In this document: in pieces, positions 1 to 64,000 of the stretch
Layout: each line of letters starts with the position of its first letter
How positions within the stretch are numbered: position 1 is the first letter of the stretch
Origin: Roseburia sp.
Lineage (GTDB): Bacteria > Bacillota_A > Clostridia > Lachnospirales > Lachnospiraceae
Length of the DNA stretch: 64,000 nucleotides
Reading direction: 5' to 3'
NCBI GenBank assembly: GCA_019411365.1
Contig: DXQT01000005.1
Coordinates: 45,327 to 109,326 of the forward strand
Program-made: the position numbers and the translations under genes
Notes under the pieces: generated by a model
What the model was told of the DNA's origin: nothing
Databases searched by the model: none
What the model saw: the letters and a program-made list of their open reading frames with translations, nothing else

Positions 1-15
1 CTGTTTTATGAGTGA

Positions 16-2805
16 TCATCCGCCATTTCCGTCGGAGTTGTTGTCTCCGCTGGAATTATCCGTACCACCGGTATCGGCAGGAGTATTATCAGAACTGCCT
101 CCGCCGGAATTATCTGTACCGCCGGTATCGGCAGGAGTGCTATCAGAATTATCCCCACCGGAATTATTAGCAGGCGGCTGTGTCTGCTGGGTATTGTCGG
201 CAGGAGCCTGTGTGCCGCCGGAAGTATCATTATTTACACCTGGAACTGCGGAGAAAGCAGAAGTTCCCTGGTAGGTGGAATTTCCTTCGTTGTGCATTGT
301 ACAGGTATTATTCTTAAAATCATCCGTCAGAAGATATGGAGTATCCTCTGTTCCAACCGTTCCGCCAATGACGAATACTCTGGAGGAAATGGAATCTGCC
401 GGGCAGTAACCACCGGCAAGCTGACCGGAAGCATTGCAGATATTTGCAACGATATGATGGTCACAATATTCGGTAGGCTGTGTACCTTCAGCAAAATATT
501 CGGTATAGACCTGACTGCCGCGTGGATCCGCATCACAGACACCGGCGATTGCAAGTTTTCCGGATTCTTTGCAGACCTGGGCTGTAACGATCCCGGATGG
601 TTTTGTGAAATCCTGATATTCCAGATTTTCGTGGATGCGGCTCATAACCGCTTTCCAGATTTTCTTTGGATAAGTGGTCTGACCGCCGGATTGTGGCGAG
701 TTATCATCAAATCCACCCCATACAACACAGGTATAATATGGTGTGAAGCCGGCAAACAATGCATCACGGTTTTTGGTTGTTGTACCGGATTTTCCGGCCT
801 GGGCCATAGAGCTTCCAAAGTAAGCCGGGGTACCGGTTCCCTGAGTCATAACGTCTTTCATGGCATCGGTTAAAAGCCATGCGGTAGTGTCTTTTAAGAC
901 GGTGTGTGAGACAGGTTCAGTATTGTCGATCAGTACATTTCCATCATGATCTAAAATTTTAGTGTAGAATTTTGGCTTGATGTAAGTCCCACTGTTGGCG
1001 ATCGTTGCATAAGCAGCCGTAAGCTCTAAGTTGGTAACACCATGTGTCAGACCGCCAAGTGCTAAAGTCTCATTGGAACTCTCATCCAGACCGACGGTTG
1101 TGATGCCGAAATCGCAGATATAATCATATCCGAGGGATGGACCAATCTGTGCTAACGTTTTTACGGTAACGATATTGATGGAGTTAGTGATTGCCTCACG
1201 CAGTGTTGTGAAACCGCGATAACGGTTGTCATAGTTGTTAACGGCACCACCCTGACCACTGCCGTAATTGTATGGTGCATCATCCTGAACGGAGGCAAGG
1301 GTAAGACCACCGGCATCGAGTGCCGGTGCATATGCGGCAATGATCTTAAAAGTAGATCCCGGCTGTCTTGTGGTATCTGCTGCACGGTTTAAAGTCTTGT
1401 TGGCGGTTTTGTCTCCACGTCCGCCGACTAATGCTTTGACATTTCCGGTACTCTGATCAATGATCGTAAGAGCTGCCTGCGGCTGAAGCGTGTAGGTAAC
1501 GGTTTCACTTCCATTTACGATCGTATCACCGTCTTTCATGATGTCCGTTTTGTACTGTTCAATTGCAGCAGCTGCCTCTTCTTCGGAGTTAAAGTTGATC
1601 GAAAAACTCTTGTTGGAAGACTGATAATAGGAAAGCATCGTCTGTTCACTGTAATTCGATATGGAACCGTCGGCAGAGCGGACAGATAAACGATAGGAAA
1701 ACGATACTTTCGGCGCAGTCGGATAATTGTCCAGATTATTCACTTCATCATCACAGATCGCCTGAATTTCCGGATCCTGTGTAGAGTAGATCGTAAGTCC
1801 ACCTTGATAAAGTGCTTTGTAAGCCTGCGTCTCAGTGTAGCCTTTCTGCTCCACCAGATCCTGGATGACCTGATCTGTCAGTTCATCAACAAAATAAGAA
1901 TTAATGCTGTTGGTTTCAGATTCAATGTTGACGAGCTGGATGCGGTCGTAAACATTGTCTGCAACAGCTTCATCGTATTCTTCCTGCGAGATATAACCCT
2001 GGTCTTTCATGTTGTTAAGCACTTTCATGCGGCGCTTGGAATTTTCCTGCGGATTGGTAATCGGGTTATATTTGGAAGGATTCTGGGTAATGGCGGCTAA
2101 GACTGCACATTCTGATAAAGTAAGATCAGAAACGTCTTTGCCAAAATAACGTTCCGAGGCGACACCGACACCTAAAGTATTTTGTCCGAGGTTGATCGCA
2201 TTCAGATAATTTTCCAGAATCCAGTCCTTGTCCACTACTTTTTCTAACTGCAGGGCGAGATACTGCTCCTGGAACTTTCGTTCAAACTTGTCAGCCATGG
2301 AAGATTCGCTTGTCCAACTGGTAAAGACGGTATTTTTCAAAAGCTGCTGCGTGATGGTACTGGCACCCTCCGAGAAATGAAAACCGGATGCGACACCTTT
2401 TACGCCGGCACGAATGATACCTGTTACATCGATACCGTTGTGCTCGTAAAAACGTTCGTCTTCGATGGCAACGAATGCATGCTGCAGATTCTTTGGTATC
2501 TCATCGATCGTAACGGCGCGCCGGTTAGAACCCGATGCAACCAATGTGGCAGTCTGGTTGCCATTTGCATCTAAAACCGTGGATAAGAAACCGGTAGGAG
2601 TGGCAACAATATCATCGATCGTTGGAGCTGAGGCGATGATTCCGCGAATGACTCCAACACCGGAGCAGGCGCCGATTACCATGACGGCAAATACACATAC
2701 AAGCAGCGACTTACAAAAAATCACATAAAACTTTTTGCGAATCATGGTACTTTTGGAAGTTAATTCTTTTTCGCGCTTTTGCGTACTTTTCTTTCCATAA
2801 TTCAT
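16..2805 (-). CDS. Class A penicillin-binding protein (PBP1A type)
   Basis: Bifunctional peptidoglycan synthase that polymerises glycan strands and cross-links stem peptides at the outer face of the membrane. The 929-residue protein has a basic cytoplasmic N-terminus, one membrane segment at about residues 28-52, a GT51 transglycosylase domain with the AIEDERFYEH motif (catalytic Glu near 115), and a transpeptidase domain with the SxxK serine in STFK (484-487) and a later KSGT motif. The last ~70 residues are a low-complexity Asn/Gly/Ser/Asp/Pro/Thr tail with a repeated PADTGGTDN unit, probably an extended wall-spanning tail. The gene reads toward the window edge and ends with TGA at 16-18. 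The family call is secure; the exact orthologue name is not. Confidence 0.93.
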   Translation of the reverse strand: MNYGKKSTQKREKELTSKSTMIRKKFYVIFCKSLLVCVFAVMVIGACSGVGVIRGIIASAPTIDDIVATPTGFLSTVLDANGNQTATLVASGSNRRAVTIDEIPKNLQHAFVAIEDERFYEHNGIDVTGIIRAGVKGVASGFHFSEGASTITQQLLKNTVFTSWTSESSMADKFERKFQEQYLALQLEKVVDKDWILENYLNAINLGQNTLGVGVASERYFGKDVSDLTLSECAVLAAITQNPSKYNPITNPQENSKRRMKVLNNMKDQGYISQEEYDEAVADNVYDRIQLVNIESETNSINSYFVDELTDQVIQDLVEQKGYTETQAYKALYQGGLTIYSTQDPEIQAICDDEVNNLDNYPTAPKVSFSYRLSVRSADGSISNYSEQTMLSYYQSSNKSFSINFNSEEEAAAAIEQYKTDIMKDGDTIVNGSETVTYTLQPQAALTIIDQSTGNVKALVGGRGDKTANKTLNRAADTTRQPGSTFKIIAAYAPALDAGGLTLASVQDDAPYNYGSGQGGAVNNYDNRYRGFTTLREAITNSINIVTVKTLAQIGPSLGYDYICDFGITTVGLDESSNETLALGGLTHGVTNLELTAAYATIANSGTYIKPKFYTKILDHDGNVLIDNTEPVSHTVLKDTTAWLLTDAMKDVMTQGTGTPAYFGSSMAQAGKSGTTTKNRDALFAGFTPYYTCVVWGGFDDNSPQSGGQTTYPKKIWKAVMSRIHENLEYQDFTKPSGIVTAQVCKESGKLAIAGVCDADPRGSQVYTEYFAEGTQPTEYCDHHIVANICNASGQLAGGYCPADSISSRVFVIGGTVGTEDTPYLLTDDFKNNTCTMHNEGNSTYQGTSAFSAVPGVNNDTSGGTQAPADNTQQTQPPANNSGGDNSDSTPADTGGTDNSGGGSSDNTPADTGGTDNSSGDNNSDGNGG

Positions 2806-2882
2806 GTTAGGTCTCCTTTTTTGTAATAAAAATAAGGTATGAAATTATAATCCTTTTTATAATCAAAATGAACCATCTTCAT

Positions 2883-2891
2883 ATTATAGCA
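2883..2891 (-). promoter_or_regulatory. Candidate extended -10 promoter for the PBP gene
   Basis: On the minus strand the sequence reads TGCTATAAT, a TGn-extended -10 box, about 75 bases upstream of the PBP start at 2805. No good -35 box is visible. It is the best promoter candidate in this AT-rich gap. Confidence 0.35.
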
Positions 2892-3081
2892 AAGAAATGT
2901 GTCGGAATAAAGGAAAAACTGAAAATACAGGTGTTCTTCATTTATTTTTAAGAATTGAATTTCAAAAAAAAACATGATACCATAGGAACACGCGAAGAAT
3001 CAGAGATGAAAATATACCTATTTATATGTAGAAATATCTGACTGATAAAATATAAAAAGTTTTGTGACGAGAGGAATGAGT

Positions 3082-3720
3082 ATGAAAACAGTATATTCCG
3101 GTGGAGAGGCAGAAATTGTAGAAAAAAAATCAAGATTTATTGCAACGGTGCGTCCGGTTTCTTCAGAAGAAGAAGCAGTTGCATTTATTGCAGAGATGAA
3201 AAAGAAATACTGGGATGCCAGACATAACTGCTCTGCTTTTGTCATTGGAGACAGACAGGAGATGAGCCGCTGCTCGGATGACGGGGAACCGGCACAGACA
3301 GCGGGAAGACCGATGCTTGATGTATTGCTGCGGGAAGATATCCACAATGTGGCTGTGGTCGTCACAAGATATTTTGGCGGAGTACTCCTTGGAACAGGCG
3401 GACTTGTGCGTGCATATCAGAAATCAGTCCAGGAAGGGCTTGCGGCAAGCGTCATTATTGATAAAAAGGAAGGACGCAGACTGTCAGTGGGAACCGATTA
3501 TACCGGACTTGGGAAATTACAGTATCTGGTTGCACAAAACGGGCTGACACTCATCGACACCGTTTATACCGAAAAAGTGGAGCTGCTTCTCATGGTTCCA
3601 TCTGAGATGCAGGAGCAGACCGAAAAAGAAATTATCGAGGCAACCAATGGAAAAGCTGATATTTCCTGGGGTGAAATGGTATTATATGCAATGGTTGAAG
3701 GAAAATTGCAAATTTTTTAA
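3082..3720 (+). CDS. YigZ/IMPACT family protein
   Basis: A 212-residue member of the UPF0029/IMPACT family (E. coli YigZ, B. subtilis YvyE), whose molecular role is poorly defined; eukaryotic relatives modulate translation-control kinases. The family signature DGEPAQTAGRPML lies in the N-terminal IMPACT domain, followed by a second ferredoxin-like domain (DUF1949 position). Candidate starts are GTG 3064, ATG 3076 and ATG 3082. I chose 3082 because AGAGGA sits at 3070-3075 at proper spacing and MKTVYSGG matches the usual family N-terminus. It is a single-gene unit before the tRNA. Confidence 0.85.
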   Translation: MKTVYSGGEAEIVEKKSRFIATVRPVSSEEEAVAFIAEMKKKYWDARHNCSAFVIGDRQEMSRCSDDGEPAQTAGRPMLDVLLREDIHNVAVVVTRYFGGVLLGTGGLVRAYQKSVQEGLAASVIIDKKEGRRLSVGTDYTGLGKLQYLVAQNGLTLIDTVYTEKVELLLMVPSEMQEQTEKEIIEATNGKADISWGEMVLYAMVEGKLQIF

Positions 3721-3738
3721 AATTTTTTCAAAAAACAG

Positions 3739-3767
3739 TTGACATTTTTATTTCACTCATATATAAT
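3739..3767 (+). promoter_or_regulatory. Sigma-A promoter for tRNA-Gln
   Basis: A consensus TTGACA (3739-3744) and TATAAT (3762-3767) are separated by exactly 17 bases. The promoter lies about 45 bases upstream of the tRNA. Both boxes match sigma-70 consensus perfectly, as expected for a strongly expressed stable RNA. Confidence 0.85.
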
Positions 3768-3811
3768 AGCTATTGTTGACGGCGTGAAACGCTGAAAACA
3801 AAATAACACAA

Positions 3812-3883
3812 AGGGCTATCGCCAAACGGTAAGGCAACGGACTCTGACTCCGTCATTTCAAGGTTCGAATCCTTGTAGCCCTG
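3812..3883 (+). tRNA. tRNA-Gln (anticodon CTG)
   Basis: A 72-base cloverleaf. The acceptor stem AGGGCTA pairs with TAGCCCT through seven Watson-Crick pairs, leaving discriminator G at 3883. The D-arm contains AACGGTAAGG, the anticodon loop reads CTCTGAC (anticodon CTG, decoding CAG), and the T-loop is GGTTCGAATCC. CCA is not encoded. A consensus promoter precedes it and a terminator follows. Confidence 0.95.
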
Positions 3884-3891
3884 CTAATGAG

Positions 3892-3926
3892 ACCTCAGCA
3901 GTGAGAATTGCTGAGGTTATTTTTTT
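3892..3926 (+). terminator. Rho-independent terminator after tRNA-Gln
   Basis: ACCTCAGCA pairs with TGCTGAGGT over 9 bp with an 8-base loop, followed by an AT-rich run ending in six T residues. Confidence 0.88.
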
Positions 3927-4072
3927 GACCGGGGAGGCGCAACAGCCAGTGGTCACAGACAGAAAATTTCGAATATCCCTACCATAACTCAGAAAAATGT
4001 GGTAGCATAACAAAAGAACAAAAACAGTAAAGCAGTTATGGACGTTTCAAATACCAGGAATCGAGGCATCGT

Positions 4073-4816
4073 ATGTATAGTTTTAGCAACCGTGTGCGTT
4101 ACAGTGAAGTAAATAGTGAAAAGGAACTGACGTTACCGTCATTATTGGATTATCTGCAGGATTGTTGTACGTTTGAGTCAGAGGATTTTGGAGTAGGTGT
4201 GGATTATCTTGCAAAAGAACAGGTGGCATGGATCTTATCTTCCTGGGAAATCAAAGTTTACCGATATCCGCAGATGGGACAGCATATTAAGGTCAGTACA
4301 TGGCCGTATGCATTCCGTGGATTTTATGGGTACCGGAACTTCCGCATTGAGGGAGAAGATGGAGAAATATTTGCAGAGGCAAACTCGGTGTGGGTATTTA
4401 TGGACACTGAGAAAATGCGCCCGGCACGGGTATCGGAACGGATGCAAGAAGTTTATATACCGGAGATCAGGGATGAAATACCGGGAGAATGGGCAGATCG
4501 TAAGATCAGTTTACCGGATGAGGCAGTGCAAAAAAGTGTCGAAAAGGAACCGGTACGTGTTTCCCGTTTTTACATTGATACAAACCATCATATGAATAAT
4601 GGAAAATACATTCTGGTGGCGGAGGAATATCTGCCGGAACAGGTTTTTGTCTGTGGACTTCGTGCGGAGTATCGTAAAGCTGCAATGTTAGGAGATATGC
4701 TGTATCCGGTTGTCACGATGGAAGAAAAACAGATTACAGTTACTTTGGCAGATGAAAAAGGGGCGTCATATGCCATTATCTGCTTTCAGATTCAGAAAAA
4801 AGAAAGGCAATCATAA
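4073..4816 (+). CDS. Acyl-ACP thioesterase (FatA/FatB-type)
   Basis: Hydrolyses acyl-ACP to free fatty acid and ACP in the cytoplasm. The 247-residue protein is the length of bacterial double-hotdog thioesterases. The N-terminal hotdog begins with NRVRYSEVNSEKELTL, and the second half holds the DTNHHMNNGKYI motif, which matches the Asp-Asn-His active-site signature (D-x-N-x-H-x-NN-x-KY) of the family. The start ATG 4073 has only a weak AGGAA-like ribosome site. It is followed after 2 bases by the S1-domain gene, so the two are probably cotranscribed. Confidence 0.87.
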   Translation: MYSFSNRVRYSEVNSEKELTLPSLLDYLQDCCTFESEDFGVGVDYLAKEQVAWILSSWEIKVYRYPQMGQHIKVSTWPYAFRGFYGYRNFRIEGEDGEIFAEANSVWVFMDTEKMRPARVSERMQEVYIPEIRDEIPGEWADRKISLPDEAVQKSVEKEPVRVSRFYIDTNHHMNNGKYILVAEEYLPEQVFVCGLRAEYRKAAMLGDMLYPVVTMEEKQITVTLADEKGASYAIICFQIQKKERQS

Positions 4817-4818
4817 AA

Positions 4819-5655
4819 ATGCGATTAGGTGAATATCAGAAACTTGTTGTGATAAAAAAAGTAGAATTTGGCGTTTATCTCGCAGAGCGCATGGAGGATG
4901 AAACCCGCGTGTTACTGCCGGAAAAACAGGTGCCGGAAGGAACGAAGATAGGGGATGAACTCCGGGTGTTTCTCTATAAGGATTCTAAGGACCGGCTCAT
5001 TGCGACGACAAACACACCGAAGCTGACATTGGGAGGTCTTGCGGTGCTGACTGTAAAAGAGGTTGGAAAGATCGGTGCATTTCTTGACTGGGGACTGGAA
5101 AAAGATCTGTTTCTTCCATATAAAGAGATGACGGTTAAGGTTCAGCCGGAGGATGAAGTCTTAGTGACATTATATATTGACAAGAGCAGACGTCTGTGTG
5201 CAAGCATGAAGCATTTGTATGATCTTCTGTCATTAGAATCACCATATCATACAGGTGATATTGTCAATGGCCGTGTCTATGAGTTCAGTGATAATTTTGG
5301 AACATTTGTAGCAGTGGACGATCAGTACTCTGCGATGCTGCCGGCTTTCGAAGATCACAGTATGCTGCGTATCGGTGATGTCATTGAGGCGACTGTGACC
5401 AATGTAAAACCGGACGGAAAGTTAGATATTACTATGCGCCAGAAAGCATATCTTCAGATGGACGCAGATGCCGAAAAGGTAATGCAGGTTATTGAGGAAT
5501 TTGCGGGCGTGCTTCCGTTTACAGACAAATCTTCCCCGGAAGTCATCAAAAGGGAGACCGGACTCAGCAAAAATGCATTTAAGAGAGCGGTTGGAAGACT
5601 TTATAAAGAGCGCAGGATTGAGATCAATGAAAAATCGATCCGTAAAATTGATTAA
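4819..5655 (+). CDS. CvfB-like S1 RNA-binding protein
   Basis: A 278-residue cytoplasmic RNA-binding protein of the CvfB/YitL family, linked to virulence or translation control in Firmicutes. The layout fits CvfB: tandem S1-like beta barrels (a KEVGKIGAFLDWGLEKDLFLPYKEM segment near residue 75-98 and a VYEFSDNFGTFVAV segment in a later barrel), then a C-terminal winged helix (VIKRETGLSKNAFKRAVGRL). It starts 2 bases after the thioesterase stop, so it sits in the same transcript. Confidence 0.85.
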   Translation: MRLGEYQKLVVIKKVEFGVYLAERMEDETRVLLPEKQVPEGTKIGDELRVFLYKDSKDRLIATTNTPKLTLGGLAVLTVKEVGKIGAFLDWGLEKDLFLPYKEMTVKVQPEDEVLVTLYIDKSRRLCASMKHLYDLLSLESPYHTGDIVNGRVYEFSDNFGTFVAVDDQYSAMLPAFEDHSMLRIGDVIEATVTNVKPDGKLDITMRQKAYLQMDADAEKVMQVIEEFAGVLPFTDKSSPEVIKRETGLSKNAFKRAVGRLYKERRIEINEKSIRKID

Positions 5656-5708
5656 TTCAAAAGCATATGCTATGATAGGAAAAAATTGACAGAAAGAAGG
5701 AGAATCTT

Positions 5709-6083
5709 ATGAAAAAAGTCATCAGCACAGACAAGGCTCCGGCAGCAATCGGACCTTATTCACAGGCAATCGAAGTAAACGGAATGGTTTATACATCAGG
5801 TATTATTCCGGTCGTACCGGAAACCGGTGAGATCCCGGAAGGTTCTGTGGCACAGGCAAAACAGGCACTGACTAACCTTTCAAACCTGTTAGAAGCAGCT
5901 GGAACCAGTATGGCAAACGTTGTTAAAACAACTGTATTTATCAAAGAGATGAACGACTTCGGGGCAATCAATGAAGTATATGCAACATTTTTTGACGGAG
6001 CATTTCCATCCAGAAGCTGTGTGGAAGTTGCACGCCTGCCAAAAGATGTCATGCTTGAGATCGAAGCTATCGCTGTAAAATAA
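5709..6083 (+). CDS. ridA: RidA family enamine/imine deaminase
   Basis: Reactive-intermediate deaminase that hydrolyses 2-aminoacrylate and related enamines made by PLP enzymes. The 124-residue length is normal for the family. The hallmarks are IGPYSQAI near the N-terminus and the C-terminal signature RSCVEVARLPKDVMLEIEAIAV, which includes the substrate-binding Arg. A good ribosome site (AGAAGGAG) precedes ATG 5709. The gene ends 55 bases before a strong terminator. Confidence 0.93.
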   Translation: MKKVISTDKAPAAIGPYSQAIEVNGMVYTSGIIPVVPETGEIPEGSVAQAKQALTNLSNLLEAAGTSMANVVKTTVFIKEMNDFGAINEVYATFFDGAFPSRSCVEVARLPKDVMLEIEAIAVK

Positions 6084-6137
6084 AAAGCAATGGATTACAC
6101 GTTGTGTAAGCAGATCTGTTACCATAGGTTAACATGA

Positions 6138-6185
6138 AAAATCCCGGTACAAATGGATATGTTTCCATCTGTATCGGGATTTTTC
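6138..6185 (+). terminator. Terminator after ridA
   Basis: A long hairpin in which AATCCCGGTACAAATGGA pairs imperfectly with TCCATCTGTATCGGGATT, ending in TTTTT. It closes the thioesterase-S1-ridA unit. Confidence 0.85.
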
Positions 6186-6227
6186 CTATTTTGCCGGCAC
6201 AACATATAATCCGTGAATATATATTGT

Positions 6228-6440
6228 TTAAATGTAGACGTCAATATTTCCGCCAAGTCCCGGTGTTACGGAACGTTCCATCATCTGAACCATAGCGGTG
6301 CCCATCTCCTGTGTCATATCAAGCTGCTGACTTAATAATTCGGTTGAAACGGCATAGGAAAGACTGGTCTGGCTGACGGAAGAACCTGCGTCGTAGGACT
6401 GTAATGCACTAAGTGCCGGTGTCATACCTGAAATATCCAT
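6228..6440 (-). CDS. YjfB-like putative motility protein
   Basis: A 70-residue acidic, Ser/Gln/Met-rich helical protein. The N-terminus MDISGMTPALS, the central VSTELLSQQLDMTQEMG and the MVQMMERSV segment match the YjfB family, often annotated as putative motility proteins in flagellated Firmicutes; no activity is established. The ribosome site on the minus strand is CAGGAGGTG immediately upstream of ATG 6440. It is convergent with ridA and divergent from the NlpC/P60 gene. Confidence 0.75.
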   Translation of the reverse strand: MDISGMTPALSALQSYDAGSSVSQTSLSYAVSTELLSQQLDMTQEMGTAMVQMMERSVTPGLGGNIDVYI

Positions 6441-6640
6441 GCTGCACCTCCTGAAAACTTAATTGTGACCTTATTATGACAATAATCAACATAAAAAACA
6501 AGCTTTTTATGAGAAAAGACAATGATTTTCCGGAAAAAAACACTGTTTTTCCTGGAAATATGATGATTTTTCGCTGTTTTATTTGAAAAATTGAATAAAA
6601 AGGAATGTAATATTTTAGTAAAATTCACGATGAATACAGG

Positions 6641-6669
6641 TTGACATGGAAATATGCCTTTGTTATAAT
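6641..6669 (+). promoter_or_regulatory. Promoter of the NlpC/P60 gene
   Basis: TTGACA (6641-6646) and TATAAT (6664-6669) are spaced by 17 bases, about 100 bases upstream of ATG 6773. Both boxes are perfect matches. Confidence 0.82.
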
Positions 6670-6703
6670 AATCGTGTAATAAATGTAACAAATTCGTAAC
6701 AAA

Positions 6704-6735
6704 CAATAAAAACAGTGTTAAGCTGTTTTTTATTG
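6704..6735 (+). promoter_or_regulatory. AT-rich hairpin in the NlpC/P60 leader
   Basis: CAATAAAAACAG (6704-6715) can pair with CTGTTTTTTATTG (6723-6735) in the transcribed leader. It may act as a weak attenuator or stabilising hairpin. No c-di-AMP riboswitch core was recognised here. Confidence 0.35.
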
Positions 6736-6772
6736 TGGAAAACATGAGAACTCAGTTGGAGGCTTTTCGTAA

Positions 6773-7969
6773 ATGAAGAAGAGAATGGTAAGAATTACAG
6801 GCTGTCTTTTAGCAGGAGCGTTATCCATTGGCAGTTTTGGATTAAATACATATGCAGCTCCGGTCGCAGGCGTTTCAAGTGTGACTGCAGTTGAGATCGC
6901 AGAGGGACAGACTCCGGCAGCAGGTGTTTCACAGGCACTGGCACAGTGTCTTGCGGACAGCAATGATGCAGCAGCCCAGAAGGCAGCAGAGCAGGCAGAG
7001 CAGGTCAGTGAGAATGATACACCGGTTGTTGCTTCGGAATATACAGATATTGCAATCGCGCAGGTAGATAATTATGTAAATGTTCGTTCAGAACCAAATA
7101 CGGACAGCGAGGTACTTGGAAAGCTGTATAACAATTCCGCAGGAACAATCCTTGAAACAACTGACAATGGTTGGTATCGTATCAAGTCCGGTAATGTTGA
7201 CGGATATGTAAAATGTGAATATGTAGTACCAAATGATGAAGAACTGGCAAAAAGAGTCAGCACAAAATATGCTAAAGTTAATACCACAACACTTCATGTA
7301 AGAACAGAGCCGTCTACAGATGCAAGCATTCTGACACAGGTACCGGTTGGTGATGATCTGGTTGTTATTGATGATGAATCTGTAGAAGACTGGGCTAAGG
7401 TAACAACAGAAGAGGGTGACGGCTGGGTACATAAAGATTATGTAGATTTCAACATTGAGTTTGTACAGGCAGAGTCGAAGGAAGAAGAAAAAGCAAGACT
7501 TGCAAAAGAAGAGGCAGAGCGTGAGGCAGCTGATGCAGCAGCAAATGCAGCAAGAAAGAAAGCTGACAGGAAGTCATCTTCTTCAAAGAGCTCCGGAAGT
7601 TCAAAGAGTTATGCGTCAGCAGGAAGCTCAAATGGACAGGCAGTTGCAAGTTATGCATCACAGTTTATCGGTAATCCTTATGTATACGGTGGAACCAGTC
7701 TGACAAACGGGGCAGACTGCTCCGGTTTCGTTATGAGTGTATATGCAGCATTTGGCGTAGGACTTCCACATTCTTCCAGCGCATTAAGAGGTGTTGGATA
7801 CGAGGTAAGTCTTTCTAATGCACAGCCGGGAGATATTGTATGCTACAGTGGTCACGTTGCTATTTATGTCGGTGGCGGCACGATCGTTCATGCAAGTACA
7901 CCGTCTAGCGGTATCAAGTTCTCTAATGTAAATTACAGAAGTCCGATCTGTGTAAGAAGAATTTTCTAA
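6773..7969 (+). CDS. Secreted SH3-domain NlpC/P60 endopeptidase
   Basis: Exported peptidoglycan hydrolase that cleaves stem peptides. The 398-residue protein has a signal peptide (basic MKKRMVR, hydrophobic core, AYAAP-like cleavage near residue 28-30). Two SH3b domains (about 85-140 and 160-215, each with VRxEPxTD) bind the wall. A charged Ala/Glu/Lys linker and a Ser/Lys-rich segment follow, then a C-terminal NlpC/P60 domain. Its catalytic Cys lies in NGADCSGFVMS, and the catalytic His in GHVAIYVGGG. The gene has its own promoter and terminator and is probably monocistronic. Confidence 0.92.
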   Translation: MKKRMVRITGCLLAGALSIGSFGLNTYAAPVAGVSSVTAVEIAEGQTPAAGVSQALAQCLADSNDAAAQKAAEQAEQVSENDTPVVASEYTDIAIAQVDNYVNVRSEPNTDSEVLGKLYNNSAGTILETTDNGWYRIKSGNVDGYVKCEYVVPNDEELAKRVSTKYAKVNTTTLHVRTEPSTDASILTQVPVGDDLVVIDDESVEDWAKVTTEEGDGWVHKDYVDFNIEFVQAESKEEEKARLAKEEAEREAADAAANAARKKADRKSSSSKSSGSSKSYASAGSSNGQAVASYASQFIGNPYVYGGTSLTNGADCSGFVMSVYAAFGVGLPHSSSALRGVGYEVSLSNAQPGDIVCYSGHVAIYVGGGTIVHASTPSSGIKFSNVNYRSPICVRRIF

Positions 7970-7984
7970 TTCATAAATATGAAG

Positions 7985-8020
7985 AATAGCTATTGTCTTA
8001 GGACGATAGCTATTTTTTTT
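7985..8020 (+). terminator. Terminator after the NlpC/P60 gene
   Basis: AATAGCTATTGTC pairs with GACGATAGCTATT (one G-T pair), followed by eight T residues. Confidence 0.9.
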
Positions 8021-8141
8021 CACTCATAGCCTCAAAAGCAGTCTCTGTCCTGTGAATTAAAAAGGTTTTTTTGTTCTTTGCAGAATATACAACATGCACA
8101 AAATATCGGGGCACAAAAAAGTAATAAACAAAGAAGAAAAG

Positions 8142-8325
8142 TTATCCCAAAAGTTGTCCACTGCTAAAATGCACTTAAAACGTGGAAAAATAAAGTTATA
8201 CACGAAGTTATCCACGTTATCCACATTTTTTATCCCCAAAAGAGTGGTTTACATAGTAAAAAAACCGAATGTTTGTTTTGTGTAGAAATCATAAAGTTTG
8301 CAATAAAATGAAAAACTGTGGAAAA
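8142..8325. other. Cluster of DnaA-box-like 9-mers
   Basis: A gene-free AT-rich stretch holds a perfect TTATCCACA at 8217-8225, with TTATCCACG at 8208-8216 directly abutting, TTATACACG at 8196-8204, and looser matches at 8142 (TTATCCCAA), 8154 (TTGTCCACT) and 8230 (TTATCCCCA). On the other strand, CGTGGAAAA at 8181 and TGTGGAAAA at 8317 read as TTTTCCACG and TTTTCCACA. The DnaA consensus is TTATNCACA. No dnaA or dnaN gene is in the window, so this is more likely a DnaA-titrating or regulatory cluster than the main origin. Confidence 0.55.
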
Positions 8326-8425
8326 CATATTGACATTTCAAATATGAAAAAAGATGAAAACATTAAGGAAAATGTCTGACAATTCAGAAAAGATATCTAA
8401 AAAAAGGAAAATGTAAAAATAGAGG

Positions 8426-8453
8426 TTGACATTTCAAAAAAGAGTGTTAAACT
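8426..8453 (+). promoter_or_regulatory. Candidate promoter for the T-box/cstA transcript
   Basis: TTGACA at 8426-8431 is followed after 16 bases by TAAACT at 8448-8453. The boxes sit just upstream of the T-box leader. The -35 is perfect and the -10 is moderate. Confidence 0.5.
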
Positions 8454-8464
8454 ATGTGGCATAC

Positions 8465-8786
8465 AGATAAATAGAACAAATGCAGTGAACAGAATACCGT
8501 TATTGGAAGGCAATGCATCACAGAGAGTCATTGGCAGGTGGAAAATGACATGCATCTTTTGATAATATCCTCTGCGAGCAGTACGCTGAAAGCCATGAGG
8601 TCAGTAAGCGGCACCGGAACTCTCCCGTTACAGAGAGACCTGTTAGGGATATTTGTACAAAGACAAGTGGACAGATATATGACGGGGCAGAGAGGTCATG
8701 GAAACATGGCAAGAAAAGTGGTATCACGGAAGTACAGGCTTTCGTCTTTTGGATGTGTGAACATCAGAAAGACGAAAGCTTTTTTT
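8465..8786 (+). promoter_or_regulatory. T-box leader upstream of cstA
   Basis: A roughly 320-base leader with T-box hallmarks. The stem I distal part contains CAGAGAGTC, GGCAGGTGGAAAATGAC (AG-bulge and GGTGGAA loop type). The T-box sequence AAGTGGTATCACGG lies at 8717-8729, followed by a terminator hairpin (GCTTTCGTCTTT with AAAGACGAAAGC, 12 bp, seven Ts). T-boxes sense uncharged tRNA and switch off this terminator. The likely specifier loop reads CTTTTG at 8556-8561, so Leu or Phe codons are possible, but I cannot fix the codon. An 85-codon frame across this stretch is not a gene. Confidence 0.62.
8738..8786 (+). terminator. T-box terminator
   Basis: A perfect 12-bp stem (8738-8749 with 8768-8779) is followed by TTTTTTT at 8780-8786. 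It is mutually exclusive with the T-box antiterminator, whose bulge sequence TGGT begins at 8719. Confidence 0.75.
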
Positions 8787-8908
8787 AATTCATAGGAAAT
8801 TACATCCTATGAATTAAAAAGCCCTCCGGGCGGGATGCGCATCTCGCGGAGTAGAAGTTAGCTGTAAACAGCACCGCTCGAGCGCGAAAGAGTCGCAAGC
8901 GACTCTTT
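8782..8908. repeat. Inverted repeats between the T-box and cstA
   Basis: TTTTTAATTCATAGGA (8782-8797) and TCCTATGAATTAAAAA (8805-8820) form a perfect 16-bp stem with a 7-base loop that reuses the terminator T-run. A second stem, AAAGAGTC/GACTCTTT with loop GCAAGC, lies at 8887-8908, with GC-rich sequence between. The rest of the gap up to 9027 has no gene. It may be an intergenic palindromic repeat or extra leader control. Confidence 0.5.
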
Positions 8909-8996
8909 GTTCTTTATGACAATAGAATGTTTGCAGAGCAGCAATTTATTGTCATGAGTAAAAAATTGCACTGAAAATTGTTTATCTGAAAAAAAG

Positions 8997-9030
8997 AAAG
9001 GAGTTGTCTGCAATCTGCAGACGGTAAATG
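8997..9030 (+). promoter_or_regulatory. Ribosome site separated from the cstA start by a hairpin
   Basis: AAAGGAG lies at 8997-9003, 24 bases before ATG 9028, which is too far for normal initiation. The gap contains GTCTGCA (9006-9012) and TGCAGAC (9016-9022), a perfect 7-bp hairpin. Folding it brings the effective spacing to about 7 bases. Confidence 0.5.
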
Positions 9031-10719
9031 GTTATGAATGGATTAGTAATTGTTTTAATCGGTATTGTAGCGCTTTCGGCAGGATATCTGCTGTATGGAA
9101 GATGGCTTGCAAAAAAATGGGGGATCGACCCAAAGGCAAAGACACCTGCCTACACACATGAGGATGGGCAGGATTATGTACCGTCATCAAAATTTACCGT
9201 ATTTTCACATCAGTTTTCATCCATTGCAGGAGCAGGACCTGTCACCGGACCGATCTTGGCATCCGTGTTTGGCTGGGTACCGGTTCTGTTGTGGCTGATC
9301 ATCGGTGGATTATTCTTTGGTGCTGTGCAGGATTTTGGCGCACTGTATGCATCTGTCAAGAATGAAGGAAAATCGATGGGAATGATCATCGAAAAATACA
9401 TCGGTAAGACAGGGCGTAAATTGTTTATGCTGTTCTGCTGGCTGTTTACACTGCTTGTTATCGCAGCATTCACGGATATGGTAGCCGGAACATTTAATGG
9501 TGTCGGACTTGACAGCGCAGAAACCGCTTATGCAAACTCAGCAGCAGCTTCCATTTCCATGCTGTTTATCGTGGTAGCTGTTATCTTCGGTGTGATTCAG
9601 AAACATGTTGGAAAAATGAACGAGTGGGTCAAAGCGGTCGTTGCAATCGCTCTTTTGGTTGCAATGTTTGCAGTTGGTATGAAACTTCCAATCTATGCTT
9701 CAAAGACAGCATGGATCTACATCATCATGGCATACTTATTCCTTGCATCCGTACTTCCGATGTGGCTTTTAATGCAGCCTAGAGATTACATGACAACATT
9801 TATGCTGCTCGGTATGATCATCGGTGCAGTTGTTGGTGTTGTTGTTGCACATCCGCAGATGCAGTTAAATGCATTTAATGGTTTCAATGTAAATGGAAGT
9901 GGATTATTCCCGACATTATTTGTAACGATCGCATGTGGTGCAGTTTCCGGTTTCCACAGTCTTGTATCTTCCGGAACTTCCTCAAAGACGGTCAGCAATG
10001 AAAAAGATATGCCGATGATCGGTTATGGTGCAATGGTAGTGGAGTCATTACTTGGTATCGTGGCACTTGTCGTTGTTGGAGCAGTCGCAGTTGGTGGAAC
10101 AAAACCGGAAGGAACACCGTTTGCAATCTTCTCTTCCGGTGTTGCAGGGTTCTTAGAGAAACTTGGTGTACCGGTTCAGGTTGCAACCGTATTTATGACC
10201 ATGTGTGTATCGGCACTTGCACTTACCTCACTTGACTCCGTGGCAAGAATCGGACGTATGTCTTTCCAGGAACTGTTTTACGGTGAAAGCACAGATCCGA
10301 AACAGATGACACCGGCACAGCGTGTACTGACAAATAAATATTTTGCAACTGTGATCACATTATTCTTTGGATATCTTTTGACACTTGGCGGATACAGCAA
10401 TGTATGGCCGCTGTTTGGATCTGCGAACCAGCTGCTTGCTGCTATGGTACTGATCGCACTGGCTGTATTCTTAAAGACGACGGGAAGAACCGGATGGACA
10501 CTTTACATACCGATGTTTGTGATGTTAGCAGTTACATTTACCGCACTGGTACAGAAAACAATTGCTCTGGCAGCAAATATTGCGGCACACAACGCAACAT
10601 TCTTAGTAGATGGATTACAGCTGATCGTTGCACTTCTTCTTATGATATTAGGTGTTCTGGTTGCGTACAGCTGCTTAAAGAAATTGTTTACAACAACGAA
10701 AAATTCGGAACAGAAATAA
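9028..10719 (+). CDS. cstA: Carbon starvation protein CstA family transporter
   Basis: A 563-residue polytopic membrane protein of the CstA family, peptide or pyruvate transporters induced at starvation in enterobacteria. It has about 16 hydrophobic segments. Family marks include SSKFTVFSHQFSSIAGAGPVTGPILA near the N-terminus, FGAVQDFGALYASVKNEGKSMG, the GFHSLVSSGTSSKT loop and SLDSVARIGR. It is shorter than E. coli CstA (~700) and fits the Firmicutes form. The T-box in its leader suggests that amino acid supply controls it, which fits uptake of peptides or amino acids; the substrate is inferred. Confidence 0.92.
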   Translation: MVMNGLVIVLIGIVALSAGYLLYGRWLAKKWGIDPKAKTPAYTHEDGQDYVPSSKFTVFSHQFSSIAGAGPVTGPILASVFGWVPVLLWLIIGGLFFGAVQDFGALYASVKNEGKSMGMIIEKYIGKTGRKLFMLFCWLFTLLVIAAFTDMVAGTFNGVGLDSAETAYANSAAASISMLFIVVAVIFGVIQKHVGKMNEWVKAVVAIALLVAMFAVGMKLPIYASKTAWIYIIMAYLFLASVLPMWLLMQPRDYMTTFMLLGMIIGAVVGVVVAHPQMQLNAFNGFNVNGSGLFPTLFVTIACGAVSGFHSLVSSGTSSKTVSNEKDMPMIGYGAMVVESLLGIVALVVVGAVAVGGTKPEGTPFAIFSSGVAGFLEKLGVPVQVATVFMTMCVSALALTSLDSVARIGRMSFQELFYGESTDPKQMTPAQRVLTNKYFATVITLFFGYLLTLGGYSNVWPLFGSANQLLAAMVLIALAVFLKTTGRTGWTLYIPMFVMLAVTFTALVQKTIALAANIAAHNATFLVDGLQLIVALLLMILGVLVAYSCLKKLFTTTKNSEQK

Positions 10720-10813
10720 AAGCTAAGATCAGTATTTCTTGAAATATTACACCATGTTTGATATACTGTTCGCGTATATTTTTTCAATATATGGAAATGA
10801 ATATGGGTGTAAA

Positions 10814-11479
10814 ATGATTAAGAAAATAGATATTCTTGGAATACAACTGGACAATTACACAGTGCGGGAAGCAATCATGCGCGTGGAAGCCTGGTATGAT
10901 AATAACATGTTAAATGTGATTGAGATGGTTTCCATGCAGATGCTGACTGAGTCAGAATCAGATCCTGTGTTAAAAGAGGTTATTTCTTCTCTTGATCTGG
11001 CAGTGATCGGAGAAAAAGGCATTCTGCAGGCGGCTGGAGTCGATACGATGCAGCGGATCCGCGAGACAGAAGAAAATGATTTTTCAGATGAATTTTTGAA
11101 ACGTGTGGAGCGCAACCGCAAATCTGTTTTTATTATTGGAGAGACACAGGGAGCTGTTGATGAATTTACACAGGAACTCAGAGAGGAATACCCGAAACTG
11201 GTGTTAGCAGGGGCGGCGGCAACGGAAAACTGTGTCGGAGATCTCGAGGGTGTGATCAATGAAATGAATGCGGCGACGCCGGATGTGATCATTTCAATCA
11301 TTCCATCTCCGGGACAGGAACATTTTCTTGTGGAACACCGCGACAAGATCAATGCCAATTTATGGTATGGAATCGGCGGATTTGAGGTTCACCGGAAAAG
11401 ATCGAGAATCAAAGGTTTTTTCTGGAATCTGATCCACCGTGTCAGATTAAAAAACAGTATTGAAAAATATGAAAGCTGA
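10814..11479 (+). CDS. WecG/TagA/CpsF family glycosyltransferase
   Basis: A 222-residue protein of glycosyltransferase family 26, whose members transfer ManNAc or similar sugars onto lipid-linked intermediates for teichoic acid or polysaccharide synthesis. Visible family features are IDILGIQLDNYTVREAI at the start, the VFIIGETQGAVDEFTQELREEYPKL block, the DVIISIIPSPGQEHFL block and the C-terminal LWYGIGGFEVHRKRSRIKGFFW. It is divergent, so the sugar is unknown. I chose ATG 10814 over the upstream in-frame ATG 10739 because the extra residues are unlike the family. The YitT gene follows after 8 bases. Confidence 0.75.
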   Translation: MIKKIDILGIQLDNYTVREAIMRVEAWYDNNMLNVIEMVSMQMLTESESDPVLKEVISSLDLAVIGEKGILQAAGVDTMQRIRETEENDFSDEFLKRVERNRKSVFIIGETQGAVDEFTQELREEYPKLVLAGAAATENCVGDLEGVINEMNAATPDVIISIIPSPGQEHFLVEHRDKINANLWYGIGGFEVHRKRSRIKGFFWNLIHRVRLKNSIEKYES

Positions 11480-11487
11480 GGTTCGGT

Positions 11488-12363
11488 ATGCAGAAGTTTT
11501 TTTATAAGAGATCTCCGGTCTGGGATTATATCCTCATGCTTGTGGGAACCGCACTTATTGCAGTAAGTATTCAGTGCGTGTATGATCCGGTCAGCATGGT
11601 AACAGGAGGTTTTACCGGTCTTGCGATCATTATCAAAGATGTGACAGGGTATCTGATTCCGGGTGGAATTCCTCTGTGGCTGACGAACCTTGCACTCAAT
11701 GTGCCGCTTTTTTTGGCAGCTTTAAAGATCAAAGGAAAACGTTTTATATGGAGAACGATCGTTGGAACATTGTTACTTTCTCTCTGGCTCTATATACTGC
11801 CGCTTGTGGATCTTACCGATGGTGATTATGTACTTGCAGCAATTTTTGGCGGCTGTATCGGCGGTGTCGGAATGGGCCTTGTACTGCTTGCAAAATCAAC
11901 AACCGGTGGAACAGAGATGGTCGCGACGCTGATCCAGCATTATTATAAACATTATTCTGTGGTGCAGATCATACAGTTTTTAGATGGTGCAGTCGTAGTT
12001 GCCGGATTATTTGTATTTGGTGTACACGCAGTATTGTATGCGATCGTTGCGATCTTTGTGACGAGCAAGGTATCAGATGCACTGATGGAAGGCTTGAAAT
12101 TCTCAAAAGCAGCATTTATCATTACGGATCACTATGAACAGGTGGCAAAACGTATCATGACAGAGTTAGAACGCGGTGTTACAGGACTTCGGGCAAAGGG
12201 CATGTATTCCGGTGCAGAAAAATGTATGCTTTACTGCGTAGTATCCAAAAAAGAGATTGTGCAGGTAAAAGAGATCGTAAGGGAAGTAGATCCGGATGCG
12301 TTTGTGATCGTTTCCGATGCGCGGGAAGTGCTCGGTGAAGGATTTCAGGAACAGATGTCATAA
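11488..12363 (+). CDS. YitT family membrane protein
   Basis: A 291-residue integral membrane protein with about five to six hydrophobic segments in the first 190 residues (YitT_membrane domain) and a C-terminal cytoplasmic DUF2179 domain (AFIITDHYEQVAKRIMTELERGVTGLRAKGMYSG). The family is widespread in Firmicutes, often in several copies, without firm function. It is probably cotranscribed with the preceding glycosyltransferase gene and is followed by a terminator. Confidence 0.88.
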   Translation: MQKFFYKRSPVWDYILMLVGTALIAVSIQCVYDPVSMVTGGFTGLAIIIKDVTGYLIPGGIPLWLTNLALNVPLFLAALKIKGKRFIWRTIVGTLLLSLWLYILPLVDLTDGDYVLAAIFGGCIGGVGMGLVLLAKSTTGGTEMVATLIQHYYKHYSVVQIIQFLDGAVVVAGLFVFGVHAVLYAIVAIFVTSKVSDALMEGLKFSKAAFIITDHYEQVAKRIMTELERGVTGLRAKGMYSGAEKCMLYCVVSKKEIVQVKEIVREVDPDAFVIVSDAREVLGEGFQEQMS

Positions 12364-12420
12364 ATTTTTTCTTTGTGAACTATGTACACTGTAAAAAATA
12401 GGAAAAAAGCAGCATACATT

Positions 12421-12461
12421 GAGGAAGTGCATAAAAAATATGCATTTCCTCTTTCTTTTTT
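12421..12461 (+). terminator. Terminator after the YitT gene
   Basis: GAGGAAGTGCAT pairs with ATGCATTTCCTC (one G-T pair) and is followed by TTTCTTTTTTT. Confidence 0.83.
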
Positions 12462-12655
12462 TGCTGTTTTGCATTAAAATAGAATCTAGGTATTTTTGAG
12501 TGGGGACAATGGGTATATTTTTATTGTGAAAGTTGCCCATGCGTGCAATGGAGGTTATGCACTGTGGCATAGGATCATTCGGACAGCTGACAGCTGCAGC
12601 AACCTGATTTGCCGGGTGTGTTTCAAATGAAACGAAGATAGAAGGAGTGGAGCTT

Positions 12656-13744
12656 ATGATTTCAAATCAGATACTTCAAAATACGATTGACGGGTTAAAA
12701 GGGATTACCCGCATTGATTTATGCATTATCGATGTAGAGGGGAAGGTGCTGGCTGCTACATTTCCGGAAGCAGACAAATATATGGAGCCGGCGCTTGCAT
12801 TTGTGGAATCTCCTGCAGACAGCCAGGTTGTAAACGGCTATCAGTTTTTTAAGGTGTTTGACGATCATCAGTTAGAATATATCCTGCTTGCCAATGGCGA
12901 CAGTGATGATGTCTATATGGTGGGTAAAATTGCCAGTTTCCAGATCCAGAATCTTCTGGTAGCATATAAAGAGAGATTTGATAAAGACAACTTTATCAAG
13001 AACCTGCTTTTGGATAACCTGCTTTTAGTTGATATTTATAACCGTGCAAAAAAGCTGCATATCGATACAGAGGTCAGACGTGTTGTGTTTATCGTGGAGA
13101 CCAACCGCGACAAAGACGGCAATGAACTGGAGCGCATCCGTGGCATTTTCGGTGGAAAGACCAAAGATTTTGTCACAGCAGTGGATGAGAAAAATATCAT
13201 TGTTGTAAAAGAAGTAGGGGAGAATGAAGGATACGAGGAGATGAATAAGACCGCAGAGGTCATTGTGAATCTGTTCCGCTCTGATTCGGACAGCGATGTG
13301 CATGTGGCATATGGTACGATCGTCGGAGAGATCAAGGAAGTATCACGTTCTTATAAAGAAGCAAGAATGGCACTTGACGTAGGGAAGATCTTTTTTGAAG
13401 AAAAAGATGTCATCGCTTACTCAACACTTGGAATCGGACGTTTGATTTATCAGCTCCCGATCCCGCTCTGTAAGATGTTTATCAAGGAGATCTTTGACGG
13501 GAAATCACCGGATGAGTTCGATGAGGAGACACTTACAACGATCAATAAGTTCTTTGAGAACAGTCTGAATGTTTCAGAGACTTCCAGACAGCTTTATATC
13601 CACCGTAACACGCTGGTATATCGTCTGGACAAGCTGCAGAAGGCAACCGGACTTGATCTGCGTGTGTTTGAAGATGCTATTACATTTAAGATCGCACTTA
13701 TGGTAGTAAAATATATGAAGTACATGGAGTCATTGGACTACTAG
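12656..13744 (+). CDS. PucR/CdaR-type transcriptional regulator
   Basis: A 362-residue DNA-binding regulator. The N-terminal sensor-like region (about 1-130) resembles the sugar-diacid recognition domain of CdaR. A central GGDEF-like domain follows, and the C-terminal PucR helix-turn-helix reads FFENSLNVSETSRQLYIHRN then TLVYRLDKLQKATGLDLR. GAAGGAG at 12641-12647 supports ATG 12656 rather than GTG 12647. It lies 15 bases ahead of ftsE, so it may share a transcript with the division genes. The ligand is not deducible. Confidence 0.8.
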   Translation: MISNQILQNTIDGLKGITRIDLCIIDVEGKVLAATFPEADKYMEPALAFVESPADSQVVNGYQFFKVFDDHQLEYILLANGDSDDVYMVGKIASFQIQNLLVAYKERFDKDNFIKNLLLDNLLLVDIYNRAKKLHIDTEVRRVVFIVETNRDKDGNELERIRGIFGGKTKDFVTAVDEKNIIVVKEVGENEGYEEMNKTAEVIVNLFRSDSDSDVHVAYGTIVGEIKEVSRSYKEARMALDVGKIFFEEKDVIAYSTLGIGRLIYQLPIPLCKMFIKEIFDGKSPDEFDEETLTTINKFFENSLNVSETSRQLYIHRNTLVYRLDKLQKATGLDLRVFEDAITFKIALMVVKYMKYMESLDY

Positions 13745-13759
13745 AAATGGAGAAGCACT

Positions 13760-14518
13760 ATGATTAAGTTAGAACATGTCAGCAAGTCGTACTCCGCGGG
13801 AATACCTGCGCTTAATGACGTGAGTCTTAACATTGAGGAAGGAGAATTTGTATTCATCGTCGGGGACAGTGGTTCTGGAAAATCTACGCTGATCAAGCTT
13901 TTGTTGAAGGAACTTGAACCGACGGAGGGTACGATCACGATAAACGGTCAGAAATTAAATAAGATCAGGCGAAGACAAATCCCGAAATTCCGTCGTAAGA
14001 TCGGCGTGGTATTTCAGGATTTCCGCTTGTTAAAGGACCGCAATATTTACGATAATGTCGCATTTGCCCAAAAGGTCATCGGAGAGTCCACACGTTCCAT
14101 CAAAAAGAATGTACCACTGATGCTTTCCATGGTAGGACTGGCAGCAAAGTATCGTTCTTATCCCAAACAGTTATCCGGTGGTGAGCAGCAGAGAGTTGCA
14201 ATCGCAAGGGCACTGATCAATAAGCCAAAGATCCTGCTTGCGGATGAGCCGACCGGTAATCTCGATAACAATAATGCCTGGGAGATCATGAAACTGATGG
14301 AGGAGATCAATAACAATGGCACAACGGTTGTCGTTGTTACACATAACCTTGAAATCGTAAAAGCCATGAACAAACGTGTCATCACCATGCAAAAGGGTGT
14401 GATCGTGGATGACAGTGATACAGCCAGCAGTATTGTGACAGGCGATAATGCCATCAGCCGCAGCCTGACTGAGCGTGATGTATTAAAACGCGAGGGGGAC
14501 TACGATTATGAGGATTAG
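13760..14518 (+). CDS. ftsE: Cell division ATP-binding protein FtsE
   Basis: ABC ATPase that partners with FtsX at the membrane and drives activation of septal peptidoglycan hydrolases. The 252-residue protein has Walker A GDSGSGKST (about 35-43), the ABC signature LSGGEQQRVAIARAL, Walker B ILLADEP and the FtsE-typical opening MIKLEHVSKSYSAG. It carries about 25 extra residues at the C-terminus compared with E. coli FtsE. It overlaps ftsX by 11 bases. Confidence 0.96.
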   Translation: MIKLEHVSKSYSAGIPALNDVSLNIEEGEFVFIVGDSGSGKSTLIKLLLKELEPTEGTITINGQKLNKIRRRQIPKFRRKIGVVFQDFRLLKDRNIYDNVAFAQKVIGESTRSIKKNVPLMLSMVGLAAKYRSYPKQLSGGEQQRVAIARALINKPKILLADEPTGNLDNNNAWEIMKLMEEINNNGTTVVVVTHNLEIVKAMNKRVITMQKGVIVDDSDTASSIVTGDNAISRSLTERDVLKREGDYDYED

Positions 14519-15416
14519 TACTTTTTTCTATACGATTAAACAGGGACTTGTCAACATCTGGAAAAATAAAATGTTTTCGCTTGCATCCATAGCGACGATG
14601 ACGGCCTGTATTTTTCTGTTTGGTCTGTTCTATTCGATCGTGACCAACTTCCAGGCGATGGTAAAGGATGCGGAATCCGGTGTTGCAGTCACAGTATTTT
14701 TTGATGCGGGCATCTCAGAACAGCGCATTGAGGAAATCGGTGATCTGATCAAGCAGCGTGTTGAGGTATCACATTGCGAATATACATCTGCAGATGAAGC
14801 GTGGGAAAGTTTTAAAGATGTTTATTTTGATGGAAATGAAGATGCTGCTTCAAGTTTTGCAGGCGATAATCCGCTTGCCAATTCAGCAAGCTATTCCATT
14901 TATATGAATGATATATCAATGCAGAGTACGCTGGTAACTTATTTAGAGTCTATAGATGGAATCCGTTCAGTAAAGCAGTCGGAGATGGTTGCGCACACAC
15001 TGACCGATTTTAACAGTCTGATCGGTTATATTTCCGCGGGTATCATTCTGATCCTGCTCGGTGTTGCGGTCTTCCTGATCAGCAATACGATTACAGTCGG
15101 TATTTCCGTGCGCCGTGAAGAGATCGGTATCATGAAACTGATCGGTGCGACAGATTATTTTGTCCGGGCACCGTTTGTTGTTGAGGGAATTGTGATCGGA
15201 CTGATCGGAGCGGCGATCCCGCTTGGCATTTTGTATGTTTTATATGAGAAGATCATATTATATATTGGAGATAAGTTTAAATTTATCAGCAATATGATCC
15301 AGTTTTTAAGTGTGGACCAGGTATTCCACACATTGGTTCCTGTGGCACTGTTACTTGGTGTTGGTATTGGATTTATTGGAAGCCGGATTACGATCCGCAA
15401 ACATTTAAAGGTATGA
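14508..15416 (+). CDS. ftsX: Cell division protein FtsX
   Basis: A 302-residue permease-like partner of FtsE. It has one N-terminal membrane segment (about 22-45), an extracellular domain of about 115 residues that binds the hydrolase cofactor, then three more membrane segments. The conserved VGISVRREEIGIMKLIGATDYFVRAPFVVEG block lies between segments 2 and 3. It overlaps ftsE at its start and the M23 hydrolase gene at its end (ATGA overlap), indicating translational coupling. Confidence 0.96.
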   Translation: MRISTFFYTIKQGLVNIWKNKMFSLASIATMTACIFLFGLFYSIVTNFQAMVKDAESGVAVTVFFDAGISEQRIEEIGDLIKQRVEVSHCEYTSADEAWESFKDVYFDGNEDAASSFAGDNPLANSASYSIYMNDISMQSTLVTYLESIDGIRSVKQSEMVAHTLTDFNSLIGYISAGIILILLGVAVFLISNTITVGISVRREEIGIMKLIGATDYFVRAPFVVEGIVIGLIGAAIPLGILYVLYEKIILYIGDKFKFISNMIQFLSVDQVFHTLVPVALLLGVGIGFIGSRITIRKHLKV

Positions 15417-16678
15417 TAATTAATAAAAGGCAATGGATACACAGGATAACGGCGGTATTGCTTATTGTGATGACCGGCATGGCTGCCACAGTGCAGATGA
15501 CGTCAGCAGCAGAAAACAGCAGCGCAAAGAAAAGTGAAAATACATCCACTTCTTTAAAAGAGGCACAGCAGGAAAAAGCGGCTTTGGAAAAAGCTCTGGA
15601 AAAGGCAAAACAGACGATAAACGAGCTAAAAGAGTCCAAGGGAGATGTGCAGGCAAAAGTAAATGATCTGAATACGCAGCTCATGAATATTTCGAGCCGG
15701 ATCACAGCTTTAGAAAACCAGCTTGCACAGAAAAATCAGGAGCTGACAGAGAAGAAGGATCAGATCGAGGACACAAAAGACCAGCTTGAAGATGCAAAAA
15801 AGCAGGAAGAGCAGCAGTATGCGGACATGAAAGTGCGCATACAGTTTATGTATGAGAATGCACAGGAGTCTTACTTTGAGGCACTTTTTGATTCGGAAAG
15901 TTTTTCGGATTTTTTAAATTCTGCTGAGTATATCATACAGATCCAGGAATATGACCGGAAAAAGCTAAAGGAATATCAGGAGACGGTTGCCTATATTGAC
16001 GGCGTGGAACAGCAGTTAGAAGAAGACTATGCCACGTTAGAGGAAATGAAAAAAGAAGTGGAGCAGGAGAAAGCCTCTGTGGAGCAGGAAAAGGCTTCAG
16101 TTGCAGCGCTTATGAAGCAGCGGGAGACGGAACTTGCCGGAATTGAGGGAAACATTGATTCTGCACAGAGCGACGCGGATTATTATGCTGCGGAGATTCA
16201 GGCGCAGGAGGAGATCATTGCCGAGATCAGGCGCATTGAGGCAGAGAAGGCTGCTGCCGGTAAACAGGATAACCATTATACCGGAGGTGTGTTTACCTGG
16301 CCGTGTCCGAGCAGTACGCGTGTGACCAGTGATTATGGAACGCGTGTGTCGCCGATGGGAGGCGCTTCTTCCAATCATAAAGGAATTGACATCGGTGCGT
16401 CCGGAGGCGCTGCGATCGTGGCTGCGGCGGATGGAACGGTTACGACTGCGGCTTACAGCAGTGCTGCCGGTAACTATGTGATGATCGATCATGGCGGCGG
16501 ATTGTATACCGTATATATGCATGCATCTGCACTTCTTGTTTCGCCTGGACAGACGGTTTCAGCAGGACAGACGATCGCACAGGTCGGAAGTACCGGTATT
16601 TCTACTGGAAATCATTTACACTTTGGTGTATCATTAAACGGAAGCTATGTCAGCCCGTGGAGTTATCTGGGCAGATGA
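15413..16678 (+). CDS. Murein hydrolase (EnvC/PcsB-like coiled coil with M23 peptidase)
   Basis: A 421-residue secreted protein with a signal peptide (MTSAAENSS cleavage region) and a long coiled coil (about 40-270) like EnvC and PcsB, the partners pulled open by FtsEX. A C-terminal M23 metallopeptidase domain follows. Metal-ligand motifs HKGID and HLHFG are intact, so it is probably itself active, unlike EnvC proteins that lack the ligands. Its start overlaps the ftsX stop, so ftsE-ftsX-hydrolase is one functional unit for septum splitting. Confidence 0.92.
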   Translation: MIINKRQWIHRITAVLLIVMTGMAATVQMTSAAENSSAKKSENTSTSLKEAQQEKAALEKALEKAKQTINELKESKGDVQAKVNDLNTQLMNISSRITALENQLAQKNQELTEKKDQIEDTKDQLEDAKKQEEQQYADMKVRIQFMYENAQESYFEALFDSESFSDFLNSAEYIIQIQEYDRKKLKEYQETVAYIDGVEQQLEEDYATLEEMKKEVEQEKASVEQEKASVAALMKQRETELAGIEGNIDSAQSDADYYAAEIQAQEEIIAEIRRIEAEKAAAGKQDNHYTGGVFTWPCPSSTRVTSDYGTRVSPMGGASSNHKGIDIGASGGAAIVAAADGTVTTAAYSSAAGNYVMIDHGGGLYTVYMHASALLVSPGQTVSAGQTIAQVGSTGISTGNHLHFGVSLNGSYVSPWSYLGR

Positions 16679-16692
16679 TGCGGATGTTTTTG

Positions 16693-16722
16693 GGACTGCC
16701 GCAATGCGCGGTGGTCCTTTTT
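16693..16722 (+). terminator. Terminator after the M23 hydrolase gene
   Basis: GGACTGCCGC pairs with GCGGTGGTCC (G-T pairs allowed) around a 5-base loop, followed by five Ts. Confidence 0.75.
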
Positions 16723-16731
16723 AAATTGGTT

Positions 16732-16805
16732 GGATTTGGGTGTCAAAAGGTGGCTTTTAATTTTGGGATTGTCAAATTGTGAACCACCTTTTGACATCCA
16801 AATCC
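16732..16805. repeat. 22-bp inverted repeat between the hydrolase gene and ctpA
   Basis: The arm at 16732-16753 and its complement at 16784-16805 match at 21 of 22 positions and enclose a 30-base loop. The remaining gap up to 16997 has no gene; near 16946-16975 it contains short repeats of the type AACGGCAGC. The repeat may be a small palindromic mobile repeat or a strong RNA structure. Confidence 0.6.
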
Positions 16806-16997
16806 TTATAAGAGAGTAGGGTTTGTGTAGTAGGACAGCGAATTTTCACATATGAATGATATGATAAGTAATGTGGAGTGTAGTATAAAAGGCAATATAA
16901 AATAAAAATGCGGCTGGTCACACAACAGGTGGGAATAGCGGTGTAAAACGGCAGCAAAAACGGCAGCATAAAAACAGCGCAGGAATGGAGACAGAAT

Positions 16998-18293
16998 ATG
17001 GAAAATAAAAATGAGCAGCAGGTTTCGGAGATTATGCCAGAGCCAATCGAAGAACCGAAGAAAAGCAAAAAAGGACAGATGGCAAAAGGTGTGGCCTGCG
17101 GTATTGCAGGAACGATTTTAGTTGGATTTGTCGCACTGAACGTGGTCACTAAAATAACGGGAACGAAAATTTACATAACGAATGCAACCGCTAAGACAGA
17201 TTCAATACTGGATACAAAAACAGTTCAGAAGATCAATGAACTGAAGGCATACACGGATATGTATTATTATGATAATGTGGATGATACCGAATTAAAAGAT
17301 GGACTGTATGAAGGGATGATCAGCGGGCTTGGAGATAAATATTCCGTCTATTATAATGAGGAAGATTACAAACAGATGCAGGTGAGCACTACCGGACAGT
17401 ATTACGGAATTGGTGCAGGCCTCAGACAGGATCCGGATACCATGGTGGTATCCATTTCAAAAATATATGAGGGAACACCTTCCGATGAAGCCGGACTGCT
17501 TGCAGATGACGTGATCACTTCGGTCGACGGAACAGATGCGACCAGCATGGAAGTGACAGAGCTGGTAAAACTGATCCGTGGCGAGGAGGGAACATCGGTA
17601 CATTTGGAGGTATATCGTCCTTCAACCGGGGAAAATCTGTCCTTTGACGTGGAGCGCAAAAATGTGACACTGCCGAGCGTATCTTCCCAGATGCTTGGTG
17701 ATAACATCGGTTATATTCATATCGATTCTTTTGAAACAGAAACAGCAGACCAGTTTGAAAAAGCTGTGGCAGAATTAGATAGCGAGGGGATGAAAGCGCT
17801 TGTTCTGGATGTGCGCTATAACGGCGGCGGACTTGTTACCGCTGTTGTACAGATTTTAGATGATATTCTTCCTGAGGGTACGGTTGTGTATACAGAGGAT
17901 AAAAATGGTCACCGTGAGACTTATACATCAAGCGGGGATACTTACATGGAGTATCCTCTGGCGGTTCTTATCAATGAGGACAGTGCAAGTGCATCCGAGA
18001 TTTTAGCCGGAGCAATCAAGGACTATGAATATGGAACACTGATCGGAACGACAACATTCGGAAAAGGAATTGTTCAGACCATCTTCCCGCTTGAGGACGG
18101 AGATGCGGTGAAACTTACCACAGCAAAATATTTTACACCGAATGGAAATTATATCCATGGAGTCGGAATTGATCCGGATATTGAACTTGAATATGAATAT
18201 CTCAATCCGGATGGAACAGAATATGATGTGAAATATGACAACCAGATCCAGAAAGCAGTGGAAGTACTCACGGAGGAATTAAGCGGAAAATGA
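16998..18293 (+). CDS. S41 family C-terminal processing protease (CtpA-like)
   Basis: A 431-residue membrane-anchored serine protease that trims or degrades exported proteins. It has a cytoplasmic N-terminus, one membrane segment (about 31-50), a PDZ domain (about 125-215, YGIGAGL to LVKLIRGEEGTSVHLEV) and an S41 catalytic domain with the Ser in NEDSASASEIL and the Lys in TTFGKGIVQT. Relatives control cell-wall hydrolases, which fits the position behind ftsEX and an M23 hydrolase gene. The stop overlaps the VanZ-like gene (ATGA). Confidence 0.92.
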   Translation: MENKNEQQVSEIMPEPIEEPKKSKKGQMAKGVACGIAGTILVGFVALNVVTKITGTKIYITNATAKTDSILDTKTVQKINELKAYTDMYYYDNVDDTELKDGLYEGMISGLGDKYSVYYNEEDYKQMQVSTTGQYYGIGAGLRQDPDTMVVSISKIYEGTPSDEAGLLADDVITSVDGTDATSMEVTELVKLIRGEEGTSVHLEVYRPSTGENLSFDVERKNVTLPSVSSQMLGDNIGYIHIDSFETETADQFEKAVAELDSEGMKALVLDVRYNGGGLVTAVVQILDDILPEGTVVYTEDKNGHRETYTSSGDTYMEYPLAVLINEDSASASEILAGAIKDYEYGTLIGTTTFGKGIVQTIFPLEDGDAVKLTTAKYFTPNGNYIHGVGIDPDIELEYEYLNPDGTEYDVKYDNQIQKAVEVLTEELSGK

Positions 18294-18790
18294 ATAAAAC
18301 AGTAATGCGGCTGATTCTGGGAATCATGCTGGCAGGCTGGATGATCATCATATTTTGGTTTTCCAATCAGCCGGCGACGGAATCTTCCGAGATCAGCGGT
18401 ACGATCTCTTACCGTCTGGTCGAAGATACAGATGAAATTTTTAACTGGGGACTGACGACAGACCAGATTGGAAATATTGCAGGAAACATTGAGTATCCCA
18501 TCCGGAAAGCTGCACATATGACAGAATATGCGATTTTAGGATGGCTTGCATTTGCATTTTCAGGAACATTTGAAATGAGACAGAAAGTGCATTATATCGC
18601 GGCACTTGGATTTGCCTTTTGCTATGCATCGACAGATGAGTTTCATCAGCTGTTTATCCCGGGGCGTTCCGGACAGTTTACGGATGTCTGCATTGATACG
18701 GCAGGAGCCGCGATCGGTCTTTTACTGCTTGCGATTCTCTTAAAAATAGGGAGAAGGCATTGCGCAAAAAGCGCGCATACTTTACAATAG
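18290..18790 (+). CDS. VanZ family membrane protein
   Basis: A 166-residue small membrane protein with four hydrophobic segments and the VanZ-like motifs FSNQPATES, KAAHMTEYAILGWL and DEFHQLFIPGRSGQFTDVCIDTAGA. VanZ relatives are linked to low-level teicoplanin resistance, but most have no known role. It overlaps ctpA by 4 bases and prfB follows 34 bases later. Confidence 0.88.
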   Translation: MNKTVMRLILGIMLAGWMIIIFWFSNQPATESSEISGTISYRLVEDTDEIFNWGLTTDQIGNIAGNIEYPIRKAAHMTEYAILGWLAFAFSGTFEMRQKVHYIAALGFAFCYASTDEFHQLFIPGRSGQFTDVCIDTAGAAIGLLLLAILLKIGRRHCAKSAHTLQ

Positions 18791-18824
18791 AAACAAATCT
18801 TAAATATCAGAAAGAGGTGATACT

Positions 18825-19962
18825 GTGGTAGAACTTGATCAATTTAAAGTGACCCTGAACACATACAGGGAACCGCTGCAGGAAGTGAGGGATTCACTTT
18901 GACCTGGCTAATAAAGAGCAGCGGATCCAGGAATTAGAAAGGGAAATGGAGGCCCCAAATTTTTGGGATGATCCGGTCGTTTCCCAGAAAAAAATGAAAG
19001 AATTAAAGAGCATGAAGGATGATGTCGCAACTTATGCATCCTTAAAGACAGAATTTGAGGATATTGAGACATTGATCGAGATGGGATATGAGGAAAATGA
19101 TGCTTCCCTGATCCCGGAGATCCAGGAAATGCTCGATGAATTTACGAAGACCTATGAGGGTATCCGTATCAAGACTTTGTTATCCGGGGAATATGATTCG
19201 GATGGTGCGATCGTCTCACTGCATGCAGGAGCCGGAGGCACGGAGTCCTGTGACTGGGCGGCAATGCTTTACCGCATGTATACAAGATGGGCATCGGACA
19301 AAGGATTTTCTGTGGAGGTTTTAGATTCCCTTGACGGGGAGGAAGCCGGTATTAAATCCATCACATTCCAGATCAATGGAGAAAATGCATACGGTTATAT
19401 GAAATCCGAAAAGGGTGTACACCGTCTGGTGCGAATTTCACCGTTTAACGCGGCGGGTAAGCGTCAGACTTCGTTTGTATCCTGCGATGTCATGCCGGAT
19501 ATCGAGGAAGATCTTGACGTTGAGATCAATGAGGACGATCTGCGGATCGATACCTACCGTTCAAGTGGTGCCGGTGGACAGCATATCAATAAGACATCTT
19601 CCGCAATCCGTATTACGCATATTCCGACCGGAATCGTGGTACAGTGCCAGAATGAGCGTTCCCAGTTCCAGAACAAGGATAAGGCAATGCAGATGTTGAA
19701 GGCAAAACTGTATTTGTTAAAGCAGCAGGAAAATGCGGAAAAAGCTGCAGATATCCGTGGAGAGGTAACGGAGATCGGTTGGGGTAACCAGATCCGTTCT
19801 TATGTTATGCAGCCATATACGATGGTAAAAGATCACAGAACCGGTGTAGAAACCGGAAATGTAGACAGCGTCATGGATGGAAAGATTGATATTTTTATCA
19901 ATGGTTACCTGAAATGGCTTTCACTTGGATGCCCGAAGGGACTTGGAGGAGACGATGAGTAA
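18825..19962 (+). CDS. prfB: Peptide chain release factor 2 with programmed +1 frameshift
   Basis: Recognises UAA and UGA stop codons and triggers peptide release. Translation starts at GTG 18825 (GAGGTGA ribosome site) and runs 25 codons to CTT, with an in-frame TGA at 18900-18902. A +1 shift on CTTTGAC continues at 18901 with GAC and gives a product of about 378 residues. The shifted frame carries RISPFNAAGKRQTSF (SPF anticodon-like motif) and SSGAGGQHINKTSSAIR (GGQ catalytic motif). The join is 18825-18899 plus 18901-19962. The shift is the classic autoregulation of RF2. Confidence 0.95.
18887..18903 (+). promoter_or_regulatory. prfB frameshift site
   Basis: GAGGGA (SD-like, 18887-18892) lies 4 bases upstream of the slippery CTT TGA C. 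In E. coli the SD-like element AGGGGG lies 3 bases upstream of CTT, so the arrangement is similar but weaker. Confidence 0.9.
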
Positions 19963-20740
19963 GGGAACGGTCACGCTCCTTGTGATTGTCTTTGTTGTCT
20001 GCATATCCTGTGGCGCGGGATATGCGGCATACCGGATCGTGCGGGAAAAACTGCGTAGATTGTCCCGCATGGCGTTTGGCACAGATTCCATCACAGAGGG
20101 ATTAGAACAACAGGCAAAAGAGCTTGCGGTAACACCGAAATCCGTTTCTGCGATGACACGGATTTTTCTGCCGCAGATCCAGAGGGATTTTCCTGATTTT
20201 CATATCGAACAGTTTAAGGATAAAGTGGAAAATGCACTCATGCTGGCATTGCAGGCAATCTCTGCCGCAGATGCCGGCATTTTTGAAAGACAGATAAAAG
20301 ATGGCGTTTCGGAAGAATTTTTAGCGCAGATCAAAAACAGAATCCGTGAAAATGAGACGGAGGCAGTCACAGAGCACTACGAACAGATACAGATTCATCA
20401 GACAGAGATTGCCAATTATGAGAAAAAGCAGGGTACCTGTATGATTACATTCCAGAGTGCAGTCGGGTATCTGCATTACTGTGAAAAAGCGGGAAAAGTC
20501 TTAAGCGGCAGTAAAGAGCTGACGGAACAGACCAGATATAATGTACAGCTTATGTATATTCAGAATGAAAAACTTGCAGGAATGGACAATGCAGTCGGAA
20601 CTACCTGCCCGAACTGCGGTGCGCCGATCACAAATCTCGGCGCAGCTTACTGTGAGTACTGTGGTTCGGCGGTGACGCTTTTGAACCTGAAAGTATGGAC
20701 ATTACATAGTTTTGATGAGACGGACTATCATCATTCATAA
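19955..20740 (+). CDS. Membrane-anchored Tim44-like protein with zinc ribbon
   Basis: A 261-residue protein with one N-terminal membrane segment (about 7-28), a helical domain (about 60-215) resembling Tim44-like domains, and a C-terminal double-CxxC zinc ribbon (CPNCGAPITNLGAAYCEYCG). ATG 19955 has GGAGGAG in front and overlaps the prfB stop. It is the first of four genes with zinc-ribbon or TPM features, so it probably works with the SPFH protein downstream at the membrane. No enzymatic role is visible. Confidence 0.7.
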   Translation: MSKGTVTLLVIVFVVCISCGAGYAAYRIVREKLRRLSRMAFGTDSITEGLEQQAKELAVTPKSVSAMTRIFLPQIQRDFPDFHIEQFKDKVENALMLALQAISAADAGIFERQIKDGVSEEFLAQIKNRIRENETEAVTEHYEQIQIHQTEIANYEKKQGTCMITFQSAVGYLHYCEKAGKVLSGSKELTEQTRYNVQLMYIQNEKLAGMDNAVGTTCPNCGAPITNLGAAYCEYCGSAVTLLNLKVWTLHSFDETDYHHS

Positions 20741-20824
20741 CAAATGGTGGAAAACAATGGAGGAAAATCCTCTGCTTCTGCAAAGGCAGTCGCATTTTGC
20801 TCCGCAAAACAAGGAGGATTAATT

Positions 20825-22159
20825 ATGGGAATTATCAGAGCAATTACGCAGGCGATCGGCGGAGGTCTTGCCGATCAGTGGTTAGAAGTTTACGAAGCAG
20901 ATGACATGGGGGACAACACTGTCTTTACGAGCGGTGTGCTGATCCGAAAAGGACAGAACCGGAAGGGAACGCCGGATACGGTCAGCAACGGTTCGATCAT
21001 TCATGTGTATGACAATCAGTTCATGATGCTCGTAGACGGTGGAAAGATCGTAGATTACACGGCAGAGCCGGGATATTATAAAGTGGATAATTCATCCATG
21101 CCATCCATGTTCAACGGTGAATTTGGAGAATCTTTAAAAGAAACATTCAATCGTTTCAAATTCGGCGGACAGACGCCGACGATGCAGAAGGTATTTTTTA
21201 TCAATCTGCAGGAGATCAAAGGAATCAAATTCGGTACCAGAAATCCGATCAATTATTTTGATAATTTTTATAACGCAGAATTGTTTTTGCGTGCACATGG
21301 AACTTATTCCATCAAAGTCACCAATCCGCTGCAGTTCTATGCGGAAGCCATCCCGAAAAATCAGGATCATGTGGAGATCTCATCCATCAATGAACAGTAT
21401 CTGTCCGAGTTTTTAGAGGCACTGCAGGCATCCATCAACCAGATGTCAGCGGACGGAACCAGAATTTCCTATGTGACTTCAAAAGCAAGAGAACTTGGAA
21501 AGTATATGGCGAATACGCTCGATGAAGAGTGGAACCAGATGCGCGGTATGGAGATCCAGAGTGTCGGTATTGCGAGCGTATCTTATGATGAGGAGTCCCA
21601 GAAACTCATCAACATGAGAAATGAGGGCGCAATGCTCGGTGGTGACTTCAATGTAATGCGCGGTATGGCAGTCAAAAATCTGACCGAGGGTGTGCGTGAT
21701 GCAGGAAGCAATGCAGCAGGAGCCATGAACGGGTTTATGGGAGTCGGCATGGGCATGAATGCGATGAACCAGACGTTGTCAGGACTTGGCGCACTTCAGA
21801 CACCGCAGGATCAGCAGGGGCAGATGTATGGAAATGCAGCACAGAGCCAGATGGCAGGAGGCATGAATCAGGGGCAGAATGCGGGAGCCATGAACCAGAG
21901 CCAGCCAAATCCGGCAGGCAGTGCAGCGGGCACATGGACCTGTGAGTGCGGCCGCACCAACACGGGAAAATTCTGTAGTGAATGTGGAAAACCAGCGCCT
22001 GCACCAAAGAATGAGTGGACATGTGAATGCGGCCATGTCAATACAGGAAAATTCTGCAGTGAGTGTGGAAAACCGGCACCGGCAGCAGAGTGGACGTGTG
22101 AATGTGGTCAGGTCAACAAAGGAAAATTCTGCAGTAACTGTGGAAAAGCGAGGAACTAA
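20825..22159 (+). CDS. SPFH-domain protein with three C-terminal zinc ribbons (YdjI-like)
   Basis: A 444-residue protein. The first ~310 residues match the virion-core/SPFH family of B. subtilis YdjI (MGIIRAITQAIGGGLADQWLEVYEADDM opening, YNAELFLRAHGTYSIKVTNP, MRGMEIQSVGIASVSYDEES). A Gly/Met/Asn/Gln-rich linker follows, then three tandem ribbons, each WTCECG-x4-GKFC-x2-CGK. AAGGAGG at 20811-20817 supports ATG 20825. YdjI is part of a PspA-linked membrane stress complex in Bacillus. The tripled ribbon is unusual. Confidence 0.82.
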   Translation: MGIIRAITQAIGGGLADQWLEVYEADDMGDNTVFTSGVLIRKGQNRKGTPDTVSNGSIIHVYDNQFMMLVDGGKIVDYTAEPGYYKVDNSSMPSMFNGEFGESLKETFNRFKFGGQTPTMQKVFFINLQEIKGIKFGTRNPINYFDNFYNAELFLRAHGTYSIKVTNPLQFYAEAIPKNQDHVEISSINEQYLSEFLEALQASINQMSADGTRISYVTSKARELGKYMANTLDEEWNQMRGMEIQSVGIASVSYDEESQKLINMRNEGAMLGGDFNVMRGMAVKNLTEGVRDAGSNAAGAMNGFMGVGMGMNAMNQTLSGLGALQTPQDQQGQMYGNAAQSQMAGGMNQGQNAGAMNQSQPNPAGSAAGTWTCECGRTNTGKFCSECGKPAPAPKNEWTCECGHVNTGKFCSECGKPAPAAEWTCECGQVNKGKFCSNCGKARN

Positions 22160-22161
22160 TT

Positions 22162-23322
22162 ATGGCAGTGATCAGTTTTAAATGTCCAAATTGTGATGGA
22201 GAACTGATTTTTGATCCTTCCACACAAAAGTATAAATGTGAATATTGTTTCAGTCTGTTTTCACAGGAAGAGTTAGATGCAATGAAGCCGGCACAGACGA
22301 CAGAACCTCAAAATGCAGATGCTGCGGGCGCAGGAAAAGCATCAGGTAAACCGGAGAATAAGAAGCGGGGCCAGCCGGGAGATAAAGCAGGTAGTGGAAC
22401 AGAAAAAGATAACACGGAAAATAAAGAGTCAGATAAAGAAGCAGGGAAGGAAGCTGATGCAGTGACCTATACCTGTCCGAGCTGTGGTGCACAGATTGTG
22501 ACGGATGCCACTACAGCGGCGACTTTCTGTTATTATTGCCATAATCCGGTCGTGCTTGGCGGACGGCTGGAAGGTAAATTCCTGCCGGATCAGGTGATTC
22601 CGTTTTCTGTGTCGCGGGAAGATGCAGAAAAAGGTTTTAAAGATTATGTCTGCAAGAAAAAATTTGTCCCGCGTGCCTTTTATAACAAAAAGCAGGTCGA
22701 GAGCATCACAGGTGTATATTTTCCATACTGGCATTACAATACCAGACTGGAGGGAAAAATGCAGGGCGAGGCGAGAAATGTCCGCGTGTGGCGAACCGGA
22801 AACACGGAATATACGGAGACAAAGTATTATCAGGTATCAAGAGAAGGTGATGTAAAACTTGAAAACCTGACGGAAAATGCACTTGGGAAGGCAAATCAGG
22901 AGCTGATCTGCGGTGTAATGCCTTATGATTTTAAGGATGTGAAAAAGTTTCAGCTTGGATTTCTGTCTGGATTTCTGGCAGAAAAGCGTGATATTGAGAA
23001 AAAACAGATAGAAAAGAAAGTGCAGCAGGAAGCGCGTGAGAGTGCAGAAAAACTGATGCGGGAACAAATAAATGGATACAGTTCCGTGTCGGTAAAAAAT
23101 GCAGATTTCCGGGCATTAAAAGAAAAGTGGTCGTATACGCTTCTACCGGTATGGACAATTACATACAAGGCGAAAAACGGAAAAATCTATTATTTTTCCA
23201 TGAACGGACAGACTGGAAAGGTGTACGGCGAACTCCCGATCGACTATAAAAAAATCTCACTTGTCAGTGGAATCGTCAGTCTGATATCACTGGTCATTTT
23301 ATTACTGGGAGGGCTAGCATGA
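22162..23322 (+). CDS. TFIIB-type zinc-ribbon membrane protein (YdjG-like)
   Basis: A 386-residue protein with two zinc ribbons, CPNCDGELIFDPSTQKYKCEYC near the N-terminus and CPSCGAQIVTDATTAATFCYYC around residue 110, separated by a charged Lys/Glu/Gly linker. A conserved domain follows (LPDQVIPFSVSREDAEKGF, GVYFPYWHYN), and one C-terminal membrane segment (about 362-383). It resembles B. subtilis YdjG. It starts 2 bases after the SPFH gene and overlaps the next gene by 4 bases, so all are one operon. Confidence 0.8.
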   Translation: MAVISFKCPNCDGELIFDPSTQKYKCEYCFSLFSQEELDAMKPAQTTEPQNADAAGAGKASGKPENKKRGQPGDKAGSGTEKDNTENKESDKEAGKEADAVTYTCPSCGAQIVTDATTAATFCYYCHNPVVLGGRLEGKFLPDQVIPFSVSREDAEKGFKDYVCKKKFVPRAFYNKKQVESITGVYFPYWHYNTRLEGKMQGEARNVRVWRTGNTEYTETKYYQVSREGDVKLENLTENALGKANQELICGVMPYDFKDVKKFQLGFLSGFLAEKRDIEKKQIEKKVQQEARESAEKLMREQINGYSSVSVKNADFRALKEKWSYTLLPVWTITYKAKNGKIYYFSMNGQTGKVYGELPIDYKKISLVSGIVSLISLVILLLGGLA

Positions 23323-24140
23323 GACAGAAAAGATTTTTATGTTTAAAGGGTATTGTATTTGCCTGGCTGTTTACGATTTTACTTGCAGCGGGCGGACAGC
23401 ATGTATGCTTTGCAGCAGAAGAAAATGTTCCACAACAGACGGTATATGATGATGCTGCGCTTCTGACACCGGAAGAGATCGAGACGCTTGAGAGTGAACT
23501 GGACGCTGCGGGAGAGAAGACCGGATGGAATATGCTGATGTTGACGACGGATGACACAAATGGAAAAACCACGCAGGAATATGCGGATGATTTCTTTGAT
23601 GCGATTGCAGAAAACGGTGATGGTGTTGCACTCCTGATCGATATGCAGAACCGTGAAATCTGTATTTCTACCGGTGGTATTGCAATCAGGTATCTTACGG
23701 ATGCGCGTATTGAAGATATTTTAAATGACGGATATGAACCGATCTCAGATGGAGAATATGAACAGTGTCTGTCTGTGATGTTAAAAGATGTGCTGGTTTA
23801 TTATGATGAAGGAATCCCGTCAAATCAGTATGAGTATGAGGAGACGGATATTGAGATCACGCCGGCAGAATATGTCATCACATCCGTTGTTTTAGCTCTG
23901 ATCCCAGGCGCTATTGTATTCCTGGTGCTTGTACTATTTTGTAAATTAAGGAATGGCAAATATAAATATGACGCTCACGAGTCTGGAACAGTGAATATAA
24001 AGAAACACAGCGATGTGCTTGTGAACACTGTTGTGACACACCGTCATATAGAAGAGAAGAAAGCAGAAGACAGCGGCAGGAGTACGGTACATACGAGCAG
24101 CAGCGGCGTAAAACATGGTGGAGGCAGTAAAAAATTTTAA
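23319..24140 (+). CDS. TPM-domain membrane protein (YdjH-like)
   Basis: A 273-residue protein with a signal or anchor segment (about 11-30), an extracytoplasmic TPM domain (about 38-170: YDDAALLTPEEIETLESEL, TDDTNGKTTQEYADDFFD, NGDGVALLIDMQNREICISTGG), one membrane segment (about 188-208) and a cytoplasmic Ser/His/Gly-rich tail. TPM domains occur in photosystem repair and membrane stress proteins. With the two preceding genes it makes a ydjGHI-like set without a visible pspA. Confidence 0.82.
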   Translation: MRQKRFLCLKGIVFAWLFTILLAAGGQHVCFAAEENVPQQTVYDDAALLTPEEIETLESELDAAGEKTGWNMLMLTTDDTNGKTTQEYADDFFDAIAENGDGVALLIDMQNREICISTGGIAIRYLTDARIEDILNDGYEPISDGEYEQCLSVMLKDVLVYYDEGIPSNQYEYEETDIEITPAEYVITSVVLALIPGAIVFLVLVLFCKLRNGKYKYDAHESGTVNIKKHSDVLVNTVVTHRHIEEKKAEDSGRSTVHTSSSGVKHGGGSKKF

Positions 24141-24172
24141 CAGCATAATAAAAAAATGTTTCTGACATGATA

Positions 24173-24201
24173 AAAAAGAGGTTGCGTATGCAGCCTCTTT
24201 A
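24173..24201 (+). terminator. Terminator after the ydjGHI-like operon
   Basis: AAAGAGGTTGC pairs with GCAGCCTCTTT (near-perfect), preceded by As and followed by a short T run. It is a moderate terminator. Confidence 0.6.
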
Positions 24202-24283
24202 TGTTATTATCTTCCTCATGAGGACAAGTGTCAGCGTGCAACAAACACAACAGATGAATTTCTAAAGAGAGGGATAGAGTCAC

Positions 24284-24727
24284 ATGAAAGAAAAAGGTCA
24301 GTATTATGTGCTGAAAGAAAAAGCAGTTCCGGAAGTCCTCTTAAAGGTGGTCGAGGCAAAGCGGCTGATTGAATCCGGTAAGATTGCATCCGTGCAGGAG
24401 GCAACAGAAAAAGTTGGCATCAGCAGGAGTTCTTTTTATAAATATAAAGATGATATTTTTCCATTTCATGACACGGCAAAAGGAAGGACGATCACATTAG
24501 TCATCCAGTTGGATGATGAACCGGGGCTGTTATCCGTTGTATTAAAGACAGTGGCAGAGTTTCATGCTAATATTCTTACAATCCATCAGAGTATACCGAT
24601 CAACGGTATCGCTTCTCTTACGCTCAGTGTGGATGTCCTGCCGCAGACGGGGGATGTGGCTGAGATGTTAGATCACATTGAGGAACAGGAAGGCATCCAT
24701 TATGTGAAGATTCTTGCAAGAGAATAA
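24284..24727 (+). CDS. ACT domain protein (PheB-like)
   Basis: A 147-residue protein with an N-terminal helix-turn-helix-like segment (ASVQEATEKVGISRSSFYKYK) and a C-terminal ACT domain (TLVIQLDDEPGLLSVVLKTVAEFHANILTIHQ). It belongs to the UPF0735/PheB family, presumed to sense an amino acid. It precedes homoserine dehydrogenase, which here lacks a C-terminal ACT domain, so it may supply the allosteric or regulatory function; this is inference. Confidence 0.85.
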   Translation: MKEKGQYYVLKEKAVPEVLLKVVEAKRLIESGKIASVQEATEKVGISRSSFYKYKDDIFPFHDTAKGRTITLVIQLDDEPGLLSVVLKTVAEFHANILTIHQSIPINGIASLTLSVDVLPQTGDVAEMLDHIEEQEGIHYVKILARE

Positions 24728-24805
24728 GACATGGCAGATGCGTCATATATTGTAGTTCATAAAATATGCATGTAAGATGTGTAAAATGATAGAAAGATAA
24801 TAAAG

Positions 24806-24842
24806 TCTGTCTGAGAGGATGGAAGCGATAGTCTGGCAGACG
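24806..24842 (+). promoter_or_regulatory. Hairpin in the hom leader
   Basis: GTCTGTC and GGCAGAC flank a 23-base loop just ahead of the hom ribosome site (GGAGG). It may modulate translation of hom. No known riboswitch was recognised. Confidence 0.3.
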
Positions 24843-24859
24843 AACTTGGAGGATGAAAA

Positions 24860-26062
24860 ATGAAAGCAGCAGTAATGGGATATGGAACAATCGGTTCTGG
24901 TGTTGTGGAAGTACTTGACATCAACGGAAGCAGCATAGCAAAACGTGTCGGAGAGCCGGTAGAGATCAAATATGTATTGGATTTAAGAGATTTTCCGGGA
25001 GATCCGATCCAGGATAAGATCGTACACGACTATAAGACGATTGCAGAAGATCCTGAGGTAAAGATTGTCGTTGAGACCATGGGAGGTGTGGAACCGGCTT
25101 ATACCTTTGTAAAAGCAATGTTAGAGGTCGGAAAACATGTTACTACTTCAAACAAAGCGTTAGTAGCAGCAAAAGGAGCAGAGCTGATCGCACTTGCAAA
25201 AGAGAAAAATGTTAACTTTATGTTCGAAGCAAGCGTCGGTGGCGGTATCCCGATCATCCGTCCGTTAAATTCCTGTCTGACTGCTGATGAGATTGAGGAA
25301 ATCACAGGAATCGTCAATGGAACAACGAACTATATGATGACTGAAATGTCAGAAAAAGGTGCTGATTTTGATGAGGTATTAAAAGATGCACAGGCAAAAG
25401 GATATGCGGAGAAAGATCCGACAGCCGATATTGAAGGGTATGATGCCTGCAGAAAGATTGCAATTCTGACATCACTTGTCTGTGGACAGCAGGTAGATTT
25501 TGAGGATATCCACACAGAGGGTATCACACATATTTCTGCAACCGATATCAAATATGCGAAAGCCATGGGAAGAGCAATCAAACTTCTTGCTACGAGCAAA
25601 AAAACAGATGGCGGATATGTGGCAATGGTAGCACCGTTCTTACTGCCGAAAGAGCATCCGTTATACAATGTAAACGGCGTATTCAATGCAATTTTTGTTC
25701 ATGGAAATGTACTTGGGGATGCAATGTTTTACGGAAGCGGTGCCGGAAAACTTCCGACAGCCAGTGCGGTTGTAGCAGATGTTGTGGAGATGGCAAAGAA
25801 TGTTGACAAGAATATACCGGTTGAGTGGAGTTCAAAGAAATTAGAGCTGGTAGATTACCGCAGCGCAGAGAACCGTTTCTTTGTCAGAGTGTCAGGTACA
25901 GATAAGGCATCTGTGGAAAAAGTATTTGGAAATGTAGAATATATTGATGCACAGGGTGTTACAGGAGAGCTTGGTTTTGTGACCGAAGTGATGACAGAAG
26001 AAGCTTTGGAGAACAAAAAAGCAGCATATGGGGAAGTGTTGAATGTCATTCGTGTAGCATAG
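24860..26062 (+). CDS. hom: Homoserine dehydrogenase
   Basis: Reduces aspartate semialdehyde to homoserine with NAD(P)H, the branch point to threonine and methionine. The 400-residue protein has an N-terminal Rossmann motif GYGTIGSGVVEVL, the central family motif GIVNGTTNYMMTEM and the catalytic Asp/Lys region DPTADIEGYDACRKIAIL. Most Firmicutes homologues have about 430 residues with a C-terminal ACT domain. Here the last 60 residues (RFFVRVSGTDKASVEKVFG) look like a short or divergent regulatory part. GGAGG precedes ATG 24860. Confidence 0.95.
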   Translation: MKAAVMGYGTIGSGVVEVLDINGSSIAKRVGEPVEIKYVLDLRDFPGDPIQDKIVHDYKTIAEDPEVKIVVETMGGVEPAYTFVKAMLEVGKHVTTSNKALVAAKGAELIALAKEKNVNFMFEASVGGGIPIIRPLNSCLTADEIEEITGIVNGTTNYMMTEMSEKGADFDEVLKDAQAKGYAEKDPTADIEGYDACRKIAILTSLVCGQQVDFEDIHTEGITHISATDIKYAKAMGRAIKLLATSKKTDGGYVAMVAPFLLPKEHPLYNVNGVFNAIFVHGNVLGDAMFYGSGAGKLPTASAVVADVVEMAKNVDKNIPVEWSSKKLELVDYRSAENRFFVRVSGTDKASVEKVFGNVEYIDAQGVTGELGFVTEVMTEEALENKKAAYGEVLNVIRVA

Positions 26063-26064
26063 AA

Positions 26065-26117
26065 AAAAGAGCAGATCGTGGATCACATGGAAGGCGGTTC
26101 ACGGGTCTGCTCTTTTT
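26065..26117 (+). terminator. Terminator after hom
   Basis: AGAGCAGATCGTG pairs imperfectly with CACGGGTCTGCTCT, with As before and TTTTT after. It starts at the hom stop codon. Confidence 0.85.
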
Positions 26118-26218
26118 ATGAAAACGGAAGAGTGTGAAAAGTAAGATTGTTTGCACATAGATTTGTGCTTACACACGAATTTGAGATACGCAAAAGCAGC
26201 GTGGAAATGGAGAGGAAT

Positions 26219-26569
26219 ATGACGTTAAGTGAATGTTACGAAGAAATGGGCGCGGATCTGCACGAAGTGCTGCGGCGGCTAAAGACGGAGGAGAGGATCG
26301 GGAAATTTTTAAAACTGATTCTGAAGGATACGAATTATGAGTCGCTGTGTAAGGCGCTGGAAGAAAAGAATTATGAGCAGGCGTTTACATATATACATAA
26401 TTTAAAGGGGCTGGCAATGAATCTGGGACTGACACCGCTTTTGGTTCCGGCACAGGAGTTATGCGAAGAACTTAGGGATGGCGAACCGGAAAGGGAGCTT
26501 AAACCGCTTTTGGATGAGGTGGCGGCGGCATATCAGAAAGTCCTTGGTATTGTCGAAAGACTTGACTGA
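26219..26569 (+). CDS. Histidine phosphotransfer (HPt) domain protein
   Basis: A 116-residue stand-alone HPt protein that would accept phosphate from a hybrid histidine kinase. The phospho-His lies in YIHNLKGLAMNLGL, matching the HxxKG motif. MTLSECYEEMGADLHEVLRRLKTEE is a common opening for these proteins in Lachnospiraceae. I chose ATG 26219 because GGAGAGG lies just upstream; ATG 26207 is also possible. No kinase gene is adjacent. Confidence 0.8.
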   Translation: MTLSECYEEMGADLHEVLRRLKTEERIGKFLKLILKDTNYESLCKALEEKNYEQAFTYIHNLKGLAMNLGLTPLLVPAQELCEELRDGEPERELKPLLDEVAAAYQKVLGIVERLD

Positions 26570-26713
26570 GATAACAGTGTGAAAAGCTGGGATTTTGGCT
26601 GATTCTTTGTAATGAGTTATTCGGAAATGGAGAACAGTATCAAAGGTAAAGATGCATTTTTGAATCTCTGACATATGATAAAACAGAAGGTTTTATGTCT
26701 GAGGTAGAAAAAA

Positions 26714-27334
26714 GTGCAGGTAATTCTTTTGATCATAGCAGTCAGTGTGGATGTCTTTGTGGCATGTGTGGCGTGTGGGAGTGAGCAGATAAAGATCGGA
26801 TCTGCGGCAGCGTTATGCATCAGCACGGTCTGCAGTGGAATATTAGGGATATCACTTTATGCGGGGATGGCGTTACAGGGGGTACTTTTAAAAAAATATG
26901 CATTATACTTAAGTTTTTTCGGACTGCTTGCAGTGGGAATTTTTAAGCTGACAGAGTATGCGATCAGAAAATATATTGAGCGTCATAAGTTCCTTTGCAA
27001 GAAAGTCAAAATCTCTTTTTCACAGCTCAGTTTTATTCTGAGTATCTACAACAATCCGGTAATGGCAGACCGCGATCACTCGGCGACGATGTCGTGTGTG
27101 GAGGCTGTATTTTTTGCACTTGCAATGTCATTGGACGGGATGTTTGGAGGACTTGGTGCAGGATTTACCGGAAAGAATATTTATTTTACAGTGATGGGAA
27201 GTTTTGTTGTCAGTTTCTGTGCCGTACTTTGCGGATGCAGGATTGGCATGCAGGCATCTAAGCGGTGGAAGACAGATGTATCATGGCTTGGCGGCGTGTT
27301 GTTTGTAATACTTGCGTTTCAGAAGATGATATAA
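26714..27334 (+). CDS. YtaF-like sporulation membrane protein (MntP superfamily)
   Basis: A 206-residue protein with about six membrane segments. It has two similar halves, each with an Asp in a hydrophobic segment (AVSVDVFVACVACG and AMSLDGMFGGLGAG), as in YtaF/MntP transporters. In B. subtilis ytaF is a sporulation gene; MntP homologues export Mn(II). GTG 26714 is preceded by GAGGT. Function here is by family only. Confidence 0.75.
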   Translation: MQVILLIIAVSVDVFVACVACGSEQIKIGSAAALCISTVCSGILGISLYAGMALQGVLLKKYALYLSFFGLLAVGIFKLTEYAIRKYIERHKFLCKKVKISFSQLSFILSIYNNPVMADRDHSATMSCVEAVFFALAMSLDGMFGGLGAGFTGKNIYFTVMGSFVVSFCAVLCGCRIGMQASKRWKTDVSWLGGVLFVILAFQKMI

Positions 27335-27341
27335 GACGCCG

Positions 27342-27434
27342 GCTGCCCATTGCTGCGGGAAAATCAGGAAAGTCTGTTACTATGTATGTCTTGCATGACA
27401 TTTTGGTAATAAAATTTTCCTGCGTGTGGGCAGC
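27342..27434. repeat. Long imperfect hairpin upstream of carA
   Basis: GCTGCCCA (27342-27349) pairs with TGGGCAGC (27427-27434), and inside it GCGGGAAAAT pairs with ATTTTCCTGC. The 341-base gap before carA otherwise holds no gene. A second small hairpin AAAAACG/CGTTTTT followed by a T-run lies at 27623-27646 and could act as a carA attenuator. No PyrR-binding motif was recognised. Confidence 0.4.
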
Positions 27435-27675
27435 ACATACTGCCGCTTTCTGTGGATTTGGAAATAATGTATAAATATACATAAAATCTTGGTACTATTT
27501 GTTTTTGGAAAAAGGTTGAAAAAAGTCTTATGATATGATACACTTTTTACAATTTAAGAAAAAGACTATAGGTACTAATAAGGGAAAGTTCAGTCAGGGG
27601 ACTGTCTGGATGGAAAAAGAAGAAAAACGGCGACGTTTTTTTTTTTGGAAAAAAAGTGAAAGGACAGGGAAACGA

Positions 27676-28734
27676 ATGAAAGCTCATTTAATACTCGAAG
27701 ATGGGAATGTATTTACCGGAACAAGTATAGGTTCTACTAGGGAAGTCATCAGTGAGATCGTATTTAATACGTCGATGACAGGTTATCTGGAGGTTCTGAC
27801 TGATCCGTCATATGCGGGACAGGCGGTTGTTATGACTTATCCGCTGATTGGAAATTATGGAATCACACCGGATATGGAGTCAGGCAGGCCGTGGCCGGAT
27901 GGATATATCGTAAGGGAGTTATCAAGAATGCCGAGTAACTTCCGTGAGGAGGGAACAATTCAGGATTTCCTCACGAAATATGACATTCCGGGTATAGCAG
28001 GGATCGACACCCGTGCACTGACCAAGATCCTTCGTGAGAAGGGAACCATGAATGGTATGATCACCACGAATAATAACTATAATATAGAAGAAATTATTCC
28101 CAGATTAAAAGCATACACGACAGGTAATGTTGTGGACAAAGTTACCTGCAGTGAAAAACGAGTATTAAAAGGAAATGGCAAGCGAGTTGCTTTGCTTGAC
28201 CTTGGAGCAAAAAATAATATTGCCCAGTCTTTAAATAAACGCGGCTGTGAAGTGACGATCTATCCGGCACATACGACTGCAGAAGAGATCCTTGCAACAA
28301 ATCCGGATGGAATCATGTTAAGTAACGGACCTGGAGATCCGAAGGAGTGCAAGGAGATCATTGCTGAGATCAAAAAATTATATGACTCCGATACACCAAT
28401 CTTTGCAATCTGCTTAGGACATCAGCTGATGGCACTTGCAACCGGCGCTGACACACATAAGATGAAATACGGACACCGTGGCGGCAACCATCCGGTAAAA
28501 GATTTAGAAACCGGAAGAGTATATATTTCCTCCCAGAATCACGGTTATGTGGTAGATACGGATACACTTGATCCGGTGATCGCGAAACCGGCATTTGTGA
28601 ATGTAAACGATGGAACCAATGAGGGACTTTCCTATGTAGGCAAAAACATTTTTACCGTACAGTTCCATCCGGAAGCGTGTCCGGGACCGCAGGATTCTGC
28701 ATACCTGTTTGATCGTTTTATTTCGATGATGTAG
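27676..28734 (+). CDS. carA: Carbamoyl phosphate synthase small subunit
   Basis: Glutaminase subunit that supplies ammonia to CarB for carbamoyl phosphate, feeding pyrimidine and arginine synthesis. The 352-residue protein has the N-terminal CPSase domain (MKAHLILEDGNVFTGTSIG) and a class I amidotransferase domain with the nucleophile Cys in FAICLGHQLMALATG and the His/Glu pair in QFHPEACPGP. An in-frame extension to 27535 exists, but ATG 27676 gives the normal N-terminus. carB follows after 46 bases. Confidence 0.96.
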   Translation: MKAHLILEDGNVFTGTSIGSTREVISEIVFNTSMTGYLEVLTDPSYAGQAVVMTYPLIGNYGITPDMESGRPWPDGYIVRELSRMPSNFREEGTIQDFLTKYDIPGIAGIDTRALTKILREKGTMNGMITTNNNYNIEEIIPRLKAYTTGNVVDKVTCSEKRVLKGNGKRVALLDLGAKNNIAQSLNKRGCEVTIYPAHTTAEEILATNPDGIMLSNGPGDPKECKEIIAEIKKLYDSDTPIFAICLGHQLMALATGADTHKMKYGHRGGNHPVKDLETGRVYISSQNHGYVVDTDTLDPVIAKPAFVNVNDGTNEGLSYVGKNIFTVQFHPEACPGPQDSAYLFDRFISMM

Positions 28735-28780
28735 AAAAATTCTTACGTTATTGTTTAACAAATTTTAGGAGGAAGAATTA

Positions 28781-31700
28781 ATGCCAAGAAATCATGACAT
28801 AAAAAAAGTTTTAGTAATTGGTTCCGGCCCGATCGTAATCGGACAGGCTGCAGAGTTTGACTATGCAGGTACACAGGCATGCCGCTCATTAAAAGAAGAA
28901 GGCGTTGAGGTTGTGCTGGTAAACTCAAACCCGGCGACGATCATGACAGATAAAGATATTGCAGATCAGGTTTACATTGAGCCGCTTACGGTATCCGTCT
29001 TAGAGAAGATTATCGCAAAAGAAAAACCGGACAGCGTACTGCCGACTTTAGGTGGACAGGCCGGATTAAACCTCGGTATGGAATTAGAGGAAAAAGGCAT
29101 ACTTGAAAAATATAATGTCAGACTGATCGGTACAACAGCAGAGACGATTTTTAAAGCAGAGGACCGTCAGGCATTCAAAGATACCATGGAAAAGATCGGT
29201 GAGCCTTGTGCAGCATCCCAGGTCGTACACAACGTAGAGGATGGTATCAAGTTTACCAATACCATTGGTTATCCGGTCGTACTTCGTCCGGCATATACGC
29301 TTGGCGGAAGCGGCGGTGGTATCGCACATAACGAGACCGAGCTGGTTGAGATCTTAACAAACGGTCTGCGTCTTTCCCGTGTCGGAGAGGTATTGGTAGA
29401 GCGTTGTATCGCAGGATGGAAAGAGATCGAGTATGAGGTAATGCGTGATGCGAACGGCAACTGTATCACCGTGTGTAACATGGAAAATATCGATCCGGTC
29501 GGTGTACATACCGGTGATTCCATCGTTGTTGCACCTTCCCAGACACTTGGCGATAAGGAATACCAGATGCTCCGTACATCTGCATTAAATATTATTTCCG
29601 AGTTAAATATCACCGGAGGATGTAACGTACAGTATGCATTGAATCCGGACAGCTTTGAGTACTGCGTCATCGAGGTTAACCCGCGTGTATCCCGTTCTTC
29701 TGCACTTGCATCCAAGGCAACCGGATATCCGATTGCAAAAGTTGCCGCAAAGATCGCATTGGGCTATACCTTAGACGAAATTAAAAATGCAATTACCGGA
29801 AAAACTTACGCAAGTTTCGAGCCGATGCTTGACTATTGTGTTGTAAAGATTCCGAGACTTCCATTTGATAAATTCATCACGGCAAAGAGAACCCTGACCA
29901 CACAGATGAAGGCAACCGGAGAGGTTATGAGTATCTGCAATAACTTTGAGGGTGCATTGATGAAAGCAATCCGTTCCTTAGAGCAGCATGTGGACAGTTT
30001 AATGTCTTACGACTTTACCGGACTTTCCGATAAAGAGTTAGATGAGCAGCTGCATGTAGTGGATGACCGCCGTATCTGGGTGATCGCAGAGGCACTGCGC
30101 AGAGGCGTAAGCTATGACAAGATCCATGAGATCACGAAGATCGACCGCTGGTTTATTGACAAACTTGCCATCCTGGTTGAGATGGAAAACCAGTTAAAGA
30201 ATGAGCCTTTGACTGTAGAATTATTAAAAGAAGCAAAACGCATCGAGTTCCCGGACAGCGTTATTGCAAAACTGACCGGAAAGACCGAAAAAGAGATCCA
30301 TGACATGCGTTATGAAAATGGTATCGTGGCAGCATTCAAGATGGTAGATACCTGTGCCGCAGAGTTTGAGGCATCCACACCGTACTACTATTCCGTATTC
30401 GGAAGCGAGAACGAAGCCATTGAGACAAATCCGAAGAAAAAAGTACTTGTACTTGGTTCCGGACCTATCCGTATCGGACAGGGTATCGAGTTTGATTACT
30501 GTTCCGTACACTGTACCTGGGCATTTGCAAAAGAGGGATGGGAGACGGTTATCATTAACAATAACCCGGAGACAGTTTCTACCGACTTTGATATTGCTGA
30601 CAAACTTTATTTTGAGCCTCTGACACCGGAAGATGTAGAGAGCATCGTAAAACTGGAAAAACCGGATGGTGCTGTCGTACAGTTTGGTGGACAGACCGCG
30701 ATCAAGTTAACCGAGAGCCTGATGAAGATGGGTGTTAAGATCCTTGGAACAAAAGCAGAGGATGTCGATGCGGCAGAGGACCGTGAGCTTTTCGATGAGA
30801 TTCTGGAAAAAACACAGATTCCGAGAGCTGCAGGTGGAACTGTATTTACCGCAGAGGAGGCAAAAGAAGTTGCAAACCGTCTCGGCTATCCGGTACTGGT
30901 AAGACCTTCCTATGTACTCGGTGGACAGGGTATGAAGATCGCATTCAACGATGATGAGATCGAGGAATTTATCGGTATCATCAATCGTATCGCACAGGAT
31001 CACCCGATTCTCGTAGATAAATATTTACAGGGAAAAGAAATCGAGGTCGATGCTGTATGTGACGGAACCGATATCTTAATTCCTGGTATCATGGAGCATA
31101 TCGAACGTACCGGTGTACACTCCGGAGACAGTATTTCCGTATACCCGGCACCGACGATCAGTGACCATGTAAAAGAGACAATCGTTGAGTATACGAAACG
31201 TCTGGCGCAGGCACTGCATGTCATCGGACTGATCAATATCCAGTTCATCGCTATGGACGAGCAGGTATATGTCATTGAGGTAAACCCGCGTTCTTCGAGA
31301 ACCGTGCCATACATCAGCAAAGTAACCGGTATTCCGATCGTTGACCTTGCAACGAAAGTAATTATCGGTGATACTATCCGCGGACTTGGATATGAGCCGG
31401 GACTTGCACCGACCGCAGATTACATTGCAATCAAGATGCCGGTATTCTCCTTCGAGAAACTGCGTGGCGCTGAGATCTCCTTAGGACCGGAGATGAAATC
31501 AACCGGTGAGTGCCTTGGTATTGCAAAGACCTTCAACGAGGCTCTCTACAAAGCATTCCTCGGCGCAGGTGTGACTTTACCGAAATACAAACAGATGATC
31601 ATGACCGTCAAAGATGCAGATAAGCCGGAAGCAGTCGGCGTTGCAAAACGTTTTGAGGCACTTGGCTACAAGATTTACGCAACCAGAAGTACCGCAAAAT

Positions 31701-31987
31701 ATTTACAGGAGCACGGCGTCAATGCACTTCGTGTCAACAAGATCTCCCAGGAGTCACCGAACGTTATGGACTTAATCTTAGGACATAAGATCGACCTTGT
31801 CATCGACACACCGACACAGGGAAATGGTGATAAGACCAGAGACGGATTCCTGATCCGGAGAAATGCAATCGAGACAGGTGTTTACTGTATCACAGCAATG
31901 GATACGGCAAATGCGTTGGCACGCAGCTTAGAGACTGCGACCGATGATCTGACACCGGTGGATATTGCGACCGTAAAGAATTTATAA
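28781..31987 (+). CDS. carB: Carbamoyl phosphate synthase large subunit
   Basis: Makes carbamoyl phosphate from bicarbonate, ammonia and two ATP. The 1068-residue protein is full length, with two homologous ATP-grasp halves starting [21 protein letters not shown] and [21 protein letters not shown], each with an EVNPR motif, and a C-terminal MGS-like allosteric domain (about 935-1068). AGGAGGAAG precedes ATG. The stop codon lies inside the first unit of a tandem repeat. Confidence 0.97.
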
Positions 31988-32111
31988 TTCTTTGAACTTG
32001 TAGTTCTTTGAATTTATAATTCTTTGAACCTGTAGTTCTTTGAATTTATAATTCTTTGAACTTGTAGTTCTTTGAATTTATAATTCTTTGAACCCGTAGT
32101 TTTTTGAATCT
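31984..32111. repeat. Tandem repeat after carB (4 x 32 bp)
   Basis: Four consecutive 32-bp units start at 31984, 32016, 32048 and 32080, the last degenerate. Each unit is two 16-bp halves of the form TTCTTTGAAYYTRTAR, so it is also eight 16-bp steps. The carB TAA is within unit 1. There are no spacers and no cas genes, so it is not CRISPR. Confidence 0.9.
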
Positions 32112-32126
32112 TATAATATAGAAAAG

Positions 32127-32160
32127 ACAGCACAAATCCAAAAGGAGGCGTGCTGTTTTT
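32127..32160 (+). terminator. Terminator after carAB
   Basis: ACAGCAC pairs with GTGCTGT (7 bp) followed by TTTTGCTTTT. It is the first terminator after the carB repeat. Confidence 0.65.
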
Positions 32161-32194
32161 GCTTTTGCGGAATATGGATATTGGCGACAACATG

Positions 32195-32243
32195 AAAAAA
32201 CGACATGAAAGCAGTTAAGAAATTGCTTTCATGTCGTTTTTTA
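32195..32243. terminator. Bidirectional terminator between carB and the HD gene
   Basis: AAAAAACGACATGAAAGCA pairs perfectly with TGCTTTCATGTCGTTTTTT (19 bp). Runs of A and T at both ends allow termination from both sides. Confidence 0.9.
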
Positions 32244-32289
32244 TATCGCCGGAATATCCACTCCAACATATAGAAAAAAGTCGCGCGGA

Positions 32290-33585
32290 TTAACGGAGTT
32301 TCATTTTTTTGCGCGGTTTCTTTTGGGCCAGTGGTTTTTCTGTGCCCAAAGCATCCTGCGGGATCACAGATGCACTACTCATTAAGGCGCTTGCCGCTTT
32401 TTGTTCCAGTTTACTTTGATTGTGCTGTGCAATCTGAAGCTTGACCTTGCGGAAACGGTCTGCCGTTTCTTTGATGTAGGCATCGGAAACAAAATGCTTT
32501 ACAGAATCTTTATCCAATGCGATACGGTTGTCCATGGTTTTCATGATATCTGTGATCTTTAAAGATTTGTTGATCACCGGGTCACTTAAATCGTATATCA
32601 TGTTTGTGGAAAACTTCAGTACCATCGGATGAAGAAAATCAGCCGGATTCTCTGCAAGCACAAGAGCTTTTTCGCCATCGGAAAGATCTACACATGCACC
32701 GGTCGGAAGAATATGGATACATTCTGCTAAAGCGGAAAGTACGAGCGGATTGTAGGTGGCTTTATCCTTTTTCAGACGTCCCATGGCAGCAATTTCTGAA
32801 ATTGGCGGTTTGTTAATGTTCATTGCGGTCAGATGGTCAAATTCGTCCGCTACTGCTAAAATATCGACGAGAAGACGGATATTGTCTGCCGGTTCTTTGA
32901 CTTTTAAAGTACGGCTGTTTTTAAAAATGATCTGCTGGATAATATCAAGCGTATGTACCGGGAATTTATAATCACCACGGTCCGGGCGGAGTGTTTCATA
33001 ACCGCGCTCTAAGTTGAGCTGGATAAAATCCTTATCTGCTGTTGTAAGGTCATCCCCTTTGTCTAACACTGTCTGTGGTACATACAGATAACCAAAATCG
33101 TAGAGAAGCGCAGCTGTGATAAGGGCTGTCTGTTCTGCAGCAGGCAGATGCATCTGATTTGTGATCATCGCACAGAGAATGCCGACACTGATGGAATGTT
33201 TGTAAACAAAATCTGCAGAACTTCGCAGGTTTTGTGCAAAATTTAATTTGTGATCAAGACTGCCGTAATGTGTCTGGATGTCTCTGACGAGATCGCTCAG
33301 CGAAACAGGTGCCTGATTGGCCTGCAGACGATCCATATTTTCTTTTAATTTAAAAACATATATAGTCTGGAACTGTTCGAATTCAAGATCCTCTCTGGAA
33401 AGAGGCGGTACCGGCTCTGCCGGCTCAAGAATAAAAATACCGATCAGACCAAAGTTTTCGATACTGTTAATACCCTGCATGGTTAAAAGTGTGTCTCTTT
33501 CATAAAGAAGAACCCCCATCTTATTGTAGATTGGTTTTGCAAGTCTCATGCCGGGTTTTAAATCTGCTGTTTTTACAAATTGCAT
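32290..33585 (-). CDS. Degenerate HD-domain protein (HD-GYP-like)
   Basis: A 431-residue protein whose first 65 residues (MQFVKTADLKPGMRLAKPIYNKMGVLLYERDTLLT) match the N-terminal module that precedes HD-GYP domains. The central region keeps the first His (VYKHSISVG), but the HD pair has become YD (LLYDFGYLYVP) and no GYP loop is present. It is therefore unlikely to hydrolyse cyclic di-GMP and may be a regulatory pseudo-enzyme. The C-terminus is Lys/Arg-rich. The ribosome site GGGGGAGG lies upstream of ATG 33585. Confidence 0.7.
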   Translation of the reverse strand: MQFVKTADLKPGMRLAKPIYNKMGVLLYERDTLLTMQGINSIENFGLIGIFILEPAEPVPPLSREDLEFEQFQTIYVFKLKENMDRLQANQAPVSLSDLVRDIQTHYGSLDHKLNFAQNLRSSADFVYKHSISVGILCAMITNQMHLPAAEQTALITAALLYDFGYLYVPQTVLDKGDDLTTADKDFIQLNLERGYETLRPDRGDYKFPVHTLDIIQQIIFKNSRTLKVKEPADNIRLLVDILAVADEFDHLTAMNINKPPISEIAAMGRLKKDKATYNPLVLSALAECIHILPTGACVDLSDGEKALVLAENPADFLHPMVLKFSTNMIYDLSDPVINKSLKITDIMKTMDNRIALDKDSVKHFVSDAYIKETADRFRKVKLQIAQHNQSKLEQKAASALMSSASVIPQDALGTEKPLAQKKPRKKMKLR

Positions 33586-33707
33586 AGGTAAATCCTCCCC
33601 CTGTGATGATTATCAGGCTCTTTTTATACCATATCCAGACATCAGATGCCTGAATATTCCCCCAATAATGGTATGTGAAAAAATTAATATTCATATTGTG
33701 CTTTACA

Positions 33708-33716
33708 TGCTATAAT
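33708..33716 (+). promoter_or_regulatory. Extended -10 promoter for the SleB-type gene
   Basis: TGCTATAAT is a TGn-extended -10 element about 80 bases before ATG 33796. Only a weak -35 is present at 17 bases. Confidence 0.55.
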
Positions 33717-33795
33717 ACCATATTAATAGAAGAAATACAATGAACGAAAAATACAACAGTAGCAGAAAGCTTACTGTTCAGCCGAAAGGAACAGC

Positions 33796-34950
33796 ATGAG
33801 ACACAATTTTTTGAGAAGAATCCTGGGAGGAATACTGACCGGCTGCATACTTGTTACGGCAACTGTCCATGCAGGAACGACACAGAAAGATATTGATAAG
33901 GCAAAAGACCAGATCACAGACCTTAAGAAACAGAAAGAAGATGCGAAAGATCAGGTGGACAGCCTGACCAATGAAAAACAGGGATTGGAGAGCGACCTTA
34001 GCGGACTGAACGGACAGTTAAATACGATCACTTCTGATATGAACCAGTTAGAGCAGCAGGCAGCGCAGAAAGAAGACGAGATCAATACGACGGCGGAAGA
34101 TCTGAAACGTTCCGAGGAACGATCTGCAGAACAGTATGAAGATATGAAAGTGCGCATTCAGTATATTTATGAAAATGGCAATCAGTCTGTATGGGACATG
34201 CTTATTCATGTGTCCTCCATCGCAGAATTTTTAAATCAGGCGGAATATACAAGTGCAATCAATCAGTATGACAGAAATATGCTTACGGCATATCAGGAGC
34301 TCACGGAGCAGATCAAAAAACAGAAAAAGGAACTCGAGGAGCAGAAGGAAGAACTGACTGTATTACAGCAGGAAAAACAGAAAGAGCAGGAAAAAGTCAA
34401 CAGCCTGATCGAGGATACGCAGAAGAAGATACAGGAATCCAGCGAGAAAATTGAAGATGCACAGTCCGATGTGGAATCGATCGATGCAAAGATCGAGAAA
34501 ATGATCGAATACGAAAAGCAGCTTGAGATACAGAAGGCAAAAGAGGATGCTGCACGCCTTGCAGCCATCAAAAAGCAGGAACAGGAAAACAGGTCGAATG
34601 TGACATACGCACCGGCACAGAGCGATGCGTATCTGTTAGCTGCCATCATCCAGTGTGAGGCATGGGGCGAGCCATATGATGGAAAACTTGCGGTGGGCAG
34701 CGTGATCATGAACCGTGTCAGAAGCTCCTATTTTCCGAATACGGTTTCCGGTGTGATTTATCAGGGAGGGCAGTTCTCTCCGGTTGCCAGCGGTCGTCTT
34801 GCATACCGTCTGGAGCAGGGAGTCGATTCCGATTGTATGAGTGCGGCACAGGCGGTTCTGGGTGGAATGAGCACAACAAATTGTCTGTATTTTCGTGTGA
34901 ATAACGGCATTATAGAAAGAACAGTTATAGGTAATCATGTGTTTTATTAA
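33796..34950 (+). CDS. Coiled-coil cell wall hydrolase (SleB-type domain)
   Basis: A 384-residue secreted protein with a signal peptide (to about VHAGTT), a long coiled coil (30-265) and a C-terminal Hydrolase_2/SleB-like domain (LLAAIIQCEAWGEPYDGKLAVGSVIMNRV; NCLYFRV), the fold of spore-cortex lytic transglycosylases. The coiled coil shares the segment QYEDMKVRIQYIYENG with the M23 hydrolase at 15413 and the following FLNQAEY, which suggests a common FtsX-type docking module on a different catalytic domain. Confidence 0.85.
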   Translation: MRHNFLRRILGGILTGCILVTATVHAGTTQKDIDKAKDQITDLKKQKEDAKDQVDSLTNEKQGLESDLSGLNGQLNTITSDMNQLEQQAAQKEDEINTTAEDLKRSEERSAEQYEDMKVRIQYIYENGNQSVWDMLIHVSSIAEFLNQAEYTSAINQYDRNMLTAYQELTEQIKKQKKELEEQKEELTVLQQEKQKEQEKVNSLIEDTQKKIQESSEKIEDAQSDVESIDAKIEKMIEYEKQLEIQKAKEDAARLAAIKKQEQENRSNVTYAPAQSDAYLLAAIIQCEAWGEPYDGKLAVGSVIMNRVRSSYFPNTVSGVIYQGGQFSPVASGRLAYRLEQGVDSDCMSAAQAVLGGMSTTNCLYFRVNNGIIERTVIGNHVFY

Positions 34951-35195
34951 ACAAAATGATAAAATGATAAAAATTTAACAAAAAACCCCGCAAAATGGAG
35001 CAAAAAGGATGTAAAAAATTGTTTACAAAGATGAAAAATAAAGAAAGCTATTGCAATTAATTGTGAAATATGTTAGCATAAAAAAGTACAAGAAATGCAG
35101 AAAAATAGCTGATTACATAGCAAATAAGCTTTTTAAAATGAAAGAAAAAAAGATAAATTTCAACCGAAAGTTTGAATTTATTTTTTTAAAAAAGA

Positions 35196-35213
35196 TTGTT
35201 AAAAAATTAACAG
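35196..35213. promoter_or_regulatory. Rex (redox repressor) operator
   Basis: TTGTTAA-AAAA-TTAACAG matches the Rex consensus TTGTTAANNNNTTAACAA at 13 of the 14 defined positions. It lies 83 bases upstream of the thl start in an otherwise very AT-rich leader (34951-35295) that holds no credible gene. Rex senses the NADH/NAD ratio and represses fermentation genes in clostridia, so it probably controls this butyrate operon. Confidence 0.75.
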
Positions 35214-35295
35214 CATTTTTCGGCAACTTTAAAGAGAAAGAAACAAATTCTCTGCAAAAGCAGAGCTTTGTGTTAAATTGAAAGGAGAATTCAAA

Positions 35296-36477
35296 ATGGC
35301 AAAGAAAGTAGTTTTAGCAGGTGCCTGCCGTACCGCAATCGGTAAAATGGGTGGAGCATTAAGCAATACTCCAGCAGCAGACTTAGGTGCAATCGTTATC
35401 AAAGAGGCTTTAAGAAGAGCAAACGTTAAACCGGAGATGGTTGACGAGGTAAAAATGGGTTGTGTAATCCAGGCAGCTCAGGGACAGAACGTTGCACGTC
35501 AGGCAGCAATCAAAGCAGGACTGCCAATCGAAGTTCCGGCAATCACAATCAACGTTGTTTGTGGTTCTGGTTTAAAATGTGTCAATGATGCAGCTACCAT
35601 GATCATGGCAGGTGAAGCTGATATCGTTGTTGCAGGTGGTATGGAAAACATGTCTATGGCACCATATGCTATGACAAAAGCTCGTTTTGGATATCGTATG
35701 AACAATGCAACGATCATCGATACAATGGTAAATGATGCATTAACAGATGCATTCAACCACTATCATATGATGATCACTGCAGAGAACGTATGTGATAAAT
35801 ATGGCATTACAAGAGAAGAACTTGACGAGTTCTCAGCAAACAGCCAGCAGAAATGTGAAAAAGCAATCGCTGAAGGCAAATTTGATGATGAGATCGTTCC
35901 GGTTCCTGTTAAAGTGAAAAAAGAGATCGTTGATTTCGTGAAAGATGAGGGACCACGTGCCGGTACAACTGCTGAGTCTTTAGCAAAATTAAAATGCTGC
36001 TCCGGTAAAGAGGGCGGACTTGTTACAGCAGGTAACGCTTCCGGTATCAACGATGGTGCAGCAGCAATCGTTGTTATGAGTGAAGAAAAAGCAAAAGAGC
36101 TTGGTGTTACACCAATGGCTACATGGGTAGCAGGTGCTCTTGGCGGAGTTGAGCCTGAGATCATGGGTGTTGGACCTGTTGCTTCTACAAGAAAAGTATT
36201 AGCAAAAACTGGTTTATCTATTGATGATATGGACTTAATCGAAGCAAACGAAGCATTCGCAGCTCAGTCTATCGCAGTAGCAAGAGATCTGAAATTCGAT
36301 ATGTCAAAAGTAAACGTAAACGGTGGTGCAATCGCATTAGGACACCCGGTAGGTGCTTCCGGATGCCGTATCCTTGTTACATTACTGCATGAGATGCAGA
36401 AGAGAGACGCTAAGAGAGGTCTTGCTACACTTTGCATCGGCGGTGGTATGGGATGCTCTACAATCGTTGAGAGATAA
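35296..36477 (+). CDS. thl: Acetyl-CoA C-acetyltransferase (thiolase)
   Basis: Condenses two acetyl-CoA to acetoacetyl-CoA, the first step of butyrate synthesis. The 393-residue protein has the acyl-accepting Cys in [15 protein letters not shown], the His in [13 protein letters not shown] and the second Cys in [18 protein letters not shown] sits 8 bases before ATG 35296; an in-frame upstream ATG at 35278 has no ribosome site. First gene of the operon. Confidence 0.96.
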
Positions 36478-36491
36478 TAGTTTTTTATAGT

Positions 36492-36520
36492 AATTCCCGG
36501 GGAATGACTTCCCGGGGATT
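36492..36520 (+). terminator. Hairpin between thl and hbd
   Basis: AATTCCCGGGGAA can pair with TTCCCGGGGATT, followed by GCATTTTTC. It may be a leaky terminator or an RNA-processing hairpin that sets thl above the other genes. Confidence 0.5.
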
Positions 36521-36570
36521 GCATTTTTCAAACATACAGTTAACATAATTATTTTCAGGAGGTAACCGAA

Positions 36571-37443
36571 ATGAAGGTTGGCGTTATTGGTGCAGGAACT
36601 ATGGGACAGGGCATTGCAAAAGCATTTGCTCAGGTAGAAGGATATGAAGTAGCACTTTGCGATATCAAGCAGGAGTGGGCTGAAGGCGGAAAAGAGAAGA
36701 TCAAAAAAGGTTATGCAAGATTAGTAGAAAAAGGAAAAATGACACAGGAAGCTGTTGATGGCATCCTTGCAAAAATCACTCCAGGTTTAAAAGAAGACCT
36801 TTGCAAAGACTGTGATCTGATCGTAGAGGCAGCTTTCGAGAATATGGAAGTAAAGAAAACTACTTTCAAAGAATTAGACGAGATCGCAAAACCAGATTGT
36901 ATCTTCGCTTCCAACACATCCAGTCTTTCTATTACAGAGATTGGAAACGGATTAAACCGTCCAATGGTTGGTATGCATTTCTTCAACCCGGCAGACCGTA
37001 TGAAACTGATCGAGGTTATCGCTGGTGTGAATACTCCGGATGAAACTGTTTCCGCTATTAAGAAAATCTCTGAAGAGATCGGAAAAACTCCGGTACAGGT
37101 TAATGAGGCTGCTGGTTTCGTTGTAAACCGTATCTTAATCCCAATGATCAATGAAGCTGCATTCATCAAAATGGAAGGTGTTTCCGATATCGCTGGTATC
37201 GATGCAGCTATGAAACTTGGTGCTAACCACCCAATGGGACCGTTAGAGTTAGGTGATTTCATCGGTCTTGATATCTGCCTTGCTATCATGGATGTACTTT
37301 ACAAAGAGACAGGCGACAGCAAATATCGTGCATGCCCACTGATCCGTAAGATGGTTCGTGGTGGTAACCTTGGAGCAAAGAGCGGCAAGGGATTCTATGT
37401 ATACAATGCTGATCGTACAAAGACTCCGGTCGATGCTCAGTAA
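36571..37443 (+). CDS. hbd: 3-hydroxybutyryl-CoA dehydrogenase
   Basis: Reduces acetoacetyl-CoA to 3-hydroxybutyryl-CoA with NAD(P)H. The 290-residue protein has the nucleotide motif GAGTMGQGIAKAFAQ at the start, the family block SNTSSLSITEIG, the catalytic His in GMHFFNPADRMKLIE and the C-terminal domain motif GPLELGDFIGLD. AGGAGGT precedes ATG. The crotonase gene that normally lies next to it in other clostridia is absent here. Confidence 0.97.
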   Translation: MKVGVIGAGTMGQGIAKAFAQVEGYEVALCDIKQEWAEGGKEKIKKGYARLVEKGKMTQEAVDGILAKITPGLKEDLCKDCDLIVEAAFENMEVKKTTFKELDEIAKPDCIFASNTSSLSITEIGNGLNRPMVGMHFFNPADRMKLIEVIAGVNTPDETVSAIKKISEEIGKTPVQVNEAAGFVVNRILIPMINEAAFIKMEGVSDIAGIDAAMKLGANHPMGPLELGDFIGLDICLAIMDVLYKETGDSKYRACPLIRKMVRGGNLGAKSGKGFYVYNADRTKTPVDAQ

Positions 37444-37472
37444 AATAAATATTTATGGAGGAAAATTAGATC

Positions 37473-38627
37473 ATGGATTTCACTTTAGACAAGAAACATG
37501 AAATGGCGCGTTCCTTATTCAAGGAATTTGCTGAAACAGAAGTAAAACCGCTTGCACAGGAAACAGATGAGACAGAAGCTTTCCCGGCTGAAACGGTTAA
37601 GAAAATGCAGAAATACGGATTCATGGGAATCCCGGTTCCGAAAGAATATGGTGGACAGGGTTGTGATCCTCTTACATACGTTATGTGCGTAGAAGAGTTA
37701 TCTAAAGTTTGCGCAACCACAGGTGTTGTTGTATCTGCACATACATCTCTCTGCATCGATCCGATCATGACATATGGTACAGAAGAGCAGAAACAGAAAT
37801 ATGTAAAACCACTTGCAACAGGCGAGAAGTTAGGTGCATTCGCATTAACTGAGCCGGGTGCTGGTACTGATGCACAGGGTGCACAGACAAAAGCTGTTTT
37901 AGATGGTGACGAGTGGGTATTAAATGGATCAAAATGCTTCATTACCAATGGTAAAGTTGCAGATGTTTATATTGTAATCGCTATCACAAGCATCACAGAG
38001 GACAAGAGAGGCAGAAAGAAGAAAAACTTCTCTGCATTTATCGTAGATAAGGGAGCTCCTGGTTTCTCATTCGGAACAAAAGAGAAGAAGATGGGTATCC
38101 GTGGATCATCTACTTATGAGCTGATCTTCGAAGACTGCAGAATCCCGAAAGAGAATCTGTTAGGACCGGAAGGAAAAGGTTTCCCGATCGCAATGCACAC
38201 ACTTGATGGTGGACGTATCGGTATTGCTGCTCAGGCACTTGGTATCGCTGAGGGCGCATTAGACAGAGCTATCGCTTATACAAAAGAGAGAAAACAGTTT
38301 GGACGTTCAATCGCACAGCAGCAGAATACACAGTTCAAACTTGCTGATATGGCTGCAAGAATCGAAGCTGCACAGCTTTTAGTTTACAAAGCAGCAATGG
38401 CAAAAGCTACTCAGAAAGTATATTCTGTAGAAGCTGCAAAAGCAAAATTATTCGCAGCAGAGACTGCAATGGCTGTTACAACTGAGGTTGTTCAGTTATT
38501 CGGTGGATACGGATATATCAGAGAGTACGATGTAGAGCGTATGATGCGTGATGCTAAGATCACTGAGATCTACGAGGGTACAAGCGAAGTCCAGCGTATG
38601 GTAATCTCCGGTGCACTGTTAAAGTAA
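37473..38627 (+). CDS. bcd: Butyryl-CoA dehydrogenase
   Basis: FAD enzyme that reduces crotonyl-CoA to butyryl-CoA and, with EtfAB, bifurcates electrons to ferredoxin. The 384-residue protein has the acyl-CoA dehydrogenase signatures [16 protein letters not shown] and [22 protein letters not shown], with the catalytic Glu in the [11 protein letters not shown] segment. GGAGG precedes the start. Downstream etfB and etfA supply its electron carrier. Confidence 0.97.
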
Positions 38628-38683
38628 TTTCGAATCAATCCGCGTAAAATTTAAACATATAAAACATAAGGAGTGAAAAATAC

Positions 38684-39466
38684 ATGAATATCGTAGTATG
38701 TATTAAACAGGTTCCTGATACAAAGGGCGGCGTTAAGTTCAACCCGGATGGAACGCTTGACAGAGCAGCAATGCTTGCTATCATGAACCCAGATGATAAA
38801 GCTGGTCTTGAAGCAGCACTTAGAATCAAAGATGAGACAGGAGCAAAAGTTACAGTTCTTACCATGGGACTTCCAAAGGCTGATGCAGTTCTTCGTGAAG
38901 CATTAGCAATGGGTGCTGATGAAGCAGTTCTTGTAACAGACCGCGTATTAGGTGGAGCTGATACATGGGCAACATCTACCACAATCGCTGGTGCACTTCG
39001 TAACTTAGACTATGACCTGATCATCACAGGACGTCAGGCTATCGATGGTGATACTGCACAGGTTGGTCCTCAGATCGCTGAGCATCTTGGACTTCCGGTT
39101 ATCTCTTACGCAGCAGACATCAAAGTAGAGGGTGATTCTGTTGTTGTAAAACGTCAGTACGAAGACAGATATCATGAGTTAAAAGCAAAAATGCCTTGTC
39201 TGGTAACTGCTCTTTCTGAATTAAATGAGCCGCGTTACATGACACCGGGCGGAATCTTCGATGCATTTGACAAAGAAGTAACCGTTTGGGGCAGAGCAGA
39301 CTTAAAGGATGTTGACGATTCTGATCTTGGTTTAAAGGGATCTCCTACTAAGATTGCAAAAGCATCTGATAAAGTTGCAAAGGGTGCTGGTGAGAAAGTA
39401 AACCTTGATCCGGCAGAATCCGTAGCATATTTGATCGGTAAATTCAAAGAGAAACACATTATCTAA
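38684..39466 (+). CDS. etfB: Electron transfer flavoprotein subunit beta
   Basis: Beta subunit of the bifurcating EtfAB complex that passes electrons from NADH to Bcd and ferredoxin. The 260-residue protein opens MNIVVCIKQVPDTKGG and keeps the VTVLTMGLPKADAVLREALAMGADEAVLVTD and IITGRQAIDGDTAQVGPQIAEHLG segments. It has normal length and is preceded by AAGGAG. Confidence 0.96.
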   Translation: MNIVVCIKQVPDTKGGVKFNPDGTLDRAAMLAIMNPDDKAGLEAALRIKDETGAKVTVLTMGLPKADAVLREALAMGADEAVLVTDRVLGGADTWATSTTIAGALRNLDYDLIITGRQAIDGDTAQVGPQIAEHLGLPVISYAADIKVEGDSVVVKRQYEDRYHELKAKMPCLVTALSELNEPRYMTPGGIFDAFDKEVTVWGRADLKDVDDSDLGLKGSPTKIAKASDKVAKGAGEKVNLDPAESVAYLIGKFKEKHII

Positions 39467-39492
39467 TAAAAAAAGGAAAAGTGGTGAATAAC

Positions 39493-40539
39493 ATGGCATT
39501 AGAAGAATATAAAGGAGTATTTGTCTTTGCACAGCAGGTAGATAACGTATTAGATGGCGTTGCATTTGAGTTACTTGGAAAAGGCAAAGACTTAGCAAAA
39601 GATTTAGGTACAGACGTAACTGCTGTATTAATTGGTTCTGGTGTAAAAGGATTAGCAGATCAGTTAGCTGAGTATGGTGCTGACAAAGTTATCGTAGTAG
39701 ATGATCCTGAATTAAAAGACTACAGAACAGAGCCGTATGCTCATGCATTAGCATCTGTAATTAACGAGTTCAAACCTGAAATCATGTTAGTTGGTGCAAC
39801 TGCTATCGGCCGTGACTTAGGACCTACTGTTTCTGCAAGAGTAAAAACAGGTCTGACAGCAGACTGTACATCTCTTGAGATCGGTGATTTCCCACTGGTT
39901 GCTACACCTGGTAAAGAATCAGAGCAGAAACACAACCAGTTATTAATGACACGTCCTGCATTTGGTGGTAACACCATCGCAACAATTGCCTGCCCGGACA
40001 ACCGTCCTCAGATGGCAACTGTACGTCCAGGTGTTATGCAGAAGATCGCTCCGATCAGCGGTGCAAAAGCAAACGTTGTAGAGTACAACCCGGGATTTAC
40101 ACCAAACAACAGATATGTTGAGATCTTAAACATCGTAAAAGCTGTTAAGAGCACAGCAAACATTATGGAAGCAAAGATCCTTGTTTCCGGTGGTCGTGGA
40201 GTTGGTTCCAAAGAGAACTTCAAACTTTTGGAAGATCTTGCAGAGGTACTTGGCGGTACTGTAAGCTGCTCCCGTGCAGTTGTAGAGAATGGCTGGTTAC
40301 CAGTTGATTTACAGGTAGGTCAGACTGGTAAAACTGTTCGTCCTCAGATCTACTTTGCAATCGGTATTTCCGGAGCAATCCAGCACGTAGCTGGTATGGA
40401 AGATTCTGACCTGATCATCGCAATCAACAAAGATGAAGATGCTCCAATCTTCGACGTAGCTGATTACGGTCTGGTTGGTGATCTGAATAAGATCGTTCCT
40501 GCTTTAACAACAGCATTAAAAGCTGAGTTAGGCAAATAA
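39493..40539 (+). CDS. etfA: Electron transfer flavoprotein subunit alpha
   Basis: Alpha subunit of EtfAB. The 348-residue protein has the C-terminal FAD domain motifs SGGRGVGSKENF, GQTGKTVRP and GISGAIQHVAGM. GTG 39481 is in frame, but ATG 39493 (MALEEYKGVFVFAQQ) with GGTG 6 bases upstream fits better. Last gene of the operon, followed by a strong terminator. Confidence 0.95.
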   Translation: MALEEYKGVFVFAQQVDNVLDGVAFELLGKGKDLAKDLGTDVTAVLIGSGVKGLADQLAEYGADKVIVVDDPELKDYRTEPYAHALASVINEFKPEIMLVGATAIGRDLGPTVSARVKTGLTADCTSLEIGDFPLVATPGKESEQKHNQLLMTRPAFGGNTIATIACPDNRPQMATVRPGVMQKIAPISGAKANVVEYNPGFTPNNRYVEILNIVKAVKSTANIMEAKILVSGGRGVGSKENFKLLEDLAEVLGGTVSCSRAVVENGWLPVDLQVGQTGKTVRPQIYFAIGISGAIQHVAGMEDSDLIIAINKDEDAPIFDVADYGLVGDLNKIVPALTTALKAELGK

Positions 40540-40566
40540 TACATAGGTGAATAACCTGTAAGATAG

Positions 40567-40625
40567 AAAGCCCGTCTTTCGTGTGCGGCTTCTGTGAGGA
40601 AGCTGACAGGAAGGACGGGCTTTTT
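40567..40625 (+). terminator. Terminator of the butyrate operon
   Basis: AAAGCCCGTC pairs with GACGGGCTTT across a 37-base inner region with further pairing, followed by TTTTTG. Confidence 0.88.
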
Positions 40626-40711
40626 GCTGGGAGCTGGAGAAAATTTGAGGCTTCTTGTTTGGAGTTGGAGGAAATTTGAGGCTCTTGGTCAGGAGTTGAG
40701 GGAAAATATAC

Positions 40712-41288
40712 TTAGTTGTTTGTCAAAATCGTTATGGTACAGTTTTTCTGATCCTCAGATACGGAGTCGACCGTGATCGTATACCCGGTATCAATGGTCA
40801 ACTGTCCGTTGTTGTCATACCAGCCAAAGCCTGTGGCAGTGCCTCCGATCACGTCACCGTCCCGGTAAAAGCCATTTCCGTTATTGACCAGTCTTAAGAT
40901 CCATCTGCCGTTTTTTCGTAGGATGCGATCGTACCTTTCGCTGTGTAATGAAATACATTTCCGGTCATATGCAGTGATCCGTATGAAGCACGGTCAAAAT
41001 AACTAGTCAGGCTCTCACAGGGATAAAATTCAGTATTGTCTGTGCCAAACAGATAGGAGGAAATTTCTTCATCGGACAGGCGTCTGTCTGTATCATATTT
41101 CGCATCCGCAAAATCGACCACAACAACAAGTGCTCGGACATTGCCTGTCGTCGGCAGAATATCTGAGGCGAGAGCTGTAATCGGTGGCGGCGTCATTGGC
41201 GTGTGAAGCTGCCCGTATGCCGACCCCAAAAGCAGGGCACCAAGGCAGATAACCGGAACGGTGTTAAGTACATTTTTTTCTGTATCAT
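40712..41288 (-). pseudogene. Remnant of an M6-family secreted metalloprotease
   Basis: The minus strand codes an N-terminal piece (VRALVVVVDFADAKYDTDRR, SYFDRASYGSLHMTGN) like the start of M6/immune-inhibitor-A peptidases, then after TAA, in another frame, a C-terminal piece ending VSEDQKNCTITILTNN. The catalytic zinc region is missing, so the middle is deleted. The predicted start MIQKK (41288) and the signal peptide VICLGALLLGSAYG are also one base out of frame across a run of seven As. The gene is clearly broken. Confidence 0.8.
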
Positions 41289-41434
41289 GGTAAAAACTCT
41301 TTTCTTATAAATATATGGTTAGCTTTGCACGCAAAAAGCAGAAAGTCAATGGCATTTATTGATAATATAAGGAAATATTAAAAATATAAAAAAGTGGTAG
41401 TGCAATTCTTAGAATGGCACAATTTTAGGATTAA

Positions 41435-41451
41435 CGCAATCTAAGATTGCG
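41435..41451. promoter_or_regulatory. Palindrome upstream of the first ECF gene
   Basis: CGCAATC-TAA-GATTGCG is a perfect 7-bp inverted repeat about 130 bases before ATG 41584. It is a possible operator. The rest of this gap shows sequence shared with the leader of the second ECF gene. Confidence 0.35.
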
Positions 41452-41583
41452 GAAAATTCTGCCAGATGTTATACTTAGTAACGTTGCAGAGATACAGGAT
41501 GCCGGAAATTCATACTGATCTACAAATGGCTCGTCCTGTGTTTCGTATAAAATTACATAAAAACGAGAAAAGAGGAAGGGACT

Positions 41584-42192
41584 ATGACCAAGAAAAAGTT
41601 CTCCACAAAGTTTCTTGTGGAAATGGCACTTTTAGTTGCCATCATTCTTATCATGGCTTTTACCCCACTCGGATACATTAAGACGGCAGGTATTGAGATT
41701 ACACTGATCGTTGTTCCGGTGGCGGTAGGAGCTGTTACTTTAGGGCCTGCGGCTGGTGCAATTTTAGGAGGTGTATTTGGACTTGCCAGTTTTTTGCGCT
41801 GCTTCGGACTGAATGCATTTGGTGCGATGCTTCTTAGCATCAATCCGTTTCTGGCATTTTTGCTGTATGTACCGACCCGTATCCTGACGGGCTGGCTGAC
41901 AGGACTGATTTATCAGGGAATCCGCAAAACAAAAATACCATCGAATGTATCAATCACAATCGCGAATCTGTGCTGTCCGCTTTTAAATACCACGTTTTTT
42001 ATGAGCATGCTGGTATTTGGGTTTTACCAGACCGAGTACATCCAGTCGTTTGTTCAGACGCTTGGTGTCAGCAATCCGTTTTTGTTTGTGATAGCATTTG
42101 TCGGAATCAACGGACTGGTTGAGGCGGTGGTATGTTTTATCGTCGGAACCGCAATTTCCGCGGCTTTGAAGAAAGCATTGAAATATAGTTAA
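41584..42192 (+). CDS. ECF transporter substrate-binding (S) component, copy 1
   Basis: A 202-residue membrane protein with six hydrophobic segments and the S-component layout of energy-coupling-factor vitamin transporters (ALLVAIILIMAFTPLGYI; TLGPAAGAILGGVFGLASF; PTRILTGWLTGLIYQGI). The vitamin is not evident from sequence. No EcfA or EcfT is nearby, so it would share a common ECF module. It is about 80 percent identical by eye to the next gene. AGAGGAAGG precedes ATG. Confidence 0.85.
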   Translation: MTKKKFSTKFLVEMALLVAIILIMAFTPLGYIKTAGIEITLIVVPVAVGAVTLGPAAGAILGGVFGLASFLRCFGLNAFGAMLLSINPFLAFLLYVPTRILTGWLTGLIYQGIRKTKIPSNVSITIANLCCPLLNTTFFMSMLVFGFYQTEYIQSFVQTLGVSNPFLFVIAFVGINGLVEAVVCFIVGTAISAALKKALKYS

Positions 42193-42338
42193 TTGGATGG
42201 AATATGGTAAAAATTGGATGAAAATAAAAACATGACATTACGAAGTAAATATGGATGCGGGATTGCGGAATGAGCATGCAAGTGTTATACATTAATAATG
42301 TTGTAAAATTACATATTACAAGAAAAGAGGAAGAGACT

Positions 42339-42947
42339 ATGACTCAGAAAAAGTTTTCCACAAAGTATCTTGTGGAGATGGCACTTTTAGTTGCTATCAT
42401 TCTCATCATGGCTTTTACCCCGATCGGATATATCAGAACAGCTGGTCTTGAGATCACGCTGATCGTCGTTCCGGTAGCGGTAGGAGCTGTTACGTTAGGA
42501 CCGGCGGCAGGCGCAATCTTAGGCGGCGTGTTCGGTGTTACAAGTTTCATCCAGTGCTTCGGCATGAGCCCATTTGGTGCTGCACTGCTTGGAATCAACG
42601 GATTTTTAACATTTTTAGTATGCGTACCTACCCGTATTTTAATGGGATGGCTGACAGGTCTGATCTATAAAGGACTTCGTAAAACAAAGCTGCCGTCAGG
42701 TGCATCTGTTACGATCAGCAACCTTTGTTGTCCGCTGCTGAACACCACATTTTTTATGGGAATGTTAGTGATTGGATTTTACAATACGGAATACATCCAG
42801 TCATTTGTATCAGCTCTTGGTGCAAAAAATGCATTGCTGTTCATTTTAGCATTTGTAGGTGTCAACGGACTGGTTGAGGCAATTGTCTGCTTTGTTGTGG
42901 GAACGGCGATTTCAGCAGCTCTCAAAAAGGCATTGAAATATAATTAA
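42339..42947 (+). CDS. ECF transporter S component, copy 2
   Basis: A 202-residue paralogue of the preceding gene, colinear throughout (KFSTKYLVEMALLVAIILIMAF; PTRILMGWLTGLIYKGL; VGVNGLVEAIVCFVVGTAIS). Differences cluster in the loop after the second segment (TSFIQCFGMSPFG against ASFLRCFGLNAFG) and in a few membrane positions, so specificity may have diverged. ATG 42339 is supported by AGAGGAAGAG; an in-frame ATG at 42255 lacks a ribosome site. A terminator follows. Confidence 0.85.
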   Translation: MTQKKFSTKYLVEMALLVAIILIMAFTPIGYIRTAGLEITLIVVPVAVGAVTLGPAAGAILGGVFGVTSFIQCFGMSPFGAALLGINGFLTFLVCVPTRILMGWLTGLIYKGLRKTKLPSGASVTISNLCCPLLNTTFFMGMLVIGFYNTEYIQSFVSALGAKNALLFILAFVGVNGLVEAIVCFVVGTAISAALKKALKYN

Positions 42948-42974
42948 ATTGAATGAAATATAATATAATTGAGG

Positions 42975-43021
42975 AATCCTCTTATATGCAGGTTGTTGTC
43001 TGTATGTGAGGGGATTTTTTT
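42975..43021 (+). terminator. Terminator after the second ECF gene
   Basis: AATCCTCTTA pairs with TGAGGGGATT (G-T pairs) and is followed by seven Ts. Confidence 0.75.
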
Positions 43022-43142
43022 GCGGTAACATGGGAAATGGAGATCAAAATGAGAAAAAGTCTCAAAAGTGCAGATTGACATTTGCGTCTGGTGCATTGTA
43101 AGCTAAAATGATTAGAAAATACTAACCAAAGTTAGAGGGAAA

Positions 43143-44183
43143 ATGAGCGAAGGTAAAGTAAAAAGAAAAATTATATTTCTGATTTTTGCAGCAGTCATGG
43201 TTGTGGCAGGTGGCTGTGGTACCGATGGGGGAGATACCGAGGCGAGCAGAGATCTCTTTGCAATGGACACATATATGACGGTAACTGCTTATGGCAAAGG
43301 AGCCACAGAGGCCGTGGATCAGGCGGCAGATGAGATCAGCCGGCTGGATCAATTGTTGTCTACGGGAAATGAGGACAGTGAGATATATAAAATCAATCAG
43401 AGCGGAGATGGAATACTCTCGGAGGAGACAGCATATCTGGTGGAACGCTCACTGGATCTGTATGAAGCTACAGATGGTGCATTTGATATTGCGATTTATC
43501 CGGTTATGAAAGTATGGGGATTTACAGATGACAATTTCAGGGTGCCGGACGCAGACGAACTTAAGGATCTGCTCACGCTGACAGATGCATCGGATATTTC
43601 TTATGATAAAGAGACATCGCAGATCGTTTTTAAAAAGGACGGAATGCAGATCGACTTTGGAGGAATCGCGAAAGGTTATACTTCTGCACGTATCATGGAT
43701 ATTTTTCGTGCCTGCGGGATCAAGAGCGGACTGGTCAATCTTGGTGGAAATGTGCAGGCACTTGGAACAAAGAAGGATGGAAGCAGCTGGCGCGTGGCAG
43801 TGCAGGACCCACAGGATACAGATCAGTATCTTGGGGTGCTTTCCATACAGGATAAGGCGGTGATCACTTCCGGCGGTTATGAACGTTATTTTGAGCAGGA
43901 CGGCAGGACATATCATCATATCATAGATCCCAAAACCGGTTATCCGGTGGAGAACGGGTTAATTTCCGTTTCCATTGTCACAGCAGATGGAACGCTTGCG
44001 GACGGACTTTCTACATCCGTTTTTATTATGGGGAAAGAAGCCGCAACGGAATATTGGAGAAATCACAGTGATGAATTTGACATGATTCTGATGACGGATG
44101 ACAGGGAAATCTATGTCACAGAGGGAATCGCAGACAGTTTTGAGTCGGAAATGGATACGAAGATCATTGAAAAAAAAGTATAA
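43143..44183 (+). CDS. apbE: FAD:protein FMN transferase (ApbE lipoprotein)
   Basis: Transfers FMN from FAD onto a Thr of exported flavoproteins. The 346-residue protein has a lipoprotein signal (AVMVVAGGC, Cys as the lipidated residue), then the ApbE domain with FAMDTYMTVTAYG, IDFGGIAKGYTSARIMD, SGLVNLGGNVQALG and the C-terminal TADGTLADGLSTSVFIMG metal/FAD-binding segments. It is 26 bases upstream of a gene with an FMN-binding domain, its probable substrate. Confidence 0.94.
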   Translation: MSEGKVKRKIIFLIFAAVMVVAGGCGTDGGDTEASRDLFAMDTYMTVTAYGKGATEAVDQAADEISRLDQLLSTGNEDSEIYKINQSGDGILSEETAYLVERSLDLYEATDGAFDIAIYPVMKVWGFTDDNFRVPDADELKDLLTLTDASDISYDKETSQIVFKKDGMQIDFGGIAKGYTSARIMDIFRACGIKSGLVNLGGNVQALGTKKDGSSWRVAVQDPQDTDQYLGVLSIQDKAVITSGGYERYFEQDGRTYHHIIDPKTGYPVENGLISVSIVTADGTLADGLSTSVFIMGKEAATEYWRNHSDEFDMILMTDDREIYVTEGIADSFESEMDTKIIEKKV

Positions 44184-44209
44184 ACGAATGATTTGGTATG
44201 GAGACAAGT

Positions 44210-46186
44210 ATGAAAAATATTTCAGGAATTGTACCCGTCATTCTGGCAGCGGTGGTGGGAATTGGTGCAGTGGTTTCCCTGAGTGATTATACAGCACCGG
44301 TTTATGGTTCAGAGTCAGAAGATGAACTGACAGAGACGGAAACTATTATCGAAAGTGCCGGTATGGAGTCGGTAGAAGAGACGGAAGTTGAAAATACGGA
44401 AGCGGCTGCTGTTTTAGACGGTGCGTTTGATCTTGCAGACGGAACTTATGAAGGCAGTGCGAACGGATTTTCCGGTAAGATCAAAGTTTCAGTTGTGATA
44501 AAAAATCAGACGATCCGGTCGATCAACATTTTGAGTAATTCAGATGATGAAGCCTTTTTCAATCGTGCAAAAGAAGGTGTGACAGCGAGCATCCTTGCAA
44601 AACAGAGTACGGATGTGGATACGGTTTCCGGTGCAACATACAGTTCAAGAGGAATCATGAATGCAGTAAACGCAGGAGTATCAGTATGCTTATGCAGCGC
44701 TGAGCTTGACATGGGTGCATTTGATACCGTATCGAGAGCAACCACCAATCACGGACTGCACAGGGGAAGTTATCAGTGTACGTCAGAAATTACAAAAAAA
44801 GATGGTACAAAGCTCAAAGTGGCATATTATACAGGAGCAGCCACTGGTGTGCTGACGAACGGAGAGACTTTTTCCTATGATAAAAATGAGATTGAAAGTT
44901 ATGTGGTAACAGGACTTAAATATGTTCCAGTCAAAGTAAAAACTGAAGATTATGAAGCTTTTAAAGCAGCATATACCGTAGTGGAAAATGGCAGTACTTT
45001 ATCCGGTGGATTTTCGGAGGGAAATCTGAAAAACTATACGGATCTGGTTGCAGAAGTAACAGAAAACACCAATGGTCTAAAAACAGTTACCCAAAATGAG
45101 GACGGAAGTTTTTCGTTTGCTGCGAGAGTAAACAATGGAACGGATTCCGGAATCAAGGACGCTGCATTAAAAACAGCAGAGAATATTACAACAACGGTAA
45201 AAGAGGCAAACGGTTCTTACGGAGAATTTCTTCGTGTCGATCTGACTGGGGAGGGCTACGGTGCACTTGGTGCTGATATGCAGGCAGCAGAGTGGACTTA
45301 TTATGGATCCGACAGTACTTATACCGATCCACTTCAATCTTATGGAACCAAGTTTGCATCAGATAACTGGATGAACAAAGCACAGGGAATCCAGCTTGGT
45401 CTTACAGATTCACTGCGTTGTAAACTGCCGGCGGGAACAGACGGAACCGGATACTGGACAATCACGGTATATGCACTTGGTTACAATGATTACACGGTAA
45501 AATTTAAGGTAACCGATGCAAATATTGTTAAGGATGAAGAGGAAACGGTGGATACGACGGCACTTGAAGCTGCAATTAAAAGTGCAGAGAACTTAACTGA
45601 GAGTGATTATACGGCAGCAAGCTGGTTTGATCTTTGCGTTGAATTGAAAGAGGCAAAAGATGAGCTTGCGGCTCCGCACACGCAGTCTACTGTAGATGAG
45701 GCAACAGAGCATCTGAATGCTGCAATCAAAGCACTGGTAAAGGCAGAGACAAAGGAAGAAACAAAAACAGATGTTACAAAACTTAACGCTGTAATCGAGA
45801 AAGCGGAGGCATTAAAGCAGAGAGATTACACAGCAGAGAGCTGGAAAAATTTACAGACTGCGCTCGATGCTGCAAAGAAACTTACAGATGCAACAGCAGA
45901 ACAGACTGTAGTAGATCAGGCAGCAAGTGATCTGGAAACAGCGATTTTGGCGCTGGTAAAAGCTGATACGGAAAATACCGGAACTACAGACAAAAAGAAA
46001 AAACCGGCAGTTGGAACTGTGAAAACAGTTGGACAGATCAAGTATAAAGTAACCGGAAAACATACAGTAACTGTAAATAAATATGCAAAGAAAAACATTA
46101 CAAAGGCATCTATTCCTGCAACGGTTAAAATCAACGGATATACATTTAAGGTAACTGCAATTGCAGACAGCGCATTTTCCGGATGA
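44210..46186 (+). CDS. Exported FMN-binding protein with FIVAR repeats (truncated tail)
   Basis: A 658-residue surface protein. A signal segment (about 5-28) is followed by an FMN-binding domain (75-160) whose SGATYSSR motif contains the Thr (143) expected to be flavinylated by ApbE. A Tp47-like domain follows (about 185-445, e.g. KAQGIQLGLTDSLRCKLPAG), then two FIVAR helical repeats (about 450-590) and the start of a BspA-type leucine-rich region. I chose ATG 44210 (GGAG 6 bases upstream) over ATG 44198. The TGA at 46184 interrupts the leucine-rich repeats, whose coding continues in frame to 46510. Confidence 0.82.
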   Translation: MKNISGIVPVILAAVVGIGAVVSLSDYTAPVYGSESEDELTETETIIESAGMESVEETEVENTEAAAVLDGAFDLADGTYEGSANGFSGKIKVSVVIKNQTIRSINILSNSDDEAFFNRAKEGVTASILAKQSTDVDTVSGATYSSRGIMNAVNAGVSVCLCSAELDMGAFDTVSRATTNHGLHRGSYQCTSEITKKDGTKLKVAYYTGAATGVLTNGETFSYDKNEIESYVVTGLKYVPVKVKTEDYEAFKAAYTVVENGSTLSGGFSEGNLKNYTDLVAEVTENTNGLKTVTQNEDGSFSFAARVNNGTDSGIKDAALKTAENITTTVKEANGSYGEFLRVDLTGEGYGALGADMQAAEWTYYGSDSTYTDPLQSYGTKFASDNWMNKAQGIQLGLTDSLRCKLPAGTDGTGYWTITVYALGYNDYTVKFKVTDANIVKDEEETVDTTALEAAIKSAENLTESDYTAASWFDLCVELKEAKDELAAPHTQSTVDEATEHLNAAIKALVKAETKEETKTDVTKLNAVIEKAEALKQRDYTAESWKNLQTALDAAKKLTDATAEQTVVDQAASDLETAILALVKADTENTGTTDKKKKPAVGTVKTVGQIKYKVTGKHTVTVNKYAKKNITKASIPATVKINGYTFKVTAIADSAFSG

Positions 46187-46510
46187 AGTAAACTTACGAA
46201 AGTTACGGTTGGTTCTAATGTAAAGGCAATCGGAAATAAATCATTTTATAAATGTACAAAACTTACCACATTTACGGCATCTTCTATCGGATTAAACAAG
46301 ATTGGAAAGGAAGCGTTTTCCGGTGATAAATAACTTGCAAATATCACATTAAAGACAACAAAACTGAAAAAATCAGGTGTTGGAAAGGATGCATTCAAGA
46401 ACATTAAGAAAAATGCAACCTTTAAAGTACCGGCAAAAAAAGTTTCTGATTATAAAGCTATTTTTAAGTCGAAGGGTGCTGGAAAAAATATTAAGATAAA
46501 GAAACTGTAG
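46187..46510 (+). pseudogene. Decayed leucine-rich tail of the FMN-binding protein
   Basis: Reading on in the same frame gives SKLTKVTVGSNVKAIGNKSF and further LRR_5 repeats up to TAG 46508. A second stop (TAA 46331-46333) interrupts it. The TGA at 46184 stands where these repeats usually have Cys (AFSG-C-SKL), and TAA where Lys would fit (GDK-K-LANI). Both look like point nonsense mutations. Confidence 0.8.
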
Positions 46511-46604
46511 GGTGAAAAAATATTCTTTTGTTAAAAAACAGGGGGGGGAAGAGACCTTATTGTAGAATGGAATGTGTAATTGAACCTTTGAGGAGGAAAC
46601 AAAA

Positions 46605-47004
46605 ACAATCACCCTCACACTTCCGGAGAGTGAGATACAGAACATGGCGGTAGGTTTTGGTTCTATGGATTATATTTTTGAAAATAAAAATATGAAACAG
46701 AAACGATATCGCAGGAAGCGTATGAAATGTGCAGAGCGGATCTGACAGAGCGTGCAGCAGAAGAGAAGGATATGCTTGTGCTGGCAAAGGAAGAGGAAAA
46801 TATTGTTGTCAATAAACCTGCCCTGTCACAGATCCGGTCGATCTGTGAACTTGCAACACTAGAATGTTATTATCACAATGTGGAAAAGTCCGCGAAAGCA
46901 AAAGGTACCGGATTGGCACATGTGGGAGAAAAAGAAAAAAATTCTGGATCGAATACACCGGAGTTGCTAAGACTGAAATCGACATGTCGGATGTAAATAT
47001 GAAA
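46605..47004 (+). pseudogene. DUF4230 protein remnants
   Basis: A C-terminal-type piece (TLTLPESEIQ, then after a frameshift ETISQEAYEMCRADLTERAA) is joined to an N-terminal-type piece (NKPALSQIRSICELATLECY) that continues after another frameshift as KFWIEYTGVAKTEIDMS. These resemble parts of DUF4230 proteins in the wrong order, as if two tandem copies had recombined. Upstream, at about 46541-46548, there is a run of eight Gs. Confidence 0.6.
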
Positions 47005-47295
47005 GATAATCGTAACAGATACAATGAGAAAATAGAAAAATATCAGAGTATGGATCAGTTTCAGGTTGGCATTGCAGTATTTGATCCGGATACGACAGAA
47101 ACGCAATTTTATGATAATGTAAGATCTGTCTGTGAAATGATGAACAACAATATTAGCATTTCAGTGGGAGTTACCTGGGCAGAGCACGGAAAAGAATTTA
47201 ATGAGAAGATCATGGAAGCTGACTGGCGGATGTATGAACAGAAAAATGCATATCATCAACAGCAGCAGGCTGCACAACAGGAACTGCTGCAATAA
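47005..47295 (+). pseudogene. C-terminal fragment of a GGDEF (diguanylate cyclase) protein
   Basis: NRNRYNEKIEKYQSMDQFQ is followed by NNNISISVGVTWAEHGKEFN and EADWRMYEQKNAYH, which match the end of a GGDEF domain (ISIGVAW...ADxxMYxxK). The GGDEF signature itself is missing. It is fused in frame to the DUF4230 remnant, so it is not a working gene. Confidence 0.6.
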
Positions 47296-47317
47296 ATGTT
47301 TGAAAGAATAGTATATA

Positions 47318-47363
47318 ACTCCCCTGCATACAATGTAAAAACAAGTATTGCAGGGGAGTTTTT
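47318..47363 (+). terminator. Hairpin overlapping the spoIIID ribosome site
   Basis: ACTCCCCTGCATAC (47318-47331) pairs with GTATTGCAGGGGAGT (47345-47359) apart from one bulged base, followed by TTTTT. It looks like a terminator for upstream transcription, but its 3' arm contains the GGGGAG ribosome site of spoIIID. Confidence 0.75.
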
Positions 47364-47618
47364 GTGAAAACCTATATTGAGGAAAGAGCTATGGAAATAG
47401 CCAGATATATTATTGATAATAATACGACGGTGCGTCAGGCGGCGAAACATTTTGGGATTAGCAAGAGTACGGTACATAAAGATGTTACAGAACGCCTTGT
47501 CCAGGTCAATCCATCGCTTGCAGCGGAGGCACGCAAAGTGTTAGATGTCAATAAATCCGAGCGCCATATCCGTGGTGGACTTGCAACAAGGGAGAAATAT
47601 CTGCATCAGCATGCATAA
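47364..47618 (+). CDS. spoIIID: Sporulation transcription factor SpoIIID
   Basis: An 84-residue DNA-binding regulator of mother-cell gene expression. The sequence MKTYIEERAMEIARYIIDNN, the helix-turn-helix TVRQAAKHFGISKSTVHKDV and the basic tail SERHIRGGLATREKYL match SpoIIID closely. The start is GTG 47364, five bases after GGGGAG. The presence of this gene argues that the organism forms spores or descends from a spore former. Confidence 0.95.
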   Translation: MKTYIEERAMEIARYIIDNNTTVRQAAKHFGISKSTVHKDVTERLVQVNPSLAAEARKVLDVNKSERHIRGGLATREKYLHQHA

Positions 47619-47631
47619 AACGTAAAAGCGT

Positions 47632-47701
47632 GTTTATTAAAACAAATGGGCGTGTTTCATAAAACAAAAGTTTATTAAAACAAAAACGTGTTTCATAAAA
47701 C
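47632..47701. repeat. Four GTTT-N4-AAAAC-type palindromic repeats after spoIIID
   Basis: GTTTATTAAAAC at 47632 and 47670 alternate with GTTTCATAAAAC at 47654 and 47690. Each is nearly palindromic (GTTT...AAAC). A partial copy, CATAAAAC, overlaps the spoIIID stop. This may be an operator cluster. The following gap to 47927 contains a 75-codon frame that I do not regard as a gene. Confidence 0.7.
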
Positions 47702-47818
47702 GGGAAAATGTATTTCAGGAGATGGAAAAATACAATTTACAAAATTGCACAATGAGTTCCATGAAATGCATAAAAAGTTTGTGAAATTAAAACTATTATG
47801 TGAGTTCGTGGAATACGC

Positions 47819-47881
47819 TATAATAATCACACGACGTGCAGCAGAGAAAGCGATCGCAAAGATTGCTTTCTCTGTTTTTTT
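47819..47881 (+). promoter_or_regulatory. Promoter followed at once by a terminator hairpin (DUF2798 leader)
   Basis: TATAAT at 47819-47824 is followed, about 10 bases after the expected start of transcription, by a hairpin with a 13-bp stem (CAGAGAAAGCGAT with ATTGCTTTCTCTG) and seven Ts (47875-47881). The arrangement would give a ~50-base aborted RNA unless read through. The -35 box is weak. Confidence 0.5.
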
Positions 47882-47927
47882 GTCGGCAAAAATAATTATT
47901 TTATCAAAAGAATGAGGAGAGAAAAAT

Positions 47928-48446
47928 ATGCCAAAAACAAAGTTACAGGAAGTCGTATTTACTATTTTAATGGTGTTCGTCATGGTGTACGCAATGATCT
48001 GCTACAACATTGCACTGAACATGGGAGGAATGAGCAACGTTGTATTTTTAAATGCATTTCATGAACTGATCATTATGGGACCGCTTGCGTTTATTCTTGA
48101 CTTTTTCCTCTATGGATCACTGTCCAAAAAACTTGCATTTCGTATCGTGACACCGGGCGTGGACAAACCGATCATGCTGATCCTTGCCATTTCATCAATC
48201 ACAGTCTGTCTGATGTGTCCGACAATGAGCCTGGCAGCAACACTTTTATTTAAACATGCAGGAAAAGAAGTGATCGCAGTGTGGCTTCAGACAACAGCAC
48301 TGAATTTCCCAATGGCATTTTTTTGGCAGATCTTTTTTGCAGGTCCGCTTGTGAGAACTATTTTCGGAATGATCTTTAAAGAAAAAGAAGAACAGGTCAT
48401 GAAAGAGGAAAGCGAATTTTTAGAGGGCGGAAGTGTCAGAAATTAA
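47928..48446 (+). CDS. DUF2798-type membrane protein
   Basis: A 172-residue protein with four membrane segments in two similar halves, each with a short DUF2798-like pattern (VVFTILMVFVMVYAMICYNIAL and ISSITVCLMCPTMSLAATLLF). The function is unknown. AATGAGGAGAG precedes ATG. Its 3' end overlaps the 3' end of the convergent gene by 4 bases. Confidence 0.7.
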   Translation: MPKTKLQEVVFTILMVFVMVYAMICYNIALNMGGMSNVVFLNAFHELIIMGPLAFILDFFLYGSLSKKLAFRIVTPGVDKPIMLILAISSITVCLMCPTMSLAATLLFKHAGKEVIAVWLQTTALNFPMAFFWQIFFAGPLVRTIFGMIFKEKEEQVMKEESEFLEGGSVRN

Positions 48447-49090
48447 AAAGTTATTCCATGTCCGGTATTGGGAAAAATCAGCGCAGCAGCGCAGTCCGCG
48501 AGAAATAAGAGTATCAGCACACTGTTGAAGCCACGTCTGAAGCCTGGCGGCAGGGAAAACCAGAGTTTTCGGAAAATTTCAGAAAACACGCAGATCCAGA
48601 GCATGCCGGCAACACCAAATCCGACTGCTGACAGAAGGCAGATATATCCGTGAAAATTAAAAGGATAACTGCTGTAATCCCAGTATCGTAAATCGAAAAA
48701 GATATCAAGGAACCATCCGATCACAAGTTCTAAAGCTGTTCCGAGAAGGGCAGTTTTTATGAATATTGTGAGCGGGTGGTATTTTGTTTTAAAAAGAAAA
48801 AGTCGGTTTGATTTGTGGAGAGACCTGATGGATATAGTTTCTCTGGAAGAATGAAACAGACAGTAAAATACTACCGCTCCGATGCCATAAACGGGGAGCC
48901 AGGGACCATAAAAAAATCCGCGGTTGCGAAAAGTATTATCTTTTGCAAGGAAGATAAGGGTTTCCCAGAGAAATCCCCAAAAGCTTCCAAGAAAGAAGAA
49001 GTGGATCAGCAGGGAAACTGCATCCTGTATAGAGTTCTGCTCCGGTGCGCAGAGTTTTGAAAAATCCGGGAGATTGGAATGTCTTTTCAT
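48443..49090 (-). CDS. Putative ABC transporter permease (CmpB-like family)
   Basis: A 215-residue membrane protein with about five hydrophobic segments. LIHFFFLGSFWGFLWETL, FRNRGFFYGPWLPVYGIGAV and TALLGTALELVIGWFLDIFF are typical of the family annotated as putative ABC-transporter permease (ABC_trans_CmpB) in clostridia. No ATPase is adjacent and the transport role is unproven. The start region carries no strong ribosome site. Confidence 0.75.
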   Translation of the reverse strand: MKRHSNLPDFSKLCAPEQNSIQDAVSLLIHFFFLGSFWGFLWETLIFLAKDNTFRNRGFFYGPWLPVYGIGAVVFYCLFHSSRETISIRSLHKSNRLFLFKTKYHPLTIFIKTALLGTALELVIGWFLDIFFDLRYWDYSSYPFNFHGYICLLSAVGFGVAGMLWICVFSEIFRKLWFSLPPGFRRGFNSVLILLFLADCAAALIFPNTGHGITF

Positions 49091-49283
49091 GTGGATAGTA
49101 TGACCGGAGATGGAAAGGGATATGTATTTTTGTTTTACAATTCATAGATTTTAAAATATATCAGATTGGTTTTTAAACAGAAATTCTCAGGTAAGTGTCT
49201 TTTACAATTAAGTGATATTTGAGCCACAAGCATGTATTTTTTTAATAAAAATGACAAAATACCGTAATGTAGGGAAAAACGCC

Positions 49284-49312
49284 TTGTAAACTCCTAAAAC
49301 GTATCTTATAAT
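49284..49312 (+). promoter_or_regulatory. guaA promoter
   Basis: TTGTAA (49284-49289) and TATAAT (49307-49312) are spaced by 17 bases, 100 bases before ATG 49413. The gap 49091-49412 holds this promoter and no gene. No guanine riboswitch aptamer was recognised. Confidence 0.7.
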
Positions 49313-49412
49313 AAGTATCATTAAAGCTTGTATCAGGGAAGGATATGCTTTTGAAAAAGGCATCGTCATGAACAGATTGCAGGCAACGAAAACATCAGGA
49401 GGAAGAAGATCA

Positions 49413-50987
49413 ATGGATCATGAGAAAGTAATTGTCATTGATTTTGGCGGTCAGTACAACCAGCTGGTTGCGAGACGTGTCAGAGAATGCAATGTTTACT
49501 GTGAAATATATTCCTACAAGACGGATATCGCGCAGATCAAGGCAATGAATCCAAAGGGAATCATTCTTACCGGCGGTCCGAACAGCTGCTATGAAGCTGA
49601 TTCACCGACCTGTTCAAAAGAATTATTTGAACTCGGCGTGCCGGTTTTAGGACTCTGCTATGGTGCGCAGTTGATGATGCACGTACTTGGAGGAAAGGTG
49701 GAAAAGGCACCTGTCCGTGAATATGGTAAGACCGAGGTTATGGTCGATACGTCATCACCGTTATTTACCGGCGTATCAGAAAATACGATCTGCTGGATGA
49801 GTCATTTCGATTATATTTCAAAGGCTGCACCGGGATTTAACATCGTTGCACATACGGCGGATTGTCCGGTTGCCGCAGCAGAGAACCAGGAGAAAGGATT
49901 ATTTGCAATCCAGTTCCACCCGGAAGTGCTTCACACACAGGAAGGCACAAAGATGCTTCACAACTTTGTACGCGGCATCTGCGGTTGTGAGGGAACCTGG
50001 AGAATGGATTCTTTTGTTGAGAATACGGTAAAAGAGATCCGTGAAAAAGTCGGTAACGGAAAAGTACTGCTTGCCTTATCCGGCGGTGTGGATTCTTCCG
50101 TTGCAGCAGGTCTGTTATCCCGTGCAATCGGAAAACAGCTTACCTGTGTGTTCGTAGACCATGGTCTTCTCCGCAAAAATGAGGGCGACGAGGTCGAAGA
50201 AGTATTCGGACCAAACGGACAGTTTGATCTGAACTTTATCCGTGTCAACGCACAGGACCGTTATTATGGAAAATTAGCCGGTGTGACAGAGCCGGAGCAT
50301 AAACGTAAGATCATTGGTGAGGAGTTCATCCGTGTCTTTGAGGAAGAGGCAAAGAAGATCGGTGCCGTTGATTTCCTTGCACAGGGAACCATTTATCCGG
50401 ATGTCGTTGAGAGCGGACTTGGCGGAGAGTCAGCCGTCATCAAATCCCACCACAACGTAGGCGGTCTGCCGGACTTCGTTGATTTCAAAGAAATCATTGA
50501 GCCGCTTCGCAACCTTTTCAAGGATGAGGTAAGAAAAGCCGGACTTGAACTTGGCATCCCGGAAAAACTTGTTTTCCGTCAGCCATTCCCGGGACCGGGA
50601 CTCGGTATCCGTATCATCGGAGAAGTAAATGCCGAGAAAGTCAAGATCGTGCAGGATGCCGATGCCATCTACCGCGAGGAAGTGGACAAGGCAGTGGAGG
50701 AATACACCAAAGCAAACGGAAAGGCACCATCCTGGATGCCGAACCAGTACTTTGCAGCACTGACCAACATGCGTTCCGTCGGTGTCATGGGCGACGAGCG
50801 CACCTACGACTATGCCGTGGCACTGCGTGCTGTTAATACGGTCGATTTCATGACTGCTGAGTCAGCAGAGATCCCGTTTGAGGTGCTCCAGAGAGTTATG
50901 AGCAGAATTATTAATGAGGTGAAGGGCGTCAACAGGGTAATGTATGATTTGACGAGTAAGCCACCGGGAACGATTGAGTTTGAATAA
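49413..50987 (+). CDS. guaA: GMP synthase (glutamine-hydrolysing)
   Basis: Converts XMP to GMP. The 524-residue protein has an N-terminal amidotransferase domain (nucleophile Cys in [11 protein letters not shown], His/Glu in QFHPEV), an ATP pyrophosphatase domain with [11 protein letters not shown] and a C-terminal dimerisation domain ending [11 protein letters not shown] 49413 has GGAGGAAGAAG upstream; an ATG at 49368 has no such site. The 3' end serves as the integration site of the element that follows, and the C-terminus appears intact. Confidence 0.97.
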
Positions 50988-50988
50988 T
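50976..50988. other. Left attachment site (guaA 3' end)
   Basis: GAGTTTGAATAAT covers the last codons and stop of guaA plus one base and recurs exactly at 63901-63913. CACA follows one base later in both copies. Confidence 0.8.
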
Positions 50989-50994
50989 ACACAA

Positions 50995-51039
50995 GAGCCA
51001 AGAAACGTTGAATTTACGGCGTTTCTTGGCTCGTTTTTT
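50995..51039 (+). terminator. guaA terminator at the element's left end
   Basis: GAGCCAAGAAACG pairs perfectly with CGTTTCTTGGCTC around a 12-base loop, followed by GTTTTTT. It lies inside the left end of the element, so the element supplies the terminator of guaA. Confidence 0.9.
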
Positions 51040-51045
51040 GTTGCG

Positions 51046-51063
51046 TGACAATAGAATGACAAT
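51046..51063. repeat. Left arm-type repeat pair
   Basis: TGACAATAGAATGACAAT holds two TGACAAT units 11 bp apart, 58 bases inside the left att core. The same pattern recurs at 63780-63797. These are likely arm-binding sites of the integrase N-terminal domain. Confidence 0.65.
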
Positions 51064-51098
51064 AATTTTGGAAAAATTCGAGATACATAGTAAGAAAA

Positions 51099-53039
51099 TT
51101 AACTCTCAATAATTTGTCCGTTTATTTGTTTCTTGAAAATACCAGTATCTATGAGCGTTTCGATGGTTCGTGATACTTTCGCATTTGGACAACCAAGCTG
51201 AGCAGCAATAGTCTTATGTATTCCTACTTGCCATGGTTGAGCAGGTAACATTTCTTTTACAGTTTCTATAAATTCTTCGTCTATTTGATAATCGTCATAT
51301 ATAAAATCTTTTCTTTTTTCAATAGAAATAAAATCAGGAAGTTGATAATGGGTTGCTAATTCTTTGAGAATCAAATTTGTTTGCTGTCTACTTGACAAAT
51401 TCCTAATTGACTTAAGATGATTGTCATTGAAGAATTTTATAGTGTTATGCGTTACATCTTCGATAAGTTCTTTAGTTATAAGTTGAGGATTTAATCTTAT
51501 AATATCGTTTGTACCAAAACTCAGTTTACCAATTACTTTAGCGGTGACTACAAGAGACACAATGGGTCTTACGGATCTCAAATATTTATCTTGGCTTGCT
51601 TTAATCGTTCCTTTATAGTTAGGTGTAATGCTATCAACTTTTTTTAATATTATTGCAATGTTAATCCATACAGATAAAGGAATTTGTTCGTTGAACACTT
51701 TGTTGTATTGGATGGGATTATTCATAAACTTTGATTTCAATAATACTGCTCTGTGTGGTAATTTTAAAATTAAACTTGTATACCCTCCGGCAAGATATAA
51801 AGGGGTTACAATGTCACAAGTAGGAATTCCAAGATTTTGATAATATTTATCTTTGCGTTCATAATATATATCATGTTTGTATAATATTTCTTCTATATCT
51901 TTTTGTATTTTATCAGTTGCATGTAATGAATATAGTGGAATTACAGATTGGTTATTGGTTGCTTGTATAATATTTTTTCGTACTAAAGGATCTGTAGATA
52001 CAACTATTTTAACTAAAACTGAACGGTTGGTAGTATCTGTTCCTCCATTTGAAAAATAGTTGAAAATGGTATTTGTGGTTTGTAATCCATTTACTATTTG
52101 TATATTGTCTGTTTCAATAATGTCGTCATATAGAGTGGCGCTTGAAGTAAGAATGGTTATTCCGTTGTTAAGATTCCAAAAATCAATCTTTTCTGAAGAT
52201 TCTAAAGAATTCATAATATCCGTATTGGTTCTGTTGTTTCCAAGGTAATCACGAACATTTTCCTCAAAAAAGTAGCGTTTTAACTTTTGTTCAGAGTCTG
52301 TTATGAAATTGAAGTAGTCTGTTAGTCCAACTAAAACAACAAAATCTTTACCGCATTGGAATCCTTTTTTTATTTTTAATTCCACAGTGCCGTTTCTTTT
52401 TGTGCGATATAATATAAGTAATTCTTTAGAACCAATGAATTTCATTTCTGATGTTGTTATAGAAAAAAGTTTATTACATGTAGCCTCAATTTTTCTTCCC
52501 TTACATTTGATATTATACGCAACAGTTTCAGAAACACCTCTAGAAATATATCTGATATATATGTTGGTTTTTGTAAGTGCAGGCGAAAGTTTTCTGTATA
52601 AGTGTATTAACAACTCCCTCTTAGCTAATATATCACTCTTGTATTTACTTTTTAGCGACTCTGCCTTGATTGTCATATCAAATAATTCTGAAAGAGACGA
52701 ATCAAGGCTTTCTAGTGGGTTTAATTCGTAGGTGTCGTGATGTTTACAGGTTAAGACATATATTTCCAAATGCGCGTTTGTTCGTGGAAGAATAGCTGAC
52801 TTGTCTGCGACATAGTTACCATTTACAAAAAAGTAAAGCCCATCAATTCCACCATCGTCGCTACCGTCGACTAAGCCATCAATGATTTGGTCACGAGTTA
52901 AATCATAGTTTTTTAGTAGTTCAGATATCGCAAAATCTTCAAAGGCTTTTCCACGATTTTCATTGGTATCATCCATACCGTTTGATGAAATTATGTCATC
53001 AAGAATTCCGTCAATTAATATTGTATCATTTGTTGCCAT
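51099..53039 (-). CDS. AIPR-family (abortive phage infection) protein
   Basis: A 646-residue protein with the AIPR domain hallmark FWNLNNGITILTSSATLYDD followed by QIVNGLQTTNTI (about 280-325). The N-terminus looks like a PD-(D/E)xK nuclease fold: Glu34 (KAFEDFA), Asp66 (DGGIDGLYF) and TCK99 at the ExK position. The C-terminal ~60 residues resemble a winged helix (AAQLGCPNAKVSRTIETLID). AIPR proteins act in phage defence. GAGGAG precedes the start, and the gene lies 17 bases downstream of the XRE regulator on the same strand, so they form an operon. Confidence 0.85.
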   Translation of the reverse strand: MATNDTILIDGILDDIISSNGMDDTNENRGKAFEDFAISELLKNYDLTRDQIIDGLVDGSDDGGIDGLYFFVNGNYVADKSAILPRTNAHLEIYVLTCKHHDTYELNPLESLDSSLSELFDMTIKAESLKSKYKSDILAKRELLIHLYRKLSPALTKTNIYIRYISRGVSETVAYNIKCKGRKIEATCNKLFSITTSEMKFIGSKELLILYRTKRNGTVELKIKKGFQCGKDFVVLVGLTDYFNFITDSEQKLKRYFFEENVRDYLGNNRTNTDIMNSLESSEKIDFWNLNNGITILTSSATLYDDIIETDNIQIVNGLQTTNTIFNYFSNGGTDTTNRSVLVKIVVSTDPLVRKNIIQATNNQSVIPLYSLHATDKIQKDIEEILYKHDIYYERKDKYYQNLGIPTCDIVTPLYLAGGYTSLILKLPHRAVLLKSKFMNNPIQYNKVFNEQIPLSVWINIAIILKKVDSITPNYKGTIKASQDKYLRSVRPIVSLVVTAKVIGKLSFGTNDIIRLNPQLITKELIEDVTHNTIKFFNDNHLKSIRNLSSRQQTNLILKELATHYQLPDFISIEKRKDFIYDDYQIDEEFIETVKEMLPAQPWQVGIHKTIAAQLGCPNAKVSRTIETLIDTGIFKKQINGQIIES

Positions 53040-53056
53040 AAATATCTCCTCATATT

Positions 53057-53689
53057 TTAATCTTTCTTCGGTTTCCGCTTCCTCTTTACATATGAGAAAT
53101 CCGGAAACAAATCTTTCAATGCTTCTGCAACTTCTTCATTTTCAATCATCTCCTGAACCATCATCTGGTCGTCATCTGCTAAATCAAGAGATACCGAGTA
53201 AGATGTATCACTATCTATCGGATTTGCAGGGAAGCGGATTTCTTTCTTGTAGTAATCACTTTCGGTGATTTCTCCGTCATCGAGTTTGTCTCTTAATCTT
53301 GCCCAGTACTCAACCATTTTTTTGAATGAATCTAAATCCTCCTGCGGACGAGACCCGGCACTTGGAAGCCGTTCTTCAAACTTTAATACTACTTTGCCAT
53401 CCTTTATGGTAGGTCGCAATCCATATGCCCATTCCATATCAAATAACACATGGAGTGCACTGAAGATATTTGCTACATCCGGATCTGAAAGTGCAAAGAA
53501 GCTGACATTAAGATGATTCGCAATATTAAGCAAAGTTGCTTCGTCGGGATAACGATTTCCTAATTCGTAGTTTCGGATTGTAGACTCATTAAGTCCGCAT
53601 CGCTCAGCCAATTCCTTTTGGGTAAGTTCGGCTGCGATTCGGAAGTTTCTGATTAAAACGCCTACTCGGCTGGTAAATTTATCGCCCAT
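53057..53689 (-). CDS. XRE-family repressor
   Basis: A 210-residue regulator with an N-terminal Xre helix-turn-helix (IRNFRIAAELTQKELAERCG then LNESTIRNYELGNRYPD, residues 13-50) and a longer C-terminal part of unknown fold. AAGGAG precedes ATG 53689. It is divergent from the excisionase-integrase operon, with three spaced palindromes in between, which are its probable operators, and lies in an operon with the AIPR gene. Confidence 0.85.
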   Translation of the reverse strand: MGDKFTSRVGVLIRNFRIAAELTQKELAERCGLNESTIRNYELGNRYPDEATLLNIANHLNVSFFALSDPDVANIFSALHVLFDMEWAYGLRPTIKDGKVVLKFEERLPSAGSRPQEDLDSFKKMVEYWARLRDKLDDGEITESDYYKKEIRFPANPIDSDTSYSVSLDLADDDQMMVQEMIENEEVAEALKDLFPDFSYVKRKRKPKKD

Positions 53690-53768
53690 TACAAAAGCTC
53701 CTTCTTTATAAAGCGGATATTCGCAATCCGCGTTGCTACTTGTTCATGAATGCTGCCACTTCGTGGTG

Positions 53769-53798
53769 GTCAGAAGGGGATAGAATTCCCCTTCTGAC
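53769..53798. promoter_or_regulatory. Perfect 12-bp hairpin in the control region
   Basis: GTCAGAAGGGGA pairs exactly with TCCCCTTCTGAC around a 6-base loop, in the leader of the XRE-AIPR transcript. It has no T-run, so it is more likely an RNA structure or protein site than a terminator. Confidence 0.45.
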
Positions 53799-53890
53799 AC
53801 AGGCATCTCCAATAGCTTTGTTCCATATTTCACACGTTAGAAGAAGGAGATTGCCTGTTCAGCATTCAAACTATATACAGTATAACACTA

Positions 53891-53988
53891 ACAGTGCAAA
53901 AATGAAATGTTTTTTGATAAATGATATTGACAGTACAGAAATGAACTGTTAATATAATACACAACACAACAGTTCGAAAACGAACTGA
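53891..53988. promoter_or_regulatory. Three repressor operators at 39-bp spacing
   Basis: Twenty-base palindromic sites start at 53891 (ACAGTGCAAAAATGAAATGT), 53930 (ACAGTACAGAAATGAACTGT) and 53969 (ACAGTTCGAAAACGAACTGA). The start-to-start distance is exactly 39 bp in both cases. The middle site lies between the promoter boxes of the xis-int operon. The pattern resembles phage-type repressor control. Confidence 0.75.
53927..53955 (+). promoter_or_regulatory. Promoter of the excisionase-integrase operon
   Basis: TTGACA (53927-53932) is followed after 17 bases by TAATAT (53950-53955). An overlapping TATAAT starts at 53953, at a 20-base spacing. Operator 2 occupies the spacer, so repressor binding would block it. 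Confidence 0.6.
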
Positions 53989-54020
53989 ATAATAAATGAC
54001 GAGAGAGGAGGTAGCAGTGT

Positions 54021-54218
54021 ATGGAGAACAAAAGATTTATCAATGTGCAGGATGTGGTGGAAGAGCTTGGAGTCTCGACATCATATGCATATAAGCTCAT
54101 ACGCGAATTAAACGCAGAGCGAGCAGCAGATGGATTTTTGACAATCAAGGGACGAGTCAGCAGACAGTATTTTGATGAACGAATCTATGGAACAACAGAT
54201 AAGAAAGAGGTGGTTTGA
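54021..54218 (+). CDS. Excisionase-like helix-turn-helix protein
   Basis: A 65-residue basic protein, RFINVQDVVEELGVSTSYAY then KLIRELNAERAADGFLTIKG, typical of small winged-helix excisionases or DNA-binding factors next to integrases. GGAGGT lies 9 bases before ATG 54021. Its TGA overlaps the integrase ATG (TGATG), which indicates translational coupling. Probable recombination directionality factor. Confidence 0.7.
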   Translation: MENKRFINVQDVVEELGVSTSYAYKLIRELNAERAADGFLTIKGRVSRQYFDERIYGTTDKKEVV

Positions 54219-55312
54219 TGGCGGTTATTAAGAACCAAAAGACCGGAATGTGGGAGGTCAGGACTTATTACAAGGACTGGACTGGTACACGAAGGCAAAA
54301 GACCAAGAGGGGCTTCGCTAAGAAAAGCGATGCCCTTGAATGGGAAAGAGCTTTTAAGTTAAAGGATGAATTGAATATCAATATGAAATTTGCAGATTTT
54401 GTGGAACTGTATCTGTCAGATATTCAGCCAAGAATTAAATACAATTCTTACCTGACGAAAAAGCACATTATTGAAACAAAGATTTTGCCATACTTTGGAC
54501 ACAGAAAGTTGAATGAGATTCGTCCGGCGGATGTGATTCAATGGCAGAATGAGATTATGAAGCTCAAGAAGGACAACGGAGAAGCGTATTCTCCGACTTA
54601 TTTAAAAACCATACACAATCAGTTGAGTGCCATCTTAAATCATGCAGTTAATATGTATGATTTGAAGGATAATGTGGCTCGAAAAGCTGGTTCTATGGGG
54701 AAAGAAGAGTCGAAGGAAATTATGTTTTGGACTCAGGAGGAGTATCAGGCATTTATTGAGCAGGTGGCGGACAAGCCAATCTCATATTATGCATTTGAAA
54801 TTCTGTATTGGACAGGAATTCGTGAAGGAGAACTGCTGGCACTGACACCTAACGATTTTGATTTTACGAAGAAAACACTTCGCATCAATAAATCGTATCA
54901 AAGGCTGGAGGGGAAGGATGTAATTACAGATCCGAAGACACCGAAGAGTAATCGAGTGATTGTTATGCCGGATTTTCTTGCTCTTGAAATTGAAGATTTT
55001 ATCAGTAGATTGGATGGCATTAGAAATGATGATAGGATTTTCACCATTTCAAAGAGTTATTTGCATCACGAGATGGACAGAGGCGCAAAGCTGGCAGGTG
55101 TTAAGAGAATCAAGATTCATGGACTCAGGCATTCACACATTTCACTGCTGATTCATATGGGCTATTCGGCACTTGCGATTGCTGAAAGAGTAGGACATGA
55201 GGCAGTTGATATCACTTATCATTATGCACATTTATTTCCAACGGTACAGTCAGATATGGCTGTGCATCTAGATTCAGAAAGGGAGGAGCTTATCAATGTC
55301 AGAAAAAAATAG
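54218..55312 (+). CDS. int: Tyrosine recombinase/integrase
   Basis: A 364-residue integrase that inserts and excises the element at guaA. It has an N-terminal arm-binding domain (GMWEVRTYYKDWTGTRRQKT), a core-binding domain (about 55-150) and a catalytic domain with Arg202 (GIREGE), Lys243 (TPKSNR), His301/Arg304 (HGLRHSH), His327 (VGHEAV) and Tyr336 (YHYAHL). All catalytic residues are present. It resembles Tn916-type integrases in layout. It overlaps the xis-like gene upstream and mobC downstream. Confidence 0.94.
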   Translation: MAVIKNQKTGMWEVRTYYKDWTGTRRQKTKRGFAKKSDALEWERAFKLKDELNINMKFADFVELYLSDIQPRIKYNSYLTKKHIIETKILPYFGHRKLNEIRPADVIQWQNEIMKLKKDNGEAYSPTYLKTIHNQLSAILNHAVNMYDLKDNVARKAGSMGKEESKEIMFWTQEEYQAFIEQVADKPISYYAFEILYWTGIREGELLALTPNDFDFTKKTLRINKSYQRLEGKDVITDPKTPKSNRVIVMPDFLALEIEDFISRLDGIRNDDRIFTISKSYLHHEMDRGAKLAGVKRIKIHGLRHSHISLLIHMGYSALAIAERVGHEAVDITYHYAHLFPTVQSDMAVHLDSEREELINVRKK

Positions 55313-55667
55313 AGATGCAAAAAACAGATGGAGAACGGTGACAGTGGCATTTCGCTTGTCACCGGAAGAAAATGAGGAACTTACTAACCGCGTAAAAATG
55401 TGCGGGTGCAGGACGAGACAAGAGTATATTATACAAAGCATTCTGCATCAGAAGGTTGTGGCTACAGGCAATCCGCTAATGCTGGTATCATTTCGGCAGA
55501 ATCTGCAGCACATTGAAGCAGAACTGGAGCGGTTACAAAAAGCGGATGACATGGATTCGGAGCTGCTAACACCAATCAGAACTATGCTGGAGATATTGGA
55601 GGCGTTTCGCGAAACGCCTCGTACTCTGGCAGGTATGGAGAGGCTGACAGCCAGTGATGAAGACTAA
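55296..55667 (+). CDS. mobC: MobC-like relaxosome protein
   Basis: A 123-residue protein with a ribbon-helix-helix-like start (WRTVTVAFRLSPEENEELTN then RVKMCGCRTRQEYIIQSIL) and the central LVSFRQNLQHIEAELERLQK region of MobC accessory proteins, which help the relaxase at oriT. It overlaps the integrase gene by 17 bases. A perfect 22-bp palindrome lies within its 3' part. Confidence 0.78.
   Translation: MSEKNRDAKNRWRTVTVAFRLSPEENEELTNRVKMCGCRTRQEYIIQSILHQKVVATGNPLMLVSFRQNLQHIEAELERLQKADDMDSELLTPIRTMLEILEAFRETPRTLAGMERLTASDED
55599..55620. repeat. Perfect 22-bp palindrome inside mobC
   Basis: GAGGCGTTTCG is followed directly by its complement CGAAACGCCTC. It encodes EAFRETPR within MobC, yet the DNA symmetry is exact, which suggests a protein-binding site or cruciform. 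Confidence 0.8.
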
Positions 55668-55700
55668 AAATGTGTTGAATATCGAAAGGAAGCGATTAAC

Positions 55701-56078
55701 ATGGGACAGCAAACATTATTTGAAAAAATAGGTGTTCAGTATGAGGAAAGAGACGGATTGTTTTATCCGTTAATCACATTAGATATTAAGGATGATGGTG
55801 TGAATGTTGGAAAATACGGGCATATGTGGATGCAATATTTAAAGTCAGAATATCCACAGCGGTATCGGAGTCTGCTACGATTCGGGGAACTGAACCAAAA
55901 GGCAGCAGAGGTAAATGAAGTGGCTTATGAATTGCTTGAGGATATTGAAACGGAATGGCTACAAAAGCATAAGCCGAGGAATAAAAATTCTTTTTCAGAA
56001 ATGTATAAGCTGAGAACGGAAGCAAGGCTGATAGCAGAGGAAGTTGTATTACATGATGTGGTGAATTGTTTTCACTAG
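55701..56078 (+). CDS. TnpV-family transposon protein
   Basis: A 125-residue small protein of the TnpV family found on clostridial mobilizable transposons. It has an acidic N-terminus (TLFEKIGVQYEERDGLFYPL) and a helical C-terminal half (LRFGELNQKAAEVNEVAYEL) typical of the family. Function unknown. AAAGGAAGCG precedes ATG. Confidence 0.75.
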   Translation: MGQQTLFEKIGVQYEERDGLFYPLITLDIKDDGVNVGKYGHMWMQYLKSEYPQRYRSLLRFGELNQKAAEVNEVAYELLEDIETEWLQKHKPRNKNSFSEMYKLRTEARLIAEEVVLHDVVNCFH

Positions 56079-56207
56079 ATGCAAAGGATGGCATGATACA
56101 TAGCTCATTTATTCCTACCGGAGCATAGAGATTTTTGTTGTACTTTGGCAGGATAGAGGCAAGTTGTAGACTTCGTATGAAGTGGAGTCGCAGTTGGTAA
56201 ACAATAT

Positions 56208-56369
56208 GTCGCGTATCCGCGACTATAGCCTCTCCGGCGAGGAGCGCAAAACCCGCTTGCGGGTCTGCATTTTTGATGCCGCAGGTGTCAAAAGTGCTTT
56301 TACGTTACTTTTGACAAAAGTAACAAAACCTTCCCTGGGAAATTTACTGATATGTGCCGTATCCGGCAC
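56208..56369. other. Putative origin of transfer (oriT)
   Basis: The 346-base gap upstream of the relaxase gene contains a series of inverted repeats: GTCGCG-TATC-CGCGAC (56208), CCTC...GAGG (56229), ACCCGC-TT-GCGGGT (56251), TGTCAAAAGT...ACTTTTGACA (56286-56316) and GTGCCG-TATC-CGGCAC (56354). It is much more GC-rich than the rest of the element. The position next to mobC and mobV fits an oriT; the nick site is not identified. Confidence 0.6.
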
Positions 56370-56424
56370 GAGTACGGATAAGAAGGAGGTGTACGCATAC
56401 ATAGGAAAAGGAGGTAGATTTCAG

Positions 56425-57696
56425 ATGGAAAGAACGATTAGTTTTATGAATGGGGAAGGGTCACTTGGTCATAATACAAGAGCATTTATTGCGGCAAATG
56501 TGGATGCAGACAGAACAAAAGATAATATCACTCTTGTGCATGAAGATTTGAAAAAGGTGTATCACAAATTGTTTGATGATTCTCTTAAAAAGTACAATGC
56601 CAAGCAGAAACGCAAAGACAGGCAGATTAAGAATTATTATGACAAGATTTCAAGAAGCAAGCAGGAGAAGCTTTTTTATGAAGTCATTGTGCAGATAGGG
56701 AACAGAGATGATACCGGCGTGGGCAGTGCTGCGGCTGATACTGCAGTTAAGGCATTACAAGATTATGTGGAGTTATTTATTCGCAGAAATCCACAGCTAT
56801 ATGTATTTGGGGCTTATATTCATATGGATGAAGAGACGCCACATGTGCATATAGATTTTGTACCGTTTTCAACAGATAACAAGAGAGGATTAGAAATAAA
56901 AAATTCCCTTAAGGGTGCGCTTGCCTCCAGAGGTTTTGAAAGTGAGGGCAAGGGTAATACCGAATGGCAGCAGTGGTCGGAGGCAGAGAAAGAAGATATT
57001 GCCATGATAATGCAGAAATACGGTGGTGGCTGGAAAAAACTGGATACACACAATCCACATTTGTCGGTTTTGGATTATAAAAAGCAGGAGCGTAGCCGGG
57101 AAGTCAAAGAATTAGAGCAGGAGCTTGAAGATATCGGTGTTGTAATTGAGTTAAAAGAAGAACGAGAAGCTCAGTTGAACGATGAGATTCATAAACAACA
57201 AATGTGTTTGAAAACAGAACGAGAGGAAGCGGAAAAGACCTTAGCGATAGTAACATCCCTGAAAGATAGAATCATGGAAGAAGGGGTTGCACAAGAAAAA
57301 TATAATAAAGCTTTGGCTGCTGATGGTCAGGAATTGGAAGATATTATTGCAGATAAAAAGAAACAGTTGGCAGATGTGCAGGTAGCACTTAATAAGGCTC
57401 GTGCAGTATTTGAGAATGCAAATGAAAAACTGGCTCAGGCAGAGGAAGAATTGTCAGAGGTTAAAAAACTTAGGGATGACCTGATAAAGCAGGGTGAAGG
57501 GGATTATTATCTAAAGGAAGAGGTTATTCAGCTGAGGTATGAAAACCAAAATCTGAAAAAAGAAAACAAGGGGCTGCAGGAGAAACTGGATAAGGCGTAT
57601 GAATTTATGAAAAAGTTTGTGATTGAAGGAAAGTCAATGCTTGATAAGTTTCTGGAGTGGATTGGCGAGAAGGTTAGAGAGGGGAGGGGGAGGTGA
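56425..57696 (+). CDS. mobV: MobV-type relaxase
   Basis: Nicks oriT and leads the strand during conjugative mobilization. The 423-residue protein carries the HUH metal-binding motif HMDEETPHVHIDFVP (His133, His140, His142) typical of Pre/Mob (MobV) enzymes, then a long coiled coil (about 225-405) ending in a basic tail. AAAAGGAGGT lies 10 bases before ATG 56425. The frame is open upstream to 56182, but that part is oriT-like DNA. Confidence 0.88.
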   Translation: MERTISFMNGEGSLGHNTRAFIAANVDADRTKDNITLVHEDLKKVYHKLFDDSLKKYNAKQKRKDRQIKNYYDKISRSKQEKLFYEVIVQIGNRDDTGVGSAAADTAVKALQDYVELFIRRNPQLYVFGAYIHMDEETPHVHIDFVPFSTDNKRGLEIKNSLKGALASRGFESEGKGNTEWQQWSEAEKEDIAMIMQKYGGGWKKLDTHNPHLSVLDYKKQERSREVKELEQELEDIGVVIELKEEREAQLNDEIHKQQMCLKTEREEAEKTLAIVTSLKDRIMEEGVAQEKYNKALAADGQELEDIIADKKKQLADVQVALNKARAVFENANEKLAQAEEELSEVKKLRDDLIKQGEGDYYLKEEVIQLRYENQNLKKENKGLQEKLDKAYEFMKKFVIEGKSMLDKFLEWIGEKVREGRGR

Positions 57697-57850
57697 TACA
57701 AAATTAATAGAATTGTTAAGATCTTGTAGTGGAGAAAACCTAGTATTTGTGGTAGAATTATCTTGAGTTTTTGTATACTTTTTTCTAATAGCTGCAAGGA
57801 CTACACAGAAAAATTGGATGCCGGAGTACAGATTATTGGACTTATTAATA

Positions 57851-57859
57851 TGATATAAT
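57851..57859 (+). promoter_or_regulatory. Extended -10 promoter for the defence-like operon
   Basis: TGATATAAT is an extended -10 element 43 bases before ATG 57902. The 205-base gap behind the relaxase gene has no gene, although a short frame ending near 57859 (SCKDYTEKLDAGVQIIGLIN) looks like a decayed coding piece. Confidence 0.5.
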
Positions 57860-57901
57860 TTATATGGCTAAATCTTATGACTTGGGTGGATAGGAGAAGG
57901 T

Positions 57902-58375
57902 ATGCGGACAATGTTGTTAAGCTTTAAACCTGAATGGTATAACAGGATTAAAGAAGGAAGCAAGATTTTTGAATATAGAAGAACATTTCCAGATGAAGAA
58001 ATATTGGCATATATGTATGTGAGTAGTCCAATGAAAATGATAGTGGGAAAGATTCATCTGGGACGAAAAATAGACATCAACACTTGGAAAGAGGAATACA
58101 AGGAAGACGCACAGGTGTGTGAAAGGGTAGATGATTTCCTTACAAGACACACATATGCCATGCCTATCTTATCTTTTCGGATGACCAAGGAAATAGACTT
58201 GGAAACACTTCGGAAGTTTAATCCGAATTTTGTATGTCCTCAAATGTATTATTATCTGGAAAACTATCCTGAATTGTTTGAGTTTATTAAGAAAAATGCA
58301 ACAGACATTGGAAAGCCACAAGTTAATTCATTTGAAAACATAGGAAAAGAAGAGATATGTAGAAAACAATACTAG
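57902..58375 (+). CDS. ASCH/PUA-like domain protein
   Basis: A 157-residue protein whose first ~110 residues (LLSFKPEWYNRIKEGSKIFE, YRRTFPDEEILAYMYVSSPM, GKIHLGRKI) match the ASCH-type pattern KP.W...I..G.K..E.R, a fold related to PUA that binds RNA or modified nucleotides. The C-terminal 45 residues are not recognised. It is the first gene of a run in which gaps are only 3-40 bases. Its role next to a restriction-modification pair may be to sense modified bases; this is inference. Confidence 0.6.
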   Translation: MRTMLLSFKPEWYNRIKEGSKIFEYRRTFPDEEILAYMYVSSPMKMIVGKIHLGRKIDINTWKEEYKEDAQVCERVDDFLTRHTYAMPILSFRMTKEIDLETLRKFNPNFVCPQMYYYLENYPELFEFIKKNATDIGKPQVNSFENIGKEEICRKQY

Positions 58376-58386
58376 GAGGTCTTGTT

Positions 58387-59268
58387 ATGGGTGATTTTGG
58401 TGATGCAGAAAGAAGAATATTAGCATTTATGGCTGAAGGAACAGAGTTCGTGTTCCAAGAGAAGAATTATAAAATAATTCTTTCAGGAAAACCAACATGC
58501 CATAAAGGTGAGCCTAAAACAGATATTTATATTTTAGCAGAATCGTCATCTGATAAGGTGGAAATAAAAATATCATATAAAAAAGAAAACGCTGATTTTA
58601 TTGAGAATAAGATGAGTGCAGATAGAGCAGAGCAATTATTCGGCGAGGACTGGGTAAATATTATTGAGCAATCGACAATGGCTATAAGTGATAGATTTGA
58701 AGAAAGAATGCTCATATATAAGAATAAGTTTAAGAGAACGGAAAAGGGCGCTATCACTTTGGGATGGAAGTTTGAGCTTTTAAACAAAAATAGTGGAGAT
58801 TTATCAGGTAAAATGCTACTTACAGAAGAACAGGTTATTGATGTGTATGCAGGTAGTAATTTGGTAGATGATAAACGAAATGCTATGGTGTCAGGACAGG
58901 TTATTGAGAATAGCGGCATAGCCAATTACATATTGATGGATGAAAATGTAAATTCGGCACAAGACGTAATTGATAAAATGGTTCCGATTAAAGAGTATGT
59001 GAAGATGCACCCTGATATTTACTTTGCATGTAAGGCATTGAATTATCGTACATTTGCTGGAAAATGGGATGGAGACAGACCACTTTCGGTTCAAGTGTAT
59101 TGGAATGCTGAAGACAATAAACTTGTTCCCGAATTGGTGTATGATCAGCCATTAACTGTTAAGGGAAATGAAGTGGCGAACAGGTTGTTGCATTATATGA
59201 AAAAGCTAAACATTAAAACAACAGACGACATTGATGATGACAATGCCGGGACAGATAGAATAATTTAG
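58387..59268 (+). CDS. PD-(D/E)xK nuclease, probable type II restriction endonuclease
   Basis: A 293-residue protein. The N-terminal part has Asp46 in GEPKTDIYIL and Glu59-x-Lys61 in KVEIKISYKK, the spacing of a PD-(D/E)xK catalytic core, followed by ADFIENKMSADRAEQLFGED. The rest (VDDKRNAMVSGQVIENSGIA, TFAGKWDGDRPLSVQVYW) is not recognised. It lies 10 bases before a cytosine methyltransferase gene on the same strand, as in type II systems. The recognition site is not deducible. Confidence 0.68.
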   Translation: MGDFGDAERRILAFMAEGTEFVFQEKNYKIILSGKPTCHKGEPKTDIYILAESSSDKVEIKISYKKENADFIENKMSADRAEQLFGEDWVNIIEQSTMAISDRFEERMLIYKNKFKRTEKGAITLGWKFELLNKNSGDLSGKMLLTEEQVIDVYAGSNLVDDKRNAMVSGQVIENSGIANYILMDENVNSAQDVIDKMVPIKEYVKMHPDIYFACKALNYRTFAGKWDGDRPLSVQVYWNAEDNKLVPELVYDQPLTVKGNEVANRLLHYMKKLNIKTTDDIDDDNAGTDRII

Positions 59269-59278
59269 AGGTGAAACC

Positions 59279-60577
59279 ATGGCTGTTATTTTAGAAGAAA
59301 GAGGGCGTGGCAAATTTAAGCCGGCTCCAGATTATAAAGTGGATGAAGTCAAGGAACTTTTGAATGCTAAAATTGAAGAAGAAAGACAAGCGTTTGCTGA
59401 TTGTAGTGAAGAAATAGAGTTTGATAAACTCAACTATGATCCGAATAAATGGAACTTGCTGTCATTGTTTTCGGGATGTGGTGGTCTTGATTTAGGATTT
59501 GAATTAGCTGGATTAAAAGCCGTTATGGGTGAAGAAGTTATGGAAGCTGCATTTGCTGATAAAAAGGTTTTTGATGAAAACATTAATAATAATGTGTTTA
59601 ATACGATTTATGTAAACGATATATTTGATGAGGCAAGAGAAACCTATGCACAGAATGCGGGTAAATATATATATATGGACAAAAGCGATATAAGAAAGAT
59701 AAAGGAGTTTCCTAAGGCGGATATTGTATTAGGAGGTTTCCCTTGTCCGGGTTTTTCTGAGGCTGGACCGAGACTGGTTGATGATAAGAGAAACTTTTTA
59801 TATTTGCATTTTATTCGTTGTTTGATGCAGAGCAAACCGAAAATTTTTGTGGCTGAGAATGTAAAAGGAATGATGACTCTTGGCAAGGGCGAGGTTTTTA
59901 AACAGATTGTTCAGGATTTTGCAGCAGCGGGATATACAATATATCACAAACTTTTAAACTCGGCAGAATATGGTGTGCCACAGATAAGAGAACGAGTGAT
60001 TTTGGTTGGTGTCAGAAATGATATAGACTTTGAATATGTACATCCAGAACCAACACATGGGTATGGTGTTGAAGGCTTAAAAGAAGTAGTTACGCTTCGT
60101 GATGCGATTGGTGATTTGGAAGATAATCCGGGAGATTATTTTACCGGTTCGTATTCGACCATTTTTATGTCACGTAACCGAAAGAAACTTTGGACACAAC
60201 CAAGTTTTACGATTCAGGCATCTGGTAGACAGGCACCTATCCATCCGGCAGGAGAGCCTATGGTGCATGTAGGTAAAGACAAATATATCTTTAGTGATGG
60301 TGAAGAAAACAATAGAAGGCTGTCGGTTAAAGAGATTGCTAGAATACAGACATTCCCTGATTGGTATGAGTTTAGCAGGGGAACAAGTAATAGAAACGAT
60401 AATGCAAAGTTGGATTTGGTTTATAAGCAAATCGGGAATGCAGTGCCGGTAAGATTGGCATTGGCTGTTGCTGAACCGATTGCAGTGTTTGCAAAGGAAC
60501 TGTTGGAGAAAGAAAAAGAAGAAGCGGAATATGTTGTTATTCGTAATGTAGGAGAGCAGAAAAGGATGATGGCATAA
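59279..60577 (+). CDS. C5-cytosine DNA methyltransferase
   Basis: Methylates cytosine in a specific DNA site, probably protecting the host from the adjacent nuclease. The 432-residue protein has motif I LFSGCGGLDLGFE (64-76), motif IV PCPGFS with catalytic Cys156, motif VI AENVKGM (192-198), motif VIII QIRERVILVG and motif X KQIGNAVPVRLA. A 55-residue N-terminal extension precedes motif I. The region between VIII and X sets the target. AGAGGTG precedes ATG. Confidence 0.93.
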   Translation: MAVILEERGRGKFKPAPDYKVDEVKELLNAKIEEERQAFADCSEEIEFDKLNYDPNKWNLLSLFSGCGGLDLGFELAGLKAVMGEEVMEAAFADKKVFDENINNNVFNTIYVNDIFDEARETYAQNAGKYIYMDKSDIRKIKEFPKADIVLGGFPCPGFSEAGPRLVDDKRNFLYLHFIRCLMQSKPKIFVAENVKGMMTLGKGEVFKQIVQDFAAAGYTIYHKLLNSAEYGVPQIRERVILVGVRNDIDFEYVHPEPTHGYGVEGLKEVVTLRDAIGDLEDNPGDYFTGSYSTIFMSRNRKKLWTQPSFTIQASGRQAPIHPAGEPMVHVGKDKYIFSDGEENNRRLSVKEIARIQTFPDWYEFSRGTSNRNDNAKLDLVYKQIGNAVPVRLALAVAEPIAVFAKELLEKEKEEAEYVVIRNVGEQKRMMA

Positions 60578-60617
60578 AAAAGCAATAATTGATTCTGGAA
60601 AGGGAAGTGGTGAGAAC

Positions 60618-61637
60618 GTGCAGGATTTTTCAAGTGTAAATATAAAAAATATGATTATTCATAATGTGGGAAATAAAGTTAAAGGTGAATCGTTAGAGAT
60701 ATCAACGGAAATATGTGATGCTAATAATGAAGTAACAAATCAATATTTGAAACAATTCTTTTTTTCTACATTTAAATTTGATGTAACATATAGATTTGTA
60801 CATGAAACAGATATTGCAATGAATGAAATATATAATTATGTTAAACATATATTTGAAAACCCAAGTGAGTTTTATGAACAATCTGTCAATATTGCTAAAC
60901 ACTTGTATGAAGTGTCAGTGCATCCCAATATAAAAGCAGGAGAATTGTATATAGTTTATTTACAAAATTGCATAATAGATGATAATGTTACTGATGCAAT
61001 AGGAATTTATAAATCGGAATCTAAGGATTATTATTTGCAAGTAAATAGTAATGGAAAGAGATATGATATTGAATGTCAACAGGGTATTAATCCTAAGAAA
61101 TTGGATAAAGGTTGTCTTATATTTAATTTGTCAGATTCAAATTATAAGGTATATATTGTGGATAGAAATATTAATGATGCTATGTATTGGAAAAAGAATT
61201 TTTTGATGATTGAGGAAGAAAAAAATGAATATACCAATACAGCAAAGGTATTGAAGTCTTGTAAAAAATATATTGCTAAAAAAGAAAATATAGAACCTGA
61301 AAAAAGATTGGAACTGATGAACAATTCTGTAGAGTATTTTGAAAATAATGAAGAATTTGATTTGGAAAAATTCACAGAAAAAGTATTTGATAATCAGGAA
61401 GAATCGGATAAATTTAAAGTTTATATAGATTCGTATGATGTAGATAACAAATTTAGTATATCGTCGAATGCTGTAACTAAAATTAAGAAGACAATAAAGA
61501 AATGCATCAAGTTAGATGATAATGTGGAGATTAAATTTAGTGATACTGTAGATGACATTGATAATCTGATTGAGAAAGGTTACGATAGGGAAAAGAAAAG
61601 AAAATACTATAAAATATATTATAATGATGAAGATTAG
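60618..61637 (+). CDS. NdpA-like 37-kDa nucleoid-associated protein
   Basis: A 339-residue protein matching the NdpA/YejK family of nucleoid-associated proteins: IIHNVGNKVKGESLEIS at the start, QYLKQFFFSTFKFDVTYRF, YVKHIFENPSEFYEQSVNIA then KHLYEVSVHPNIKAGE, and LDKGCLIFNLSDSNYKV. It starts at GTG 60618 (GGTGAG nearby). Such proteins bind DNA. Here the gene sits between the methyltransferase gene and a GapS4-like pair, so it may be part of the defence module rather than housekeeping. Confidence 0.78.
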   Translation: MQDFSSVNIKNMIIHNVGNKVKGESLEISTEICDANNEVTNQYLKQFFFSTFKFDVTYRFVHETDIAMNEIYNYVKHIFENPSEFYEQSVNIAKHLYEVSVHPNIKAGELYIVYLQNCIIDDNVTDAIGIYKSESKDYYLQVNSNGKRYDIECQQGINPKKLDKGCLIFNLSDSNYKVYIVDRNINDAMYWKKNFLMIEEEKNEYTNTAKVLKSCKKYIAKKENIEPEKRLELMNNSVEYFENNEEFDLEKFTEKVFDNQEESDKFKVYIDSYDVDNKFSISSNAVTKIKKTIKKCIKLDDNVEIKFSDTVDDIDNLIEKGYDREKKRKYYKIYYNDED

Positions 61638-61651
61638 GAGGGGCAAATATA

Positions 61652-62599
61652 ATGGCCGGTGGTGAAAAAGCGAAAAGTTCGGGCGAATATGGAGAACAAA
61701 TTGTAAAGAACATTCTTGAGCTGATGGGATGGAACAATGCAAATAGTGGGGTGACGGTACCATGTGTACATAAAGAAAAACATAAAAAGGAAAATTCTAA
61801 AGAACCCCAAAAGCATGGAATTGATTATGTCTATACATATAAATCTCAATTAAGGGATGCCACTAAACAAGATGTTTTGGTAAGTGTTAAATGTAGAGAT
61901 GGGTATCCAGCAACAGATAGCGGAGTGAAAAGTAAATTTAAGGAATTTGTATTGGATTTGGCGTATGCAATGGAGTGCTATCCAGCATGCGAATTAGCCA
62001 AGAAAAAGATACCTAATACAGATAAGAAGGTTATATCAGGGCTGATATTTTGGATTGATCGAGGAAGTGAAGATGGTCGCGAAAATGAAAGTGTGATAGA
62101 CAAAATAGGGAATTTTTATATGAATCAAGAATGTGTGTATGAAACAATAGCATTGGTGGACAACAAAAGGGCACAATTCTTATATCAGTTGTTATCATAC
62201 ACTCGTTCAAAATATGGTAAGGAAAATGTTGAGTTTTTTTATATTGATACGGGATTGAATAATTCTAGTATACAACGCGTATATAGAGGAAAAGAAATGC
62301 CATATGAGTATGTTAACTCAAATGTTATCCCATTGGCAATTAGCAATGGTGACGAAAAAAGATTGTTTATTGGTGTTGCGGAATCTTTTTGCAAAGAGTA
62401 TTTAGAACGTTTGATAGGATTGGCACAGGAATTAACTAGTACATGGACTGCAAAGGTTACAATTGCATTTCCAGATTATAATTCATTTGAACATAGGGAA
62501 GCGGTTTTGATGGCAAAAAGTTCTTTTGAAAATGCAGATTTTGTGAACAGTATTGAGGTTATAACATATAAACCAGATTTCAGAGATGAGGTGATTTAA
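61652..62599 (+). CDS. GapS4a-like PD-(D/E)xK nuclease
   Basis: A 315-residue protein with a restriction-endonuclease-like N-terminus: SGEYGEQIVKNILELMGW (Glu12/Glu15), KHGIDYVY (Asp58) and VLVSVKCRDGYP (Lys80). From memory of the family it resembles GapS4a of the two-gene GAPS4 anti-phage system; I could not verify this by search. The C-terminal half is not recognised. AGGAGGGG precedes ATG 61652, and the next gene begins 3 bases after its stop. Confidence 0.58.
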   Translation: MAGGEKAKSSGEYGEQIVKNILELMGWNNANSGVTVPCVHKEKHKKENSKEPQKHGIDYVYTYKSQLRDATKQDVLVSVKCRDGYPATDSGVKSKFKEFVLDLAYAMECYPACELAKKKIPNTDKKVISGLIFWIDRGSEDGRENESVIDKIGNFYMNQECVYETIALVDNKRAQFLYQLLSYTRSKYGKENVEFFYIDTGLNNSSIQRVYRGKEMPYEYVNSNVIPLAISNGDEKRLFIGVAESFCKEYLERLIGLAQELTSTWTAKVTIAFPDYNSFEHREAVLMAKSSFENADFVNSIEVITYKPDFRDEVI

Positions 62600-62602
62600 T
62601 AT

Positions 62603-63727
62603 ATGGAAGAAATAAATATAAAAACATTGCTTCCAGTTGGTGAAAAACTAAAACCATTGTTAAGCAAATCATGTATAAGTGAGGCTGATTTGAAGGGGAT
62701 TTTAGCAGAACGTGGGGTATTTATTGGCGATAATTCTAAACAAATGTCAATTCCTCTTTTGACACTTTCAATAATAAGTCCTAAAGAGTTTGAAAAATTG
62801 CAAGAGTTTCAAAAGACCAAAGAAGACAGTGTGAAATTTCGAACCTCTAAAATCGAATCATCAACAACTGAAAATTTAAATGATATAGTGCCACTTTCTT
62901 TGATTGAGCCTCAAAAAATAGTAGATGATTCAAGTAATTATACTGTTAATACTGATATGCAATTTACAATGAACTCTGAAAATAATCTTGTTCTAGAATA
63001 CGAAATTTTGCGAGAGGATATTACAAAAGATTGGGCAAATTGTGAGAGTAAATTTTCAGGAAGAGTTGAAATTGTAAAAGATGAAAAAACAAGAGAAATT
63101 ACATTTAGAAATGAGTTCACATCATCTGAAACCGAAGCAATTAATCGAAAAGTTGTTAAGGATGTAGTGAAACTTTTAAAGGACAAAGGTGCAGTAGCAA
63201 CTTCTGATAATGCAACAGAGCTATCTGCTAAAGAATTCAGTAATAATCAACGATTTATGTTTATGCTGTCAATAGCTAATAACAGTCCAAATGGATTTTT
63301 AGAGTTTGAAGCAGTGAAAAATATAGAAATAGGACCAGATAGGGAATCAAAACAGCCGTTGCCCGATTCTGCAAAATGGATGAATGGAAGTGTAAAAAAT
63401 ATTATAATTAACAGTGAAAAAGGGGAAACATTAGAGAATGTAGAATACATTTCTGATCCGTCATATCATGATGTGCTAATACTTAGGCAAGTTCAGGCAC
63501 AGTATAGATTCGAATTTGGAGAAATGAATGGATTTTGCATTATTGAATACGGTTTTCCACATTATTTTAGAAAATATGTAAAAGGAGATGCATTTGAATC
63601 TCGTTTGGCAAATATTTATTTTGGCAAAACAAGTAAAAGTCAAAATGTAAAAAATGCAACTAGATTGATATTAGAAGAATTTGAAAAATTATATCAAACG
63701 CAATATCATTTGTGCTTGAAAAGATAA
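62603..63727 (+). CDS. GapS4b-like partner protein
   Basis: A 374-residue, acidic-to-neutral protein with no signal peptide or membrane segment. The C-terminal part (YHDVLILRQVQAQYRFEFGE, FCIIEYGFPHYFRKYVKGDA) looks globular. It shows no catalytic motif that I recognise. Its coupling to the GapS4a-like gene (GAGGTGA ribosome site inside the preceding gene end) and its size fit GapS4b. Treat the name as a hypothesis. It is the last gene before the right end. Confidence 0.5.
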   Translation: MEEINIKTLLPVGEKLKPLLSKSCISEADLKGILAERGVFIGDNSKQMSIPLLTLSIISPKEFEKLQEFQKTKEDSVKFRTSKIESSTTENLNDIVPLSLIEPQKIVDDSSNYTVNTDMQFTMNSENNLVLEYEILREDITKDWANCESKFSGRVEIVKDEKTREITFRNEFTSSETEAINRKVVKDVVKLLKDKGAVATSDNATELSAKEFSNNQRFMFMLSIANNSPNGFLEFEAVKNIEIGPDRESKQPLPDSAKWMNGSVKNIIINSEKGETLENVEYISDPSYHDVLILRQVQAQYRFEFGEMNGFCIIEYGFPHYFRKYVKGDAFESRLANIYFGKTSKSQNVKNATRLILEEFEKLYQTQYHLCLKR

Positions 63728-63779
63728 AATAGGTATAAGCATATTAGGGATTATATGTTGAGGTGTTGAATTATTGTGC

Positions 63780-63797
63780 TGACAATAAAATGACAAT
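63780..63797. repeat. Right arm-type repeat pair
   Basis: TGACAATAAAATGACAAT differs from the left copy at 51046 by one base. It lies 103 bases inside the right att core. The stretch 63728-63900 has no gene. Confidence 0.65.
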
Positions 63798-63900
63798 ACA
63801 ATCTTCATAAAATCCACGCAACAGGTAGAATTCAGACAAAACTCTCGGCGTTCTACTGCAAAAAGCAATCTCGAACACCACAAAACAACTTTACAATTAA

Positions 63901-63913
63901 GAGTTTGAATAAT
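63901..63913. other. Right attachment site
   Basis: GAGTTTGAATAAT is identical to the guaA end at 50976, again followed by one different base and CACA. Confidence 0.78.
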
Positions 63914-64000
63914 TCACACAATCACGAGAAACCAGTATTCATGCTGGTTACAAACAAATTTGTTTAGTGATTGGCAACAAAATGGCAACATTTTGTGATT
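63914..64000. other. Possible left end of a second integrated element
   Basis: After the right att core comes a hairpin AACCAG...CTGGTT and, 58 bases from the core, TGGCAACAAAATGGCAAC (63972-63989), two TGGCAAC units 11 bp apart. Spacing and layout mirror the left end of the first element (hairpin, then TGACAAT units 57 bases from the core) with a different repeat sequence. The window ends here. Confidence 0.5.

Follow-up and report, generated by a model that had tools for sequence, protein, structure and literature searches.

The window analyzed here is the whole 64,000-nucleotide stretch of Roseburia sp. contig DXQT01000005.1, in which a ~12.9-kb mobilizable island at the 3' end of guaA carries six adjacent genes as cargo (Table 1). 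An earlier note on this DNA had described these genes as a compact single-strand cassette with gaps of 3–40 bases, and this layout is confirmed: all six open reading frames are present on the plus strand with intergenic gaps of, in order, 11, 10, 40, 14, and 3 bases, and profile searches agree with the gene names that had been proposed. The single promoter placed ahead of the cassette was not confirmed, in that a scan gave 28 promoter-like sites compared with 30.6 ± 4.6 in shuffled sequences. The 40-base gap that precedes the third-to-last gene, which encodes a protein of the NA37 (NdpA/YejK) family, has room for a second promoter.

Table 1 Features of the guaA island and its six cargo genes (positions in the window)
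Feature	Position	Strand	Basis
13-bp direct repeat, left copy, likely attachment site	50976..50988	+	guaA last three codons, stop, and one base; guaA by Pfam
AIPR-family protein (abortive-infection type)	51102..53039	-	PF10592 3e-34
HTH regulator	53060..53689	-	PF01381 1e-12
Tyrosine integrase	54218..55309	+	PF00589 4e-17, also PF14659
NikA-like mobilization protein	55296..55664	+	PF21983 5e-11
TnpV-like protein	55701..56078	+	PF14198 7e-25
MobV/Pre relaxase	56182..57696	+	PF01076 4e-16
ASCH-domain protein	57902..58375	+	PADLOC PDC-M11B 4e-16; weak Pfam ASCH match, 18.6 bits (below cut-off of 21.2)
Type II restriction endonuclease	58387..59268	+	PADLOC REase_II 1e-52
C5-cytosine DNA methyltransferase	59279..60577	+	PF00145 1e-67; TIGR00675; PADLOC MTase_II 5e-98
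NA37 (NdpA/YejK family) protein	60618..61637	+	PF04245 127.2 bits (gathering cut-off 24.6), 1e-36; model resembles YejK 9be2
GapS4a, predicted PD-(D/E)XK-type nuclease	61652..62599	+	NF047933 345 bits (NCBIfam cut-off 270)
GapS4b	62603..63727	+	NF047934 311 bits (NCBIfam cut-off 300); AF2 model
13-bp direct repeat, right copy, likely island right end	63901..63913	+	

The restriction-modification and GAPS4 modules

The first three cargo genes, encoding the ASCH-domain protein, the type II nuclease, and the C5 methyltransferase, are a separable module. The endonuclease and methyltransferase genes adjoin as a type II restriction-modification (R-M) pair, and the nuclease is found without GAPS4 in three genomes (at contig ends in two of them) and on a Psychrobacter plasmid. 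The top PADLOC match of the methyltransferase is DruM2 of Druantia, a system whose DruE helicase is very large. Druantia was rejected on the grounds that no open reading frame of DruE size was found beside the methyltransferase gene; the largest ones listed reach at most 646 aa between 51.1 and 57.7 kb and at most 504 aa between 56 and 64 kb.

GAPS4 is a known two-gene anti-phage system composed of GapS4a and GapS4b; its founding paper is Mahata et al. 2024. The last two genes of the island could have belonged to unrelated non-defense families, but both exceed the curated NCBIfam cut-offs for GAPS4, and it is through these matches that a putative anti-phage role is assigned to the module. Residues E12, E15, H55, D58, S78, and K80 are all present in the GapS4a of the window; E15, H55, D58, S78, and K80 are invariant across 22 sequences and E12 occurs in at least 90% of them, and we take these conserved residues to be the PD-(D/E)XK site. 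GapS4a is likewise followed by GapS4b in each of the remaining 17 GAPS4 loci that were read. Since only 14 bases separate the NA37 gene, which starts with GTG and whose predicted model adopts the YejK fold, from GapS4a, the operon does not have the two-gene composition seen in E. coli. These observations support the assignment of the window locus as a three-gene GAPS4 variant, NA37-GapS4a-GapS4b.

Do the two modules function as one? The earlier note had suggested a composite system, and a corresponding hypothesis is that methylation or the R-M nuclease guides GAPS4. In favor of this, the complete six-gene set is retained in two genera, as a second island (L004) shares 86% DNA identity with that of the window over 6.4 kb, with homology to this island ending at 63912, inside the right repeat. 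In addition, GapS4a of a Bacteroidales locus (L014) is directly preceded by a different R-M-type gene, encoding an N6 methylase that has a Methylase_S domain. However, the two islands that carry the six genes represent a single kind, each located at guaA, and relatives of the R-M genes of the window were near the triad in only 2 of the 10 triads read (the window and L004) and were absent from the stretch examined in the other eight, where flank size differs by locus and is only 0.3 kb on each side for L005. Together with the occurrence of the nuclease apart from GAPS4, this makes a six-gene composite highly improbable. The part of the proposal that stands is the association of the NdpA-like protein with the GapS4 pair, which recurs without the R-M genes; methylation-guided restriction found no support, and nucleoid-protein-assisted nuclease action is possible for the triad.

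Recurrence of the triad and divergence of NA37

Compact triads of NA37, GapS4a, and GapS4b without these R-M genes were observed in Firmicutes, on two IMG/VR contigs, and in a Bacteroidales genome. The genes adjoin in the window, L004, L005, L006, L007, L009, L010, L014, L019, and L020, with spacings of 2–14 bases in the four loci measured; another locus, L008, is broken at a contig end, and one half of the L006 locus is matched by L008 and the other by L044 of the same genome (99.5% and 99.9%). Matching of clusters by the length of their longest contigs gave 15 coincidences of GapS4a with NA37 versus 0–3 at shifted offsets, and, with NA37 and REase lists comprising the best 120 of each, one of GapS4a with REase and none of NA37 with REase. 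A neighboring NA37 is absent in 7 of the 18 GAPS4 loci read; the pair stands without an adjacent NA37 in those read from E. coli, Pseudomonas, Chryseobacterium, Pantoea, and Ewingella.

NA37 and GapS4a diverged together, as shown by a Mantel correlation of 0.87 between their distances for 24 pairs and 0.80 for 16 thinned pairs (p = 0.0001). The NA37 of L014 is nested among Bacteroidota NA37 proteins, and the gene order in this locus is GapS4a-GapS4b-NA37, which together indicate that NA37 was recruited separately there. One hypothesis for the association is that NA37 is a hitch-hiker that is merely conserved beside GAPS4, and NA37 is indeed found on many viral contigs and has been reported on a mobile element (PMC10561277). 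The separate recruitment in a different order, the co-divergence, and the tight spacing in the four measured loci argue against it, and we consider it quite improbable.

An alternative hypothesis is that NA37 stands outside the defense machinery and instead regulates or silences transcription of the operon or the island. There is precedent for this in PMC8565334, in which NdpA2 of the integrative and conjugative element PAPI-1 controls genes of that element with TprA and MvaT, and 9 of the 10 triads begin with NA37. Conversely, NA37 is tied to GapS4a and GapS4b in varied surroundings rather than to one island type, and it is the last gene in L014, such that a purely regulatory role seems rather unlikely.

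A possible NA37 requirement of GAPS4

Our best explanation is that the guaA-targeting mobilizable island carries two independent defense modules, R-M and NA37-GapS4a-GapS4b, and that GAPS4 would require an NA37-family partner, a reading to which we assign a probability of roughly 0.5. From sequence comparisons that offer few independent contrasts, we infer that this partner may be supplied either by the host or by the operon itself. An NA37 gene was present somewhere in all 12 GAPS4-bearing genomes searched. Among host families of GAPS4 without adjacent NA37, NA37 is near-core where measured (49/49 in the Pseudomonas family and 56/60 in the Chryseobacterium family), and it is patchy in three triad-carrying groups (27/120, 61/293, and 30/59). 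On the GapS4a tree, L012 from Chryseobacterium, without NA37, and L014 from Bacteroidales, with NA37, are sister branches (support 82/88, long branches), a contrast that fits a rule of host- or self-supplied NA37. No pairwise similarity was detectable between the Pseudomonas core NA37 and that of the window, which lowers our confidence in the dependence of GAPS4 on NA37.

How might such a system work? Where NdpA/YejK is a core protein of the lineage, NA37 would come from the host and GAPS4 would consist of two genes, and in other lineages the operon would carry its own NA37. Most probably, NA37 would be positioned on DNA that is replicating or belongs to a phage, GapS4b, which may be an RdgC-like DNA-binding protein, would couple to it, and GapS4a would cleave DNA once an infection-specific state is met. 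Tentatively, and with considerable doubt, this can be extended to propose that an NA37-family nucleoid protein, host-derived where it is core and operon-borne elsewhere, is the sole route by which the GAPS4 nuclease acts, and that, as phages have NA37 genes too, this protein family would serve as a marker, decoy, or counter-measure.

Viral NA37 genes allow for a further hypothesis, that NA37 is a guarded bait such that GAPS4 watches the state of host, own, or phage NA37 and the nuclease fires when a phage alters or replaces it. Many phages have their own NA37: of 47 NA37 contigs retrieved from IMG/VR, 46 have no GapS4 gene in the flank examined, and their neighborhoods are varied. In a quick tree, Firmicutes GAPS4-linked NA37 proteins are closer to viral NA37 than to sampled Clostridia chromosomal NA37, an outcome favored by the sampling, since viral rows were fetched by GAPS4-type alignment patterns and Clostridia rows by Pfam profile. 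A plain cofactor role is equally compatible with these observations, and we regard the bait hypothesis as unlikely.

A dependence of GAPS4 on NdpA/YejK, if real, would give an immune role to a nucleoid protein that is still poorly understood. It would make GAPS4 target choice testable by deleting a single gene in E. coli K-12, account for the existence of two-gene and three-gene forms of GAPS4 in different phyla, and provide a rationale for the NA37 genes on viral contigs.

Relation to known systems

The first module resembles type II R-M systems with a C5 methyltransferase in its REase_II and MTase_II profiles and in its neighboring same-strand genes, and differs from them by the additional ASCH gene. 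The window NA37 differs from NdpA/YejK (PF04245) in that it has 12% identity over the structural alignment, is operon-borne, and lies in trees on a branch separate from sampled Clostridia chromosomal NA37. The DefensePredictor work (PMC13092281) validated a YejK nucleoid-associated domain in anti-phage defense, and a domain of this family is also encoded in the window; the section on that system leaves the accompanying genes unnamed, and the term 'GAPS' does not occur in the main text. Searches for GAPS4 with phage and for GapS4a returned no publication in the literature covered, which did not include the founding paper, and within these searches the link between NA37 and GAPS4 appears to be new. 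The window pair agrees with known GAPS4 in passing both NCBIfam cut-offs and in its gene order, and departs from the two-gene system in having NA37 ahead of the pair, an arrangement shared by the other Firmicutes triads read. In the island, an ordinary type II R-M pair lies beside the known GAPS4 pair, and the latter is accompanied by a third gene, NA37, pointing to a possible dependence of this defense on a nucleoid protein.

The guaA island and its six genes

The six genes recognized in the earlier note are present in the window as ORFs separated by intergenic gaps of 11, 10, 40, 14 and 3 bases, and profiles identify them as ASCH, REase_II, C5 methyltransferase, NA37 (NdpA/YejK), GapS4a and GapS4b. 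That observation stands; the single promoter proposed alongside it received no confirmation from a promoter scan. The ASCH protein is weak in Pfam and clear with PADLOC PDC-M11B, and GapS4a and GapS4b alike exceed their curated cut-offs.

A 13-base stretch at the end of guaA has a second copy beyond the six genes, and between the two copies lie an AIPR gene, an HTH regulator, a tyrosine integrase, a NikA-like protein, TnpV, a MobV relaxase and the six genes. Lactobacillus rogosae (locus L004) carries a related island with the same six genes, and guaA with the same end is found upstream on its contig. Because the repeats bracket the six genes, the L004 island matches, and homology stops where listed in the table, the six genes are island cargo. 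The NA37-GapS4 part has a G+C content of 30%, compared with 37% in the restriction-modification (R-M) part and 42% over the whole window. The AIPR-family gene, of abortive-infection type, may be a third defence gene of the island; no relative was found by tblastn within stretches L004, L106 and L107 of the L. rogosae contig.

Coordinates of features in the window and in locus L014
Feature	Position	Remark
guaA, end of final codon	50984	
13-base stretch, first copy	50976-50988	last three codons of guaA, stop codon and one base
AIPR-family gene	51102-53039	at the opposite end of the island
Six ORFs	57902-63727	
13-base stretch, second copy	63901-63913	
End of window/L004 DNA homology	63912	
N6 DNA methylase with Methylase_S domain	L014:6515-8953	Bacteroidales; directly before GapS4a

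A three-gene variant of GAPS4

The surprising NdpA-like gene is the real finding, in that NA37 and the GapS4a-GapS4b pair form a three-gene variant of GAPS4. Eighteen GAPS4 loci were read (window/G001, L004-L014, L019-L022, L095 and L096), and NA37 directly adjoins the pair in ten: the window, L004, L005, L006, L007, L009, L010, L019, L020 (where a contig end interrupts GapS4b) and L014. It stands before GapS4a in nine of these triads and after GapS4b in L014. L008 starts at a contig end, and L044 is another contig end from that genome; the two correspond to neighbouring halves of the L006 locus (99.5% and 99.9%), and for this reason L008 is counted by inference as an eleventh triad. L005, L006 and L008 represent a single lineage in near-identical copies, and the window and L004 share one island type. 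The remaining seven pairs have no adjoining NA37: L011 (Pseudomonas), L012 (Chryseobacterium), L013 (labelled Pantoea, its upstream sequence extending over about 1 kb only), the plasmid-borne L021 (Ewingella) and L022 (Pantoea), and two from E. coli, L095 inside a prophage, flanked by tail fibre assembly and tail sheath genes, and L096 beside an integrase at tRNA-Gly. The Ewingella GAPS4 DNA is matched in 4 of 5426 E. coli genomes, three of which match it at the same 91.2% identity; one of these three was read (L095).

Several divergent or incomplete forms were also seen. Distant GAPS4-like pairs at L016 and L035 are preceded, in place of NA37, by another gene without a Pfam match that may be a different third partner; the L016 GapS4b-like protein scores 40 bits against a 300-bit cut-off. 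In six predicted proteins (P0093, P0094, P0095, P0099, P0102 and P0152), portions of the window NA37 are fused to portions of GapS4a or GapS4b, or a portion of NA37 is missing; the junctions differ, and these proteins represent either real deletions or assembly chimaeras. Genome G100 (L003/L030) has a GapS4b remnant of 90 residues, 63% identical and probably a decayed copy, with GapS4a and NA37 not found in the 14 kb read.

Does the R-M module belong to the same system, as the earlier note proposed? Within the stretches examined, relatives of ASCH, REase or the methyltransferase occur in only the window and L004 among the ten triads, and none was found in the other eight (flanks of 0.3 kb, in L005, to 9 kb). 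The triad thus recurs without the R-M pair, the very point that the note had wished to see checked, and the nuclease is present without GAPS4, so the reading as a six-gene composite is not supported. Three genomes without GAPS4 (GapS4b match in 0 of 3) illustrate the latter: G078 has 36 nuclease residues at a contig end, then a methyltransferase 84% identical, then unrelated genes; G124 has a C-terminal nuclease piece at a contig end adjoining another methyltransferase; and G180 has a full-length nuclease, 55% identical, with no methyltransferase of the window's kind found in 20 kb. On a Psychrobacter plasmid the nuclease accompanies its own methyltransferase, and this plasmid is neither of the two with GapS4a. 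Among the clusters compared (93 for GapS4a, the best 120 of 3761 for NA37, and 119 out of the top 120 among 1671 for REase), GapS4a and NA37 coincide 15 times in size of longest contig (shifting the offset gives 0-3), GapS4a and REase once, and NA37 and REase never. The N6 methylase gene of L014 is also of R-M type and differs in kind from the R-M genes in the window.

Distribution and history of NA37

A PF04245 search matched 9 of 12 GAPS4-bearing genomes, a set without the hosts of L019-L022, L095 and L096; the misses (G963, G964 and G965) are known positives recovered with our own alignment, and with both methods NA37 is present in all 12. It lies elsewhere than the GAPS4 locus in the genomes of L011, L012 and L013, and G969 and G970 have two each. 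Baselines, which leave out the families of L007 and L009, are 49/49 and 56/60 in the families of the Pseudomonas and Chryseobacterium genomes, lineages whose GAPS4 lacks its own NA37. Where a triad was read, they are 30/59 (29 over cut-off) in the family of the Bacteroidales genome, 27/120 (26 over cut-off, at least one known positive, G070, being missed) in that of the window's nearest genome, and 61/293 in the latter's class. In a control set of 14 named genomes, E. coli was the single match. This distribution suggests that GAPS4 depends on an NA37 protein. Simple substitution by a host NA37 is counted against, because the Pseudomonas core NA37 has no pairwise similarity to that of the window and the Chryseobacterium protein is 35% identical.

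NA37 and GapS4a distances are correlated (Mantel r 0.87, p 0.0001, for 24 pairs, 15 of them joined by equal-sized contigs alone without reading the contig; r 0.80, p 0.0001, for 16 thinned pairs). Two NA37 trees were built, a careful one (94 rows) and a quick one (113 rows; 27 of the 94 were removed for being long, near-copies or redundant, and 46 viral rows were added). Both place the L014 NA37 within the Bacteroidota NA37, and therefore at least two recruitments are indicated. The trees conflict on Firmicutes: the careful tree puts GAPS4-linked NA37 in several places, with L010, and L009 with L019, L020 and P0187, off the main branch, whereas the quick tree unites them except the long row L007. 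The quick tree also places GAPS4-linked NA37 closer to viral than to Clostridia chromosomal NA37, a result towards which row retrieval was biased. In the GapS4a tree, L012 (without NA37) pairs with L014 (with NA37), with support of 82/88 and long branches.

NA37 also exists independently of GAPS4, because viral contigs with no GapS4 gene in the flanks fetched are found and phage-borne NdpA/YejK is in print (PMC10305613). No GapS4 gene was found in 46 of 47 IMG/VR NA37 contigs fetched with up to 4 kb either side, so NA37 presence does not imply GAPS4. The neighbourhoods of these 46 contigs (L110-L155) are varied.

Possible roles of NA37

The analysis shows gene identity, recurrence, co-divergence and distribution. 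NA37 would be a needed partner of GAPS4, supplied by the host or by the operon itself, and might further bring the nuclease GapS4a to phage DNA or to DNA under replication. The chief alternatives make NA37 a guarded bait or a regulator. Regulation has a precedent in NdpA2 of PAPI-1, a protein that showed no binding to the promoter DNA assayed (PMC8565334). A citing passage describes an interaction of YejK with topoisomerase IV (PMC10561277). In 2026 a paper whose main text does not contain 'GAPS' validated a YejK domain in anti-phage defence (PMC13092281).
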